A DNA stretch of 57,511 bases from Alkalibacterium sp. (GTDB lineage Bacteria; Bacillota; Bacilli; Lactobacillales; Carnobacteriaceae_A): assembly GCA_007692455.1 (NCBI GenBank), contig RECC01000039.1, positions 1 through 57,511 on the forward strand, written 5' to 3'. Positions 1 through 57,511 of the stretch are shown one piece after another. The notes under the pieces are model-generated. The model worked only from the letters and a program-made list of their open reading frames with translations, ran no database searches and was not told the origin of the DNA. Positions within the stretch are counted from its first letter, which is position 1, and every line of letters starts with the position of its first letter. Made by a program: the position numbers and the translations under genes.

Positions 1-3668
<3,668 letters not shown>

Positions 3669-3690
3669 GAAGAAAAGAGAGTGGCAGCTA

Positions 3691-4917
3691 GTGAAGAAAG
3701 AGAAATTAATCGGATTGCTAATTGCCAATGCACTAGTATTATCCGCCTGCGGCATGTTTCCGGATCCGGTCGACCCGAATCAGCCTGAGGTAGAAGAGCT
3801 GGAACAGGTGGAACAGTCTGGACAGGATAACGATGTTGAAGATGAAGCCTCAACGGTTGAAGCACAGTTTGATTCAGGCTATTATCGTCCAGTAATTAAC
3901 GAAGATGGCACTTATTCAGTCAGTCAGTCCAGAGGGTTGACCCGCGGGTTGAACTCAAATATCAGTCTCGAGACATTTGAAGAAGATTTGATGCGTCATT
4001 CTCAGCGTTTTTTCCCGACGGAAGATCACTTTTTCCAGGAAGGGCAGTTTATCCCTGCCGATACGATAAACAGCTGGCTGAGCAGACAGGAACCTGAAGA
4101 GGAAGAGCCAGAAGAATCAGAGGAAGAAACAGAAGAAACAGAAGAAACATCTGAGGAAACAGAAGAGACTGTGGATCTGGGTCTAAATCCGGAAGAAAAT
4201 GAATTTGATTCGATTCAGGACCGCAATCCGATGTACCTAAGTTCTGTACTGGAACATAACTTCTATGTTCAGTCAGAAGACGGTTTGGAATTGTCCGGCA
4301 TCAGCATCGGACTTGCACTCAACTCTGTAGACTATTTCGATGGTGGTAATAGTGAACAGGTCATTGATAGAGACACACTGCTTGAAGAAGGTCAGCGTAT
4401 GGCTGACGAAATTATGCCTCAGTTACGGGAGATTGAAGGCTTGGAAGACGTGCCAATCGTGATTGGTTTATACGAGCATTCCCGTAGAGACAGTCTGGCA
4501 CCCGGCACATTCATTGCTCTGTCAGTCAGCGAGAATGGCAGTACTTCTGTCAACAACTGGCAGGCTATCAACGAGCAGCGTATTGTATTTCCGCTTGAAG
4601 GGATGCAGAGTGCGGAAGGTAACAGTTTTGCCAATTTCCGCTCTGAAATCGAAAACTTCTTTCCTAATGTGAGCGGCATTACTGGTATTGCGCATTACGT
4701 TGAAGAGCAACTTATGCACTTGGAAATCAGTATCATGACTCAGTTTTATGGAAAAGGTGAAATTATAGCCTTTACTCAGTACATCAATGAAACAGCCACG
4801 TCATTTTTACCGGATACCGTCCCGGTTGAAATCAAGCTGGAATCTCTTAATGGAATGGAATCTTTCCTTTACAGAGAAGCTGAACAGGAAAATTATGAAG
4901 TTTATATTTTTAATTAA
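3691..4917 (+). CDS. camS: CamS family sex-pheromone-type lipoprotein
   Basis: Predicted membrane-anchored lipoprotein of 408 residues. It starts with GTG and has a short signal peptide ending in the lipobox LSAC, with the lipidated Cys at residue 20. An acidic low-complexity stalk (Glu/Thr/Ser rich, nt about 4095-4170) interrupts the globular part. CamS is encoded next to ligA and gatCAB in staphylococci and lactic acid bacteria. In enterococci and staphylococci the signal peptide of such proteins can release a pheromone peptide, while the role of the mature protein is not settled. The ribosome site is weak and the gap to ligA is 22 bases, so translation may be coupled. Confidence 0.88.
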   Translation: MKKEKLIGLLIANALVLSACGMFPDPVDPNQPEVEELEQVEQSGQDNDVEDEASTVEAQFDSGYYRPVINEDGTYSVSQSRGLTRGLNSNISLETFEEDLMRHSQRFFPTEDHFFQEGQFIPADTINSWLSRQEPEEEEPEESEEETEETEETSEETEETVDLGLNPEENEFDSIQDRNPMYLSSVLEHNFYVQSEDGLELSGISIGLALNSVDYFDGGNSEQVIDRDTLLEEGQRMADEIMPQLREIEGLEDVPIVIGLYEHSRRDSLAPGTFIALSVSENGSTSVNNWQAINEQRIVFPLEGMQSAEGNSFANFRSEIENFFPNVSGITGIAHYVEEQLMHLEISIMTQFYGKGEIIAFTQYINETATSFLPDTVPVEIKLESLNGMESFLYREAEQENYEVYIFN

Positions 4918-4956
4918 AGAAGAGTTATGACTTGCAGATAAGAAGGGATGATGAAG

Positions 4957-5262
4957 ATGGCGATTAATGAAGAAACAGTTAAGGAAGTAGCGAAACTGGC
5001 TAAACTGGAAATCGAAGAAGAGGACATTCATGCGTTTACAAAAGAGATGGATTCCATTATTGAAATGGTCGAACAGCTGGAAGGACTTGATACTGAAGGT
5101 GTCGAAGGAACCTATCATGGATTGTCCAGTCACAATGTCTGGAGAGAAGACAAAGCTGAAAAAGGTACAGACAAGGAACTCTTATTCAAAAACGTCAAGA
5201 CACGCAAGAATGGTTTCATTGAAGTACCGGCAATGTTTGACAACGGGGGGAGCGAAGCATAA
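4957..5262 (+). CDS. gatC: Asp-tRNA(Asn)/Glu-tRNA(Gln) amidotransferase subunit GatC
   Basis: Small subunit of the GatCAB complex, which converts Glu-tRNA(Gln) and Asp-tRNA(Asn) to the amidated forms; GatC wraps around and stabilises GatA. The sequence begins [17 protein letters not shown], the classic GatC N-terminus. ATG codons also occur at 4948 and 4951, but AGAAGGG ends at 4947, so only the ATG at 4957 has proper spacing (about 9 bases); it gives 101 residues. Its stop overlaps the gatA start (TAATG, sharing base 5262), consistent with translational coupling and fixed stoichiometry. Confidence 0.96.
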
Positions 5263-6728
5263 TGAATTTTTTGGATTATACTCTAGAAGAGCTGCACGAC
5301 AAATTAATTAAAAAAGAAGTGACAGCTGTCGAACTTGCTGAAGCCTCCTTTAAGCGTATTGAAGAAACAGATAGTGAAGTCGGTGCTTTTCTGGCATTAA
5401 ACAAGGAAAAAGCTCTGGAAGCGGCCAAAGAAGCCGATGAAAAAGGTATTGATGAAAATAATGTTTTAAGTGGACTTCCTGTAGGGATAAAGGACAATAT
5501 CCTTACGAAAGGCTTAACAACAACAGCTGCTTCAAAAATACTCGAAGATTTTATTCCTGTTTATGATGCGACTGCTACTGAGAAGCTCGAACAGGCAGGC
5601 ATGATAACTATTGGAAAATTAAACATGGACGAATTTGCCATGGGCGGTTCGACTGAGAACTCAGCGTTCAAAAAAACACGTAATCCATGGAATTTAAACA
5701 AAGTTCCAGGTGGATCTTCCGGCGGTTCAGCTGCGGCAGTAGCTGCGGGTCAAGTACCTGTCTCCCTAGGATCAGATACAGGCGGTTCGGTACGTGAACC
5801 GGCTGCATTTACGGGTCTGGTTGGTATTAAGCCGACTTACGGTCGAGTATCCCGTTATGGCCTAATCGCATTCGGATCAAGTCTGGATCAGATAGGTCCC
5901 TTTACGCGAACAGTCAAAGATAATGCCTTAGTCCTTAATGCCATCAGTGGTCACGATCCAAAAGATTCGACTTCTTACAATGGTGAGACACCTGATTTCA
6001 CAGAAGGCATTAATAAAGGCGTTAAAGGTCTGCGTATAGGCGTGCCTAGAGAATATTTCAACGAAGATGCGAAAGAACAAGGTGTTATCGAATCAGTACG
6101 TGAAGCAATTAAATTATACGAGAAAATGGGTGCTGAGATAGTAGAAGTCAGCCTGCCGCATTCACGCTTCGGCATACCAGCTTACTACATCATTGCCTCA
6201 TCTGAAGCGTCAAGTAACCTTCAGCGTTTTGACGGTATCCGATACGGTTACCGCGCAGAAAACGTGGAGTCTCTTGAAGATATTTATGTCAAGTCCCGTT
6301 CTGAAGGATTTGGACTGGAAGTCAAGCGCCGCATTATGCTGGGAACCTTCTCTTTGAGTTCCGGCTTTTATGATGCTCACTTTAAAAAGGCTGCTCAAGC
6401 CCGTACGCTCATCCGTAAAGATTTCGATACAGTGTTTGCAGATGTTGATGTACTGGTTGCTCCGACAACGACAACAACTGCATATGACATTGGAGAGAAA
6501 ATCAATGATCCGCTAGCAATGTACATGTCAGATATCCTGACAGTACCGGTTAACCTGGCCGGTGTACCATCTATATCCATTCCCTGCGGTTTTTCAAACG
6601 ATATGCCAGTAGGTCTGCAGATAATCGGAAATCATTTTGAAGAACAGATGATCTACCGTGTGGCACAGGCATTCGAGAAGGAAACAGAATTTTCTTCGCA
6701 AAAACCGTCATTTAAAGGAGGGAAATAA
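5262..6728 (+). CDS. gatA: Glu-tRNA(Gln) amidotransferase subunit GatA
   Basis: Amidase-signature subunit that hydrolyses glutamine and supplies ammonia to GatB. The Ser-cisSer-Lys triad is visible as Lys77 (VGIKDN), Ser152 (GGSSGGS) and Ser176 (DTGGSVR), with the same spacing as in characterised GatA proteins. At 488 residues it has the full family length. It overlaps gatC by one base and ends 3 bases before gatB. Confidence 0.98.
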
Positions 6729-6731
6729 ACC

Positions 6732-8165
6732 ATGAATTTAGAACCTGTCATTGGTTTAGAAGTACACGTCGAACTGAAAACGGACTCTAAAATGTTTTCA
6801 CCATCTCCGGCTCATTTTGGTGCGGAGCCTAACACGAATACAAATGTAATTGACTGGGGGCACCCAGGTGTCTTACCCGTTGTCAACAAAACAGCTATCG
6901 AATACGGAATGAGAGCAGCACTTGCTTTAAACTGTAAGATAGCAAACCATACTAAATTCGACCGTAAAAACTATTTTTACCCGGATAATCCAAAAGCCTA
7001 TCAGATTTCCCAGTTTGATCAGCCAATCGGTTACGATGGGTGGATAGAAATAGAAGTCAACGGCGAGACGAAAAAAATCCGCATTGAACGCGTCCACCTT
7101 GAAGAAGACGCTGGCAAGAACACTCACGGCGAAGACGGTGCATCATATGTCGATTTAAACCGTCAGGGAACACCACTGATTGAAATTGTTTCTGAAGCCG
7201 ATATGCGCTCACCTGAAGAAGCCCATGCTTATCTGGAAACCATTAAACAGCTGATTCAATTTACAAAAGTATCGGATGTGAAAATGCAGGAAGGATCCAT
7301 GCGCTGTGATGCCAATATCTCACTACGCCCTTATGGTCAGGAAGAGTTTGGAACGAAAGCTGAAATTAAGAATCTCAACTCATTTTCATATGTAAAAAAA
7401 GGACTTGAATTTGAAATTAATCGTCAGGAGAAAGCTCTCATTGCCGGAGGTGCTCTCCAACAGGAAACACGCCGTTATGACGAAGCAACAGGTGGAACGC
7501 TCTTGATGCGAACCAAAGAAGGGTCAAGCGACTACCGTTACTTCCCTGAACCGGATATTCCAAACCTGATTATCAGTGACGAATGGATTAATGATGTCAG
7601 AACATCACTTCCCGAAATGCCAAAAGAGCGCCAGGAACGTTATGTCAAAGAATACAGCTTACCGGAATACGATGCAGTCGTTTTAACCGCAACAGTAGAG
7701 ATGTCTGACTTTTTCCAGGAGACTGTTGCACATGATGCTGATCCAAAACAGGCATCTAACTGGTTAATGGGAGAAGTGTCAGCCTATCTCAACAGTGAGC
7801 AGGTTGACTTACATGACACTAATCTTACACCGAAAGCATTGGCTGATATGATTAATCTGATTGCAGATGGAACAATTTCATCTAAAATCGCGAAAAAAGT
7901 ATTCAGAGAACTGATTACGAATGGCAGTGATGATGTCAAAGCACTTGTTGAAGAAAAAGGATGGGTACAGCTGAGTGATCCATCTAAACTGCTTCCAATT
8001 ATCACTGAGACGCTTGATAAGAACGAACAGTCAATTGAAGACTACAAGAACGGCAAGGACCGTGCAATGGGCTTCCTGGTCGGCCAGGTAATGAAGCAGA
8101 CACGTGGTCAGGCTAATCCAGGCATGGTCAACAAGCTGTTGAAAGAAGAACTCGATAAACGCTAA
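6732..8165 (+). CDS. gatB: Asp/Glu-tRNA amidotransferase subunit GatB
   Basis: Kinase/transamidase subunit that activates the tRNA-bound Glu or Asp with ATP and adds ammonia from GatA. The 477 residues start with [15 protein letters not shown] and contain the cradle-domain signatures ([29 protein letters not shown]). The C-terminal 110 residues form the helical and YqeY-like tRNA-binding tail. An AAAGGAGGG ribosome site lies inside the end of gatA. It completes the gatCAB block and is followed after 27 bases by a lipid kinase gene, as in many Lactobacillales. Confidence 0.98.
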
Positions 8166-8192
8166 TAGGCATAAGAAGGGAGAGGCAGGGGT

Positions 8193-9200
8193 ATGACACG
8201 ACGAGCCAGACTGATTTACAATCCGACATCAGGGAGAGAGACACTGAAGCGATCTATTCCTGACATTCTGAACGTCTATGAAACGGAAGGCTATGAGACC
8301 AGTGCCTATTGTACTACTCCTGCTCCCTTGAGTGCTCAACTTGAAGCTGACCGATGTACACGGGATGGCTTCGACCTTGTCATAGCGGCAGGTGGTGACG
8401 GGACGATAAATGAAGTAATCAACGGGATTGCTCCCCATTTAGACAGACCGAAACTTGCCATTATCCCTGCAGGCACGACTAACGATTATGCTCGTGCACT
8501 TAAAATTCCGAGAAGTGATTTTGTCAAGGCAGCAGAATTGATAAAAACGCGTCAGTTCGTCAAGATGGATATCGGTAAAGTAAAAACAACGTCAAAAGAA
8601 CGCTATTTTATGAATATTGGTGCGGCAGGTTTTCTGACTGAAGTAACGTATGAAGTACCGGCGAACATGAAATCAGTGTTTGGCTCTCTAGCTTACTTTG
8701 TCAAAGGGGCAGAACTGCTCCCTCAGATTGGCAAAGTACCGGTCAAAATCACCTATGATTCTGGAGAGTATGAAGGGACAGCATCCCTTGTCTTTGTTGC
8801 TTTGACTAATTCGGTTGGGGGATTTGAGAAAATTGCTCCTGATAAAAAGCTTGGAGACGGTAAATTCACCCTGATTATTGTAAAAACCACAAACATAGCC
8901 GAAATCCTTAGACTAATCACTCAGATACTGAATGACGGCAGGCATGTCCATCATCCAAAAATAATCTATACAAAAACATCAAAAGTGGTCGCAGAAACGT
9001 TGAACGACAGTCAATTAATGATAAATATTGACGGGGAATACGGCGGAGATGCACCTGCTGAATTTACTATGTATAAGCAGCATGTAGAGATAGTTGCGGA
9101 TTTGCGGAATATGAACTTGTCCATTGACAGTCGCGATGCGATTACAGTTGAAAAGGAAAGTGAATTTATTGAAGGTGTATCTCAATTAGAAGAAGAATAA
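8193..9200 (+). CDS. dagK: Diacylglycerol kinase (DgkB/YerQ type)
   Basis: Soluble lipid kinase that phosphorylates diacylglycerol released during lipoteichoic acid synthesis so that it returns to phosphatidate. The 335 residues carry the DAGK catalytic signature GGDGTINEVING (about residues 69-80) and the following PAGTTNDYARAL nucleotide-binding loop. A C-terminal beta-sandwich carries the MNIGAAGF and NIDGEYGG motifs of the DgkB family. It is the last gene of the gat transcript, as a hairpin terminator follows within 10 bases. An LTA-synthase-family gene elsewhere in the window (45155-47167) would supply the substrate. Confidence 0.94.
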   Translation: MTRRARLIYNPTSGRETLKRSIPDILNVYETEGYETSAYCTTPAPLSAQLEADRCTRDGFDLVIAAGGDGTINEVINGIAPHLDRPKLAIIPAGTTNDYARALKIPRSDFVKAAELIKTRQFVKMDIGKVKTTSKERYFMNIGAAGFLTEVTYEVPANMKSVFGSLAYFVKGAELLPQIGKVPVKITYDSGEYEGTASLVFVALTNSVGGFEKIAPDKKLGDGKFTLIIVKTTNIAEILRLITQILNDGRHVHHPKIIYTKTSKVVAETLNDSQLMINIDGEYGGDAPAEFTMYKQHVEIVADLRNMNLSIDSRDAITVEKESEFIEGVSQLEEE

Positions 9201-9209
9201 TAAAATGCC

Positions 9210-9240
9210 AGCGCACAGAAATAATCTGTGTGCTGTCTTT
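9210..9240 (+). terminator. Terminator after the pcrA-ligA-camS-gat-dagK run
   Basis: A 10-bp stem (AGCGCACAGA/TCTGTGTGCT, one G-U pair) with loop AATAA is followed by a short T-containing tail (GTCTTTATAA). The tail is weak, so some read-through into rlmD is possible. Confidence 0.7.
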
Positions 9241-9289
9241 ATAATAAGTGTATAGTGATAAGAATAAAGATAATTTAAGGAGATGTATA

Positions 9290-10678
9290 ATGACGAATAA
9301 ACAAAACAAGTCAACTGCACCAATAACTAAAAATGATGTAATCGAAGCAGCCGAAATCATGGATTTAACCCACGAAGGTCTAGGCATAGCAAAGGTTGAC
9401 GGCTATCCAGTGTTTATTGAAGGAGCACTTATTGGAGAGACAGTCGACTTCAAAGTGATTAAAGAAGGTAAAACCTTCGGGGTCGGAAAATTGATGAAAA
9501 TAATCAAAGAAAGTCCCGATCGTGTAGAGATAAAGGATAAAGCATACGCTCAGACAGGTACCATGCCTCTGCAGCATTTATCCTATGACGCTCAACTGAC
9601 GTTCAAAAAGAACCAAGTGGAAAATGTTCTGCAAAAGATTGCCAAACTACCGGATGTTAAGGTCAATGATACTATCGGAATGGATAATCCCTTTAAATAC
9701 AGAAACAAAGCTCAAATTCCTGTCCGTAAACTAAAAGGGAAAATGGAAACTGGTGTATTTAGAAAGAACAGCCATGACTTGATTCCTATGGAAGACTTCA
9801 AGATTCAGGATCCTGAAATCGATAAAGCCGTTGTAGCGGTCCGTGACATTATGCGTAAATACAGTATTAAACCCTACAATGAAAAAGAAAATATCGGAAA
9901 TCTGCGTCACATTATCGTTCGCCGTGGTTACCATACCGGTGAAATGATGATTGTTTTGGTAACGCGAACACCAAAGCTGTTCCCACTCAGCAAAATTGTT
10001 CCGGATATTCTTGAAGCACTCCCTGAAGTGGTCAGCATTGTTCAGAATGTAAATCCTAAGAAGACGAATGTGATAATGGGACAGGAAGTTATCGTTTTGC
10101 ATGGTGAAGACAAGTATCGTGACAAGTTACTCGGTCACACGTTTGAAATTTCTCATCGCTCGTTCTTCCAGGTCAACACAGAACAGGCAGAGGTCTTATA
10201 CAGCAAAGTACTGGAATTGGCTGAACTGACTGGAGAAGAAACAGTCATTGATGCATACTGTGGCATTGGCACAATCACTCTTGCATTAGCTGAACAAGCA
10301 AAAGAAGTTTATGGTATTGAACTCATTGAACCGGCAGTTGAAGATGCCAAACGTAATGCAGCACTGAATGGCGTTGAGAACGTGACGTATCAAGCAGGCG
10401 CAGCAGAAGATGTGATGCTGGACTGGAGTAGTAAAGGCCGTACCGCAGACTTGCTTGTAGTCGATCCGCCAAGAAAAGGACTGGATGGTCAATTTATTGA
10501 TGCTGTACTGACAATGCAGCCGAAGAAGATGGTGTACGTCAGCTGTAACCCGTCAACACTGGCACGTGATTTAGCCTTACTAGTCGAAGGTGGGTACACT
10601 GTAGAACAAGTACAACCCGTGGATATGTTCCCTCAGACGAGTCATGTTGAGAGTGTAGTTCTGCTAGAGAAAAAATAA
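9290..10678 (+). CDS. rlmD: 23S rRNA (uracil-C5)-methyltransferase, RlmD/RlmCD (TrmA/RumA) family
   Basis: SAM-dependent m5U methyltransferase acting on 23S rRNA. An N-terminal TRAM domain (about residues 15-70) precedes the catalytic domain with the SAM loop DAYCGIGTITLA, VDPPRKGLD, and the catalytic Cys in YVSCNPSTLARD. The start is the ATG at 9290, 7 bases after AAGGAG; an upstream in-frame GTG has no ribosome site. The segment where RlmD enzymes usually hold 4Fe-4S cysteines reads TGTMPLQHLSY with no Cys, so this copy probably lacks the cluster. The target could be U1939, U747 or both. Confidence 0.92.
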   Translation: MTNKQNKSTAPITKNDVIEAAEIMDLTHEGLGIAKVDGYPVFIEGALIGETVDFKVIKEGKTFGVGKLMKIIKESPDRVEIKDKAYAQTGTMPLQHLSYDAQLTFKKNQVENVLQKIAKLPDVKVNDTIGMDNPFKYRNKAQIPVRKLKGKMETGVFRKNSHDLIPMEDFKIQDPEIDKAVVAVRDIMRKYSIKPYNEKENIGNLRHIIVRRGYHTGEMMIVLVTRTPKLFPLSKIVPDILEALPEVVSIVQNVNPKKTNVIMGQEVIVLHGEDKYRDKLLGHTFEISHRSFFQVNTEQAEVLYSKVLELAELTGEETVIDAYCGIGTITLALAEQAKEVYGIELIEPAVEDAKRNAALNGVENVTYQAGAAEDVMLDWSSKGRTADLLVVDPPRKGLDGQFIDAVLTMQPKKMVYVSCNPSTLARDLALLVEGGYTVEQVQPVDMFPQTSHVESVVLLEKK

Positions 10679-10683
10679 ATTCC

Positions 10684-10705
10684 GCTTATACTCTTATAAG
10701 CTTTT
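10684..10705 (+). terminator. Short hairpin directly after rlmD
   Basis: Stem GCTTATA/TATAAGC with loop CTCT, followed by TTTT, 5 bases after the rlmD stop. It is AT-rich and may be only partly effective; a stronger terminator follows. Confidence 0.45.
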
Positions 10706-10732
10706 GTAATCAAATACAAAATTAAGTGGCTT

Positions 10733-10769
10733 TCCTCCTAGATGATATATATCTAGGAGGATTTTTTTT
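10733..10769 (+). terminator. Strong rho-independent terminator
   Basis: Perfect 11-bp stem TCCTCCTAGAT/ATCTAGGAGGA with a 7-base loop, followed by eight T residues. The descending arm contains AGGAGG but has no start codon at a useful distance. Confidence 0.9.
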
Positions 10770-11063
10770 GAAAAGAAAAGGTTACAACTAAATAGTACTA
10801 TAATACCATAAGTAGTTTTAGGTTTATAAAGATTGTGAATTGAAAGACAATCGATTGTTCTAATGGCTAAGGAAATGAGAAACAATGGTATAATCAGGAA
10901 AAGAAAGGTGTCGTTTATGGTCGTTAAGCGGTGACTCTCTAAACTTAATTATATATAAAACAAATCATTATAACTGATGCTCCAGCCAGGTTACATGTGT
11001 TGAAAAGACCGTGTAAGGATTACATATAATTAAATCTAAAAAATATGAGCTGAGGTGTTGAGA
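10770..11063. other. Gene-free stretch, no clear function
   Basis: AT-rich spacer between the terminator and the decayed serine hydrolase. It holds a 12-bp palindrome ACAATCGATTGT at 10847-10858. I see no convincing promoter, RNA or coding frame. Confidence 0.5.
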
Positions 11064-12133
11064 ATGTCCAGTGATCATTTGTCAAAAGAATTATTAGATG
11101 ACGTTGTAAACTCCATATCTAATAAAAAAGGGGTCTACAGCATGGTTTTGTCCGTCGAGCACGGAAGCAGGGGTTTTACGTATACTCAATCTGGAGGATT
11201 AATGGAAAATGACAGCAGCTATTTCATCGCAAGTGTAACGAAACTATATATGACGGTTATTGTCATGACTCTTATTAAAAGTGGAGAACTTAAACTTGAA
11301 GATTCTATATCACAGTATCTTCCTAGTGGTCAGGTTAAAGAAATTAACGTATATAAAGGGGTAGACTATTCTTCCGCCATAACAATCAGACATTTAATAT
11401 CCAACACATCTGGCATACCTGATTATTTCTTTCACAAAAATGAAAAGGGAAATACATTTGCCGATGATTTGCTTTTAGGTCATGATATCTCATGGGATCA
11501 AGATAAAACGATTGAATACGTAAAAAAATTAAAGCCCAAGTTTCCGCCGGGTAAAAAAGGAAAGGCGGCGTATTCAGATACAAACTATTAGCTATTGGGA
11601 AAAATCATTGAAAACGTAACGGGAAAAGACATTGCTGGTGTATTGAAAGAAGAGATTTTTGATGTGCTGGGGCTGGACAATACCTATGCCTATACAAATC
11701 CGGATGATAAAAAGCCTGTTCCTTTTTATTATAAGTCCAAAGAACTGTGGGTCCCCAAATATATTGCCTCTGTTACTGCAGAAGGTGGAATCGTGTCTAC
11801 AGCAGAAGACATGATGAGCTTTTTAAAAGCCTTTTTTAACGGGTTTTTCTTAACGACCAGTGATATTGAAACGCTCAAACAGTGGAACTTGATTCTTCCG
11901 CCTCCAAGTTTATTTTACTATGGAGTCGGTCTGGAAAAATTGTTCATTCCCAGAATCATTTCCCCGTTGAAGCCAATAAATGAAATCATCGGTTTCTGGG
12001 ACAGACGGGTTCTTTTGCATGGTACAACCCGGATACTGATCTTTATTTCACTGGCACCACTAATCAGATCGACGGTTCAGGGCATTCTGCAGTGATGAAG
12101 GGAATCATTAAAATTATCAAGGCTACACGTTAA
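11064..12133 (+). pseudogene. Decayed serine hydrolase (beta-lactamase/penicillin-binding-protein class C family)
   Basis: Remains of a class C beta-lactamase-like or esterase-like hydrolase. The SxxK motif is present (SVTK, nt about 11238) and the second motif is YSDTNY at nt 11571-11588. Directly after that Tyr comes an in-frame TAG (11589-11591), then the same frame resumes with LLGKIIENVTGKD. A second lesion near 11998-12000 (one base missing) shifts the frame. In the shifted frame the expected C-terminal part GQTGSFAWYNPDTDLYF...NQIDGSGHS runs to TAA at 12131-12133. The start is the ATG at 11064 after GAGGTG. With two independent lesions, it is inactive unless the sequence is in error. 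Confidence 0.88.
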
Positions 12134-12298
12134 GCCATGTCTAATCAATAAAAAGTACAGATTTAAAGAGAGCAAACCGTGTTCTCTTACTAATTAATGG
12201 TCTGTTGATGTAAGTTTATGTGTAAAGAATAACTAAAATTTGAGAATGTATATAATCGGAGACAAATATACTCTGTAAATACTAGGAGGAGGATTACT

Positions 12299-13120
12299 AT
12301 GATTTACGGTGCAAAGGGCGGTAATCTGGAAATAGGAGATACAGATGTAGACTTCATTACTTTTGGCAAAGGGGAAAAACCTTTGGTGATTATTCCTGGT
12401 TTATCAGATGGATTAAGAACAGTAAAGGGGACAGCTGCATCTCTTGCTGTCATGTTCAGAATATATGCAAAAGACTATAAAGTTTATGTCTTCAGTCGGA
12501 AAAATAAATTGGAAGAGGGATATTCCACAAGAGATATGGCCAGTGATTTAAAGAAGTCAATGGAAAAGTTGAACATTTCAAAGGCTTATGTCATGGGCTT
12601 GTCTCAGGGAGGAATGATTTCTCAATACTTGGCTATAGATTATCCCGAAATGGTAGAAAAGCTTGTCATAGCAGTATCTGTAGCCAGACAAAATGACACC
12701 ATACAAACGGTCATTAAAGGCTGGGTAGAGCTGGCAGAATCAAATGATTACAAAAACTTAGTGATAGATTCTACTGAAAAAACCCATACAGCCGAGTATT
12801 TGCAGAAGAAAAAGTATAGGTTGATGTATCCTTTTATTACTAAAATAGGCAGGCCTAAAAATCTTAATCGGTTTATTATACAAGCCCAAGCATGTCTTAA
12901 CCATAATGCCTACGATGAACTGGATCGTATAGACTGTCCTACCTTAGTTATTGGAGGAGACAGCGACGAAGTTGTAGGAGAAAATACATCTGAGGAAATG
13001 GCTGAAAAAATTAAAGGCAGCAAACTCGTTATATACAAAGGTCTTGGACACGGAGCATACGCAGAAACAAAGGATTTTAATCTCCAGGTTGTGAATTTTT
13101 TAGAAGAAGCACACGAGTAA
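12299..13120 (+). CDS. Alpha/beta hydrolase
   Basis: Soluble 273-residue alpha/beta hydrolase with the nucleophile elbow GLSQGG (Ser near residue 101), acid candidate in GGDSDEV and catalytic His in GLGHGAY near the C-terminus. No signal peptide. A strong AGGAGGAGG ribosome site precedes the ATG at 12299. The substrate cannot be told; the family includes esterases, lactonases and haloperoxidase-like enzymes. It sits alone, between the decayed hydrolase and a terminator. Confidence 0.85.
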   Translation: MIYGAKGGNLEIGDTDVDFITFGKGEKPLVIIPGLSDGLRTVKGTAASLAVMFRIYAKDYKVYVFSRKNKLEEGYSTRDMASDLKKSMEKLNISKAYVMGLSQGGMISQYLAIDYPEMVEKLVIAVSVARQNDTIQTVIKGWVELAESNDYKNLVIDSTEKTHTAEYLQKKKYRLMYPFITKIGRPKNLNRFIIQAQACLNHNAYDELDRIDCPTLVIGGDSDEVVGENTSEEMAEKIKGSKLVIYKGLGHGAYAETKDFNLQVVNFLEEAHE

Positions 13121-13198
13121 TTATCACTGAAGGCTTACTAAACTAACAAGTAGTAAAAGAGTATAGATGCTGGAAGTAATCATATTTTTATTAACGTC

Positions 13199-13227
13199 AG
13201 CCTCAGAGAAACGTTTGAGGCTTTTTT
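13199..13227 (+). terminator. Terminator after the alpha/beta hydrolase
   Basis: Stem AGCCTCA/TGAGGCT with loop GAGAAACGTT, running into TTTTTT. The remaining bases to 13422 are AT-rich leader for the next gene, with nothing else recognised. Confidence 0.75.
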
Positions 13228-13422
13228 AATGTCATTATTTGAGTATATATGTACTATTCTATTTTCAAAATAGAGTGTCAAATTTTTAAATAAATATGAG
13301 AATTAACAAGGCTCTGGTTAGCTTAATTTTAATGGATATCTTAAACTAAAGGTAGATAATATTATGTAAGGGAACGTTTAACAAAGAAGATAAGCTTTAA
13401 GAAAAGGAAGAAGGATATTGGG

Positions 13423-14556
13423 ATGAAAACAATTTTTATGACAGGTTTATTTTTAGCAGGACTCCTTGCTGGCTGTGCGGATACGGCTGACTCGCCGGAC
13501 AGCGGTGAGACGGATACCACTCCAGTTGAACAGGAAGTTGATGAGGAAGTTCAGGATAATCAGGAAGGTGAAATGGATGAACAGGCAGAAATCAGTGAGG
13601 AACCGGAAATCGTAGCTGAAAATCTTGAAACTCCCTGGTCAATCGTCAAGCATGATGAAACATTCTTTTTGACAGAAAGACCCGGTAATATAGTGCGTAT
13701 TGAAAACGGCGAAACCACTAGACAGGAGGTAGAGCTTGAAAGAGAGATTTCCACTGTCCCTGAAGCAGGACTGCTGGGCTTTATACTGGACCAGGATTTT
13801 TCCGATAACAATTTAGCCTATGCATACTACACTTATGAAGACAGCAATGGCCCATTTAATCGAATCATCACGTTACAGTTGGATAATGACATCTGGTATG
13901 AAGAAAGTGTTCTGCTTGATGAAATACCGAGCGGGCGGGTTCATCACGGCGGAAGGTTGAAAATAGGACCTGATGACTTATTATATGCTGCAACTGGAGA
14001 TGCTGCTGTACCAGAACTTGCACAAGATACTGACTCACTGGCTGGTAAAATATTGAGGTTAAACCGAGATGGATCAATTCCTGAAGACAACCCGGAACCC
14101 GATTCTTACATTTACAGCTACGGTCACCGAAACCCTCAGGGCCTTACCTGGGCAGCTGACGGTACTATGTATTCAAGCGAACACGGAAGTACAGCAAATG
14201 ATGAAATTAATTTAATTGAAGCTGGGCAAAATTACGGCTGGCCGGTTATTGAAGGAGAGGAAACGCAGGAAGGTATGCAGTCTCCGCTTTTCTCTTCGGG
14301 AATGGAAGAAACCTGGGCGCCATCTGGAATGGATTACCATGACGGCCGACTATTTGTTTCCGGACTTAGAGGGGAAGCTGTTTATGAATTTGACCTTGAT
14401 GAAGGCGACTATAGAGAAGTCGTATCAGAGTTTGGCCGCATAAGAGATGTTCTGATAGAAGACGGTAAAATGTATTTCATCAGCAGTAACACGGATGGCC
14501 GAGGAGCTCCAACGGAAAATGACGACAAATTGTTCCAGCTTTCTATTGAAGATTAA
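13423..14556 (+). CDS. PQQ-type sugar dehydrogenase (GDH-B/YliI fold) lipoprotein
   Basis: Exported six-bladed beta-propeller of the soluble aldose sugar dehydrogenase family, 377 residues. The signal peptide ends in lipobox LLAGC with lipidated Cys at residue 18, followed by an acidic Asp/Glu stalk to about residue 60. Family motifs seen: HHGGRLKIGPDDLLYAATGD, GSIPEDNP, YGHRNPQGL, SEHG, and DEINLIEAGQNYGWP. Family members oxidise sugars with PQQ, but no PQQ synthesis genes are in the window and many Gram-positive members have unknown substrates. It appears monocistronic, with a GGAAGAAGGA ribosome site before ATG 13423. Confidence 0.88.
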   Translation: MKTIFMTGLFLAGLLAGCADTADSPDSGETDTTPVEQEVDEEVQDNQEGEMDEQAEISEEPEIVAENLETPWSIVKHDETFFLTERPGNIVRIENGETTRQEVELEREISTVPEAGLLGFILDQDFSDNNLAYAYYTYEDSNGPFNRIITLQLDNDIWYEESVLLDEIPSGRVHHGGRLKIGPDDLLYAATGDAAVPELAQDTDSLAGKILRLNRDGSIPEDNPEPDSYIYSYGHRNPQGLTWAADGTMYSSEHGSTANDEINLIEAGQNYGWPVIEGEETQEGMQSPLFSSGMEETWAPSGMDYHDGRLFVSGLRGEAVYEFDLDEGDYREVVSEFGRIRDVLIEDGKMYFISSNTDGRGAPTENDDKLFQLSIED

Positions 14557-14643
14557 GTAAGTTGAAAGTGAGATTCTGGCTTAAAATACACTAATGACTA
14601 TTCCTATCAATGAGTAATGAACAAGCTCTTTTAGGAGGCGATT

Positions 14644-15105
14644 ATGATGCGTTACGTGATATTTAGCTTCTGGTTTATCCTTATACACACAGCAGCCTAT
14701 GTGTTTGCCGGGGCACTGGCTCTAAAAATCAGTAAAAATTTATATGAAGAACAAGAGAGAGTAATTGACTATGTGAGGGATATGTCTGATGATATCGAGA
14801 AGAAGCATGTAGAGAAATGGTTTCTGCCTGCTCAATTAGTTCGAGGTCTATTACTGTCCATTGTACTATACCCCATTTTGAACTTGCTGGGAGAGACCAG
14901 TTGGTTACTACGCTTTCTTTTTTTCAGTAGTCTGATGTTTATTTATACTGATGTTGCCAGTGCTGTTCCGTTTCCGCATAATATTGAAGGCTTTGTTTAC
15001 ATGAAGCCTAAGTATTTGAAAAGAAATGCCGTGGGGAAACTCTACTTCGAAATAATCATTTACAGTATTGTATTTGGATTTTTGATTAGCTGGTTCTCAT
15101 TCTAG
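14644..15105 (+). CDS. Small integral membrane protein, unknown function
   Basis: 153 residues with about three predicted membrane spans: residues 3-26, 62-85 with 88-108 close by, and 132-152. A basic/acidic loop (about 28-60) lies between the first spans. AGGAGG sits 5 bases before ATG 14644 and 8 before a second ATG at 14647, so either may start translation. I do not recognise the family. It stands alone between the sugar dehydrogenase and a hydrolase. Confidence 0.7.
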   Translation: MMRYVIFSFWFILIHTAAYVFAGALALKISKNLYEEQERVIDYVRDMSDDIEKKHVEKWFLPAQLVRGLLLSIVLYPILNLLGETSWLLRFLFFSSLMFIYTDVASAVPFPHNIEGFVYMKPKYLKRNAVGKLYFEIIIYSIVFGFLISWFSF

Positions 15106-15243
15106 GCGAATAGATGGCCACCAATCAATTCTGATGTTATGTAACGACCGGTAAGGTTCTGGATTTTTATGTGGAATAATTTTATTCAGAGAATGGCGAG
15201 AAGAAACCACTAAATCATTAACGAAAAGTGAAGAGGGAGAATA

Positions 15244-16122
15244 ATGAGGACAATTTACAAGACAAATCAGGGAGAAAAAATAGTCAAAGATTTATACGAT
15301 CGCCAAGTTGAGAGTCTAGATGTAGAGTATAAAGATATTTTTGTGGACACCAGATTTGGGAAAACCCACATTTTACAAATAGGAAACCCAGACGCAACGC
15401 CAATTTTGTTGTTTCATGGTGGAAACAGTACAGCCCCCTATTCATTAAAACAGAATCTGCATTTAGTTGAGGATTACCTAATCTACGCACCCGATACTAT
15501 CGGACATCCGGGCAAAAGTAGCCAGAGGGTTTTATCGTCAAGTTCACTTGAATATGGGGAATGGGCATCAGACGTCATTGATTCCTTAGGTTTTGATAAA
15601 ATGATTTGTATGGGGGAGTCTTTTGGTGGAGGGATTCTGGCTAAGCTTATATGTGTCTCTCCTGAAAAGGTTGCTAAGGCAATATTGCTTGTTCCAGCAG
15701 GCATATTTAATGCTTCAAAGGCAAAGCTTATCTTCAGCATGGGAATTCCAATGATGATGTATCTGGTAACAAAAAAAGAAACATGGTTCGATAAAGCTTT
15801 TTTACCTATGGCAACTAATGATGAACCGATTGATACTGAGACATTGGACATGATTCGCACAAGCTTTCATCACGTTAAAATCAATCCCAATATGCCAAGT
15901 AATATCGACAAAAAAGATGTAATGAATTATCAGGCACCTACACTGGTACTGGCGGGAGAAGAAGATGTCATGTTTCCAGGTGAAAAAGTAATTGAAAGAG
16001 CTGAGGAGTTATTTCCTGATGTAAAATCGTATCTTATAAAGGAATGCGGACACATATATTTTACTTCAGAAAAGAGAAAGGAAATCATAGGACAAATAAT
16101 TAACGAGTTCTTACTGGAATAG
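15244..16122 (+). CDS. Alpha/beta hydrolase
   Basis: 292-residue alpha/beta hydrolase. Motifs: oxyanion HGG (LLFHGGNST), nucleophile elbow GESFGGG (Ser near residue 128), acid in GEEDVMFPG and catalytic His in ECGHIYF. The opening YKTNQGEKIVKDLYDRQ resembles the Bacillus esterase/carboxylesterase group. AGAGGGAG lies before ATG 15244. It is similar in type, but not in sequence, to the hydrolases at 12299 and 30088. Confidence 0.87.
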   Translation: MRTIYKTNQGEKIVKDLYDRQVESLDVEYKDIFVDTRFGKTHILQIGNPDATPILLFHGGNSTAPYSLKQNLHLVEDYLIYAPDTIGHPGKSSQRVLSSSSLEYGEWASDVIDSLGFDKMICMGESFGGGILAKLICVSPEKVAKAILLVPAGIFNASKAKLIFSMGIPMMMYLVTKKETWFDKAFLPMATNDEPIDTETLDMIRTSFHHVKINPNMPSNIDKKDVMNYQAPTLVLAGEEDVMFPGEKVIERAEELFPDVKSYLIKECGHIYFTSEKRKEIIGQIINEFLLE

Positions 16123-16208
16123 GTGTAGACTTTTTAAAGAAAATGGTCCATAGGGCTTTTTAGAAGATGAAAGTATTTAAAATTAATCAAAGAAAGTAGT
16201 GGATCATT

Positions 16209-16592
16209 ATGATAGGGTCGATTATAAGTGGAGTAATTATTTATATAGCTCTCGGGATGCTCTATTACTCTCCCGTGCTGTTCGGAAACCTATGGGTAGA
16301 GTTACTGGACATCAAAGCAGAGGAGCCTAATTATGGGGTGCTGACGCTTGTCACACTATTGACCTCAACGGTTCTGTCGCTCCTTCTATATTGGACAGGA
16401 GCTGAAACTTATTTAGATGGAATACTCACAGGCCTTGCTGTGGGAAGCATTGTCACACTGGCCTATGCAAAAGATTTTCTTTTCGGATTAGGACAGCATT
16501 CTACTCGCCCACTGCAAACATACTGTATAGCTGCAGGTTACCATTTAATTGCTCTACCACTTATAGGGTTAGTGATGATGTTTTTTTATTGA
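16209..16592 (+). CDS. DUF1761-like membrane protein
   Basis: 127 residues, four predicted membrane spans. The N-terminal pattern IALGMLYYSPVLFGNLWVELLDI matches my recollection of DUF1761 proteins (WYSP-LFG-W). Function unknown. The ribosome site is weak. A perfect 10-bp hairpin terminator follows. Confidence 0.7.
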   Translation: MIGSIISGVIIYIALGMLYYSPVLFGNLWVELLDIKAEEPNYGVLTLVTLLTSTVLSLLLYWTGAETYLDGILTGLAVGSIVTLAYAKDFLFGLGQHSTRPLQTYCIAAGYHLIALPLIGLVMMFFY

Positions 16593-16646
16593 AGAAAAAT
16601 GTGAATTTTGATGCTTTCAGTTTTCTCTGAACTGAATAAGAGTATA

Positions 16647-16686
16647 CTCCGCACTGTGATGAAAAATATCAGTGCGGAGATTTTAG
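16647..16686 (+). terminator. Terminator after the DUF1761-like gene
   Basis: Perfect stem CTCCGCACTG/CAGTGCGGAG with a 13-base loop, followed by ATTTTAG. Confidence 0.8.
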
Positions 16687-16729
16687 TTAAAGAAGCCATT
16701 CTAGGTAACGCTTTTTATGTAAAGAGTAT

Positions 16730-16758
16730 TTGACATGTAGATTTCTATTTAGTACTCT
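16730..16758 (+). promoter_or_regulatory. Sigma-A type promoter for the membrane protein/HTH pair
   Basis: TTGACA at 16730-16735, 17-base spacer, TACTCT at 16753-16758, about 40 bases before the ATG at 16798. Confidence 0.6.
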
Positions 16759-16797
16759 AATAATGTAAAATGTTTTTGACAAAGAGGAGAGCTAACT

Positions 16798-17088
16798 ATG
16801 AGAAAAAAGGATGAAATGGAGCAAAAAGTGGCGAACAAAGCTGTTAAAATAACCTGGTTTGTAACAGTTATGGCTTTATTTATTGTAGGCTTTATCCAGC
16901 GCAGTATGGATGGTGGGGAATCAAACGTTCTTTTACTGATTGCGATACTTTCAACAACAATGCTTATTTCACTTGAACAGTATTATCTTTCAAAAATAAA
17001 TGAAGACAGTACATTTAAAAATATAGTTGGAATAACTATAGTGCTTGCTGCAGTCTTACTCGGAATAGGCTGGTTTTTAAGCAGATGA
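16798..17088 (+). CDS. Small membrane protein paired with an HTH regulator
   Basis: 96 residues: a charged N-terminus (MRKKDEMEQKVANKA) followed by three predicted spans (about 17-36, 42-60, 73-94). It overlaps the following XRE regulator by 4 bases (ATGA at 17085-17088), so the two are made together. Such pairs of a small membrane protein with a short XRE regulator are common in Firmicutes. The membrane protein may sense a signal for the regulator, which is inference from layout only. Confidence 0.75.
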   Translation: MRKKDEMEQKVANKAVKITWFVTVMALFIVGFIQRSMDGGESNVLLLIAILSTTMLISLEQYYLSKINEDSTFKNIVGITIVLAAVLLGIGWFLSR

Positions 17089-17279
17089 AAAATCAGATCA
17101 AAGAACTCCGCAAGTCTAAAAAAATATCCCAGCAGGAACTGGCTGATTACTGCAAAGTTACGAGACAGACCATTAATGCCATTGAAAATGAAAAATATGA
17201 TCCGTCGTTGCAGCTCGCCTTCAATTTGTCAGAGCAATTAGATACAACCGTTGACAAATTATTTTTTCCGGATAGTTAA
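17085..17279 (+). CDS. XRE-family transcriptional regulator (YozG/Cro type)
   Basis: 64 residues, nearly all one helix-turn-helix domain: IKELRKSKKISQQELADYC, then VTRQTINAIENEKYDPSL, then LSEQLDTTVDKLFF. Start ATG at 17085 within the upstream stop (ATGA). No effector domain is visible, so control would come through the partner membrane protein or through autoregulation. Confidence 0.92.
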   Translation: MKNQIKELRKSKKISQQELADYCKVTRQTINAIENEKYDPSLQLAFNLSEQLDTTVDKLFFPDS

Positions 17280-17378
17280 TTGAAGTTTATTAAGAGTCTC
17301 AATTTAGTCCCTTCAATATGACCCTTCAAATAAAAAGTTAATCTTTTGGTAACCGGAATAGAAGTGTATAAGTAAAAC

Positions 17379-17425
17379 AAGCGAAGTCCCTTTTAAACTT
17401 AATCGGGGACTTCGCTTTCCTTGTT
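17379..17425. terminator. Bidirectional terminator between HTH gene and PAP2 gene
   Basis: 12-bp perfect stem AAGCGAAGTCCC/GGGACTTCGCTT with a 15-base loop. The T-rich run on the + side (TCCTTGTTT) and A-rich bases on the left (AGTAAAAC) suit convergent genes. Confidence 0.8.
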
Positions 17426-17445
17426 TAGTTAAAATATTTGTGAGC

Positions 17446-17898
17446 TCAGAAGTAAAATCCTAATATACCCGATAGGATGCCAATTATCGCTCCAGCTATC
17501 ACGTCTCTTGGAAAATGGACGCCCCCAAGCACACGTAATACAGCTAAAATACAGCCAATAAACATTAGGAGTATACCTAATGGACTATAAATAAAGTAGA
17601 CAGTAGTGGCAACAACGAAAGCTGAAAAGACATGACGGCTGGGGAATGATTTTCCTTTTGTGTCCTTTTTAATAATAGGTACAGTCGACGATACTTCATA
17701 AGGGCGAGGGGCATTTATGTAACGTCTAAAGATGCTTACCAACACAAATGAAATAGATGGAGTAAGTAAGGCCCTCAGCAATCTTTCATCACGAGTATAG
17801 ATCAGGGTCAACAAAACTATAGGATAGGTAACATACACAAAAACTGTAATGAGTCGATTCAATTGATTAATTATTTTGACATACATAATATTTAACAC
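17446..17898 (-). CDS. PAP2-family phosphatase, membrane bound
   Basis: 150-residue phosphatidic acid phosphatase type 2 or undecaprenyl-diphosphatase-like protein. The three active-site motifs are recognisable: RRYINAPRP (motif 1), FPSRHVFSA (motif 2, Arg where many have Gly) and RVLGGVHFPRDVIAG (motif 3). About five membrane spans. The start could be GTG at 17898 or ATG at 17886; AGGG upstream (complement strand) suits either. It converges with the HTH gene on a shared terminator. Confidence 0.88.
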   Translation of the reverse strand: MLNIMYVKIINQLNRLITVFVYVTYPIVLLTLIYTRDERLLRALLTPSISFVLVSIFRRYINAPRPYEVSSTVPIIKKDTKGKSFPSRHVFSAFVVATTVYFIYSPLGILLMFIGCILAVLRVLGGVHFPRDVIAGAIIGILSGILGFYF

Positions 17899-18088
17899 CC
17901 TAGATTCACATTTTATATGTATGATACCACTTTAACCATGTATTAGTCAGTATTTTTAATCTTAAAAAAGTAGAATTGTGTCGATATATTCTGTTTTAAA
18001 GATTATAATGAGGTGTAACGAGATGCATGATAAGTATTTCACATACTGTTATGGAAATTTGAAATTACTAACCTAAAGGAGGAAGAGA

Positions 18089-18799
18089 ATGACAGTGAAT
18101 TCTAAAAAAAATGGTTTTATAAAATTAGCAATCAGACATTTATTCATTATGAGTGTTGTATGCATACTGGCATCTATAGGTTTGTACGTAGCGAGTCTTA
18201 ATCCAACAGTCACCCTCCACCCGAATGCTTATCGAGATATTATAAGAAGCATTGTCATGGTTTATATTTTCTTCTTTGTTGCTTCCGTAACGGGGGCCTT
18301 TCTTTTTAACTTTCTTACAGTTGGGAATGATAGAAAACGAAAAAAATACAATGTAAAGGAATATTTTAACAGAGTCACACCCTATGAAACTATTGGAATT
18401 TCGTTTACTTTAGTGACCATAGTCAATAGTATAATGATGCTTACCGGCCTTGATGAACCGAAGGAAGGGGTTTTTGCCTATGTTCATTTAATGACGAGGC
18501 TGGGAATTATAACTTTGATAGTAATTCTTATCTCCTTAAAGGAAATAAAAGAAGGATTGGAGAAATTTAGCCTCAAGAGTGTCTCTCCAATAAACGTACT
18601 ATGTGCACCACGCAAAAACGCCTTTATTGGTGTTTCTAAGGCATTCACAACTGTTTCATTTCTGTACTGCGTAACGTTTATAGTTTTTCAGGTGATTTTA
18701 CCCGCTTCAGGGGGGAGAAGTTTTTATATCTCACTGCTTATTATATGGGCACTAATATTAATAACAAGGGTAACAAGTACAATGGTTAAAGGGAAATAA
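18089..18799 (+). CDS. Polytopic membrane protein, unknown function
   Basis: 236 residues, six predicted spans (roughly 14-34, 48-72, 98-118, 128-148, 188-208, 212-230) with a basic loop NDRKRKKYNVKEYF between spans 2 and 3. AAAGGAGG precedes ATG 18089. I do not recognise a family. It is the first gene of a run of same-strand membrane proteins reaching 21825. Confidence 0.7.
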   Translation: MTVNSKKNGFIKLAIRHLFIMSVVCILASIGLYVASLNPTVTLHPNAYRDIIRSIVMVYIFFFVASVTGAFLFNFLTVGNDRKRKKYNVKEYFNRVTPYETIGISFTLVTIVNSIMMLTGLDEPKEGVFAYVHLMTRLGIITLIVILISLKEIKEGLEKFSLKSVSPINVLCAPRKNAFIGVSKAFTTVSFLYCVTFIVFQVILPASGGRSFYISLLIIWALILITRVTSTMVKGK

Positions 18800-18930
18800 A
18801 CGAAGGATAGATTAGTCCTACTCAAGAGAATTTCATTAAAAATACTATAGCCTAGAGAAAATGATTTTTATTCCAGTTTCTTAATAGCCATTTATCAAGA
18901 TCTAAGACTATAACAATAGGAGGAATACTG

Positions 18931-19530
18931 ATGAGAAATAAAATGCTGGAGAATAGGAATGAAATTATCCTTGAGGGAAAAGGCACAATAGTGATATTAC
19001 TCATAAATAGTGTAGTGTTTATTGCTTTAAATATAGTTCCTCGACTTGAAGAAACGTTATTATTAAGTCACCAAATACCTTTAATTATTGAAAAGCTGTG
19101 GACACTAATTACCGTTTTTTTCTCACATCAAGTGCTTATTCACATAGTGTTGAATATGGGGTTACTGGTTTATTTTGGTTTTAGCCTAGAACGACTAACA
19201 AGTGCCAAATCAGTAGCAGTCATTTATTTTATAGCAGGTCTGATGGGGAGTCTATCATTTCCGTTAACAGGATTAATAATAAATGGAACAGGTCTTATTG
19301 CAGGAGCTTCAGCTGCCGTGATGGGAGTAGTCGCAGCCTATTCAGTTTTGCGGCCAAATGTCTTGATACTAAAATCAAAAGCTAAGTGGTGGACTGTAGC
19401 TTTGGTAGCTTTTAGCGTTGTATCTGCAATTTTATTACCAGATACATTGGATAGTGATATTGCTCATCTTGCAGGTATCTTGGTTGGGGTGATTTCTGGC
19501 TTTTACATTAAGAAAAGGATTGTGAGTTAA
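18931..19530 (+). CDS. Rhomboid-family intramembrane serine protease
   Basis: 199 residues with the rhomboid core: HIVLNMGLLVYFG (span 2, His and Asn that help bind the oxyanion), GASAAVMG holding the catalytic Ser (span 4), and AHLAGILVG with the catalytic His (span 6). It should cleave transmembrane segments of other membrane proteins. AGGAGG precedes ATG 18931. A second rhomboid gene lies at 21256. Confidence 0.88.
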   Translation: MRNKMLENRNEIILEGKGTIVILLINSVVFIALNIVPRLEETLLLSHQIPLIIEKLWTLITVFFSHQVLIHIVLNMGLLVYFGFSLERLTSAKSVAVIYFIAGLMGSLSFPLTGLIINGTGLIAGASAAVMGVVAAYSVLRPNVLILKSKAKWWTVALVAFSVVSAILLPDTLDSDIAHLAGILVGVISGFYIKKRIVS

Positions 19531-19594
19531 CCATACAGGCACAGCAATTAGTCAGCTATTACTCGCAAGCTCTTGTGATAAGGAGAGACTTTAA

Positions 19595-20470
19595 ATGAAA
19601 AAGGCGTTGAATACTAAGCGAGTTGTATTAATAGATACTCTTGCTGTTATTACTGCTGTTTTCCTTGCAATAGCAATCAAGAGTCTATTGCCAGCTGATG
19701 TAAATGTGGAAGACTTTGACAGTAGGCTGGTTAATCTTATAGGATTTCCTGCAGTGGCAATTCTATATTTTATCATCATATATGTACACTGTATTATGGT
19801 CATGCAGTATTTTGGCAAAAAATCCAACCTCTCAAAACAGCAAATAGGTGTTCGTTTCGGTAGTGTGTTTGCAGCGATGTATCTCTTTGGCATGCAGGAA
19901 GTTGTTGTAGAGGCATCCCCGTTTAATGAATGGGGCTTACTCTTCATGAGGTATCAATTTATCATTGGTATAACCGATGCTATACCTGTACTGTTGTTAT
20001 GTTTGGCAACTTCCTATTTAATATTAAACAAGAATAACTCTCCCGAAATTATTGACCATCTGAAATTGGGAGACAAGATTAAAACAGTGTCCTTAATCAC
20101 TGTCACATTTTTTATTCAAAGGGCTATTGGGTATGAAACAGGTCTAGTGAATAGCAATGCTGCAAGTTTTCCAATCCCCACTTACTTATGGACAGCGCTC
20201 TTTGGATTAGTATTGGGTCTGTCATACGTGGTTTTGTATCCAGTATTTTCAAAAACGAACTTTTCACTCCTACAACCTTTTCAAATCGCGGTACTAACGA
20301 TAGGTATAAACTGGATACTCTTCAACAGTTTTATTGGCTTAATATTTCAAGATGTGATGGGGCAAATGCTTTTCAGAACAGGAATAGATATTGCAGTACT
20401 TTACGCAACTTCATTGTGTGCTCAATTGTTTTTTTATTCAACTGACAAAACAAATGATAATAGGCGATAG
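19595..20470 (+). CDS. Polytopic membrane protein, unknown function
   Basis: 291 residues with about eight hydrophobic segments, starting MKKALNTKRVVLIDTLAVITA. A motif-like part (FRFGMQEVVVEASPFNEWG region, about residues 95-115) is not one I can assign. It lies 64 bases after the first rhomboid gene on the same strand, so it may be co-transcribed. A transporter-like or CPBP-like role is possible but not supported by catalytic residues that I can see. Confidence 0.68.
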   Translation: MKKALNTKRVVLIDTLAVITAVFLAIAIKSLLPADVNVEDFDSRLVNLIGFPAVAILYFIIIYVHCIMVMQYFGKKSNLSKQQIGVRFGSVFAAMYLFGMQEVVVEASPFNEWGLLFMRYQFIIGITDAIPVLLLCLATSYLILNKNNSPEIIDHLKLGDKIKTVSLITVTFFIQRAIGYETGLVNSNAASFPIPTYLWTALFGLVLGLSYVVLYPVFSKTNFSLLQPFQIAVLTIGINWILFNSFIGLIFQDVMGQMLFRTGIDIAVLYATSLCAQLFFYSTDKTNDNRR

Positions 20471-20612
20471 ACAAGCGGTAGATTCAAGGGGATAAATACT
20501 TGACTACTGCTTTTTATTATAAAAATGTAACCTGTAGCTTTTAACTGAAAAGAATAGTTTTCTGTACGGATGATGTAAGTCTAAAAGAATATCAGAAAAA
20601 AGCTATTTTATA

Positions 20613-20663
20613 TTGACAAAAATATTATGTTGCTATATATTATATTCAACAAGTTGAATATAA
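20613..20663 (+). promoter_or_regulatory. Promoter with palindromic operator for the padR-rhomboid operon
   Basis: TTGACA (20613-20618), 17-base spacer, TATATT (20636-20641). A perfect inverted repeat with 11-bp arms, TTATATTCAAC-AA-GTTGAATATAA (20640-20663), overlaps the -10 box and the start point. A further half site (ACTTATTGAATA, ending near 20674) follows. The position suits autorepression by the PadR protein encoded next. Confidence 0.8.
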
Positions 20664-20698
20664 CTTATTGAATATGTATAGATGAAAGGAAATTTAAA

Positions 20699-21250
20699 TT
20701 GAGTCTTAGATATGGATTGTTGGGTTTGCTAAATTACTATGACATGAGTGGTTATGATTTGAAAAAGACATTTGAGTCTTCTCTACAATATATGTGGAGT
20801 GCAAAATCAAGTCAGATTTATCGAGAGTTGGGAAAAATGGAAAAGGAGGGATTAGTCCTCTCTAAGATAGAACAGCAGGAAAAGAAATTTGATAAAAAAG
20901 TATATTCCATTACTAAATTAGGCATAACTGCTTTTCAGGAATGGCTTGAACATTTTCCAAAGAATCTTGAACTTCCAATACGGGATGAATTTATTGTCCG
21001 CGTTTTCTTTGGAGAGCATCTTAGTTTCGAGAACCTTATATTTGAAGTGAAAAGGTTTAAAAAACAAAGAGAAGATACTCTTGAGGCGCTAACAACTATA
21101 TTAATAACCGCTAAGCACGCTGCTGCAGAGGATGGATTGGACAAGTCGTATTACTTTTGGAAATTAACAATTAACAAGGCATTAAAGGAAACACAGGCAG
21201 AGATTGAGTGGGCGAAAGAAACAATCGACGAGCTAATGAATAGGAGTTGA
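20699..21250 (+). CDS. PadR-family transcriptional regulator
   Basis: 183 residues. An N-terminal winged helix (LRYGLLGLLNYYDMSGYDLKKTFE, then SQIYRELGKMEKEGLV) is followed by a C-terminal helical dimerisation domain of the Vir/PadR_C type (about 90-180). The start is TTG at 20699, 8 bases after GAAAGGA. It overlaps the region of the rhomboid start downstream, and its own promoter has an 11-bp-arm palindrome. Likely an autorepressor that also controls the rhomboid gene; the inducer is unknown. Confidence 0.9.
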   Translation: MSLRYGLLGLLNYYDMSGYDLKKTFESSLQYMWSAKSSQIYRELGKMEKEGLVLSKIEQQEKKFDKKVYSITKLGITAFQEWLEHFPKNLELPIRDEFIVRVFFGEHLSFENLIFEVKRFKKQREDTLEALTTILITAKHAAAEDGLDKSYYFWKLTINKALKETQAEIEWAKETIDELMNRS

Positions 21251-21255
21251 GAAAT

Positions 21256-21825
21256 ATGCAAGATATAATAGAATTCAAAAAAAATCCTGTCAGCCTGTTC
21301 ATATTCTTGGTGTGTACAATCGTATTTCTTGTTGCAATAGGATCTGATCCTGAAAATATAAGGTTTCTAGCTTTTGATTACGACGCTTTACCCCAAAGAT
21401 GGTACGCTATATTGTCTTATGGGTTTGTCCATGTGGATTGGAATCACATCATTGTAAATATGGGGTTGTTACTTTGGATAGGTGTTTGGGTAGAAAGGTT
21501 GATCGGTTCAAATAGATACATTTTACTGGTTCTGACGGGAATATTGGCGGGTGGTTTAACGCTGTTACTAAGAGAGACTGCAGGTATAGGATTTAGTGCT
21601 GGAGCTGCAGCCTTACTTTTTTATTACCATTGTGCGTTCCCCATGAAGAGAGAACTGCCATTCAATCTTCCTAATTTTATTCTACCAGTTGTTTTATTGA
21701 TTATTTCTGTAGGGGCTATAATCTTTGGATGGCTACCCTCCGTGGGTCACTACCCTCACATAGCAGGGGCAATAGTTGGAGTCTTATTTCTTGGTGTGTT
21801 TCGAAAAAATCATCGACCAATCTGA
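21256..21825 (+). CDS. Rhomboid-family intramembrane protease, PadR operon
   Basis: About 189 residues with rhomboid features: HVDWNHIIVNMGLLLWIG, catalytic Ser in GIGFSAGAAALL and His in HYPHIAGAIVG. The ATG at 21256 lies 9 bases after AGGAG. A TTG at 21247 overlapping the padR stop is the less likely start. It is co-transcribed with padR, so protease level probably follows the PadR signal. Confidence 0.82.
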   Translation: MQDIIEFKKNPVSLFIFLVCTIVFLVAIGSDPENIRFLAFDYDALPQRWYAILSYGFVHVDWNHIIVNMGLLLWIGVWVERLIGSNRYILLVLTGILAGGLTLLLRETAGIGFSAGAAALLFYYHCAFPMKRELPFNLPNFILPVVLLIISVGAIIFGWLPSVGHYPHIAGAIVGVLFLGVFRKNHRPI

Positions 21826-21854
21826 AATGTGCATATTTTTTAGATAAGAAAAAA

Positions 21855-21900
21855 GAACATTAAAGATCCGAAATTAGTTACGATTCTTTAATGTTCTGTA
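21855..21900 (+). terminator. Hairpin after the padR-rhomboid operon
   Basis: 12-bp perfect stem GAACATTAAAGA/TCTTTAATGTTC with an 18-base loop. The T-rich tail is poor; the transposon begins 5 bases beyond. Confidence 0.6.
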
Positions 21901-21905
21901 TAATA
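21900..21905. repeat. Left target-site duplication candidate (ATAATA)
   Basis: ATAATA directly before the left inverted repeat of IS copy 1; the same six bases follow the right end of IS copy 2 at 27003-27008. Confidence 0.6.
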
Positions 21906-22109
21906 CCTGAATAATTCATAGCTCTAAATTTAAGCTATTTTTTTGAACAAAGTGCCTATTTTCAAATTAGGCAGATACATTCTTCCAAAATAATGTGTTT
22001 TCGAACAGGATATCTACGGAAGAAGGTCATAATAAAAATTATTTGTCTATTTAAGGGCAGACGAATCCCTTGAAAAAGAATCGATTAAAAAATTTGTGTG
22101 ATAACTCGT

Positions 22110-23430
22110 CTAAATCCATTGTTTGGATCGCCGCAGGCGTTCAAAAATCTTATAAAATTCAGTTTGATACACATGATAGCTTGACAGTTTGAGATAGACC
22201 TGTCTCCCAGTTTGAACAAGTTTACCGGCTACTTTAAGCAATGTCAGCCGGCATGGAATGAATCGTCATGCCCTGGTTCACTTTATCAAAACCAATGGTT
22301 TTTAAAAAATTGACGAGGTTGTATGCAAGGACACTGATCATCATTCTGACATGATTTTCTAAGAAACGCGGGCTATCTGTTTTATCGAAGTAAAAGCCCG
22401 ATTTCGCTTCTTTGATGAAATTCTCCATTGTTCCACGCTTCCCGTAAAGAGAAAAGATGTCTTCAGGCGAGATATTGTCGGATAGATTAGTCACAATGAA
22501 TGCGTGGTGAAAGAGCAATTCTCCTCCTTCACGGACGGAACGCATACAGACACGACGGGGTTTTGACCAGGATTGTGCTTGGTATGGGAGTGAGAAATAC
22601 CGCACTTCCCGCTCGTCCCATTCTTGATTGTCTCCATAAAGAACAGAGTGTTCAGTTAACTGACTTAACCTCCTATTACTCTTTAATCGGATAACGTACT
22701 GGATTTTAGTTGCTTCACATGACTCATACACCTCTGGTGTGGCAAAGCCGCTGTCACCCCGAACCAATATCTCGGTATGAGGTAACGTACTCTTGTAGTG
22801 GTGTAACAACGGGTCGATAAAGGCTTTTACCCCTTTAGATGTGTACTGATTACCTGAACGTAGTTCAGCTTTTAAGAAATCTCCAGTCAGTCCGTCAAAA
22901 GCAACGAGTGGATGGTAGCCGTAGGTTTGATAATGAGCATTATAATCTGTTTGTTCTTGTCGTCCAAAGGTATCCGAATGTGTGGAATCGACATCAATGA
23001 TTAACTCGGTGTCATTGCGAATTAATCGCGCTTTATCAATCAGCGACTGATTTATTGCTTGGAGTTGACCGATGTTAGTCTCGGTGAAACGATCCAGAAA
23101 TCGTGAGATCGATGATTGTGAAGCCAACTGCTTTTTACCTAGGACGGCTTGAAATACTGGATCTTGTCTTAAGATATTCGCGGAAGAGTCTGCCGAGTAA
23201 CCAGCGATTAGCTGCATAATAATTTGCTCTAATATCGCTACGTTGTCATGCTTGAAGTAAGCGCGGTTATCTTTGATGTCCAGCAGAGAGTGTGCCAAAT
23301 CAGAGAACTTGAAGGTGTCCATTACTTCTTTAACTAAGACTAAACCCGAATCACTCGATAAGCGACCACCTGTATGAGAAATGGTGATGTTTGAATTGAA
23401 TTTTACCTGTTTTTTGTGTAAGCTTGTCAT
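22110..23430 (-). pseudogene. IS1380-like transposase, copy 1, C-terminal frameshift
   Basis: DDE transposase. It reads openly for 398 residues from ATG 23430 to a TAA at 22234-22236, with IS1380-type features: N-terminal HTGGRLSSDSGLVLVKE, ELIIDVDSTHSDT, VRGDSGFATPE and the NFIKEAKSGF block. The family normally has about 430-450 residues. The missing tail (LKVAGKLVQTGRQVYLKLSSY...) is present in the next frame and ends at a TAG at 22110-22112, which would give about 440 residues. So either one base was lost near 22240, or the tail is reached by frameshifting. The protein may still be partly functional. Confidence 0.8.
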
Positions 23431-23585
23431 GAGAAGAACTCCTTTCTTATGGTTGGTTTGGACACCTTTACCATAGCAGAACGGGGTTCTTTTTGCATCA
23501 CTTAACAGATGAAAATAAAAAAGTAAATGAAGACTGCCGTTAGGCAGTTACAGACGGTTAAAAGTGAAAGTATGAATTATTCAGG
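23431..23585. other. IS right-end leader
   Basis: Non-coding end of IS copy 1 upstream of the transposase: AAGGAGTT ribosome site (complement), GCCGTTAGGC palindrome near 23537, and the terminal repeat. Confidence 0.6.
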
Positions 23586-23599
23586 ACTAATATCTATAT

Positions 23600-23808
23600 T
23601 TTAAATATCTTACTATAATTTAAATATCTTTTTGTAATGTTTAATATTGAATTACTCAGTGTAATACAAAAGCACACCTAAGCTAATTTATAACAAAAAA
23701 AGCGAACAATACTACTTAACAAATCACTAACATATAGATTTTACATTAGATTATCAACAAATCCCTCTTCTATCTAAATAGATATTACATCAAAAATATC
23801 TTTTTGTA
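23600..23808 (+). repeat. Direct repeats upstream of the cargo operon
   Basis: TTTAAATATCTT occurs at 23600-23611 and again at 23619-23630 (19-base pitch). A 14-bp perfect repeat AATATCTTTTTGTA is present at 23623-23636 and 23795-23808, the last copy ending 21 bases before the cargo -35 box. These could be regulator sites or simple AT-rich chance. Confidence 0.45.
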
Positions 23809-23829
23809 TAAACTTAACAGCAATATTAT

Positions 23830-23857
23830 TTGACATAAAACCCTATTAAAGTAATGT
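23830..23857 (+). promoter_or_regulatory. Probable promoter of the cargo operon
   Basis: TTGACA (23830-23835), 16-base spacer, TAATGT (23852-23857), about 50 bases before the signal-peptide coding region. Confidence 0.5.
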
Positions 23858-23907
23858 TGTTAATAGTCATAGTAATATTATGACAAAAAATTACATAGGA
23901 GTTTTTC

Positions 23908-24798
23908 ATTATTTTATTATCGAAGAAGAAGTTAGCGATTACATGTGCAGCTGCCCTTTTAGCCTCCGCTCATATACCATACAACGTATTTGCCAGAGAG
24001 TCGTCGGCTATTGATAACGGTCTAAATGACACTCAAGAAACACAAGTGAATCAAAATCTAATTGATAGCGAATCACTAAATAATGTAGAAGCAGAAATTA
24101 CTGAATTAAATAATGGTAAGAAAATAAGCATATATTCTGATGGAGAATTATTAGACACCACAACGGTTTACGACGATGGATTGATTGTGTATACTGATAA
24201 AAATGGTAATATCACAGAATCTAACATTAATGACTATGTGAAAGAACCAGTTGAAGGAACCAGTGTGCTCGATCAAAGAGTATCGAATTCTCCAGATAAT
24301 TCAGATTCTATTGGTACATTGGCTACACAGTATGACTTCTTGTACGGTGTAGAGTATAGCTCTGCTTGGGATATGACTGGTAGACTTTATGGTGAAAGAA
24401 CTCTTACTTATAGTCCAAGAAGGACTTTTGAATTCTCTGCAGGTACCGCATTGGGAACTGTTATAGGTGCGCTTACTGGCGTAGCAGTAGGTGGAGTACT
24501 TAGTGTACCCGTTTTAGCAACTGCTTTGGGAGTTGGTGTAATAGGATCTGGGTCGGGTGCCGTAATAGATTACGCAATTGGAGGAACAACTTTTTCTAGG
24601 ACTGAAAGATATGATTATGAAGTTATAGCCAACAATGAAGTAGGACTAAGAACTTACACTGAGGATGTGACTATTAGTGTTCCAAATAGTCACAATGCCG
24701 AGACCACAATGGTTCCCTATTTGAGTAGTGGTGATACTCGTTCTAGAACAGATATGATCCATGCTGGTATTTACAACGTCTATCTAAATAATAATTAG
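23908..24798 (+). CDS. Secreted protein with glycine-rich hydrophobic segment, transposon cargo; non-standard start
   Basis: The frame is open from a TAG at 23896 and encodes a clear signal peptide (LLSKKKLAITCAAALLASA..., likely cleaved after NVFA). The only standard start codon before the mature part is a GTG at 24046, which would drop the signal entirely. AGGAG at 23897-23901 sits 6 and 9 bases before ATT codons at 23908 and 23911, so translation may begin at ATT, or an ATG has been lost. The mature part (about 265 residues) has an acidic N-terminal region and a YDFLYGVEYSSAW stretch. A Gly-zipper-like hydrophobic segment follows (GTALGTVIGALTGVAVGG through GSGSGAVIDYAIGG), then a polar C-terminus. 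I do not recognise it firmly; large secreted bacteriocins or pore-formers have similar layout. The following gene may be its partner. Confidence 0.7.
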   Translation: MILLSKKKLAITCAAALLASAHIPYNVFARESSAIDNGLNDTQETQVNQNLIDSESLNNVEAEITELNNGKKISIYSDGELLDTTTVYDDGLIVYTDKNGNITESNINDYVKEPVEGTSVLDQRVSNSPDNSDSIGTLATQYDFLYGVEYSSAWDMTGRLYGERTLTYSPRRTFEFSAGTALGTVIGALTGVAVGGVLSVPVLATALGVGVIGSGSGAVIDYAIGGTTFSRTERYDYEVIANNEVGLRTYTEDVTISVPNSHNAETTMVPYLSSGDTRSRTDMIHAGIYNVYLNNN

Positions 24799-24815
24799 AA
24801 TAGGATGGATTATGA

Positions 24816-25193
24816 ATGAAAAAATATTTTTCTGATACACGTAGCATAGCTTTTTTGCTTATGTTAATCATTTTTTCGAGTTTTTCAATATGGTTTCTAG
24901 TTCAAGACAGTAAACCTAAAACTGCACTTGAACTTGTTGATAGAATGGCTTCTGAAGAGACTATCCGCGATCGTTTTTCCGAAGGTGCAGACACTGATGA
25001 GAACGTTGAACTATTGAGTAATTACAGGTTCAATAATAGTACAATCAATGTTTCTCAATATTTTGTAATGGACGTTGGAGACGATAATGTACTAATAGTT
25101 GAAACAACGGCCGGATTGATTGATAATGAGCTTTATATCGAAGATTTACGTGAAATTGACAGGGATACTCTTGAAGAATTCTTGAATCAATAA
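24816..25193 (+). CDS. Small membrane-anchored protein, cargo partner (possible immunity factor)
   Basis: 125 residues: one N-terminal membrane span (about residues 11-29, IAFLLMLIIFSSFSIWFLV) and an acidic extracytoplasmic domain. It starts 17 bases after the secreted protein and ends before a 19-bp hairpin, so the two form an operon. No family recognised. A membrane-anchored protein encoded directly behind a secreted one suggests immunity or processing, which is inference from layout. Confidence 0.68.
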   Translation: MKKYFSDTRSIAFLLMLIIFSSFSIWFLVQDSKPKTALELVDRMASEETIRDRFSEGADTDENVELLSNYRFNNSTINVSQYFVMDVGDDNVLIVETTAGLIDNELYIEDLREIDRDTLEEFLNQ

Positions 25194-25214
25194 GAATTGA
25201 TAAAACATTCTTAT

Positions 25215-25268
25215 AAAAGACTCTTACTATCGATTATAATTATTCGATAGTAAGAGTCTTTTCTTACG
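25215..25268 (+). terminator. Strong terminator of the cargo operon
   Basis: Perfect 19-bp stem (AAAAGACTCTTACTATCGA and its complement ending 25262) with a 10-base loop, ending in TTTT. The bases from there to 25322 are A/T runs without a further feature. Confidence 0.9.
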
Positions 25269-25322
25269 ATAAGGTTTTTTTATAAAAAAAAGAGTTTTAT
25301 AAACTTAAGAAAGCTTTATACT

Positions 25323-27002
25323 CCTGAATAATCCATAGCTCTAAATTTAAGCTATTTTTTTGAACAAAGTGCCTATTTTCAAATTAGGCAGATACATTCT
25401 TCCAAAATAATGTGTTTTCGAACAGGATATCTACGGAAGAAGGTCATAATAAAAATTATTTGTCTATTTAAGGGCAGACGAATCCCTTGAAAAAGAATCG
25501 ATTAAAAAATTTGTGTGATAACTCGTCTAAATCCATTGTTTGGATCGCCGCAGGCGTTCAAAAATCTTATAAAATTCAGTTTGATACACATGATAGCTTG
25601 ACAGTTTGAGATAGACCTGTCTCCCAGTTTGAACAAGTTTACCGGCTACTTTAAGCAATGTCAGCCGGCATGGAATGAATCGTCATGCCCTGGTTCACTT
25701 TATCAAAACCAATGGTTTTTAAAAAATTGACGAGGTTGTATGCAAGGACACTGATCATCATTCTGACATGATTTTCTAAGAAACGCGGGCTATCTGTTTT
25801 ATCGAAGTAAAAGCCACCTTTCGCTTCTTTGATAAAATTTTCCATTTTTCCACGCTTGCCGTAAAGAGAAAATATGACTTCAGGCGAAACATTTTCGGAT
25901 AGATTAGTCACAATAAACGCATGATGAAAAAGTAATTCTCCTCCTTCACGGACGGAACGTATACAGACACGACGGGGTTTCGACTAGGATTGTGCTTGGT
26001 ATGGGAGTGAAAAATACTGCACTTCTCGCTCTTCCCATTCTAGATTGTCCCCGTAAAGAACAGAGTGTTCAGCTAACTGACTTAACCTCCGATTGCTCTT
26101 TAATCGGATAACGTACTGGCTTTCAGTTGCTTTACAAGACTCATACATTTCTGGTGTGGCAAAGCCGCTGTCACCCCGAACCAATATCTCAGTATGAGGT
26201 AACGTGCTCGTGTAGTGGTGTAACAACGGGTCGATAAAGGCTTTTACCCCTTTAGATGTGTACTGATTACCTGAACGTAGTTCAGCTTTTAAGAAATCTC
26301 CAGTCAGTCCGTCAAAAGCAACGAGTGGATGGTAGCCGTAGGTTTGATAATGGGGATTATAATCTGTTTGTTCTTGGCGTCCAAAGGTATCCGAATGTGT
26401 AGAATCGACATCAATGACTAACTCGGTGTCATTGCGAATCAAACGCGCTTTATCAATCAGCGACTGATTTAATGCTTGGAGTTGATCCATGTTCTCCTCG
26501 GTGAAACGATTCAAAAACCGTGAGATTGACGATTGTGAGGCCAACTGCTTTTTACCGAGTACAGCTTGAAAGACTGGATCCTGTCTTAATAGATTAGCTG
26601 ATGAGTCTGCCGAGTAATCAGCAATTAACTGCATAATAAGCTGTTCCAATATCGCTAAGTTATCATGGGTAAAATAAGCCCGATGATCTGTGATACGGAG
26701 CCATTGTTTAGCTAAGTGTGAAAAGCCGAAGGTATTCATCAATTCTTTAAGCAGGACTAACCCCGAATCATTTGATAGACGACCACCAGTATGTGAAATA
26801 GTGATATTTGAATTGAATTTAACTTGATTTTTGTGTAAGCTAGTCATGAGAAGAACGCCTTTCTTATGGTTGGTTTCGTCACCTTTACCATAGCAGAATG
26901 GGGTTCTTTCTTCATCACTTAACGGGTGAAAATTAAAAAGTAAACTTTACCTGCCGTTAGGCAGTTTCTAAGCAGTTTGTTAAAAAGTATGAATTATTCA
27001 GG
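25323..27002 (-). mobile_element. IS1380-family-like insertion sequence, copy 2
   Basis: 1680 bp. The left terminal repeat carries one change (CCTGAATAATCCATA, 25323-25337) against a perfect right repeat (26988-27002). It lies in the same orientation as copy 1. Confidence 0.85.
25527..26847 (-). pseudogene. IS1380-like transposase, copy 2, nonsense mutation plus frameshift
   Basis: Starts at ATG 26847 and matches the copy 1 transposase with many substitutions in its first two thirds. After PYQAQS a TAG (25984-25986) replaces the Trp codon of copy 1, and the frame then continues (SKPRRVCIRSVREGG) to the same early stop at 25651. The C-terminal tail is again out of frame, ending at 25527. Copy 2 therefore cannot make a full transposase and would depend on another source. 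Confidence 0.88.
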
Positions 27003-27008
27003 ATAATA
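27003..27008. repeat. Right target-site duplication candidate (ATAATA)
   Basis: Matches 21900-21905 on the other side of the composite element. Confidence 0.6.
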
Positions 27009-27051
27009 TTTATATTGGTATTTAAAAAACTGAATCAGTAGAATTACTTTT

Positions 27052-27393
27052 CTATTTCACCTCAACTATTTCCACGGGACCGTGATCGTCACAGTGGTCT
27101 CCATGTACGTGATGGAGTCGACCATCGACTAGATAATCCTTGTGATCGCCATGCTGAACCATTTCGTGTCCGCAGTCTCCATCGTGATGGCAGCCGCAGT
27201 TCATTGGCCGACAGTCGTCTGGATTAGTTTCAGTGACGTCAATCGCGCATTCATCCCAATGTCCTTCGTGCTTGTGGTGCAGGTGTCCGTCATGCACGTA
27301 GTCGATATGATCATTATGCTTAATCTTCGTATGCCCGCAATCTAAACTATGCTCATGCGTATGATTTTTATGAACGTCATGTTCCTCAGTCAT
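27052..27393 (-). CDS. His/Cys-rich metal-binding protein with internal duplication
   Basis: 113 residues with 24 His and 7 Cys, and no signal peptide. Two related repeats are visible: CGHTKIKHNDHIDYVHDGHLHH and, after a CGCHHDGD linker, CGHEMVQHGDHKDYLVDGRLHH, each followed by H-x-G-H. The start is ATG 27393 with GGAGG eight bases upstream (complement); an upstream in-frame start gives an implausible hydrophobic leader. Proteins with one such repeat occur widely in bacteria and are often named only hypothetical. Zinc, nickel or copper buffering is likely but unproven. It is a single gene beside the transposon. Confidence 0.82.
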   Translation of the reverse strand: MTEEHDVHKNHTHEHSLDCGHTKIKHNDHIDYVHDGHLHHKHEGHWDECAIDVTETNPDDCRPMNCGCHHDGDCGHEMVQHGDHKDYLVDGRLHHVHGDHCDDHGPVEIVEVK

Positions 27394-27672
27394 TAACAAC
27401 ACCTCCAGTTTTTTACTTATAAAGAGATTGAAGAAAAACAAAATGAGAATAAGATGCTGGTCTGCAAAATAGAACTTGCAGCCTATTATCTCTACAATCA
27501 TGATATAACACGCTTTTGAGGTTGTAAAATTTAACGCTTCACTATTTAGGTGCTAAGCGATTTGTCATTAGTCTTAGCTCAATAAACTTCTGATTGATTA
27601 ACGGTACAGAAGAAAAACAGAGTAGCTATATTGAAATGTGAAAAAATAATCAAGATAAAAACAATAGAACCA

Positions 27673-27701
27673 TTGACTTCTACTTTATTTATTGGAATAA
27701 T
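27673..27701 (+). promoter_or_regulatory. pyrK: Promoter of the pyr leader
   Basis: TTGACT (27673-27678), 17-base spacer, AATAAT (27696-27701), upstream of the first PyrR site. Confidence 0.6.
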
Positions 27702-27727
27702 GGGAAGGAAGTAAAACCTTTAAAAAC

Positions 27728-27819
27728 AGTCCCGAGAGGCTGGGAAAGGGAAAAACGAGCATAGAGTATGTCTATCTATATCCTTTTTCTCGCATACGGG
27801 AAGAGGGTATTTTTATTTT
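27728..27819 (+). promoter_or_regulatory. PyrR attenuator 1
   Basis: The PyrR-binding loop consensus ARUCCNGNGAGGYU is met exactly at AGTCCCGAGAGGCT (27728-27741), followed by GGGAAAGG. A terminator hairpin (27779-27809, TATCCTTTTTC paired with GAAGAGGGTA including G-U pairs) and TTTTATTTT follow. PyrR bound to UMP should favour this terminator. No gene lies between it and the second attenuator. Confidence 0.82.
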
Positions 27820-27883
27820 AAAGTAATATTGTGAATTAATTAATAAGTGTTTAGCTTTAATCAAATTTATTATACCTTTAAGC

Positions 27884-27977
27884 AAGTCCTGTGAGGCGTG
27901 CAAGGTTGTATTGGGATTGGTGCAGATTTTTTTCTGCACGCTTACCTCTTTGCAACTATGCAGAGAGGATTTTTTTA
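27884..27977 (+). promoter_or_regulatory. PyrR attenuator 2
   Basis: A second PyrR-binding loop, AAGTCCTGTGAGGCGTGCAAGG (27884-27905 region), is followed by a GTGCAGA/TCTGCAC hairpin and a 10-bp terminator stem CCTCTTTGCA/TGCAGAGAGG (27945-27968) with ATTTTTTT. It lies 75 bases before the pyrK start. Confidence 0.85.
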
Positions 27978-28051
27978 TACCATTAACTGATTCTATTAAA
28001 TATCGCAGGACCTTAGCCAAGGCTAAATCAAAAAATTGGAGGCAAGAAATT

Positions 28052-29727
<1,676 letters not shown>

Positions 29728-30087
29728 TCGATACGGATTGGGGTAGATATCCTCAAAAGAATTACAAGTATATTTATAATGGACTGCGTTCAACCCAATA
29801 TAATCTAATGAAAATAGTTCATTCTACACATTGTATAAGGCTCCTAAGTTGTATATTATTAATGTAATTAAACAAATCAATTAACCGGTCAATAGTCTAA
29901 AAAAAAGTAGTCACCAGTATTTTTTCCATAAATAGAAAAGTTTAATACTCGGCCCTTGATAGTATGAATGATTCTTATCGAGGGTTATTGCTATTTGAAA
30001 TAAGTGTAAGCGTATTTAATAATGTGGTAGTAGATGAGCTTTATTTAATTTTCAGGAAAAAAATAGTAACTATACTTAGGAGGGCCT
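29728..30087. other. Intergenic stretch with a weak hairpin
   Basis: AT-rich. A 9-bp imperfect hairpin CCCTTGATA/TATCGAGGG at 29953-29984, followed by TTATTG, may end the pyr transcript. The rest holds nothing I can name; an AGGAGGG ribosome site precedes 30088. Confidence 0.45.
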
Positions 30088-30885
30088 ATGAATATCAAGA
30101 TAGAGAAAGATAAACTTATAGATATTCCATACTTGTATTATTCACTTGAAGAAGCTGAGAAAAAACCTCTCATTATAGTCAGTCACGGATACAACTGCGA
30201 TCAGTATGATGAGGCCGCAATGGCGCTGAAATTAGTTCAGAAAGGATTTCACGTTTTGACTTATGACTTGTCAGAACATGGAGAAAGATACAGTGGCTTT
30301 CTAGAAAGAATTGAAAAGGATACGGATATGGGCATGTCCATGCTTCAAATAATTGATCAATCCTATTCTGATTTAGAGAGACTTATTGAATCGTTTAAGC
30401 TGAATCCATTGGTGGAAGAGGATAACATTATTCTCGTGGGTGTATCGCTTGGTGCTATGCTGACCTACTATGCATTGACAAAAAATAAATCTATATCTGC
30501 AGCTGTGTCTCTAATTGGAACACCTGACTTAGTTCAGGCGATGGTTTACGGTATGGAAAAAGAATCAGTAGATTATTTTATCTCAGAAGATGAAATTAGA
30601 CTGATTGAATATGCAAGCGAAATGAATCCTTTAGAAAAGTTGTTAACTGATGAATCACGCCCGCTGCTGATTATCAATACGACAAAAGATGATGATGTGC
30701 CTTTTGAGAACTCTCAACTGTTCTATGAGAAGCTGAAGAAAAAATACGATTCATTCAATGGCAAACTGGAATTCTTCTTGTCAGAAGACTATCATGTCGT
30801 AAATAATGAGATGATTCAATACTGTATTGATTGGCTCTGCCAAATTTTTAATGACAATGTTAATAATAATTCGAATACTGAGTAA
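30088..30885 (+). CDS. Alpha/beta hydrolase, esterase type
   Basis: 265 residues, cytosolic. Motifs: SHGYNCDQYDEA (oxyanion region), YDLSEHGERY, nucleophile elbow GVSLGAM (Ser near residue 118), and C-terminal acid/His region NTTKDDDVPFENS and DYHVVN. The layout resembles the YitV/prolyl-oligopeptidase-like esterases of Bacillales and Lactobacillales. It appears to be a single gene. Confidence 0.84.
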   Translation: MNIKIEKDKLIDIPYLYYSLEEAEKKPLIIVSHGYNCDQYDEAAMALKLVQKGFHVLTYDLSEHGERYSGFLERIEKDTDMGMSMLQIIDQSYSDLERLIESFKLNPLVEEDNIILVGVSLGAMLTYYALTKNKSISAAVSLIGTPDLVQAMVYGMEKESVDYFISEDEIRLIEYASEMNPLEKLLTDESRPLLIINTTKDDDVPFENSQLFYEKLKKKYDSFNGKLEFFLSEDYHVVNNEMIQYCIDWLCQIFNDNVNNNSNTE

Positions 30886-31078
30886 TTGAAATATCACTGT
30901 TTTGTTATTTTTTTAAAAATAAATCTACTTATTCACTAAGTGAAAAACATCAACAGCGTAATTCTAGATAATTGGAAGAACTATATCACAACTATTTTCA
31001 GTTAGAAATAATCGTTCTGCAGACTCTTTAATGTTAAAATAAAAAATGTAGTGAAAAAAGATTTAAAGGAGAATGACA

Positions 31079-31912
31079 GTGAAATTAATTACTTGGAATA
31101 TTGATTCATTAAACGCAACCTTAACGAGTGACTCTAATCGTGCAGTGATGTCAAGAGAGGTTATGAATACCATCATCGAACAGTACCCTGATATTATTGC
31201 CATTCAGGAAACAAAACTGCCGAGAACAGGCCCATCAAAAAAACATGACAAAATTTTGAGCACGCTTTTCCCTGATTATAAATACGTCTGGAGAGTTTCA
31301 GAAGAGCCTGCTAAAAAAAGCTATGCAGGGACAATGTTTCTCTATAAAAGCCACTTGAATCCTGAGGTTACATACCCTGAAATTGGTGCGCCGGATACAA
31401 TGGATAAGGAAGGTCGAATCATTACATTGGAGTTCGAAGATGTCTTCGTCACACAAGTCTACACTCCAAACGCCGGGTCAGGCTTAGTGCGCCTGGAGGA
31501 TCGCCAAATTTGGGACGATAAATATGCCGAGTACTTATCTGGTTTAAATGAGAAGAAACCAGTTCTGGCAACAGGTGATTATAATGTAGCCCACAAAGAA
31601 ATTGATATTGCTCACCCTGATAGAAATCGCCGTTCGGCAGGCTTTACCGACGAGGAGCGAGATGGCTTTACTAAATTACTGGATAGAGGATTCACCGATA
31701 CGTTTCGTTATCTGCATGGAGATGTAACGGGCCGATACTCATGGTGGAATCAGCGCGCAAAAACAAGTAAAATCAATAATTCGGGTTGGAGAATTGACTA
31801 CTGGCTGGTAAGCAATCAGCTGGCAGACAAAGTGCAGACGTCTGATATGATTGATTCCGGGGACCGTCAGGATCACACACCTTTAATGCTTGAAATTGAT
31901 CTGAGTATGTAA
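31079..31912 (+). CDS. Exodeoxyribonuclease III/AP endonuclease family nuclease
   Basis: Metal-dependent nuclease of the XthA/ExoA family acting on abasic sites in base-excision repair. Active-site blocks: ITWNIDSLNA, QETKLP, YTPNAGSG, GDYNVAHKEIDI, and the C-terminal YSWWNQRA...GWRIDYWLVS...DHTPL. The GTG at 31079 is favoured: AAAGGAG ends at 31071, too close to the ATG at 31073. Length 277 residues, normal for the family. It is followed by a strong bidirectional terminator. Confidence 0.92.
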   Translation: MKLITWNIDSLNATLTSDSNRAVMSREVMNTIIEQYPDIIAIQETKLPRTGPSKKHDKILSTLFPDYKYVWRVSEEPAKKSYAGTMFLYKSHLNPEVTYPEIGAPDTMDKEGRIITLEFEDVFVTQVYTPNAGSGLVRLEDRQIWDDKYAEYLSGLNEKKPVLATGDYNVAHKEIDIAHPDRNRRSAGFTDEERDGFTKLLDRGFTDTFRYLHGDVTGRYSWWNQRAKTSKINNSGWRIDYWLVSNQLADKVQTSDMIDSGDRQDHTPLMLEIDLSM

Positions 31913-31949
31913 GGGTCAGTTGAACCAGTTTACTAAAACTTAACTATAA

Positions 31950-31999
31950 AACTCTCCACTACCGACAGTGCAAAACTGCTAGTAGTGGAGAGTTTTTTT
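31950..31999. terminator. Bidirectional terminator between nuclease and HD-GYP genes
   Basis: Perfect 13-bp stem AACTCTCCACTAC/GTAGTGGAGAGTT with a 19-base loop, T tail on the + side and A-rich left flank. Confidence 0.88.
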
Positions 32000-32002
32000 G
32001 TT

Positions 32003-33229
32003 CTATAAAAAGTCTGTCAGTTTTTCCAAATCATCTAATTTATTATGGTTCTCAACATGTATCTTCAGCCAGGCTTCTTTTGCTGATTCAATAGCCTCTC
32101 TCAGATGAGGATCAAATTGGGTTCCAAGATTATTCATGACTTGACTATAAGCTTCATTAAAAGACAAGCCTCTTCTGTACGCTCTTGTAGACGTCATGGC
32201 ATCAAAAGCATCAGCTACAGCGAGTATACGCGCTTCTAAAGGAATTTCAAGACCTTGAGAACCTTTAGGGTACCCTTTGCCGTCCCATCGTTCATGGTGG
32301 TAGAGAACACCGCACTTCAATCCTTCGAGTCCTTCCACTTTTTCAACCATTTGAGCTCCGATGGTTGTATGACTTTTGACCACTTCAAACTCTTTTTCAG
32401 TCAGTTGTTCTGGCTTCGTCAAGATTTCATCGGATATGTGAATTTTACCGATATCATGCAGAAGACCGCTAAGTCTGATGTTCTTTAGTTTAGTTTTTTC
32501 CTGGTACTGTGGAAGCTGCTGAGCAATGGCTACAGCATACTGGCTGACCCGCTCACTGTGACCGAATGTATAAGCATCCTTGGCTTCCATCGCAATGATA
32601 AAGCTTTGAACGACTTGCTCAAGCTTAAGTTCCATCGCATGAATAACGGTATTGACCTGCTTATCATACAGCATATTCAGTTTAATCAATAAGAGATAGC
32701 TGAAAGTCGCTACGATAACGTATAACAGGAGACGGTTGGATAGATCTATAGCGTCTGTCTCATAATACATTCCTACTGGAAAAAAGAAGCTCACAATAGT
32801 CAGGCTGATGAAACCAATTGTGGAGGAGATTAATAATAAAGATTTCTTACCGTATAAGCTGATTACTACGGGAATAAGTAGAAAGTAACTCCACGACTCA
32901 GAATAACCCGAACCAAAGTATAGGCTTATTATTATATAAACGGAAAAGAAAGCAAATATGTATGTTTTAAATTTTGAACTTATAGAAGGAATTCTGTTAC
33001 TAAAATAGACCATACACCATACAATTAAAATTAAGAAAAGAATACTTAAGTTTGCCCGTGAAAAAGGCAGATCAAACCATCTGAAAATAAGATTCCAGGA
33101 AATACTCAAAAGAGTGTATATAAATGTAATATATAGCACCTGTTTGTTCAGGTTTTTGTCATAACTGGTTGTTAAATCAGCCAATAAACGTTCTTTTTCT
33201 TTTGCAATATTTGTCATTATCGCTATCAT
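32003..33229 (-). CDS. Membrane-bound HD-GYP domain phosphodiesterase
   Basis: 408 residues. An N-terminal block of about six membrane spans (residues 25-190) is followed by an HD-GYP domain with LLHDIGKIHIS, VKSHTTIGAQM, YHHERWDGKGYPKG and VADAFDAMTSTRAYR. HD-GYP enzymes degrade cyclic di-GMP or related dinucleotides. No GGDEF gene is in the window. The N-terminal membrane domain probably senses a ligand. The start may be ATG 33229 or 33217, neither with an ideal ribosome site. It converges with the exonuclease gene. Confidence 0.9.
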   Translation of the reverse strand: MIAIMTNIAKEKERLLADLTTSYDKNLNKQVLYITFIYTLLSISWNLIFRWFDLPFSRANLSILFLILIVWCMVYFSNRIPSISSKFKTYIFAFFSVYIIISLYFGSGYSESWSYFLLIPVVISLYGKKSLLLISSTIGFISLTIVSFFFPVGMYYETDAIDLSNRLLLYVIVATFSYLLLIKLNMLYDKQVNTVIHAMELKLEQVVQSFIIAMEAKDAYTFGHSERVSQYAVAIAQQLPQYQEKTKLKNIRLSGLLHDIGKIHISDEILTKPEQLTEKEFEVVKSHTTIGAQMVEKVEGLEGLKCGVLYHHERWDGKGYPKGSQGLEIPLEARILAVADAFDAMTSTRAYRRGLSFNEAYSQVMNNLGTQFDPHLREAIESAKEAWLKIHVENHNKLDDLEKLTDFL

Positions 33230-33395
33230 CCTAGTTTTCTATTTTTATAATCATCCATTAAAAGAATAGCATTTTTTTGAGTAAATAACTATCACTATAG
33301 AAGAATATGAAAAAAAATACAAATAAAGCTTTTAATTCTTCCCTATCTAGAGTTTAATATAGGAGTAATAAAAATTAATAAAGGAGTGTTACATT

Positions 33396-34004
33396 TTGAT
33401 AGACGAAGAAGATTATTACTTTAAATTGGCAGAAGGTAGCTTGTTTGAAGAAGCTATGGCGTTGCATTACCAAAGGTACCAAGAAGTAGGGTTTATTAAG
33501 GAGGATGAAGACGATCCTTATGTCAACAGCTCTAAATATTTTGTCGTCCAAACAGTAGACACCCAAGAGGTAGTAGGTGTCACCCGATTGATTTTCAATC
33601 CATTGCAAGATTTGCCTACTATTCGCTATTTCGATATATTTGAAGAGCAAATGGAAAAACTGATGCTTTTGGATTCGGGTAAGTATGCAGAGGTAAGTGC
33701 CTTCACTAAAATGCCAAAGCACGATGTTGGGCTGGGTCTTATTCGGACAATTTTCAAATATTCAATGGAAACAGATCTCTCTCATTGGGTATGCTGTGTA
33801 GATGAGCGTGTTTATCGCTACTTAAATAGAATATTCAAGTTTCCCTTTGAAGTAATTGGCGAACCAACAGTTTATCTGGGGTCAAAATCTATTCCATGCA
33901 TGCTTAATATATCAGAATGTCTAGTGGCTCTCAAAGAAAAGAGAAAACCACTGTACGATTATTTAATGGAATCAGAAAACAAGACAATAGGAGAGGAAGT
34001 TTAA
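33396..34004 (+). CDS. N-acyltransferase of the FeeM/LuxI-like (acyl amino acid synthase) type
   Basis: 202 residues, TTG start at 33396 with AAGGAG nine bases upstream. The pattern is that of the GNAT branch containing N-acyl amino acid synthases (FeeM) and acyl-homoserine-lactone synthases. It shows an N-terminal YQRYQEVGFI block, TRLIFNPLQDLPT (beta-strand with Arg), EVSAFTK (conserved Glu-x-Ser) and the later FEVIGEPTVYLGSKSIPC loop. Such enzymes join an acyl chain from acyl-ACP or acyl-CoA to an amine. It is followed 2 bases later by an E1-like adenylating enzyme. Substrate and product unknown. Confidence 0.75.
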   Translation: MIDEEDYYFKLAEGSLFEEAMALHYQRYQEVGFIKEDEDDPYVNSSKYFVVQTVDTQEVVGVTRLIFNPLQDLPTIRYFDIFEEQMEKLMLLDSGKYAEVSAFTKMPKHDVGLGLIRTIFKYSMETDLSHWVCCVDERVYRYLNRIFKFPFEVIGEPTVYLGSKSIPCMLNISECLVALKEKRKPLYDYLMESENKTIGEEV

Positions 34005-34006
34005 TT

Positions 34007-34765
34007 ATGGTTAAAGAACAATTTTCAAGAAATATTGGAATTATGTCGGAAGAAGAGGTCGAAAAACTGCATAACACTACTATTGCAATTGCGGGATGTG
34101 GATGTATCGGCGGTTTTTCTGCAGAACTACTGGCACGAATGGGTATTGGTAAATTAATTTTAGCCGATCCGGATACGTTTGATGTGTCTAATATTAATAG
34201 ACAGTGTGCCGCTACACATAAGACAGTCGGTCAGATGAAGGCTGAAGCATTGAAGGATCATCTGCTGACCATTAATCCTGATATGGAAATAGACTGCTAT
34301 CTGGATGGGGTAAATGAAAAAAACGTCGACAAATTTGTTGAAGAAGCAGATTATGTTATTGATGCAGTAGACTATTTTGCTTTTCCTGAGTCCGTTGCTC
34401 TGCACCGAGCTGGTCGCCGCAAGAATCTGTTTATCACTACTGCAGTTGCACTGGGATTTGGAACTTCCGTATTGACATTTTCACCTGATGGATTAAGTCT
34501 TGAGGACTACGTTGGCATTCCAGAAGGTGTAACAATCGATGAGTTGCAGGGTCAGACGTTCCCGCCTACAGGATATACCCAAATTCTTCCGGATTATGCA
34601 ACTGAAGAAAAAATAGGCCAGTGGATAGCGGAGAAAACCATACCGACTATTAGCGTCGGGCAGGCATTGGGACCTGGCGTGCTGGTATCGAAACTGGTTC
34701 TCCACCTATTAAACAGACAGACGCCCAAATTCGTTCCTGAATCATTTCAGCTTCAGTTTGAATAA
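34007..34765 (+). CDS. E1/ThiF/MoeB-like adenylating enzyme
   Basis: 252 residues. The Rossmann nucleotide loop is AGCGCIGG with the following ADPDTFDVSNINRQ (Asp and Arg of the E1 ATP site), GQMKAEAL (Lys) and DAVDYF (Asp). No C-terminal zinc CxxC pair of ThiF/MoeB is visible, and no ubiquitin-like partner is encoded nearby. The enzyme probably activates a carboxylate as an adenylate. It is co-translated with the N-acyltransferase (2-base gap, GAGAGGAAG ribosome site inside its end). The pair likely makes or modifies a small acylated molecule. Confidence 0.85.
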   Translation: MVKEQFSRNIGIMSEEEVEKLHNTTIAIAGCGCIGGFSAELLARMGIGKLILADPDTFDVSNINRQCAATHKTVGQMKAEALKDHLLTINPDMEIDCYLDGVNEKNVDKFVEEADYVIDAVDYFAFPESVALHRAGRRKNLFITTAVALGFGTSVLTFSPDGLSLEDYVGIPEGVTIDELQGQTFPPTGYTQILPDYATEEKIGQWIAEKTIPTISVGQALGPGVLVSKLVLHLLNRQTPKFVPESFQLQFE

Positions 34766-34837
34766 ACATTAAAAAGACTTTAAATAAAGCACTGTCCCAG
34801 CATTACTAAAAAAATACTTATATGAACAAACATCGTG

Positions 34838-34881
34838 GTGGCATCGGATAGCATTAATTGTATTCCGATGTCACTTTTTTA
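34838..34881 (+). terminator. Terminator of the acyltransferase/E1 operon
   Basis: 11-bp stem GTGGCATCGGA/TCCGATGTCAC (one G-U) with a 15-base loop and TTTTTT. The remaining bases to 35069 show no other feature than an AAAGGAGG ribosome site at about 35053. Confidence 0.87.
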
Positions 34882-35069
34882 TACTAGTTGAAGCTTTCAA
34901 AAGATCTATCGGTTTAATTATTAAAGTATAGTTAAATAGAAGGGTTAAGCGCTTTATTTTTATCAGATAATGTGCTAGTCTTAATAAGAACAATCACAGT
35001 TATTAAAGTCATACATAACTAAAGATAAATCAATTATAATTGGTATGAAGTTAAAGGAGGAAACGACTA

Positions 35070-35954
35070 GTGCTATACTTAGAAAATAGCCGGTTGAAAA
35101 TTGCAATTCAAGAGCCAGGAGAATTATATCGCGGTTCACGTTTTGACTGGACAGGTTTTGTCAGCCAGATTACACTCGATGGAAGTGTCAATTTTTGTGT
35201 GCCAGAGCAGCTGGAAGAGGGCAAAGGGACAGGAGGATTGGGATTTTGTAACGAATTTGGTATGGAAAAGCCAATTGGTTATGATGATATCAGACCGGGA
35301 GAAGAATTCCCGAAAATAGGCGTGGGTCTATTAAAAAAAGACACTGAAGAAGCGTATGATTTTTTTAAAGCCTATGATGTGAACCCAGTCGAGACAGAAA
35401 TTAGACAAGATGATAATTCCATTACCTTTGATTTAACCAGTTCGAGCGAGAGTGATTACAGCTACCGACTGGTTAAAAAAATATCATTAAAGGTTAACCG
35501 CTTAACTTATAGTTATCAACTGAAAAATACAGGTAAACTGCCCATCCATACCAATGAGTATTCTCATAATTTCATCGGTATAAACAATCAGGCTATCGGT
35601 AGTGGTTATCGTTTGACGATACCGAATATGGAAGACATTGACATTGCAGTCGGATCCATAAGTAAAAGTGCAAATCAGCTAACCTGGGAAGAAACCCCTG
35701 AAGCGGACTTTTATGCCAGTATCAGTTGGAATGAGACTGCTGCGGACTACAACTGGGATTTGTATAACAATGAAGTTGGAGCAGGTGTTAAGGAACTGTC
35801 TGACTTCAAGCCGTCAAAGGTTGCACTGTGGGGCTATACCCATGTCGTTTGTCCGGAATTGTTTATAGACATAGATCTCGAGCCTGGCGAAACAAAAAAA
35901 TGGGAGCGGGTTTATGAATTTTATCAGGAAGATGAAAAGACAACAATTATTTAA
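35070..35954 (+). CDS. Galactose mutarotase-like beta-sandwich protein
   Basis: 294 residues, GTG start after AAAGGAGGAAACG. The sequence resembles the aldose-1-epimerase superfamily fold: YRGSRFDWTGFVSQITLDG near the start, NEFGMEKPIGYDD, KISLKVNRLTYSYQLKNTG, and HTNEYSHNFIGIN in the middle, where the family places its sugar-binding His. Many such proteins in lactic acid bacteria are unassigned. It sits 114 bases upstream of a very large carbohydrate-enzyme-like gene, which suggests a shared sugar role. Confidence 0.72.
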   Translation: MLYLENSRLKIAIQEPGELYRGSRFDWTGFVSQITLDGSVNFCVPEQLEEGKGTGGLGFCNEFGMEKPIGYDDIRPGEEFPKIGVGLLKKDTEEAYDFFKAYDVNPVETEIRQDDNSITFDLTSSSESDYSYRLVKKISLKVNRLTYSYQLKNTGKLPIHTNEYSHNFIGINNQAIGSGYRLTIPNMEDIDIAVGSISKSANQLTWEETPEADFYASISWNETAADYNWDLYNNEVGAGVKELSDFKPSKVALWGYTHVVCPELFIDIDLEPGETKKWERVYEFYQEDEKTTII

Positions 35955-36068
35955 ATGGGTAACTTAGCAACTGATTCAATGAGAAAAGAAGCCAATCGAT
36001 GTCATTTTCCGCATAATAAATGAACACAATTTTACTAACATAAATATAATTAGAGAAAGGAAATCATT

Positions 36069-39000
36069 ATGACAAAGTCTAACTTATTTCTAGGCAAGAC
36101 AGAATTAACACAACCTCAAAAAGAGGTGGCGATGGAAACCATCAGCCACAATAACGAGACCTATTTTAAAATTAAACATTATGATAAGATGAATCCGTTT
36201 TTCATGACCGTAGTTTCGGATGTTGATCACTGGATGTTCATTTCAAGTACAGGGGGATTAACTTGCGGCCGTAAAAACGCTGACTCTGCACTCTTCCCTT
36301 ATGATACAGATGACAAGATTCATGACAGTGCTGAAACCACAGGGTCACATACAATGCTGATTGTCAGCCGTGATGATAAGGAATACTTATGGAAGCCGTT
36401 TACACGTCATAACAGCAGCGTTTACAATTTAACAAGAAACCTGTATAAAAACACGACGGGGAACAAGATTATGTTTGAAGAAATCAACCATGATCTGAAA
36501 CTGAAATACATGTATACATGGAAAAACAGTAAAGAATTCGGTTTTGTTAAAGAGTCCAGCCTAGTCAACTTGTCAAAAGAGAGCCTGTCTGTTCGTGTGC
36601 TGGACGGCATTAGAAACATTCTACCTTACGGGGTCAACACATTGCTACAGACGAGAAGTACTTTGGTTGATGGCTATAAGCGATGTGAACTGGTTGAAGA
36701 AGCAGGACTGGGAATCTATACATTGAGTTCCATTCTGACTGACAAAGCAGAACCAAGTGAATCCCTAAAGGTAACGACAGTCTGGTCAAAAGGGCTAGAA
36801 AATCCCGGATACCTGCTATCTGAACAGCAAATCGATACTTTTTCAAGAAACGAAGATGTACAGACAGAAGATGATGTAAAAGGTAGAAGAGGGTCTTACT
36901 ATGTAACGGATGATGTTCAACTTGACAGCGAGGCATCCAAGTCTTGGTCTATCGTTTCGGAACTGAACCAGAGCGCTGCCCAAGTAGAAGCTTTGATTCA
37001 AGCAATTACGTCTAAAGAAACAATACTTCAGGACGTGGAGTCAGACGTAACTGCCGGAGACCGAAATCTGGAAAAACTGGTATTTGAGGCAGACGGTTTC
37101 CAGTTAACAGGGGATGAAAAAGCGAGTTACCGACATTTCTCAAATACACTTTACAACATCATGCGTGGAGGAATTTACGCAGATGGCTATTCAATTGACA
37201 GAGAAGACTTCAAGTCTTTTGTCAAAACCTGGAATAAAGAAGTCTTTAACCAGCAGGAGAACTTTTTAAACAGTCTTTCTGAAACGATTGATTACAATGA
37301 ATTGCTTAAAAAGGCTGGCAATCTGGACAGTCCTGATTTCGAGCGTCTAGTATTCGAATATCTCCCACTGACCTTCAGTCGTCGTCATGGCGACCCAAGT
37401 CGTCCGTGGAACAAGTTCAATATCGAAGTGGTCAAAGAAGATGGCAGCAAGGAACTGAAGTATGAAGGAAACTGGCGAGATATCTTCCAGAACTGGGAAG
37501 CTTTATCCGTATCCTATCCGGCTTATACAGAAAGTATAATAGCCAAATTCGTCAACGCATCAACTGCAGATGGATATAACCCTTACCGTATTACTAAAGA
37601 TGGAATTGACTGGGAAACACTGGATCCTGAAGATCCATGGTCAAATATTGGTTACTGGGGAGACCACCAGATTATCTATCTTCTGAAACTGATGGAATTA
37701 TCTAAGGCATATAATCCTGAAAAACTGAAAGAACTGCTGCACAAAGATGTCTTTGTCTACGCAAACGTACCATATAGAATCAAAGGTTTTGATGCACTAG
37801 TTGAAGACCCAAGAAACAGTATTGAGTATGATGACGAGAAGGAAGCGGATATTAATAACCGTACAGCACGCATTGGATCTGACGGCAAGCTTGTTCATAA
37901 CAGAGATGAAATCTATAAAGTCAATCTGATGGAAAAACTACTGGTTACGCTACTTTCTAAGTTCTCTAACTACGTACCGGAAGGCGGGATTTGGATGAAT
38001 ACCCAGCGTCCAGAATGGAATGACGCAAACAATGCCCTCGTTGGTAATGGGTTGTCCATGGTTACCTTAAACTACATGCACCGTTTCCAGGTCTACCTGA
38101 ATGAATTGTTAGACGAGGTTAAAGGTGAGACCGTCGATATCTCTGTTGAAGTGCTCAAGATGTTTGAAGAAACGAAAGCCGTATTGAAAGACAGTGAAGA
38201 TCAGCTGGGCAGCAATCTTTCCGATGATAAGCGTTTTGACATTGTTCAGACCCTTGGAAAAATTGGAGAAGAATATAGAGAATCAATTTATAACAATGGA
38301 TTTGCCGGAAACAAGGCGTCACTATCAATGGATTCCCTTCAGGAATTTGTTGAGGTGTCCATAGCACACCTTAAAGATTCAATTGTGAAAAACAAGAGAG
38401 AAGACGGATTGTATCACTCTTACAATCTGATTAAATTCAGCGACCAGAAATGCAGCATCTCCAATCTTTACGAAATGCTTGAAGGACAGGTTGCCGTTCT
38501 GAGTTCTAAGGCGCTCGAAGGAACAGAAGCCAATGAGGTACTGAAAGCTCTTAGAAACAGTGCGATATACCGTGAAGATCAGAACAGTTATATGCTGTAT
38601 CCCAACCGTGAACTGCCGAAATTCCTGGAAAAGAATGTTGTTCCTGAAGAAGCGGTAATGTCTTCTGACATTCTGAAAGAAGAGCTGGAACAGAACCGTA
38701 CACGCTTCATCGAAAAAGATGTGAACGGGAACTATCACTTCAACGGCCGTTTCAGAAATGGTGAAGAAATCAAAGAAGCGCTTGAAGAAACTGGTGAGTT
38801 TGCTGACGAAGATATTAAAGTGGTCGAGGAATTATTTTCAGATCTATTCAATCATCACGCCTTTACTGGTCGCTCAGGCACATTTTATAAATATGAAGGC
38901 TTAGGATCTATATACTGGCACATGGTTTCAAAACTTGTTCTGGCAACTCAGGAAAACTTTAATGCTGTCTACAATAAAGAGGGTATGACCAATGAGGCCG

Positions 39001-39524
39001 GAGATTTGATGAAAGACTATGAGGAAACTAAAGCCGGTATTGGTCTGGACAAATCACCAGAAGAGTATGGTGGATTCCCAACTGAAGCTTATTCTCATAC
39101 CCCAAGTTTCGCCGGAGTGCAGCAGCCGGGCATGACGGGTCAGGTAAAAGAAGACTTTATATCTAGACTGGATGAGCTGGGTGTGAAAGTCAGCCAAGGA
39201 CAGGTACATTTTAAACCTGTACTGTTGAAAAAATCAGAATTTCTAACTGAAAAAACCGACTGGACACTTCCATCTTCCGATAGCTCGAATACTCGTGCTA
39301 TTGAACTGAATGAACAGACGCTAGGCTTCACTTTCTGCGCGGTTCCAGTAATTTACACACTTGGAAATCAAAAAGAAATTACTGTGAGTTTTACAGATGG
39401 AACTGAAGAAGTTCTGACTGATGTAGATACTCTCAGCACAGAAATAAGTAAGATGCTGTTTGACCGTTCAGGAAAAATAAACCAAATCAAGGTTGTAATC
39501 GATAATAATGATGTGAATCAGTAA
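36069..39524 (+). CDS. Very large cytosolic protein related to cellobiose/oligosaccharide phosphorylases (GH94-like architecture)
   Basis: 1151 residues without signal peptide. The N-terminal part (YDKMNPFFMTVVSDVDHWMF, STGGLTCGRKNADSALFPY) and the later RPEWNDANNALVGNGLSM segment (about residues 640-660, nt 38008-38058) recall the beta-sandwich plus alpha/alpha-barrel plan of GH94-type phosphorylases, where an Asp near a WND motif acts as the acid. HMVSKLVLATQENF and EEYGGFPTEAYSHTP follow late in the chain. Family assignment is from pattern memory, and no substrate can be given. GAAAGGA precedes ATG 36069. Probably co-transcribed with the mutarotase-like gene. Confidence 0.62.
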   Translation: MTKSNLFLGKTELTQPQKEVAMETISHNNETYFKIKHYDKMNPFFMTVVSDVDHWMFISSTGGLTCGRKNADSALFPYDTDDKIHDSAETTGSHTMLIVSRDDKEYLWKPFTRHNSSVYNLTRNLYKNTTGNKIMFEEINHDLKLKYMYTWKNSKEFGFVKESSLVNLSKESLSVRVLDGIRNILPYGVNTLLQTRSTLVDGYKRCELVEEAGLGIYTLSSILTDKAEPSESLKVTTVWSKGLENPGYLLSEQQIDTFSRNEDVQTEDDVKGRRGSYYVTDDVQLDSEASKSWSIVSELNQSAAQVEALIQAITSKETILQDVESDVTAGDRNLEKLVFEADGFQLTGDEKASYRHFSNTLYNIMRGGIYADGYSIDREDFKSFVKTWNKEVFNQQENFLNSLSETIDYNELLKKAGNLDSPDFERLVFEYLPLTFSRRHGDPSRPWNKFNIEVVKEDGSKELKYEGNWRDIFQNWEALSVSYPAYTESIIAKFVNASTADGYNPYRITKDGIDWETLDPEDPWSNIGYWGDHQIIYLLKLMELSKAYNPEKLKELLHKDVFVYANVPYRIKGFDALVEDPRNSIEYDDEKEADINNRTARIGSDGKLVHNRDEIYKVNLMEKLLVTLLSKFSNYVPEGGIWMNTQRPEWNDANNALVGNGLSMVTLNYMHRFQVYLNELLDEVKGETVDISVEVLKMFEETKAVLKDSEDQLGSNLSDDKRFDIVQTLGKIGEEYRESIYNNGFAGNKASLSMDSLQEFVEVSIAHLKDSIVKNKREDGLYHSYNLIKFSDQKCSISNLYEMLEGQVAVLSSKALEGTEANEVLKALRNSAIYREDQNSYMLYPNRELPKFLEKNVVPEEAVMSSDILKEELEQNRTRFIEKDVNGNYHFNGRFRNGEEIKEALEETGEFADEDIKVVEELFSDLFNHHAFTGRSGTFYKYEGLGSIYWHMVSKLVLATQENFNAVYNKEGMTNEAGDLMKDYEETKAGIGLDKSPEEYGGFPTEAYSHTPSFAGVQQPGMTGQVKEDFISRLDELGVKVSQGQVHFKPVLLKKSEFLTEKTDWTLPSSDSSNTRAIELNEQTLGFTFCAVPVIYTLGNQKEITVSFTDGTEEVLTDVDTLSTEISKMLFDRSGKINQIKVVIDNNDVNQ

Positions 39525-39623
39525 AAACGTGCAAGACATGCAGGTTTACACTGGAGTAGTTGTGAAAAAGTAATGTTGAGCAGATGTTTCATTACAAGTT
39601 TTTAGTACAGAATATTAAAAATG

Positions 39624-39675
39624 CATTCCCCATTTATTCCTAATGTTAAGGAATGAATGGGGATGTTTTATTTAT
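39624..39675 (+). terminator. Terminator after the large carbohydrate gene
   Basis: 13-bp stem CCCCATTTATTCC/GGAATGAATGGGG (one G-U) with loop TAATGTTAA, followed by ATGTTTTATTT. Confidence 0.82.
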
Positions 39676-39920
39676 AAGAATACCACCTCAGTCACTTAAT
39701 GCATGAACATGGCAGGGAAATAAGCATTTTTTGTGTAGAAATAAGAAATTTAACCTGATTATAAGTAGCACGTTATAGATTATCTAGTAAATTTAAAGCA
39801 GAAAGAGACGAAAGTGTGTTTGAAGTAGCCGGTTTAGCTATAACAGCAGAATTAACATAATAGGGGATATTTTCTGAATTTTACAGTTAGTGTATACTTA
39901 CTATAAAAAGAGGTGGAAAT
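39676..39920. other. Intergenic region before the photolyase
   Basis: AT-rich spacer with no structure or coding frame I can support; AGAGGTGG ribosome site at about 39908. Confidence 0.5.
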
Positions 39921-41348
39921 ATGAGAGCTATCTGGTTTCGGCATGATTTAAGAGTACACGACCATGCGGCATTGTTCGATGCAGTTCAATCAGGTGAAAA
40001 GGTTCATGCTGTATACGTATGGGATGAACGCTTTGAAGACGAACAGGTTCCAGCGTTGAAACGGATGGGCAGTCATAGACTTCTGTTCCTTATTGAAAGC
40101 TTGGAAGATTTACTTTCGTCATTAAATGCTTTGGGTATCGAGTTAACTGTTTTAAGCGGACATGTTCAAACGGTTATTCCTGCCTGGTTAACTAAAAATA
40201 AAATAGAACACGTTTATATCAACGAGCATCCAGGAGTGGAAGAAAGGCAGGATTTAGACACTATCATTCAACTCACACCTGAAATAAACTGGCATAAAAG
40301 AGAAGGTCATACCTTGTTCAGTCACGACCAGCTGCCTTTTGATTTAAAAGAATTTCCAATGTCTTTTACTCGTTTTAGAAAAAAGCTAGAAAAAGAATTG
40401 CTGATTCCTAAAAAAGACACAAAGTACACATTCGAAGAACAGCAATTGATTCAAGAAGCTGTAGAGCCCTATAATTTTGGAAACAAACTAAAAAAACGAG
40501 TACCTGCTCGATTGGCGCTACGCTCAGAAATGAGATTATCCGCCAAAGGGATTGTTGATGGGGGTGAAGCAGCAGCTTTAGAGCGACTCATCGAGTATGT
40601 AGGTGAACCTGACTATCTTTTTAACTATAAAAATACCCGTGACGGCTTACTTTCTTTTGACGACAGCTCGAAACTATCATTTTGGCTTGCATCTGGTTGC
40701 CTCTCACCTAAAAGGGTTTATCAGACTATTTTGTCTATGGAATCAAAGAATAAGCGAAATGAATCAAGCTACTGGTTATTTTTCGAACTGCTTTGGCGAG
40801 AATACTTCCAATGGCTCATGGTTGCGACCGATCAAAAGCTGTTTAGACTAAACGGTTTATTGACTTACGAAAGACAATGGTCTCACAACCAAGACTTATT
40901 CGATAAATGGAAAAAGGGTTTAACAGGTTATCCTTTAATAGACGCTGCAATGACAGAACTCAATACCACCGGTTATATGAGCAACCGTGCAAGGCAAAAC
41001 GTAGCTAGCTTTCTCACAAAAAATCTTGGAATAAACTGGCTTTGGGGGGCCAGATACTTTGAAGAACAGCTAATTGACTATGATCCAGCCAGCAACTATG
41101 GCAATTGGGCGTATCAAGCTGGGGTTGGCACGGATATGCGTGAACTGCGAGCATTTAATGTTGTCGGTCAGGGTATACGCTACGATTCAGAAGGCGACTA
41201 TGTGAAGCACTGGCTAAAGTTACCAGCTGACCTTCCCGGTAACATTGTCTACGATCCCTATAAACTTATGAATGAAATCAGCTGGAAGGAGCCGGTAGTG
41301 GACCAGCAAGACTCATTGAATCGTCGACGTAAAGAATGGGGACTGTAA
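39921..41348 (+). CDS. Photolyase/cryptochrome, Cry-DASH-like
   Basis: 475 residues. The N-terminal antenna domain opens RAIWFRHDLRVHDHAAL. The C-terminal FAD domain has GYPLIDAAMTELNTTGYMSNRARQNVASFL and then DYDPASNYGNWAYQAGVGTDMRELRAFN with GIRYDSEGDYVKHW. The SNYGNWAYQAGVG...R-FN combination is the Cry-DASH pattern, so it likely repairs UV dimers in single-stranded or looped DNA with light, but CPD photolyase activity on duplex DNA cannot be excluded. It is a single gene. Confidence 0.9.
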   Translation: MRAIWFRHDLRVHDHAALFDAVQSGEKVHAVYVWDERFEDEQVPALKRMGSHRLLFLIESLEDLLSSLNALGIELTVLSGHVQTVIPAWLTKNKIEHVYINEHPGVEERQDLDTIIQLTPEINWHKREGHTLFSHDQLPFDLKEFPMSFTRFRKKLEKELLIPKKDTKYTFEEQQLIQEAVEPYNFGNKLKKRVPARLALRSEMRLSAKGIVDGGEAAALERLIEYVGEPDYLFNYKNTRDGLLSFDDSSKLSFWLASGCLSPKRVYQTILSMESKNKRNESSYWLFFELLWREYFQWLMVATDQKLFRLNGLLTYERQWSHNQDLFDKWKKGLTGYPLIDAAMTELNTTGYMSNRARQNVASFLTKNLGINWLWGARYFEEQLIDYDPASNYGNWAYQAGVGTDMRELRAFNVVGQGIRYDSEGDYVKHWLKLPADLPGNIVYDPYKLMNEISWKEPVVDQQDSLNRRRKEWGL

Positions 41349-41577
41349 AGTTCAGAAAAGCTGTTTTTTAGATGGAGAGGTGTTTTATTGATTAAGGCAG
41401 TCATTGTCATCGCAATCCTGTCATTAAGAGATATTACCGATCATCGTCCATAGTATAATATTCTTACTATCCATTTTTAAAGAAAGAAACAAGTTCATTT
41501 GTCAGATGATATGATATAATGCAGATTGTTATGTTACTGTACTTTAATACTCTAGAAAGAGGCGTCAAAGAGTGAAT

Positions 41578-42447
41578 ATGAATAAAGAAGTCCCATCAAT
41601 ATTTAAAAACCGGAGCGCGGTCCTGGCTACGATGCATAAGAAGGAAAGAGTTATCTCGCCGGTTTTAAATAAAGAACTCGGTATTCAGCTGACTGTTCCA
41701 GAAGGATTTGATTCGGATAATTTCGGAACATTCACGGGAGATATTAAGCGAACCGGAAATCAAATTGAAGCGGCGAGAATGAAAGCCCATGCCGCCATGG
41801 AGTTAAGTGGTCAGACTTTGGCCATTTCCAGTGAAGGAAGTTTTGGCTCCCATCCTGTGATTCCGTTTTTCCCATTTAATAGAGAAATAGTCTTGTTGAT
41901 TGATAAGGAAAACGACCTTGAAATAGTAGGTATGGCGACTTCTACGGAAGCGAACCATAAAAGTAGCCGTGTTCATTCTTTTGAAGAAGCACTGGCATTT
42001 GCGGAATCCATTGGTTTTCCAAAAACTGGAGTCGTTGTGAAGGTCAAAGAAGACTCAAAAGAAAGCTCAGAGATTACAAAAGGCATTATTAAAATTGAGC
42101 AATTGGAAGAAGCATTCAGAGCAATATCATTTAAATCAGATGATAAGAGTGTTTATATTGAAACAGATCTGAGGGCGATGTTCAATCCGAAACGCATGAT
42201 TGTAATCGAGGCTGCTGCGATAGATTTAGTTAAGAAAGTAAAAAGTCTTTGTCCTGAATGCAGCTGGCCCGGCTTTCAAATTACTGAAAGAGTGAAGGGC
42301 CTTCCCTGCGGTTGGTGTAATCTGCCGACGGAGCTAATCAAGTCTAATATTTACGAGTGTAAAAAATGCGGCTACTGTAAAAAAGACGACTTTCCAAATG
42401 GGATAACTAAAGCGGATCCGGGGAATTGTCAATTTTGTAACCCTTAA
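41578..42447 (+). CDS. DUF6671-like protein with C-terminal zinc ribbons
   Basis: About 289 residues; the ATG at 41578 is one option and a GTG at 41572 another. The N-terminal part (RSAVLATMHKKERVISPVL, GDIKRTGNQIEAARMKA, SSEGSFGSHPVIPF) is as I recall for DUF6671. The last 60 residues hold eight Cys arranged in pairs (CPEC, CGWC, CKKCGYC, CQFC), suitable for two zinc sites. Function unknown. It stands alone. Confidence 0.72.
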   Translation: MNKEVPSIFKNRSAVLATMHKKERVISPVLNKELGIQLTVPEGFDSDNFGTFTGDIKRTGNQIEAARMKAHAAMELSGQTLAISSEGSFGSHPVIPFFPFNREIVLLIDKENDLEIVGMATSTEANHKSSRVHSFEEALAFAESIGFPKTGVVVKVKEDSKESSEITKGIIKIEQLEEAFRAISFKSDDKSVYIETDLRAMFNPKRMIVIEAAAIDLVKKVKSLCPECSWPGFQITERVKGLPCGWCNLPTELIKSNIYECKKCGYCKKDDFPNGITKADPGNCQFCNP

Positions 42448-42682
42448 ACAAGCAGGTATAAATATAAGAGATAAAGGCAGTAAGGGGCACAGTCCTTTTA
42501 CTGTCTTTTCCTTTAAGGTCCTATTCCTTCTTAAATGCGGTCTTCACAAGACTGTCAATTTTGCAGGTATTATTTACGGCTTACTGATAGAAATCTTCGT
42601 GAGCAGAAGGCTACTGTGGTAGAATTATATAGTAGACTTTTTATCTATAAAAAGGAATTAAACAATTGGAGGAATGCGTGAC

Positions 42683-43657
42683 ATGACAAAATTTGGATGG
42701 GCTTACATTGGTTGTGGTGGGATTGCTCAAGGTACAGCCAGTGAACTGGTAAAGACAGAAGACAATCAGATTGTTGCTGTCTGGAATCGAACACAGTCTA
42801 AGGCAGAAGACTTTGTAAAGCAGTTTGGCGGAAAAGTATATGACACAGCTGAAGAGGCTATAAATGCTCCGGGTGTGGAAGGCGTATATGTAAATGTCAA
42901 CGGCGATCAGCATGCCCGCTTTACTGAGCTCTCCATTAAAAATAATAAGCCGGTACTTTGTGAAAAACCATTTACTGAAAATGCAAAAGTGACGAAGAAA
43001 GTATTTGATTATGCCAAAGAGAAGAATGTGTACGTTTCTGAAGCCATGTGGACCTGGCACAATGAAGTGGCCTTAAAAGTAAAAGAATGGGTTCAATCCG
43101 GTGTCATTGGCGATATCGTTGAAGTCAAATGCGCTTTTGATGTGCCGCTTTTAAAACATTCTTCAAATCCGCGTCTGACCACACCCTCTATGCTTGGAGG
43201 CGCTCTATTAGATTTAGGAATTTACAATGTACGATACACGTATGAGTTGTTTGGCAAACCTGAATCGATTGAGTGCAATGCTGTCGTAAAAGAAGTCGAT
43301 TACGAAGAAGCTATAGTCTTTGACTATGACACATTTAAAGTAGAGATGCATGTGTCCATGGTAGAAGAAGGCGGTCATTTTTATACTATTCAAGGTACCA
43401 AAGGAACCATACATGTACCACAGTTCCATATGGCTAAGGAAGCGACACTAACTACTGATGACAAAGTGGAAACAGTCAGAACAGATGACTTGCTTTACGG
43501 CAGACAATTTTCGAATGTTGCTGAAGAAATCCGTTCGGGAAGAAAAGAAGGGGCGAAAATTTCCGCTCAAAGTACGATTGAAGTCATGGAACTCCTAGAT
43601 GAATGCAGAAGACAGATGGGGCTAGTATATCCGCAGGAAAAAAACGATACTGAATAA
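42683..43657 (+). CDS. Gfo/Idh/MocA-family NAD(P)-dependent oxidoreductase
   Basis: Soluble sugar or cyclitol dehydrogenase-like protein. The Rossmann loop is GWAYIGCGGIAQGTA, followed by the family block NNKPVLCEKPFTENA with the catalytic Lys, and LGGALLDLGIYN with the later Asp and Tyr. Start ATG 42683 lies ten bases after GGAGG; the earlier ATG 42674 is too close. 324 residues, usual length. The substrate is unknown. The next gene (an SH3 lipoprotein) follows 27 bases later and may be in the same transcript. Confidence 0.9.
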   Translation: MTKFGWAYIGCGGIAQGTASELVKTEDNQIVAVWNRTQSKAEDFVKQFGGKVYDTAEEAINAPGVEGVYVNVNGDQHARFTELSIKNNKPVLCEKPFTENAKVTKKVFDYAKEKNVYVSEAMWTWHNEVALKVKEWVQSGVIGDIVEVKCAFDVPLLKHSSNPRLTTPSMLGGALLDLGIYNVRYTYELFGKPESIECNAVVKEVDYEEAIVFDYDTFKVEMHVSMVEEGGHFYTIQGTKGTIHVPQFHMAKEATLTTDDKVETVRTDDLLYGRQFSNVAEEIRSGRKEGAKISAQSTIEVMELLDECRRQMGLVYPQEKNDTE

Positions 43658-43684
43658 TATCAGATAAATAGAGAGGAAAAAAAT

Positions 43685-45010
43685 ATGTCGAAAAAATTTT
43701 ATGCACGTTTACTTACACTGCTGTCGTTGTCTATTTTGACACTAGCAGGCTGTACGGAAGAGGATACTGATCAGGAAGAAACTGCTGATACTGAACAGGA
43801 GCAACCGGCGGACAGTGAGTCTGGCGATGATACAGATGCTACAGAAGATCAGGAAGATGCTAATGACTCAGATGATGAAGAGGGAGACGAAACTGACGAG
43901 GACGTTTCAGAAGAAACTGAAGAAGATGACAGTGAAGAAACAGCATCTGCATTTGGTAATCAGGAAAATGTCCGATACATCAGTGCAGATCGTTTAACCG
44001 TAAGGTCGGAGGGTTCATCAGAAAGTGCTGAGATGGGCTCATTGAGAAAAGGAAACGAAGTCCGTGTCACCGAAGAAATAGAAGCGGACGATGCTGTCTG
44101 GTATCAGATTGAACATCATAACCCTTCTTTAAACGAGGGCTGGGTCTCATCTGAATTCACCACTTCTGACTTGAATGAACTGCACCAGCTGACGGACTTT
44201 TCAAATGAGGAAATGAATGAATTCTTTGCCTCTCCAACATTATTTGAAGATCATACCGTAGTAGCCTATTATGGTCACCCTAATTCAGAAATCATGGGGA
44301 TTGTGGGGCGTCATCCTGTTGAGGAACTGCTGGATTTAGTCAGTGAAACAGCTGAAGAATATGATGAACTGTTAGATGATAAAGGAACTGTTCCTGCAGT
44401 TTACTTAGTATATGGGACCGTTCAACCGGGCGGCGATGTATTCAAGATGGATTACGACTTAGTACTTTCTTATATCGAAGCTGCCTATGAACGAGGCATT
44501 CTCGTTTATATCGATCACCAGATGGGTAGACATCATCCGACGTATTCCATACAGGAAATACAATCCTTCCTGAGATACCCGAATGTACAGTTAGCGTTGG
44601 ATCCAGAATGGCGTACAGAAAGACCGATGCAGGAAGTTGGGCACATCACGGGTACTGAGTTAAATGAGGTCCAGGAAATCATGCAGGCTTATATCGAAGA
44701 TAATGAGATACAAGGAACCCGTCAATTTGTCTTCCATCAGTTTGTAGAAAAAATGATTCATGATGTAGAGGATGCTTCAGCTGACTACGAGCCGGTGCTT
44801 CTTGTCCACAATACCTCCGGATGGGGCGCACCTGAAGGGAAGCGAGCGACTCATGACCGAGTAGCTGAGGCAACAAACATTCCATATAAAGGATTTAAAT
44901 TGTGGTACTACTACTCAGACAGACCCGGTGTTCACTATGATAATCCATTAATGACACCAGAAGAAGTAATGGACCTTGATCCGCAGCCTGGACTAGTTAT
45001 CTATCAATAA
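43685..45010 (+). CDS. Lipoprotein with acidic stalk, SH3 domain and unassigned C-terminal domain
   Basis: 441 residues. The signal peptide ends in lipobox LAGC (Cys23), then about 70 residues almost entirely Asp/Glu/Thr/Ser. A bacterial SH3 domain (about 96-160: YISADRLTVRSEGSS...GWVSSEF) should bind cell-wall peptide. The C-terminal 250 residues (DHTVVAYYGHPNSEIMGIVG, VYLVYGT, VYIDHQMGRHHPTYS, LALDPEWRT, VLLVHNTSGWG, KGFKLWYYYSDR) read like a barrel-type glycosidase fold, but I cannot assign a family. It probably sits on the outer face of the membrane in the wall. Confidence 0.72.
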   Translation: MSKKFYARLLTLLSLSILTLAGCTEEDTDQEETADTEQEQPADSESGDDTDATEDQEDANDSDDEEGDETDEDVSEETEEDDSEETASAFGNQENVRYISADRLTVRSEGSSESAEMGSLRKGNEVRVTEEIEADDAVWYQIEHHNPSLNEGWVSSEFTTSDLNELHQLTDFSNEEMNEFFASPTLFEDHTVVAYYGHPNSEIMGIVGRHPVEELLDLVSETAEEYDELLDDKGTVPAVYLVYGTVQPGGDVFKMDYDLVLSYIEAAYERGILVYIDHQMGRHHPTYSIQEIQSFLRYPNVQLALDPEWRTERPMQEVGHITGTELNEVQEIMQAYIEDNEIQGTRQFVFHQFVEKMIHDVEDASADYEPVLLVHNTSGWGAPEGKRATHDRVAEATNIPYKGFKLWYYYSDRPGVHYDNPLMTPEEVMDLDPQPGLVIYQ

Positions 45011-45091
45011 GTTATTATTGTTTGAAAATAGCTACTGACAGTCAATGCTCTAAAACTAGTGCAAGAGGCAATACGAGTTACTTTATACAAA

Positions 45092-45130
45092 AAAACCAGT
45101 GTGGAATTTATTTCCATACTGGTTTTTAGT
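45092..45130. terminator. Bidirectional terminator
   Basis: 15-bp stem AAAACCAGTGTGGAA/TTCCATACTGGTTTT (one G-U), loop TTTAT, with A run before and T run after; serves both convergent genes. Confidence 0.87.
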
Positions 45131-45154
45131 GTGTTTATCTATAAAAAAACTATC

Positions 45155-47167
45155 TTACTGGAAATTTTCATAGTAATCTGTTTCAAGTATTCTGATGGAA
45201 TAATAAAATTTATTGTCAATAATTGATGATACAGCATCAGTATAATCACCATAGTCTTCGTTACTGCTATTATCATGTGGTGAAAAATCATTGGTTACAG
45301 AATTAAATATACCCTGATCTGTGATAAAACTTCTATTTCTGAATATAACAAGTGGGCTGGAGTCTGAAAAAATATCAGTCCCCATAAATAATCTGGAATC
45401 ATAGTCCAGTCCGAAAAGATTGGAGAGCGTAGGCAGAATATCCAGGTTCGAGCTCGGTTTATCTATCGTTTGAGGATCCAACCCTTTTGCATACATAATC
45501 AGAGGAGTCTTATAGAGTTCGAAATCTCTATCCACTTCGTGTCCCGTAAGTTCATCAATAGTAGCGTGATCAAGGCCATAAGGGTAATGATCGGTGGCCA
45601 TGACAATTAATGTCCGTTCTGCAACCCCTGCGTCTTCCAGCTCTTGAAGGAGATACTCCAGTGCTTTATCTAGTTCGATTTGAGTAGCTAAGAAAGCTTT
45701 GGCCTGTTCTGAAAACGGAAGATCATCCACATAAGCTCTGTTTTTATGGGCAATATTATTACCTTCGAAGGAATACTGCATATGCCCACTGACTGTCATG
45801 TAATAAGTATGGAACAAGTCGTCATTGATATAGTCAGGAATAGTTTCCTGCAGCATTTCTAAATCTGAACGCGGCCATCCTCCACTGATTTCGAGCCCAT
45901 TTCCGATGCCTTGATAGTCATAACCTAAATTAGGATGAGAGAGATGTCTATCGTAATACGTATACGTATGGTTATGATAAGCGTTCGTCGTATAACCGAG
46001 CGAATTTAACTGGTTTCCCAGTACGAAGGGCAGAGCTAAATTGGATGAGGCTGAAAAACTCCATACTCCACTCTTGGGAATCAGTCCGGTCAACGTTACA
46101 TATTCGCCATCCGATGTGCTGACATCCCACAGTGGAACATAGAAGTCTGTGAAATTATATCCTTCTTGTACCATTTTATGAAGAGTAGGCGTCACTTCTT
46201 CGTGAACAGCATAGGGCGCAAAACTCTCGGCAGTAAGCAGTATAAGGTTATAGCCTTCAAACTTTCCTGTATAGTCATTTTTTTCTGTAGGCTCGACATT
46301 ATTGAAGTAACGATGCATTTGAATGAGCTGTTCATCTGATTCGAGTGAGATTAGTTCATCAAAATCTATAGGAAGCACGTTGTATTCACTGTCCTCTTCC
46401 ACTTGAACGTCCGGTTCAGACTCTATTTCAACGTCCTCTTCAAGACTTACTTTCTCGGTTTGCTTAAGTAGTTCAGGAACAGTATCTGGACTGGTAGGAG
46501 GTGCTTCGGGCGAAGCGTGTGTGGGAGACCAGCCTGTAATTAATCTCTGTGCATCCAAGCGCATAGTAGTCAGAACACCGAGCCTGTCAACTGATAATAC
46601 GGGGTCTCTGTTTTGATAATAGAGATTATAAGCTGAATTAAGATCCTGCCCACTGAACCAGATAGTACTTAAACCGGCAATGTGAAAGATAAAGAGTAAA
46701 CACAGAACTAGCCCTTTGTACAGTCCATTTATTTTCTTAAAGCTGAACAAGCGTCTTCCCCAAATCATGATTATGAGAGAAGGCAGAAAGAAAAGTAGGA
46801 GCCAGAAAGCATTTTCCATGATTAAAAGCCATATATCAGTTCTGAAATCAATTATCTGAGTAGCATTACCGACTGAATAGACCGTATAGAAGGTCCTGAA
46901 GAATTGAGCGTAAATAAATTGCGAAGCATAAATAAAACCTGTCAGCATTAAAAAAAGAACATGTAATGTGTGGTTGGTCTTTGTACTAAAAAGGTTTGCT
47001 GCCAGGAAAATCACACAGGAACCAGCGATTGAAAATAGTAAAGAAAGAACGAATCCGATTGAAAAGACATGCGTCGCTCCATTAGATAGACGTACAATTA
47101 TTTCCATTGAAAACAGTGATAGACTTAAAAACAGCAGTAAATAGAGGGGAGAATTATTTTTTACCAC
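45155..47167 (-). CDS. LTA synthase/sulfatase-family membrane enzyme
   Basis: 670 residues, GTG start at 47167 after AGGAG. The N-terminal five membrane spans (to about 185) are followed by an acidic linker and an extracellular alkaline-phosphatase-type domain. Expected residues are present: metal Glu in NLILLTAESF, catalytic Thr in STSDGEYVTLTGL, metal Asp/His in ATDHYPYG and SGHMQY. LtaS-type enzymes polymerise glycerol phosphate from phosphatidylglycerol, releasing diacylglycerol. It could be the housekeeping synthase or a paralogue (primase/stress type); the sequence cannot decide. Confidence 0.85.
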   Translation of the reverse strand: MVKNNSPLYLLLFLSLSLFSMEIIVRLSNGATHVFSIGFVLSLLFSIAGSCVIFLAANLFSTKTNHTLHVLFLMLTGFIYASQFIYAQFFRTFYTVYSVGNATQIIDFRTDIWLLIMENAFWLLLFFLPSLIIMIWGRRLFSFKKINGLYKGLVLCLLFIFHIAGLSTIWFSGQDLNSAYNLYYQNRDPVLSVDRLGVLTTMRLDAQRLITGWSPTHASPEAPPTSPDTVPELLKQTEKVSLEEDVEIESEPDVQVEEDSEYNVLPIDFDELISLESDEQLIQMHRYFNNVEPTEKNDYTGKFEGYNLILLTAESFAPYAVHEEVTPTLHKMVQEGYNFTDFYVPLWDVSTSDGEYVTLTGLIPKSGVWSFSASSNLALPFVLGNQLNSLGYTTNAYHNHTYTYYDRHLSHPNLGYDYQGIGNGLEISGGWPRSDLEMLQETIPDYINDDLFHTYYMTVSGHMQYSFEGNNIAHKNRAYVDDLPFSEQAKAFLATQIELDKALEYLLQELEDAGVAERTLIVMATDHYPYGLDHATIDELTGHEVDRDFELYKTPLIMYAKGLDPQTIDKPSSNLDILPTLSNLFGLDYDSRLFMGTDIFSDSSPLVIFRNRSFITDQGIFNSVTNDFSPHDNSSNEDYGDYTDAVSSIIDNKFYYSIRILETDYYENFQ

Positions 47168-47336
47168 AGGATCAACTCCTATTAGTGAGGATAGTATACA
47201 AGAGAGTTAAACAATCGTAACTCTGGCAATTTAAAAGAGAGAAAGGATTGTAACTGTAGTATAAATGATTACTTTTCAGATTGAAAGAGGTTTCAATTGC
47301 TCTACATTAGACTTTTCACAAGTTTTGAACTATCAG

Positions 47337-47354
47337 GAAACGCTATAGCGTTTC
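47337..47354. promoter_or_regulatory. 18-bp perfect palindrome between divergent genes
   Basis: GAAACGCTATAGCGTTTC lies just upstream of TATAAT at 47378-47383 that faces the zinc-ribbon gene, and 170 bases upstream of the LTA-synthase-like start. It is a likely operator for an unknown regulator (LacI-like half sites GAAACGCT). Confidence 0.5.
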
Positions 47355-47377
47355 TATCAATTTATATATACTCGTGG

Positions 47378-47383
47378 TATAAT
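47378..47383 (+). promoter_or_regulatory. Probable -10 box of the zinc-ribbon gene
   Basis: TATAAT preceded by GTGG; no good -35 at 17 bases, which suits an activator or repressor at the neighbouring palindrome. Confidence 0.45.
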
Positions 47384-47407
47384 AAGTCACCTGAAAAGAA
47401 ACAATCA

Positions 47408-47458
47408 ACCAACTATACTGCTAGACCGGATGCCTGTTAGATGCTTCCACCAGTTGGT
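47408..47458 (+). ncRNA. Possible structured leader of the zinc-ribbon gene
   Basis: The arms ACCAACT (47408-47414) and AGTTGGT (47452-47458) pair over a C/G-richer inner segment with two GATGC copies. The element ends 8 bases before the GGAGGTG ribosome site. Not one of the riboswitch classes I can recognise. Confidence 0.35.
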
Positions 47459-47479
47459 AAAATGTGGAGGTGTAAGCAA

Positions 47480-47689
47480 ATGAGAAAACGATGGACGATT
47501 GAAGAAATAAGAAAATATGTTGAAAACAACTCTGAAAGTACACTTTTATCAACAGAGTATCACGGTTTTTCACAGAAACTTGAATTCAGATGCGCTTGTG
47601 GCAACACCTTTGAAAAGACATTTACTAAATTCAAGAAAAACGGACAGCGCAAATGTGAGGTTTGTCAGCCACCAAAAGCATCGCGTTAA
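47480..47689 (+). CDS. Small zinc-ribbon/treble-clef protein
   Basis: 69 residues: RWTIEEIRKYVENNSESTLLS, then a Cys cluster CACGNTFEKTFTKF and CEVCQPP that should bind one zinc. This module occurs at the N-terminus of many phage-type HNH endonucleases; here it stands alone. The start ATG 47480 lies seven bases after GGAGGTG. Possible DNA- or RNA-binding role, or a remnant of a larger enzyme. Confidence 0.75.
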   Translation: MRKRWTIEEIRKYVENNSESTLLSTEYHGFSQKLEFRCACGNTFEKTFTKFKKNGQRKCEVCQPPKASR

Positions 47690-47770
47690 AAGAAGATTAA
47701 TAGTCACTGATTTCATTTATAATGGAGTCAGTGTTTTTTTGTTGAAATATCAATATAGTCTAAAGTAATG

Positions 47771-47798
47771 TGTAACCTTTTTCAGTCTCAAACGTATA
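47771..47798 (+). promoter_or_regulatory. ECF-type promoter of the sigma operon
   Basis: TGTAAC (47771-47776), 16-base spacer, CGTATA (47793-47798), 22 bases before the sigma start. This is the usual -35/-10 form for self-activated ECF sigma factors of Firmicutes. Confidence 0.75.
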
Positions 47799-47819
47799 TA
47801 AAGTGAAAGGAGGGTTTCA

Positions 47820-48326
47820 ATGAAGTCGGATGCCATAGACAAGGCCTATAAAAAATACCACAAAGAGTTGTACATGTATGCCTTGAGTCTTTGCAGAGAT
47901 GAAGTCGTGGCAAAAGAGCTGGTCAGTGAAACCTTCTATAAGGCTCTTATCGCTTCACATGTTCCGGATGGGTCATTTAAATTCTGGCTCTTCCGTGTAC
48001 TGAAGAACCATTTCATAGATGTTAAAAGAAAAGGAAGAAGAGTAAGTGCTGTAGCTCATTATGAAGAGACCGTTACAGATGTTTCAGAAAAAGGCCCGGC
48101 CAATCAGTATTTACATAAAGAGCGAGACGAGCGACTGCACCGGCACCTAATATCACTTGAACCTGAGACGTACCGGGAAATTCTGCATTTATATTATTAT
48201 GGTGAAATGAGCATAAAAGCTATTGCCCAAACCATGAGCTTGTCTGAAACGAATGCGAAAACGCTACTCTATCGGGCACGGAAGAAGCTGGGAAGACTAC
48301 TGAAGGAGGATTCTTATGAATTTTAA
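47820..48326 (+). CDS. ECF-family RNA polymerase sigma factor
   Basis: 168 residues. Region 2 (YALSLCRDEVVAKELVSETFYKAL...FKFWLFRVLKNHFID) and region 4 (YREILHLYYYGEMSIKAIAQTMSLSETNAKTLLYRARKKL) are both clear. AAAGGAGGG precedes ATG 47820. It overlaps the next gene, its anti-sigma factor, by 11 bases, and an ECF-like promoter just upstream suggests autoactivation. The signal is likely envelope stress, which is inference from the partner's membrane topology. Confidence 0.93.
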   Translation: MKSDAIDKAYKKYHKELYMYALSLCRDEVVAKELVSETFYKALIASHVPDGSFKFWLFRVLKNHFIDVKRKGRRVSAVAHYEETVTDVSEKGPANQYLHKERDERLHRHLISLEPETYREILHLYYYGEMSIKAIAQTMSLSETNAKTLLYRARKKLGRLLKEDSYEF

Positions 48327-49587
48327 AGAATTATTACAACGCTATAAAGAGGGAACAGCAACTAAAGAAGAAAAAGTAATTGTCGAAACCGAACTGGAAA
48401 AATATGAATCCATTGAAGGGTATTTTTCAGAACAGCTACATGATGACTTGTTTATGAAAGATCAGGCTGCAGATGATACAGCTCTTGAAGAAGTTGAAGA
48501 AACGTTAAGTATCAAGAGACTCGTCAACCGAAAGCTGGCAAAAGTTATCATGCTATCTGTTTTGATTGTCATTCTGTTATATGTAGGGATTTTTTATGGT
48601 CTCTCCAATGTGGTCGACAGCCTATACTATGATCCTACATCCGTTACAACCTATGAAGACCAGGAGCATACCGTATCTGATTTCTCATTCGATATGAAGG
48701 CCTATGTCAGTTTGAACATGCCCGGTTATGCTCTAAGTTCGTTTACAACGGAGGAATCGCAAGGGTTTGGCGTGTACGAGACGAGTTATTTATTGAGGAA
48801 CTTGTACACAAATGATCTTCAGCGCCATTTTGTTGATATTCACAGGGGAGCTAGACGCAACTTCGATGATGGCATATTTAGTCATGCTAATCGATTTGAA
48901 ATATGGGATGGATTTAGAAATATACACAGTCCTGTGACAGGTGGGGAAGAGGGCATGAGCGAGGAGCACCAGCAAGGTGAAATTGAACGAAAAAACGACA
49001 TCACGCTAGACTACCTTGGCGAAGTAAACCCTCTCTCTTACGTATCAATAACTATTGTATTTGACGAGGATTTAACTATGGAAGAATTTTATGAGATGAG
49101 CAGAGAGTTTCAGATGCTTAACTTTAATTGGGTGGGGGTTCGAACGATTGAACCGGGAACCAGTTGGAGTGAGAACCAGCCCAACCATCTAATCGGGTTT
49201 AATCCGAACGTCAATGACGAACCGGCAGGAAATATGAGGCCCAATCCAGAAGAGTATCCATTATTTAATCTCGTTGACCTTTATCAGTATGCACCTACTG
49301 TTAGTTCAGAGAGTTTCTTCCCAGAAGCGTTTGAAACTCACTTTGAGTCACGCCTGACCTATCTGAGGGACCGGGAAGAATTTGTTGAACTATTCGACTA
49401 TAATCCCTACAAGACAGATTTTTATACACATTCGCTTGACTATATAGAAGAAAACGGGATAAATACCTACGGTGTACTAGTATACGGAACGGCAGAAGAC
49501 TTTCAGGAGCAGATTGATAATCTGCCATTTGAAAGTCTGTATATAAACGACGTAGCTTCTGCCAAGCCCAATATTTACTTTGATTAA
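48316..49587 (+). CDS. Membrane-anchored anti-sigma factor (Sigma_reg_N/Sigma_reg_C type)
   Basis: 423 residues. A cytosolic N-terminal part (MNFKELLQRYKEGTATKEEK... to about 75), one membrane span (about 76-98, VIMLSVLIVILLYVGIFYG), and a large extracellular domain (about 100-423). The N-terminal segment should hold the sigma factor, while the outer domain senses a signal. AGGAGG lies in the end of the sigma gene. A terminator follows 33 bases after the stop. Confidence 0.85.
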   Translation: MNFKELLQRYKEGTATKEEKVIVETELEKYESIEGYFSEQLHDDLFMKDQAADDTALEEVEETLSIKRLVNRKLAKVIMLSVLIVILLYVGIFYGLSNVVDSLYYDPTSVTTYEDQEHTVSDFSFDMKAYVSLNMPGYALSSFTTEESQGFGVYETSYLLRNLYTNDLQRHFVDIHRGARRNFDDGIFSHANRFEIWDGFRNIHSPVTGGEEGMSEEHQQGEIERKNDITLDYLGEVNPLSYVSITIVFDEDLTMEEFYEMSREFQMLNFNWVGVRTIEPGTSWSENQPNHLIGFNPNVNDEPAGNMRPNPEEYPLFNLVDLYQYAPTVSSESFFPEAFETHFESRLTYLRDREEFVELFDYNPYKTDFYTHSLDYIEENGINTYGVLVYGTAEDFQEQIDNLPFESLYINDVASAKPNIYFD

Positions 49588-49620
49588 AAAGCGCAATTTA
49601 TGTATGTCATAAGGATTAAG

Positions 49621-49657
49621 AAGAATGCATTCTGCTCATAATGAATGCATTCTTTTA
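49621..49657 (+). terminator. Terminator of the sigma/anti-sigma operon
   Basis: Perfect 12-bp stem AAGAATGCATTC/GAATGCATTCTT with a 10-base loop and TTTT. Confidence 0.85.
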
Positions 49658-50030
49658 AATTGTTATATCTTTGTGAAAAGTTTATAATTTAATTATAGAT
49701 AAACCCCGGACAAACTATTTGTAAGCAGAGAGTTATAGTCAGTTGTGCTTTTCAAAAGTATTTACACAGTTGCCTCTTAACGATCATCGTCAACGAACAC
49801 CCACGTTATTCAATACCCCAAGTCAGTAAAAGACGACGACAGCATTAATCACATCTATTTCCTCTTAAGTTATATCCTCTTAGTTATATCAGTCATTCTC
49901 TCAGACAAGATGACTAATCACTCAGTCTACAATTAAATAAACTGGTTAGGCTAAAGATTTTTGTAGTGTACAGCTAAATAAAAATCAGTTTCTAGTTTAT
50001 ATTCATCTGAATAGAGTCGAGGTGATAAAA
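49658..50030. other. Intergenic region before the CPBP gene
   Basis: AT-rich. Short tandem CTTAGTTATATC-like copies (ACTTATATCC/TTAGTTATATC) lie near 49866-49890. No promoter or RNA recognised. Confidence 0.45.
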
Positions 50031-50909
50031 ATGTATGAAGGAAACACCTATTTACCAGTAAATGATAACGCTAGTCGAAATATTAAGAGAGAAAAAGCAT
50101 ATATTACTATATTTGTCATAGTTGCTCTAATGAGTGGCTGGATCGGTCTGCTTGTCGATATGGTCATACCCGAACAGCTGGATGAACAGACACTAGGGAT
50201 GGGCATATGGCTGGTTCTTCCTTTCCTTTGTGGTGTTATTATTCGCTTAGTGCAGAGAGACTGGAAAGGTTTCGGCATCAAACCAAAACTCAAAGGGAAC
50301 CTTAAATGGTATGTCTTTGCTGTTATTTTATTCCCGGCGGTGACATTACTTTTCACGTTAATTTCGTGGACATTCGGTTTAGTGAGCTTCACACCCTTTT
50401 CAGCAGATACGCTAGTTCCTGTTATTCTATCACTATTTTTCGGTTTAATTATCAAAAATATATTTGAAGACTTTGCCTGGCAAGGGTTTTTGACCCCTAA
50501 GCTTGTTTCTTTGAAGACAAATGATTTCCTGATTTATTTAGTTGTTGGGCTAGTGTGGGCATTCTGGCATGCACCATATTATTTATACTTTCTTCCTGAC
50601 AGTATTTACAGTATGCCAGTTGATAGAATCCTTGATACTTTTATCAGAAGTCCAATCATCATCACAGTCTGGGCTGTGATATTTGTGGAAATAACTAGAC
50701 TTACGGGGTCCGTCTGGCCAGCTGTTCTCATGCATACATTCGAAGATCTGATTCCAAATTTTCTGATTTTCGATGAACCTATACTTGAATTCAGTGGTTT
50801 TGGAAATTTACTGCTGAACCCACTGTCCGGCATCCTGCCAATACTACTCTATTTAACTATAGGTCTTTGGTTGAGAAAAGTAAGAAGGACTAAAGAAAAA
50901 AGAATATGA
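50031..50909 (+). CDS. CPBP-family intramembrane metalloprotease
   Basis: About 292 residues, seven to eight membrane spans. CPBP/Abi motifs: FEDFAWQGFL (motif 1; ED where the family usually has EE), WAFWHAPYYL (motif 2 His) and LMHTFEDLI (motif 3 His). These proteins cleave membrane substrates or act in bacteriocin self-immunity. ATG 50031 follows GAGGTG; an earlier GTG at 50022 overlaps the ribosome site. The divergent Glu-Asp motif may still bind the water-activating metal. Confidence 0.82.
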   Translation: MYEGNTYLPVNDNASRNIKREKAYITIFVIVALMSGWIGLLVDMVIPEQLDEQTLGMGIWLVLPFLCGVIIRLVQRDWKGFGIKPKLKGNLKWYVFAVILFPAVTLLFTLISWTFGLVSFTPFSADTLVPVILSLFFGLIIKNIFEDFAWQGFLTPKLVSLKTNDFLIYLVVGLVWAFWHAPYYLYFLPDSIYSMPVDRILDTFIRSPIIITVWAVIFVEITRLTGSVWPAVLMHTFEDLIPNFLIFDEPILEFSGFGNLLLNPLSGILPILLYLTIGLWLRKVRRTKEKRI

Positions 50910-51001
50910 ATAAAAACTAAGTAAAATTAGATTCTATAGAATAAGAAATGAACAACTTGCATTACTGACTTTCCGATGAACGCAACAATAGGAGGCTTAC
51001 C

Positions 51002-51388
51002 ATGTCAAAGTTAATTGAAGAACGGATAGAACGATTTAAGACAGTAGCTGATCAATTAAGAGGAGCAAAGGCCTACTATAGGGAGGATTGGGATGTTTAT
51101 TATTTTGACTTAACGGGAAAAATGTTCGGGCTGATGTCTCCTGAGCCGAAAGAGGATGCCATTATCACGCTAAAAGGACTACCTGAACACAACGAAATAT
51201 TGAGAGAGCAGTATTCCGATGTGAGTCCAGGCTATCACACCAATAAAACGCACTGGAATTCGATAAAACTAGAGACCAAGCAACTATCAAATCCAGAAAT
51301 TGAAAAGCTTATTTTACAGTCTTATCAATTAGTCTATGAAAAATTACCTAAAAAAACCCGTAATCAAATTGAAAGTAGAGGAGGCTAA
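51002..51388 (+). CDS. MmcQ/YjbR-family protein
   Basis: 128 residues matching the MmcQ/YjbR double-wing fold: AYYREDWDVYYFDLTGKMFGLMSP, ITLKGLPEHNEILREQYSDVSPGYHTNKTHWNSI, and SYQLVYEKLPKKTRNQ. Often called DNA-binding, with little functional evidence. AGGAGG precedes ATG 51002. Confidence 0.88.
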   Translation: MSKLIEERIERFKTVADQLRGAKAYYREDWDVYYFDLTGKMFGLMSPEPKEDAIITLKGLPEHNEILREQYSDVSPGYHTNKTHWNSIKLETKQLSNPEIEKLILQSYQLVYEKLPKKTRNQIESRGG

Positions 51389-51497
51389 GCCTCGTTAATA
51401 CTTGAACAGTAAACAAGTATCTTTTTAAATCCCTCCAGCACATGGTTTATAATGTTTTAACTTATTTACAGCGTGATAAAAAGAAAGGAGGAGAAAT

Positions 51498-51956
51498 ATG
51501 AGTACACATTTCGAAGTTGTAGAAATACCCCAGCAGTTAGCTCTGACGGTGAAAAAAACAACCTCAATTGGTCAGATGCCCAAAATCATTGGAGGAATTT
51601 ATGGTTCGATAGCTAGCCATCTTTTAGAAAAAGGCGAACAGCCCGCTGGACCTCCTTTTATAGCGTATTTTAATATGGATATGGAAAATTTGATGATTGA
51701 GGTAGGATTTCCTATCCATAAAGAAATAGAGGGAGAAGGCGAAATTAAGTTAAGTGATATTCCAGGAGGCAGGAAAGCTATAGGAACTCATAAGGGTTCC
51801 TATGAAAAACTTGCCTCGTTCTATGATCAACTGGCAGAGTGGTTAAATGAGGAAAAGCTAGAGCCAACTGGTGTTGTTTACGAATATTACTTGAACTCTC
51901 CGGAAGAAGTACCTGAAAGTGAACTTCTGACTAAAGTTGAGTTTTTACTTAAATAG
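51498..51956 (+). CDS. GyrI-like (AraC effector-binding domain) protein
   Basis: 152 residues, a stand-alone small-molecule-binding SHV fold: EVVEIPQQLALTVKKTTSIGQMPKIIGGIYGSI, GPPFIAYFNMDMENLMIEVGFPI, and GTHKGSYEKLASFYDQLAEWL. Such proteins bind hydrophobic cations or act as hydrolases. AAAGGAGG precedes ATG. Terminator-like hairpin downstream. Confidence 0.88.
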   Translation: MSTHFEVVEIPQQLALTVKKTTSIGQMPKIIGGIYGSIASHLLEKGEQPAGPPFIAYFNMDMENLMIEVGFPIHKEIEGEGEIKLSDIPGGRKAIGTHKGSYEKLASFYDQLAEWLNEEKLEPTGVVYEYYLNSPEEVPESELLTKVEFLLK

Positions 51957-52029
51957 CATAATAATTTTACTAATTTAGATTTAGTCAAGTTTAACAACTG
52001 AACAACTGAAAACTAGCTGACGGTAAGAG

Positions 52030-52076
52030 AGTAACCCTCAACAGGCTTTTTAGAATGCAGCCAGGGTTACTTTTAC
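52030..52076 (+). terminator. Hairpin after the GyrI-like gene
   Basis: Stem AGTAACCCT/AGGGTTACT with a long loop containing CAGGC, and TTTT after it. Confidence 0.6.
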
Positions 52077-52191
52077 ATATTTAAGTCTGAGAATGTCGCC
52101 AGATCAGTTATCAGCTCAACCCGATAAAATGTTATGTCATCTATTATTTTATAGCTAAAAGTCTTACTAAAGTGCATAAGGAGGGGCGAGT

Positions 52192-53148
52192 ATGATTGAG
52201 AGATATATCTATGCCGTGACAAGAGAATTGCCAGAAAAAAATCGAAAAGAAGTGGCTTTAGATTTAAAAACACTGATTTATGAGATGATTGATGAAAAAG
52301 ACAATGCACTGACTGAAGAAGAAAAAATCGAACAGGTATTAAAGAAACTAGGAAACCCAAAGAAAATGGCCGTTCACTACAGAGGGAAAGAGCGCTATTT
52401 AGTAGGCCCTGTTTATTTTGAACAGTACCTGTTTTTTATAAGAATTGTCATTTTCTCAATAGTGATTGGGGTCTCAGTAGCGGCAGGGCTGACAGGTGTG
52501 TTTTCTGATGAACCTATTGCAGAGACGCTTCTGGGCTATTTCTTTACACTCTTTTCTGCTTCGCTGCAGGGGGCAGCCTGGGTTACGGCAATTTTCGCTC
52601 TGCTTGAGTATTTTGATGTAAAGGTCGGGCCAGGTATGAACGAAGAAGAATGGAATCCATCCCAGCTGCCTGAGCTTCCTGAAACGAAAGCCTTAATTTC
52701 CAGAGGAGAGTCCGTTTTTTCAATAGTCATGTCTACAGTATTTCTTCTGTTGTTCCTGCTGTTATCAGATAGGATTGGTATCTATTATGATTTAGGCAGG
52801 GAATTTAACTTCATACCACTTTTTAATGTAGAGGCAATTGACAGCTTTTTGATTTTCGTTATCCTAGTGTTCATGATTAATATTTTAGTGGAGCTGATAA
52901 AAATTATTAAAGGAAAATGGACCCCACAAACAGCACTAATAACTACTGTGTTGAATGTAATCTCTGCAGCCTTATTTATCGCTATTATTAACAACAAGAG
53001 TATTTGGAATAATGACATTATTATTGAATTTGAACAATACATGCCCGTGACATTTGACAGAGTGATTGTGCTCGTCACAGTATTTGTCATTATTGTGACG
53101 ATTGCAGAGTCAGGCTCTGCAATCTATAGAGCCTATAGATACGGGTAG
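52192..53148 (+). CDS. HAAS-domain membrane protein
   Basis: 318 residues. The N-terminal 65 residues (RYIYAVTRELPEKNRKEVALDLK...VLKKLGNPKKMAVHYRG) form the HAAS helical domain that in other bacteria accompanies PadR-like regulators. About six membrane spans follow. No PadR gene is next to it here (the only one is at 20699). Function unknown; the HAAS part likely faces the cytosol. AGGAGGGG precedes ATG 52192. Confidence 0.85.
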   Translation: MIERYIYAVTRELPEKNRKEVALDLKTLIYEMIDEKDNALTEEEKIEQVLKKLGNPKKMAVHYRGKERYLVGPVYFEQYLFFIRIVIFSIVIGVSVAAGLTGVFSDEPIAETLLGYFFTLFSASLQGAAWVTAIFALLEYFDVKVGPGMNEEEWNPSQLPELPETKALISRGESVFSIVMSTVFLLLFLLLSDRIGIYYDLGREFNFIPLFNVEAIDSFLIFVILVFMINILVELIKIIKGKWTPQTALITTVLNVISAALFIAIINNKSIWNNDIIIEFEQYMPVTFDRVIVLVTVFVIIVTIAESGSAIYRAYRYG

Positions 53149-53226
53149 AGGTTACATTCTGATAGCATCTCTTTAGTTGAACTCATCTTATTCCTTGTGA
53201 AGCCGGTCAATTATGTAAAACAGCAT

Positions 53227-53254
53227 TTGACAAAACCGGTGTAATAGTTAAAAT
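53227..53254 (+). promoter_or_regulatory. Possible promoter of the dus gene
   Basis: TTGACA (53227-53232), 16-base spacer, TAAAAT (53249-53254), about 180 bases upstream of the ATG. Confidence 0.45.
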
Positions 53255-53434
53255 AGATAGAGTTAGTTTAATTTATTCTGTTCTATTAATATAGACATTT
53301 AATATAGACATGAGTCTGAAAAGAATGAATCATGGATAGTTCAATGCTCATTCGAATAAGCACATATTTACCAGTAACTTCAAACATATTTTATCAACTC
53401 AACCAGGACTTATCATGAAAGGATTTACTCGAAA

Positions 53435-54439
53435 ATGAAAGAGAATTTTTGGAATAATTTACCGAAGCCCTTCTTTATTCTGGCACCAATGGAAGATGTC
53501 ACAGACCTCGTCTTCAGACACGTCATTGCGGAAGCCGGCAGACCGGACGTTTTCTTCACTGAATTTGCGAATTCAGTCAGCTACTGCCACCCGGAAGGCC
53601 GAAACAGTCTGCGTGGCCGACTCGCATTTACTGAAGATGAGCAGCCTCTCGTCGCACATATTTGGGGAGATGAACCTGAACATTTCCGTGAAATGAGTAT
53701 CGGAATGGCTAAGGCAGGTTTCAGTGGGGTCGACATTAATATGGGATGCCCTGTACCTAATGTTGCTGGAAAAGGAAGAGGCAGTGGTCTAATCCGACGT
53801 CCGGAAGTGGCCGCTGACCTAATTGAAGCAGCTAAAGCAGGTGGACTGCCCGTCAGTGTAAAAACCCGCCTGGGTTATACTAAACTGGATGAGTGGCGTG
53901 ACTGGATCAGCCATTTACTGAAACAGGATATTGCGAACCTGTCTATTCATTTGCGGACGAAAAAAGAAATGAGCAAGTACGATGCGCACTGGGAACTGAT
54001 TCCTGAAATTAAAGCACTCCGTGATGAAATTGCTCCGGATACGTTGTTGACTATCAATGGAGACATTCCTGACCGTGAAACTGGTTTGAAGCTTGTAGAG
54101 GAAACCGGTGTGGACGGGGTCATGATTGGTCGCGGTGTCTTTACAAATCCCTTCGCGTTCGAAAAAGAACCAAGAGAACACAGCCATCAGGAAATGCTTG
54201 ATCTGCTGCGACTGCATCTGGATTTGTTTGACCAGTACGGTGAAGCAAATGATAGAGCATTTAAACCTTTACGCAGATTCTTTAAGATTTATGTAAGAGG
54301 AATGCGTGGAGCAAGTGAATTGAGACAGAAACTTATGACGACGGTAACCACTGGTGAAGTAAGGATACTGATCGATGAATTTGAGAAAAAGCTATATGAA
54401 CCAGTTGAAGAAATCAGCAGTATCGAGGTTAACAGCTAA
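53435..54439 (+). CDS. dus: tRNA-dihydrouridine synthase
   Basis: FMN enzyme reducing uridines in tRNA D-loops, 334 residues. [13 protein letters not shown] opens the TIM barrel; the catalytic Cys lies in [17 protein letters not shown], followed by [27 protein letters not shown] and the phosphate loop [13 protein letters not shown]. The C-terminal helical domain binds tRNA. The ribosome site GAAAGGA is moderate. Followed by a strong terminator. Confidence 0.93.
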
Positions 54440-54521
54440 TATAAAGTGTTCGGACCACTTGACTTTAGATGCTCGTGTCTAAGTTTAGAGACTTTCTAAA
54501 AGCTTACTTTTACAATAAAAC

Positions 54522-54570
54522 AAGCCTACAAAGTTAGACTATTTACTCTAACTTTGTAGGCTTATTTTAT
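54522..54570 (+). terminator. Terminator after dus
   Basis: Perfect 17-bp stem AAGCCTACAAAGTTAGA with its complement (54547-54563) and TTATTTTAT after it. Confidence 0.9.
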
Positions 54571-54810
54571 CGTTTATGTTATCTATTTCAATCAAAAGGA
54601 GTATACTGTAAGTGAGATAAGCAGCTGTTAAATAAGGTATTATGGACTAGTGTATAGCAAAAAAGGTACTCAACTATTTGGTCTGCAGCTAACTGTTGGT
54701 TTTACATCACTGGAGAATATCGGGTTAGTAAGTGATTAAAGTTTACTTAGTCAGTTGGCTTCACATCAGTAAGTAATATAGATAGCCTTAAGTTGAGGAG
54801 GTATCATACC
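54571..54810. other. Spacer before the small membrane protein
   Basis: AT-rich, with no structure I can support. GAGGAGG ribosome site at 54796-54802. Confidence 0.5.
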
Positions 54811-54993
54811 ATGAAAAAGGAAACAGCTGTTTTAATTGGTATTTTGCTTTTTATTGTTCTAGTAACGACCAAATTGTGGATAAAGGCAACACTTGAACTT
54901 CAGTTACTTGGATTAGTTGCTCTAATCGTGGTTTCTTTTTATTTGAAAAAGGTAATAATGAAAAAGTTGAGACAGAGAGTAAAACATGTCTAG
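54811..54993 (+). CDS. Small membrane protein
   Basis: 60 residues, starting MKKETAVLIGILLFIVL after GAGGAGG. Two membrane spans (about 6-22 and 29-47) and a basic C-terminal tail (KKVIMKKLRQRVKHV). Family not recognised. Positive tail inside, so a hairpin topology is likely. Confidence 0.65.
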   Translation: MKKETAVLIGILLFIVLVTTKLWIKATLELQLLGLVALIVVSFYLKKVIMKKLRQRVKHV

Positions 54994-55071
54994 AAGAGTT
55001 GATTGTATGAAAAACCGCCAATTGTGATGTGATATAAAAAATGACAGAAGAAGGATAATTTAGTCGCAAAA

Positions 55072-55110
55072 AAAGAAAAAGATTTTGCCTTTGGTAAAGT
55101 CTTTTTCTTT
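55072..55110 (+). terminator. Terminator after the small membrane protein
   Basis: 18-bp A/T-rich stem (AAAGAAAAAGATTTTGCC paired with GGTAAAGTCTTTTTCTTT) with a 3-base loop. Confidence 0.7.
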
Positions 55111-55215
55111 CTTTGCATACTCGAGTGAAAAATCGCAAGCCGTTAAGATTAATCGAGAATAGATTTATTGTATAATAGAAAAAGATGAATAAAAATAATT
55201 GTAGGAGGAAACTTA

Positions 55216-56067
55216 ATGTACAGTTTAGAAGATACATTTACGTTGATTAATGGTGTCAAGATTCCAATATTTGGATACGGCACATGGCAGGTGACCGATC
55301 CGCAGGAAGCAGTTGATGGGGTGAAGCAGGCAGTCAAAGCCGGTTACCGTCATATTGATACTGCCCAGATGTACCGTAACGAGGAACATGTGGGTGAAGG
55401 CATCAAACAATGTGGTGTGGCGAGGGAAGAGCTGTTTGTCACCAGCAAACTTAATAATAACTGTCATGGGTATGACGAAGCCCGTCGTACCATCTTAGAG
55501 TCCTTGGAAAAATTGGATCTAGATTACCTTGATTTATTTCTAATTCACTGGCCAGTTGTTAAAAATACTGGGAGCGACTGGAAACAGGATAATATTGATA
55601 CATGGAGAGCTCTAGAAGATTTATATGACGAAGGCAAGCTTAAGGCGATTGGTTTATCAAACTTTGCTGTACCGCATCTAACAAATATCTTTGAAAATTC
55701 TAGAATCAAACCGATGGTCAACCAAATTCGTCTGCATCCGGGAGTTTTGCAAGAGGATACCGTTGAGTTAAGCCGTCAGCATGAAATAATCATTGAAGGC
55801 TGGTCACCGCTTTCGCCAATGAAATACTTGAAAGACGACGAGAAAGTAAATGCCATGAGTGAGAAATACGGGAAATCAATGGCCCAAATCTTACTCAGAT
55901 GGAGTATTCAGCATGATTTTGTTACACTAACCAAATCAGTTCACGAAGAACGTATTCAGTCAAATGCGGATATCTTTGATTTTGAAATTTCAGAAGATGA
56001 TATGACTTATCTGGATAGTCTGACATTTGACGACTTAGATAAACCGGATGATTTTACTGAAAGATAA
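55216..56067 (+). CDS. Aldo/keto reductase
   Basis: 283-residue NADPH-dependent carbonyl reductase. Family motifs: GYGTWQV, GYRHIDTAQMYRNEEHVG (Asp and Tyr of the tetrad), the Lys in TSKLNNN, His in LIHWPV, IGLSNF, NQIRLHP and SVHEERIQSNADIF. Close to the 2,5-diketogluconate/methylglyoxal reductase group of Firmicutes; substrate not fixed by sequence. GTAGGAGGA precedes ATG 55216. Confidence 0.93.
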   Translation: MYSLEDTFTLINGVKIPIFGYGTWQVTDPQEAVDGVKQAVKAGYRHIDTAQMYRNEEHVGEGIKQCGVAREELFVTSKLNNNCHGYDEARRTILESLEKLDLDYLDLFLIHWPVVKNTGSDWKQDNIDTWRALEDLYDEGKLKAIGLSNFAVPHLTNIFENSRIKPMVNQIRLHPGVLQEDTVELSRQHEIIIEGWSPLSPMKYLKDDEKVNAMSEKYGKSMAQILLRWSIQHDFVTLTKSVHEERIQSNADIFDFEISEDDMTYLDSLTFDDLDKPDDFTER

Positions 56068-56137
56068 AGAAATGAAGTAAAATAAGTCCGAAATAAGGCA
56101 ATGTCAAAATAAATTAGGTAAAAGCAGAAACGTGTGC

Positions 56138-56251
56138 TATACTATGTATAACATATTGTAAGAGACATTTTACGAACTGTGTAATGCATTCCGAATTGGT
56201 CCTTAAGCAATAATGTAAATACGTGCAAAAGGCACAAGGAGGAATTTTATT
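56138..56251 (+). promoter_or_regulatory. Promoter -10 and cold-shock leader, copy 1
   Basis: TATACT at 56138-56143 lies about 100 bases before the start, giving a long untranslated leader typical of cold-shock mRNAs. It carries AAGGAGGA near its end. The -35 is poor. Confidence 0.6.
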
Positions 56252-56452
56252 ATGGAAACAGGTACAGTAAAATGGTTTAACGCAGAAAAAGGTTTTGGAT
56301 TTATCGAACGTGACGGAGCGGACGACGTATTCGTACACTTCTCAGCAATCCAAGAAGAAGGATTCAAATCTTTAGACGAAGGCCAAGCAGTTAACTTTGA
56401 CACTGAAGAAGGCGCACGCGGACTTCAAGCAGCAAACGTAACTAAGGCTTAA
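56252..56452 (+). CDS. cspA: Cold shock protein, copy 1
   Basis: 66-residue OB-fold RNA chaperone. RNP1 (KGFGFIE) and RNP2 (DVFVHFSAI) are intact. AAGGAGGA precedes ATG. The protein and coding DNA are the same as copy 2. Terminator at 56474-56514. Confidence 0.97.
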
Positions 56453-56473
56453 TTAACTTAAACCTAAATGATA

Positions 56474-56514
56474 AAGCAGAAATGAGAGCAATCCTCTCGT
56501 TTTTGCTTTTTTTT
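56474..56514 (+). terminator. Terminator of cold-shock gene 1
   Basis: 15-bp stem AAGCAGAAATGAGAG/CTCTCGTTTTTGCTT with G-U pairs, loop CAATC and a long T run. Confidence 0.88.
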
Positions 56515-56825
56515 ATTCAAAAAAACCAATCAGTTTCTGTCAAAATCCAATTGTACACTGAATATGGATTAAAATGATTAAAATCCTTATTCAGTATTTA
56601 CTTCACGGCATGAACAGCGATTATAAGACTTAAATTAGTGTTTAAAACATATTACTGGAGATGAACACTAATTATACCGATATTATCAGTGTTTGTTCTC
56701 TCTACTTTGTATTTACTATCATCAACAAATGGACAATGAAGCGATCTGTTGATCATGATTAGTTGTTAACGCTGATGTTAAAGGAAACTAGCTATTCAGC
56801 TGTTTTAAATAAGTCTGAATTAAGT
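56515..56825. other. Spacer between the cold-shock copies
   Basis: 310 bases, AT-rich, with no coding frame or structure found apart from the edge of the second duplicated block. Confidence 0.6.
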
Positions 56826-56864
56826 CAATGTCAAAATAAATTAGGTAAAAGCCGAGACGTGTGC

Positions 56865-56978
56865 TATACTATGTATAACATATTGTAAGAGACATTTTAC
56901 GAACTGTGTAATGCATTCCGAATTGGTCCTTAAGCAATAATGTAAATACGTGCAAAAGGCACAAGGAGGAATTTTATT
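56865..56978 (+). promoter_or_regulatory. Promoter -10 and cold-shock leader, copy 2
   Basis: Identical to copy 1 over the leader, with TATACT at 56865-56870. Confidence 0.6.
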
Positions 56979-57179
56979 ATGGAAACAGGTACAGTAAAAT
57001 GGTTTAACGCAGAAAAAGGTTTTGGATTTATCGAACGTGACGGAGCGGACGACGTATTCGTACACTTCTCAGCAATCCAAGAAGAAGGATTCAAATCTTT
57101 AGACGAAGGCCAAGCAGTTAACTTTGACACTGAAGAAGGCGCACGCGGACTTCAAGCAGCAAACGTAACTAAGGCTTAA
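56979..57179 (+). CDS. cspA: Cold shock protein, copy 2
   Basis: 66 residues, the same protein as copy 1, with the same ribosome site and leader. The identity extends to silent positions, so the duplication is recent or kept identical by recombination. Confidence 0.97.
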
Positions 57180-57200
57180 TTAACTTAAACCTAAATGATG

Positions 57201-57242
57201 AAGACAGAAACGGGAGCAACCCTCTCGCTTCTGTCTTTTTTT
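57201..57242 (+). terminator. Terminator of cold-shock gene 2
   Basis: 16-base stem AAGACAGAAACGGGAG with CTCTCGCTTCTGTCTT (one mismatch and one G-U), followed by TTTTT. Confidence 0.85.
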
Positions 57243-57377
57243 GCGTTAAAACATAAAGAGTCAGTGGCTTACAATCAACTTTATTCAGATCTTCATGATA
57301 AAATGAGTAAAACAATAAAGTGCAGTCACGTTTGAGAATAGTCTAATGAGTGGATCGTCACGAAAGGAAGATTATTT

Positions 57378-57511
57378 ATGAAGAGAATCGTCCCGAATTT
57401 CTGGTTTGATAAAGAAGCTGAAGAAGCTGCAACTTTTTATACAAGTCTATTTGAGAACTCGAGAGTAACGAGCACCCAGGTGCTGGAAGACACTCCGTCC
57501 GGAACGACAAC
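57378..57511 (+). CDS. VOC-family (PhnB/3-dmu-9_3-mt-like) protein, truncated by window end
   Basis: Only 44 residues are inside the window: KRIVPNFWFDKEAEEAATFYTSLF, the opening typical of PhnB-like glyoxalase-fold proteins. GAAAGGAAG precedes ATG 57378. The remainder is beyond base 57511. Confidence 0.8.
   Translation, partial: MKRIVPNFWFDKEAEEAATFYTSLFENSRVTSTQVLEDTPSGTT

Follow-up and report, generated by a model that had tools for sequence, protein, structure and literature searches.

A conserved FeeM-like acyltransferase and E1-type enzyme gene pair with a divergent membrane HD-GYP gene in Alkalibacterium and other Bacillota: a possible oxidase-less route to cyclised N-acyl amino acids

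A gene for a FeeM/LuxI-like N-acyltransferase is followed directly by one for a ThiF/E1-type adenylating enzyme at positions 33396–34765 of the Alkalibacterium sp. DNA analysed here (contig RECC01000039.1, 57,511 nucleotides, referred to as the window). The pair is real and beyond chance, its members being adjacent in 19/19 loci, and it is accompanied by a divergent gene encoding a membrane HD-GYP protein. The linked or fused flavin oxidase that is a defining part of the known oxazolone pathways is missing from the unit. The gene layout, conservation, domain identities and residues of this unit are described below, and we tentatively propose that it represents an oxidase-less three-gene variant whose two enzymes would make a saturated N-acyl amino acid closed into a ring, probably of the oxazolone type, and whose c-di-GMP phosphodiesterase may act as a sensor of that product.

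Organisation and conservation of the unit

The features of the locus are as follows.
32003..33229, minus strand: membrane HD-GYP protein, predicted c-di-GMP phosphodiesterase and candidate sensor (408 aa)
33230..33395, no strand: divergent intergenic region (166 bp) between the HD-GYP and acyltransferase genes, with presumed promoters and ribosome binding site, from sequence and layout
33396..34004, plus strand: FeeM/LuxI-like N-acyltransferase, predicted N-acyl amino acid synthase (TTG start, 202 aa)
34007..34765, plus strand: ThiF/E1-type adenylating enzyme, predicted ATP-dependent cyclase of an N-acyl amino acid (ATG start, 252 aa)
34837..34881, plus strand: intrinsic terminator, hairpin (to about 34875) plus U run, from the computed fold

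The TTG start of the acyltransferase ORF is preceded by AAAGGAG, and a 2-base gap separates the end of this ORF (34004) from the start of the E1 ORF (34007). A longer E1 ORF starting at 33917 overlaps the acyltransferase ORF and finds no support in the 17 relatives measured, whose enzyme has 252–254 aa. The hairpin that follows the E1 gene has a folding energy of −22.3 kcal/mol (z −6.4) and none of 200 shuffled sequences was as stable; a simple terminator consensus scan, which covers only loops of 3–8 bases, did not report the 34837–34875 hairpin. ORF coordinates and hairpin fold thus agree with the initial annotation, which had described a compact two-gene operon with a 2-base gap and its own terminator. 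The pair, gap and terminator stand, but the description as a two-gene operon falls short, because the conserved unit includes a third, divergent membrane HD-GYP gene. The same annotation saw no ubiquitin-like, sulfurtransferase or peptide-synthesis gene nearby, and a Pfam scan of 12 neighbours encoded from 27.0 to 45.0 kb, pair excluded, gave no match to ubiquitin-like, rhodanese or NRPS families (three of the 12 match no Pfam family at the threshold used). At the Rfam gathering thresholds the sole match in the window is a PyrR site elsewhere, with no riboswitch in the divergent region.

The unit occurs in several Bacillota families, including members of Alkalibacterium, Marinilactibacillus, Halalkalibacter and Paenibacillus. 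Acyltransferase and E1 genes are adjacent in every one of the 19 recovered loci, which span at least three family groups; adjacency of homologues elsewhere had been set beforehand as a point on which the reading could fail. The divergent HD-GYP gene lies beside the pair in 18/18 loci with enough upstream sequence. Beyond the three unit genes, every other neighbour occurs in at most 7/19 loci, and the flanks differ. Of 27 genomes of the family, 12 encode a full-length HD-GYP protein together with the acyltransferase, 14 encode neither and one has the pair alone, giving a concordance of 26/27. The acyltransferase and the membrane half of the HD-GYP protein also co-diverge (r 0.94), an observation that is only suggestive, with two of eight flanking control genes reaching r ≥ 0.90 with the acyltransferase, on just 4 and 5 loci. 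Outside chromosomes, a plasmid search returned no match for the acyltransferase or for the HD-GYP membrane half, the plasmid matches covering most of the E1 enzyme show about 33% identity or less (among the best 60 of 126 records), and one pattern scan of viral contigs yielded no E1 relative.

The HD-GYP protein might share only the divergent promoter region and be functionally unrelated to the pair. The intergenic alignment of the loci reveals no strongly conserved operator or block in the shared region, and one genome (G405) carries the pair, at a contig end, with no HD-GYP match anywhere in its assembly. Against this, linkage persists in all testable loci despite the differing flanks and presence and absence are concordant in all but one of the family genomes. 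An unrelated HD-GYP protein is therefore very improbable, and a functional link of some sort to the pair is highly probable.

The HD-GYP protein matches the Pfam families HD_5 (2.9e-36) and HD (2.5e-24) and, from computed hydrophobic stretches, is built of a hydrophobic N-terminal half, a long helix and the HD-GYP domain. In the predicted structure (pLDDT 69) the N-terminal half contains about six helices, modelled with low confidence. Across 18 loci 93 residues are invariant, among them His-224, His-258/Asp-259, Lys-262, His-287, His-311/His-312/Glu-313, Asp-316, Gly-319/Tyr-320/Pro-321 and Asp-340. The HD and GYP motifs of HD-GYP c-di-GMP phosphodiesterases are thereby intact and invariant, and the protein is likely to break down c-di-GMP. 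The Alkalibacterium genome itself contains six GGDEF matches, so that c-di-GMP is probably there to degrade.

The acyltransferase and the E1-type enzyme

The acyltransferase matches Pfam FeeM (PF21926; 1.2e-12, 48.4 bits against a cut-off of 27) and, more weakly, Autoind_synth (PF00765; 4.4e-6, 26.8 bits against 24), and no further family appears up to E 1. Six relatives behave alike, with FeeM recognised at E ≤ 0.01 in 6/6 and Autoind_synth at the same threshold in 5/6, and one of them also weakly matches Acetyltransf_5 (E 0.0036). The PEP-CTERM/exosortase acyltransferase model TIGR03694 scores 66.9 bits, under its cut-off of 111.95. A sequence search of the PDB returned no match to the protein. 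Its AlphaFold2 model (pLDDT 87.4) has FeeM (2g0b) and LasI (1ro5) as closest folds; FeeM is the top Foldseek match, at 14–16% identity, and the two tie in the fold comparison with Z 16.5 over 172–176 residues. For plain GNAT structures the comparison gives up to Z 14.5, over 136 residues, so the fold alone separates the protein from them only modestly. Sequence families and modelled fold together assign it to the FeeM and LuxI-type synthases and not to ordinary acetyltransferases, as first annotated; a better alignment with an ordinary acetyltransferase, named beforehand as grounds for abandoning that identity, was found neither with Pfam nor in the fold comparison.

The second protein is a ThiF-family member (PF00899, 7.3e-37). 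PRK08223 and PRK14851 rank highest among the NCBIfam models, both under cut-off, and the scores for TcdA (81.1 against 304), MoeB (71.2 against 376.55) and ThiF (88.4 against 275.25) fall well below theirs. Residues Arg-8, Asn-62, Arg-65, Lys-78 and Asp-122 correspond to Arg-14, Asn-70, Arg-73, Lys-86 and Asp-130 of MoeB, the adenylation residues, and are invariant in 18 loci. In the same loci cysteines occur only near residues 31, 33 and 67 and, in many, 97, with none past about residue 98. Aligned with E. coli MoeB and ThiF, the enzyme thus lacks both the zinc CxxC pairs and the late catalytic cysteine, which we regard as the marks of ThiF/MoeB sulphur-carrier E1 enzymes. The protein therefore keeps the adenylation residues yet is without the cysteines of ThiF/MoeB sulphur transfer, in line with the carboxylate-activating E1 proposed at the outset.

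Such an enzyme could instead act on a tRNA in the manner of TcdA, or for a ubiquitin-like or sulphur-carrier protein whose gene lies elsewhere, its place after the acyltransferase gene being incidental. TcdA, ThiF and MoeB belong to its fold family and are all PDB sequence matches of the enzyme, TcdA being the first; the sub-threshold subfamily scores, the missing CxxC pairs and the unbroken adjacency to the acyltransferase in at least three family groups nevertheless make this assignment the most improbable of those considered. PADLOC E1-E2 models of anti-phage systems also match the E1 core (best 2.8e-21); this identity was set aside, as none of the three unit genes resembles an E2, JAB or Cap partner.

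MccB and PaaA are likewise among the PDB sequence matches, and E1-like enzymes of this kind perform peptide-type transfer chemistry. The adenylate could accordingly be passed on rather than ring-closed, forming an amide or ester with a second molecule, and the HD-GYP protein would then respond to the membrane change caused by the resulting lipid or capped product. In the E1 tree the nearest outside group consists not of an oxazolone cyclase but of plasmid-borne ThiF proteins whose operons include a formyl- or carbamoyltransferase; the tree is weakened by long branches, and its 29 rows hold one fusion as the oxazolone-cyclase stand-in, TyzB, OxzB and TrzS being absent from the set. Grouping with that fusion, from Nitratidesulfovibrio, is neither established nor rejected by the tree (AU p 0.09). 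The adjoining transferases of these plasmid relatives favour a passed-on adenylate, but the 19 loci show no recurrent neighbouring gene for a transferase or an acceptor, and we consider this outcome quite improbable.

Relation to oxazolone pathways and other acyltransferase–ThiF pairings

The pairing is not a new combination, being known from the Oxz, Tyz and Trz pathways and from the Nitratidesulfovibrio fusion. In those pathways a FeeM-like synthase, a ThiF-like cyclase and a flavin oxidase produce N-acyl oxazolones, and in all three systems the oxazolone derives from an aromatic amino acid (PMC10404671, PMC12856293). TyzACB, TrzAS and OxzAB, from Mycobacterium, Rhodococcus and Pseudoalteromonas rubra, share with the present unit the FeeM-like N-acyltransferase and the ThiF-like ATP-dependent cyclase (PMC12856293, PMC10404671), and the M. 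tuberculosis trzAS genes further resemble it in lying next to genes with a predicted function in c-di-GMP turnover (PMC12856293). In contrast, the unit described here has no linked or fused oxidase, carries one divergent membrane HD-GYP gene and resides in Bacillota. The TrzS-type model (Rv1355c family) gives its E1 enzyme 57.9 bits, fewer than the ThiF (99.9), TcdA (81.1) and MoeB (80.5) models.

The oxidase model NF047509 exceeds its cut-off in none of the 19 unit genomes; a full-length match under the cut-off occurs in G807 alone, where the contig that bears it is not the 18,877-base one with the unit but a longer one. A PF00881 search of 16 unit genomes places a match within 10 kb of the unit only in G052, where a nitroreductase of ordinary type (208 aa) is encoded downstream of the HD-GYP gene. 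Nitroreductases of 331–332 aa in G400, G402 and G408 were rejected as oxidase candidates, as they seem to be polysaccharide-locus proteins, with a flippase-like neighbour in G400 and G408. In the known pathways a limited oxidase step leads to build-up of the cyclised, non-oxidised product, and oxazolones are hydrolysed by acids and ring-opened by methanol (PMC12856293).

The Nitratidesulfovibrio protein (WP_011787321.1, PRK14852, 989 aa) joins FeeM, ThiF and nitroreductase domains in one chain. Its ThiF part is 28% identical to the E1 enzyme over 246 residues, and its FeeM part resembles the acyltransferase weakly (23%, E 0.04). It differs in having the oxidase domain and adjoining PEP-CTERM genes, with no HD-GYP gene listed in 8.7 kb. 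Four plasmid records beyond Nitratidesulfovibrio (Paraburkholderia and Streptomyces; 14 records match the oxidase domain of the fusion) list no ThiF or FeeM gene beside that match and so supplied no reference cyclases. Two Rhodococcus plasmids (WP_125053155.1, WP_265155526.1) carry, near each other, an acyltransferase (20% to that of the unit over 186 aa) and a ThiF protein (30% over 210 aa), yet this acyltransferase is Acetyltransf_5 by Pfam and not FeeM, IS256 separates the two genes and no HD-GYP gene is listed; in one of the plasmids no oxidase stands among the 25 features of a gene table that may be incomplete. A 2009 survey of E1-like proteins reportedly may have noted links to FeeM-like acyltransferases. 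The main text of a 2006 paper uses neither "acyltransferase" nor "acetyltransferase" (PMC1779556).

Stieleriacine, kyonggic acid and thalassotalic acid producers, as far as the available portion of the source describes them, also have a ThiF-family gene near an N-acyl amino acid synthase, an oxazolone was never observed and the role of ThiF is termed enigmatic (PMC12479983). These NasY/ThiF/nitroreductase clusters differ in having their own nitroreductase, and that portion describes no HD-GYP link (PMC12479983).

The FeeM-like enzyme could alternatively acylate homoserine, ornithine, lysine or a similar amino acid, whose side chain would attack the E1-activated carboxylate and give an N-acyl lactone or lactam; if so, an AHL-like signal would be made by an ATP route with no need for SAM. 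This chemistry requires no oxidase and fits its absence, and the E1 proteins that come closest in the tree belong to operons with no listed FeeM gene, leaving room for non-oxazolone rings. The LuxI-type AHL synthases LasI, BjaI and TofI share the acyltransferase fold (Z about 14–16.5), LasI tying with FeeM, and the Autoind_synth cut-off is passed. However, the protein scores better as FeeM, its conserved neighbours in the 19 loci are only the E1 and HD-GYP genes with no LuxR-type gene among them, and the three characterised systems of this composition make oxazolones. A lactone or lactam is thus improbable.

Proposed chemistry and its link to c-di-GMP

In the oxazolone reading, the FeeM-like enzyme would N-acylate an amino acid with a fatty-acyl chain taken from acyl-ACP or acyl-CoA, and the ThiF-like enzyme would adenylate the free carboxylate of the N-acyl amino acid. 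Attack of the acyl amide oxygen on the adenylate would close the five-membered oxazolone (azlactone) ring. Because no flavin oxidase is linked, the product would stay saturated, unlike tyrazolones and tryptazolones. By analogy with the characterised relatives, which make such products and lend weight to the cyclised derivative first guessed for the locus, this acylate-then-cyclise chemistry is on balance favoured; a slightly firmer estimate was lowered because of the stieleriacine-type clusters.

The membrane half of the HD-GYP protein would most likely sense the product, or else the condition of the membrane into which the product passes, and the lipid would thereby alter the c-di-GMP level of the cell through the phosphodiesterase. 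Direct sensing of the product is possible but somewhat doubtful, its role as receptor is speculative, and so is any action of the product between or within cells. It is rather unlikely that every step holds, with the two enzymes using ATP to make an N-acyl amino acid that is saturated and ring-closed, and a dedicated HD-GYP protein binding it and directly lowering c-di-GMP, with neither a transcription factor nor a two-component relay. If all of this held, the unit would give Gram-positive bacteria a complete signalling circuit with a new layout. The physiological role of acyl-oxazolones is considered a major unresolved question (PMC12856293). Were the circuit real, oxazolone-type lipids would have become tied to c-di-GMP on two or more occasions, in this unit and next to mycobacterial trzAS, a hint at the job of oxazolones. 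Signalling peptides prevail in Gram-positive bacteria (PMC5539150). With the synthase genes locked to one predicted membrane c-di-GMP phosphodiesterase, a signalling role is directly testable, and such a role would add a lipid-type signal to these bacteria.

Organization and conservation of the unit

The genes and terminator are arranged in the window as follows.

32003-33229 (-): membrane HD-GYP gene, 408 aa, divergent, 166 bp upstream of the pair
33396-34004 (+): FeeM-like acyltransferase P0001, TTG start, 202 aa
34007-34765 (+): ThiF/E1 enzyme P0002, 252 aa, co-directional with P0001
about 34837-34881, 3' of P0002: hairpin-plus-U terminator, -22.3 kcal/mol, z -6.4

The genome (G000) is represented by a 2.05 Mb assembly of 96 contigs that is 89.5% complete. 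The two open reading frames, their two-base gap, the terminator and the occurrence of both genes at 19/19 loci confirm the gene pair described in the initial annotation; at the other 17 loci having all three genes (HD-GYP included) the acyltransferase and E1 genes overlap by 1 or 4 bases. The plain two-gene view taken there overlooked a fixed HD-GYP partner, which is the main surprise of the locus.

A scan of genome_contigs with P0002 recovered five loci (Marinilactibacillus, two Alkalibacterium, Halalkalibacter and Paenibacillus), all displaying the HD-GYP gene followed by the divergent acyltransferase-E1 pair. Whole-genome searches with A2, an alignment of six acyltransferases, reveal a rare and scattered distribution, with matches in 2/398 genomes of the class sample (own genome included), in the own genome alone among 398 of the phylum sample, in 13/27 of the family (11/12 of the own genus and 2/5 of another), 1/4 of the family of G052 and 3/394 of a further family. 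Duplicate removal left 19 distinct loci, window included, on stretches of unequal length (L027 spans 2.3 kb and L009 stops about 2 kb past E1), where neighbour clustering placed the acyltransferase and E1 at all 19 and HD-GYP at 18, the next commonest neighbour occurring at 7/19 loci from a single genus. The exception is L027 of genome G405, whose contig stops about 150 bases upstream; the G405 assembly contains the pair and yields no HD-GYP match, loss and an assembly gap being indistinguishable here. Among the 27 family genomes, the 12 with a full-length HD-GYP gene all have the pair, and 14 have neither, including G418 with a partial HD-domain match only.

Elsewhere in the window, a beta-lactamase-family serine hydrolase gene (11055-12095, +; PF00144, 1.6e-19) is cut by a stop codon into two consecutive in-frame open reading frames. 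Related transposase genes (22234-23430, -, DDE_Tnp_1_4; 25984-26847, -, shorter and similar by eye) enclose a small stretch with one protein gene of unassigned kind. A 149-aa His/Cys-rich protein (27052-27501, -), perhaps metal-binding, has no Pfam match at 1e-5, and a PyrR binding site (27713-27816, +; RF00515, 55.7 bits) lies upstream of pyrK/pyrD-type genes at 27911-29727. The 1151-aa protein at 36069-39524 (+), also lacking a Pfam match at 1e-5, looks by eye like a protein of cellobiose-phosphorylase type; its relatives adjoin the unit at four other loci.

The acyltransferase and the adenylating enzyme

P0001 matches the Pfam families FeeM (48.4 bits, cut-off 27), found in 6/6 A2 members, and Autoind_synth (26.8 bits, cut-off 24), with no further Pfam family up to E 1. 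Its best NCBIfam model, the PEP-CTERM-associated acyltransferase TIGR03694, scores 66.9 bits, below the cut-off of 111.95. With an AlphaFold2 model built from 6 sequences (pLDDT 87.4, pTM 0.83), the top Foldseek match is FeeM (2g0b). In VIA-align, LasI (rmsd 3.2 over 176 residues) and FeeM (2.9 over 172) are equal at Z 16.5, followed by BjaI (Z 15.0) and the top ordinary GNAT (Z 14.5 over 136 residues).

P0002 belongs to the Pfam ThiF family (127.2 bits). Its top NCBIfam models, PRK08223 (187.3 bits, residues 3-247) and PRK14851 (145.3 bits), both below cut-off and named only 'hypothetical protein', rank ahead of a ThiF model (99.9 bits) and PRK14852 (96.3 bits). Alignment with E. coli MoeB, ThiF and TcdA and plasmid relatives reveals that P0002 retains the adenylation residues R8, N62, R65, K78 and D122, which have equivalents in MoeB, and lacks both CxxC pairs. 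The unit E1s have cysteines only near residues 31, 33 and 67, with a further one near 97 at many loci. Because the adenylation residues are kept, the CxxC pairs are missing and cysteines are few, P0002 can probably adenylate but has no cysteine chemistry for sulphur transfer.

In a 989-aa protein encoded on a Nitratidesulfovibrio plasmid (WP_011787321.1), FeeM (43-198) and ThiF (316-565) domains are fused to a nitroreductase domain. P0002 aligns with the ThiF part at 28% over 246 residues (E 2.8e-34), P0001 only weakly with the FeeM part (23%, E 0.04); P0002, this fusion and a Bdellovibrio relative share a D-x-x-D-[YF]-F-A block. In a tree of 29 E1 proteins the 19 unit E1s form a single group (97/91), separate from MoeB, ThiF and TcdA. 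The outside group nearest to them is not the fusion but three plasmid ThiF proteins (93/88), whose operons also encode a formyl- or carbamoyltransferase and an MFS transporter. A topology constrained to join the unit E1s, the fusion and the Bdellovibrio protein is worse by 5.1 log units (AU p 0.09); the tree is limited by its long branches. Given that nearest group and those branches, the tree does not underpin the claim of cyclase chemistry for P0002, which is based instead on the partner gene, the fusion, the residues and how the models rank.

The three plasmid proteins (L031 Staphylococcus, L032 Lactiplantibacillus, L033 Corynebacterium) represent a separate ThiF gene set in two phyla that also includes an ArsR-type or winged-helix regulator. 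On a Shinella plasmid (L037, 3033-8127) a ThiF protein accompanies hypothetical genes, a GNAT and a partial nitroreductase match, and might mark another acyl-amino-acid type cluster. A Methylorubrum plasmid (L113, 3902-8687) carries an acyltransferase that matches the fusion FeeM part (33%); genes for a methyltransferase, an FAD oxidoreductase and a tryptophan 7-halogenase come next, and together they may form an N-acyl amino acid cluster. The Bdellovibrio plasmid (L034, 1786-5849) encodes a PRK08223-type ThiF protein (334.9 bits, cut-off 266) preceded by an ABC transporter and by a protein of 388 aa that matched no family.

The HD-GYP partner

The HD-GYP protein matches HD_5 (2.9e-36), and the residues of its HD and GYP motifs do not vary across 18 loci, nor do membrane-half polar residues including S57-R58, S107-G108, E111, W113, D159, D162 and N165. 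Its structure model is poor (pLDDT 69, pTM 0.48) and only the helices were taken from it. The own genome has six GGDEF matches. Pairwise distances over 18 loci correlate at r 0.94 between the acyltransferase and the HD-GYP membrane half, 0.84 between acyltransferase and E1 and 0.85 between E1 and membrane half; the first value exceeds the others in 100% and 99% of column bootstraps, respectively. It exceeds that of acyltransferase and HD domain in 97% (83% with the 12 family loci), and that of the two HD-GYP halves in only 89% (56%). Flanking-gene controls against the acyltransferase (eight genes at 4-7 loci each) gave six values below 0.80 and two at 0.90 and 0.98. The co-divergence is thus no more than suggestive.

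Judged by titles and abstract openings of the papers listed, no published description tying HD-GYP to such a unit was found. In M. tuberculosis, trzAS adjoins rv1354c and rv1357c, both with a predicted role in c-di-GMP turnover (PMC12856293), which hints independently at a c-di-GMP tie; in the literature as covered, this remark is the sole such link, and acyltransferase-E1 pairing appears only in oxazolone and stieleriacine papers.

Relation to acyl-oxazolone pathways

Characterised examples of a FeeM-like acyltransferase working with a ThiF-like cyclase are TyzA/TyzB/TyzC (PMC10404671) and TrzA/TrzS (PMC12856293), preceded by OxzAB of Pseudoalteromonas rubra as cited there. The acyltransferase yields an N-acyl amino acid, and the ThiF protein with ATP closes the oxazolone ring, which a flavin-dependent oxidase (FDO) then desaturates (PMC10404671, PMC12856293). 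The unit shares a FeeM-like and a ThiF-like gene with these systems; the FDO step is a feature of the known systems. Of 20 genomes searched with PF00881, 16 of them carrying the unit, 19 had at least one nitroreductase match, mostly in open frames of about 195-260 aa, the unit-bearing G399 having none; only in G052 does one (208 aa, about 0.5 kb past HD-GYP) lie within 10 kb of the unit. The FDO-type model NF047509 (cut-off 199) gave some match in 12/19 unit genomes and none at cut-off; the only full-length match (G807, 184.7 bits) lies on a contig other than the unit's, beside putative TetR-like and LysR-like genes and with no ThiF in a 4 kb stretch there. The search control was positive in 9/14 genomes, two above cut-off. 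As judged by both models, which a divergent oxidase could escape, an oxidase is not a fixed component of the unit.

The interpretation in the initial annotation is supported in part: a cyclised acyl amino acid, among the products foreseen there, fits these characterised relatives, but the pairing was already known. The main texts of PMC10404671, PMC12856293 and PMC12479983, supplements aside, do not contain 'Firmicutes'; since a network analysis describes nodes adjoining an FDO, an acyltransferase 'or both' (PMC12856293), acyltransferase-only neighbours may already lie within the published data set. Acyl signals in Gram-positives are rare rather than unknown, since reports of AHLs and LuxI homologues exist for a few of these bacteria (PMC13136126, PMC5539150). 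Against a simple transfer of oxazolone chemistry to the unit stand the producers of stieleriacine, kyonggic and thalassotalic acids, in which a ThiF-family gene accompanies the synthase and an oxazolone was never observed (PMC12479983). Because of the oxidase result the unit is not filed as an oxazolone pathway member. The cyclised non-oxidised compound builds up under limited oxygen, or when the oxidase part carries the R540A change (PMC12856293). By analogy, the unit probably acts like an oxazolone pathway minus its last step, with a cyclised, non-oxidised compound as its predicted product.
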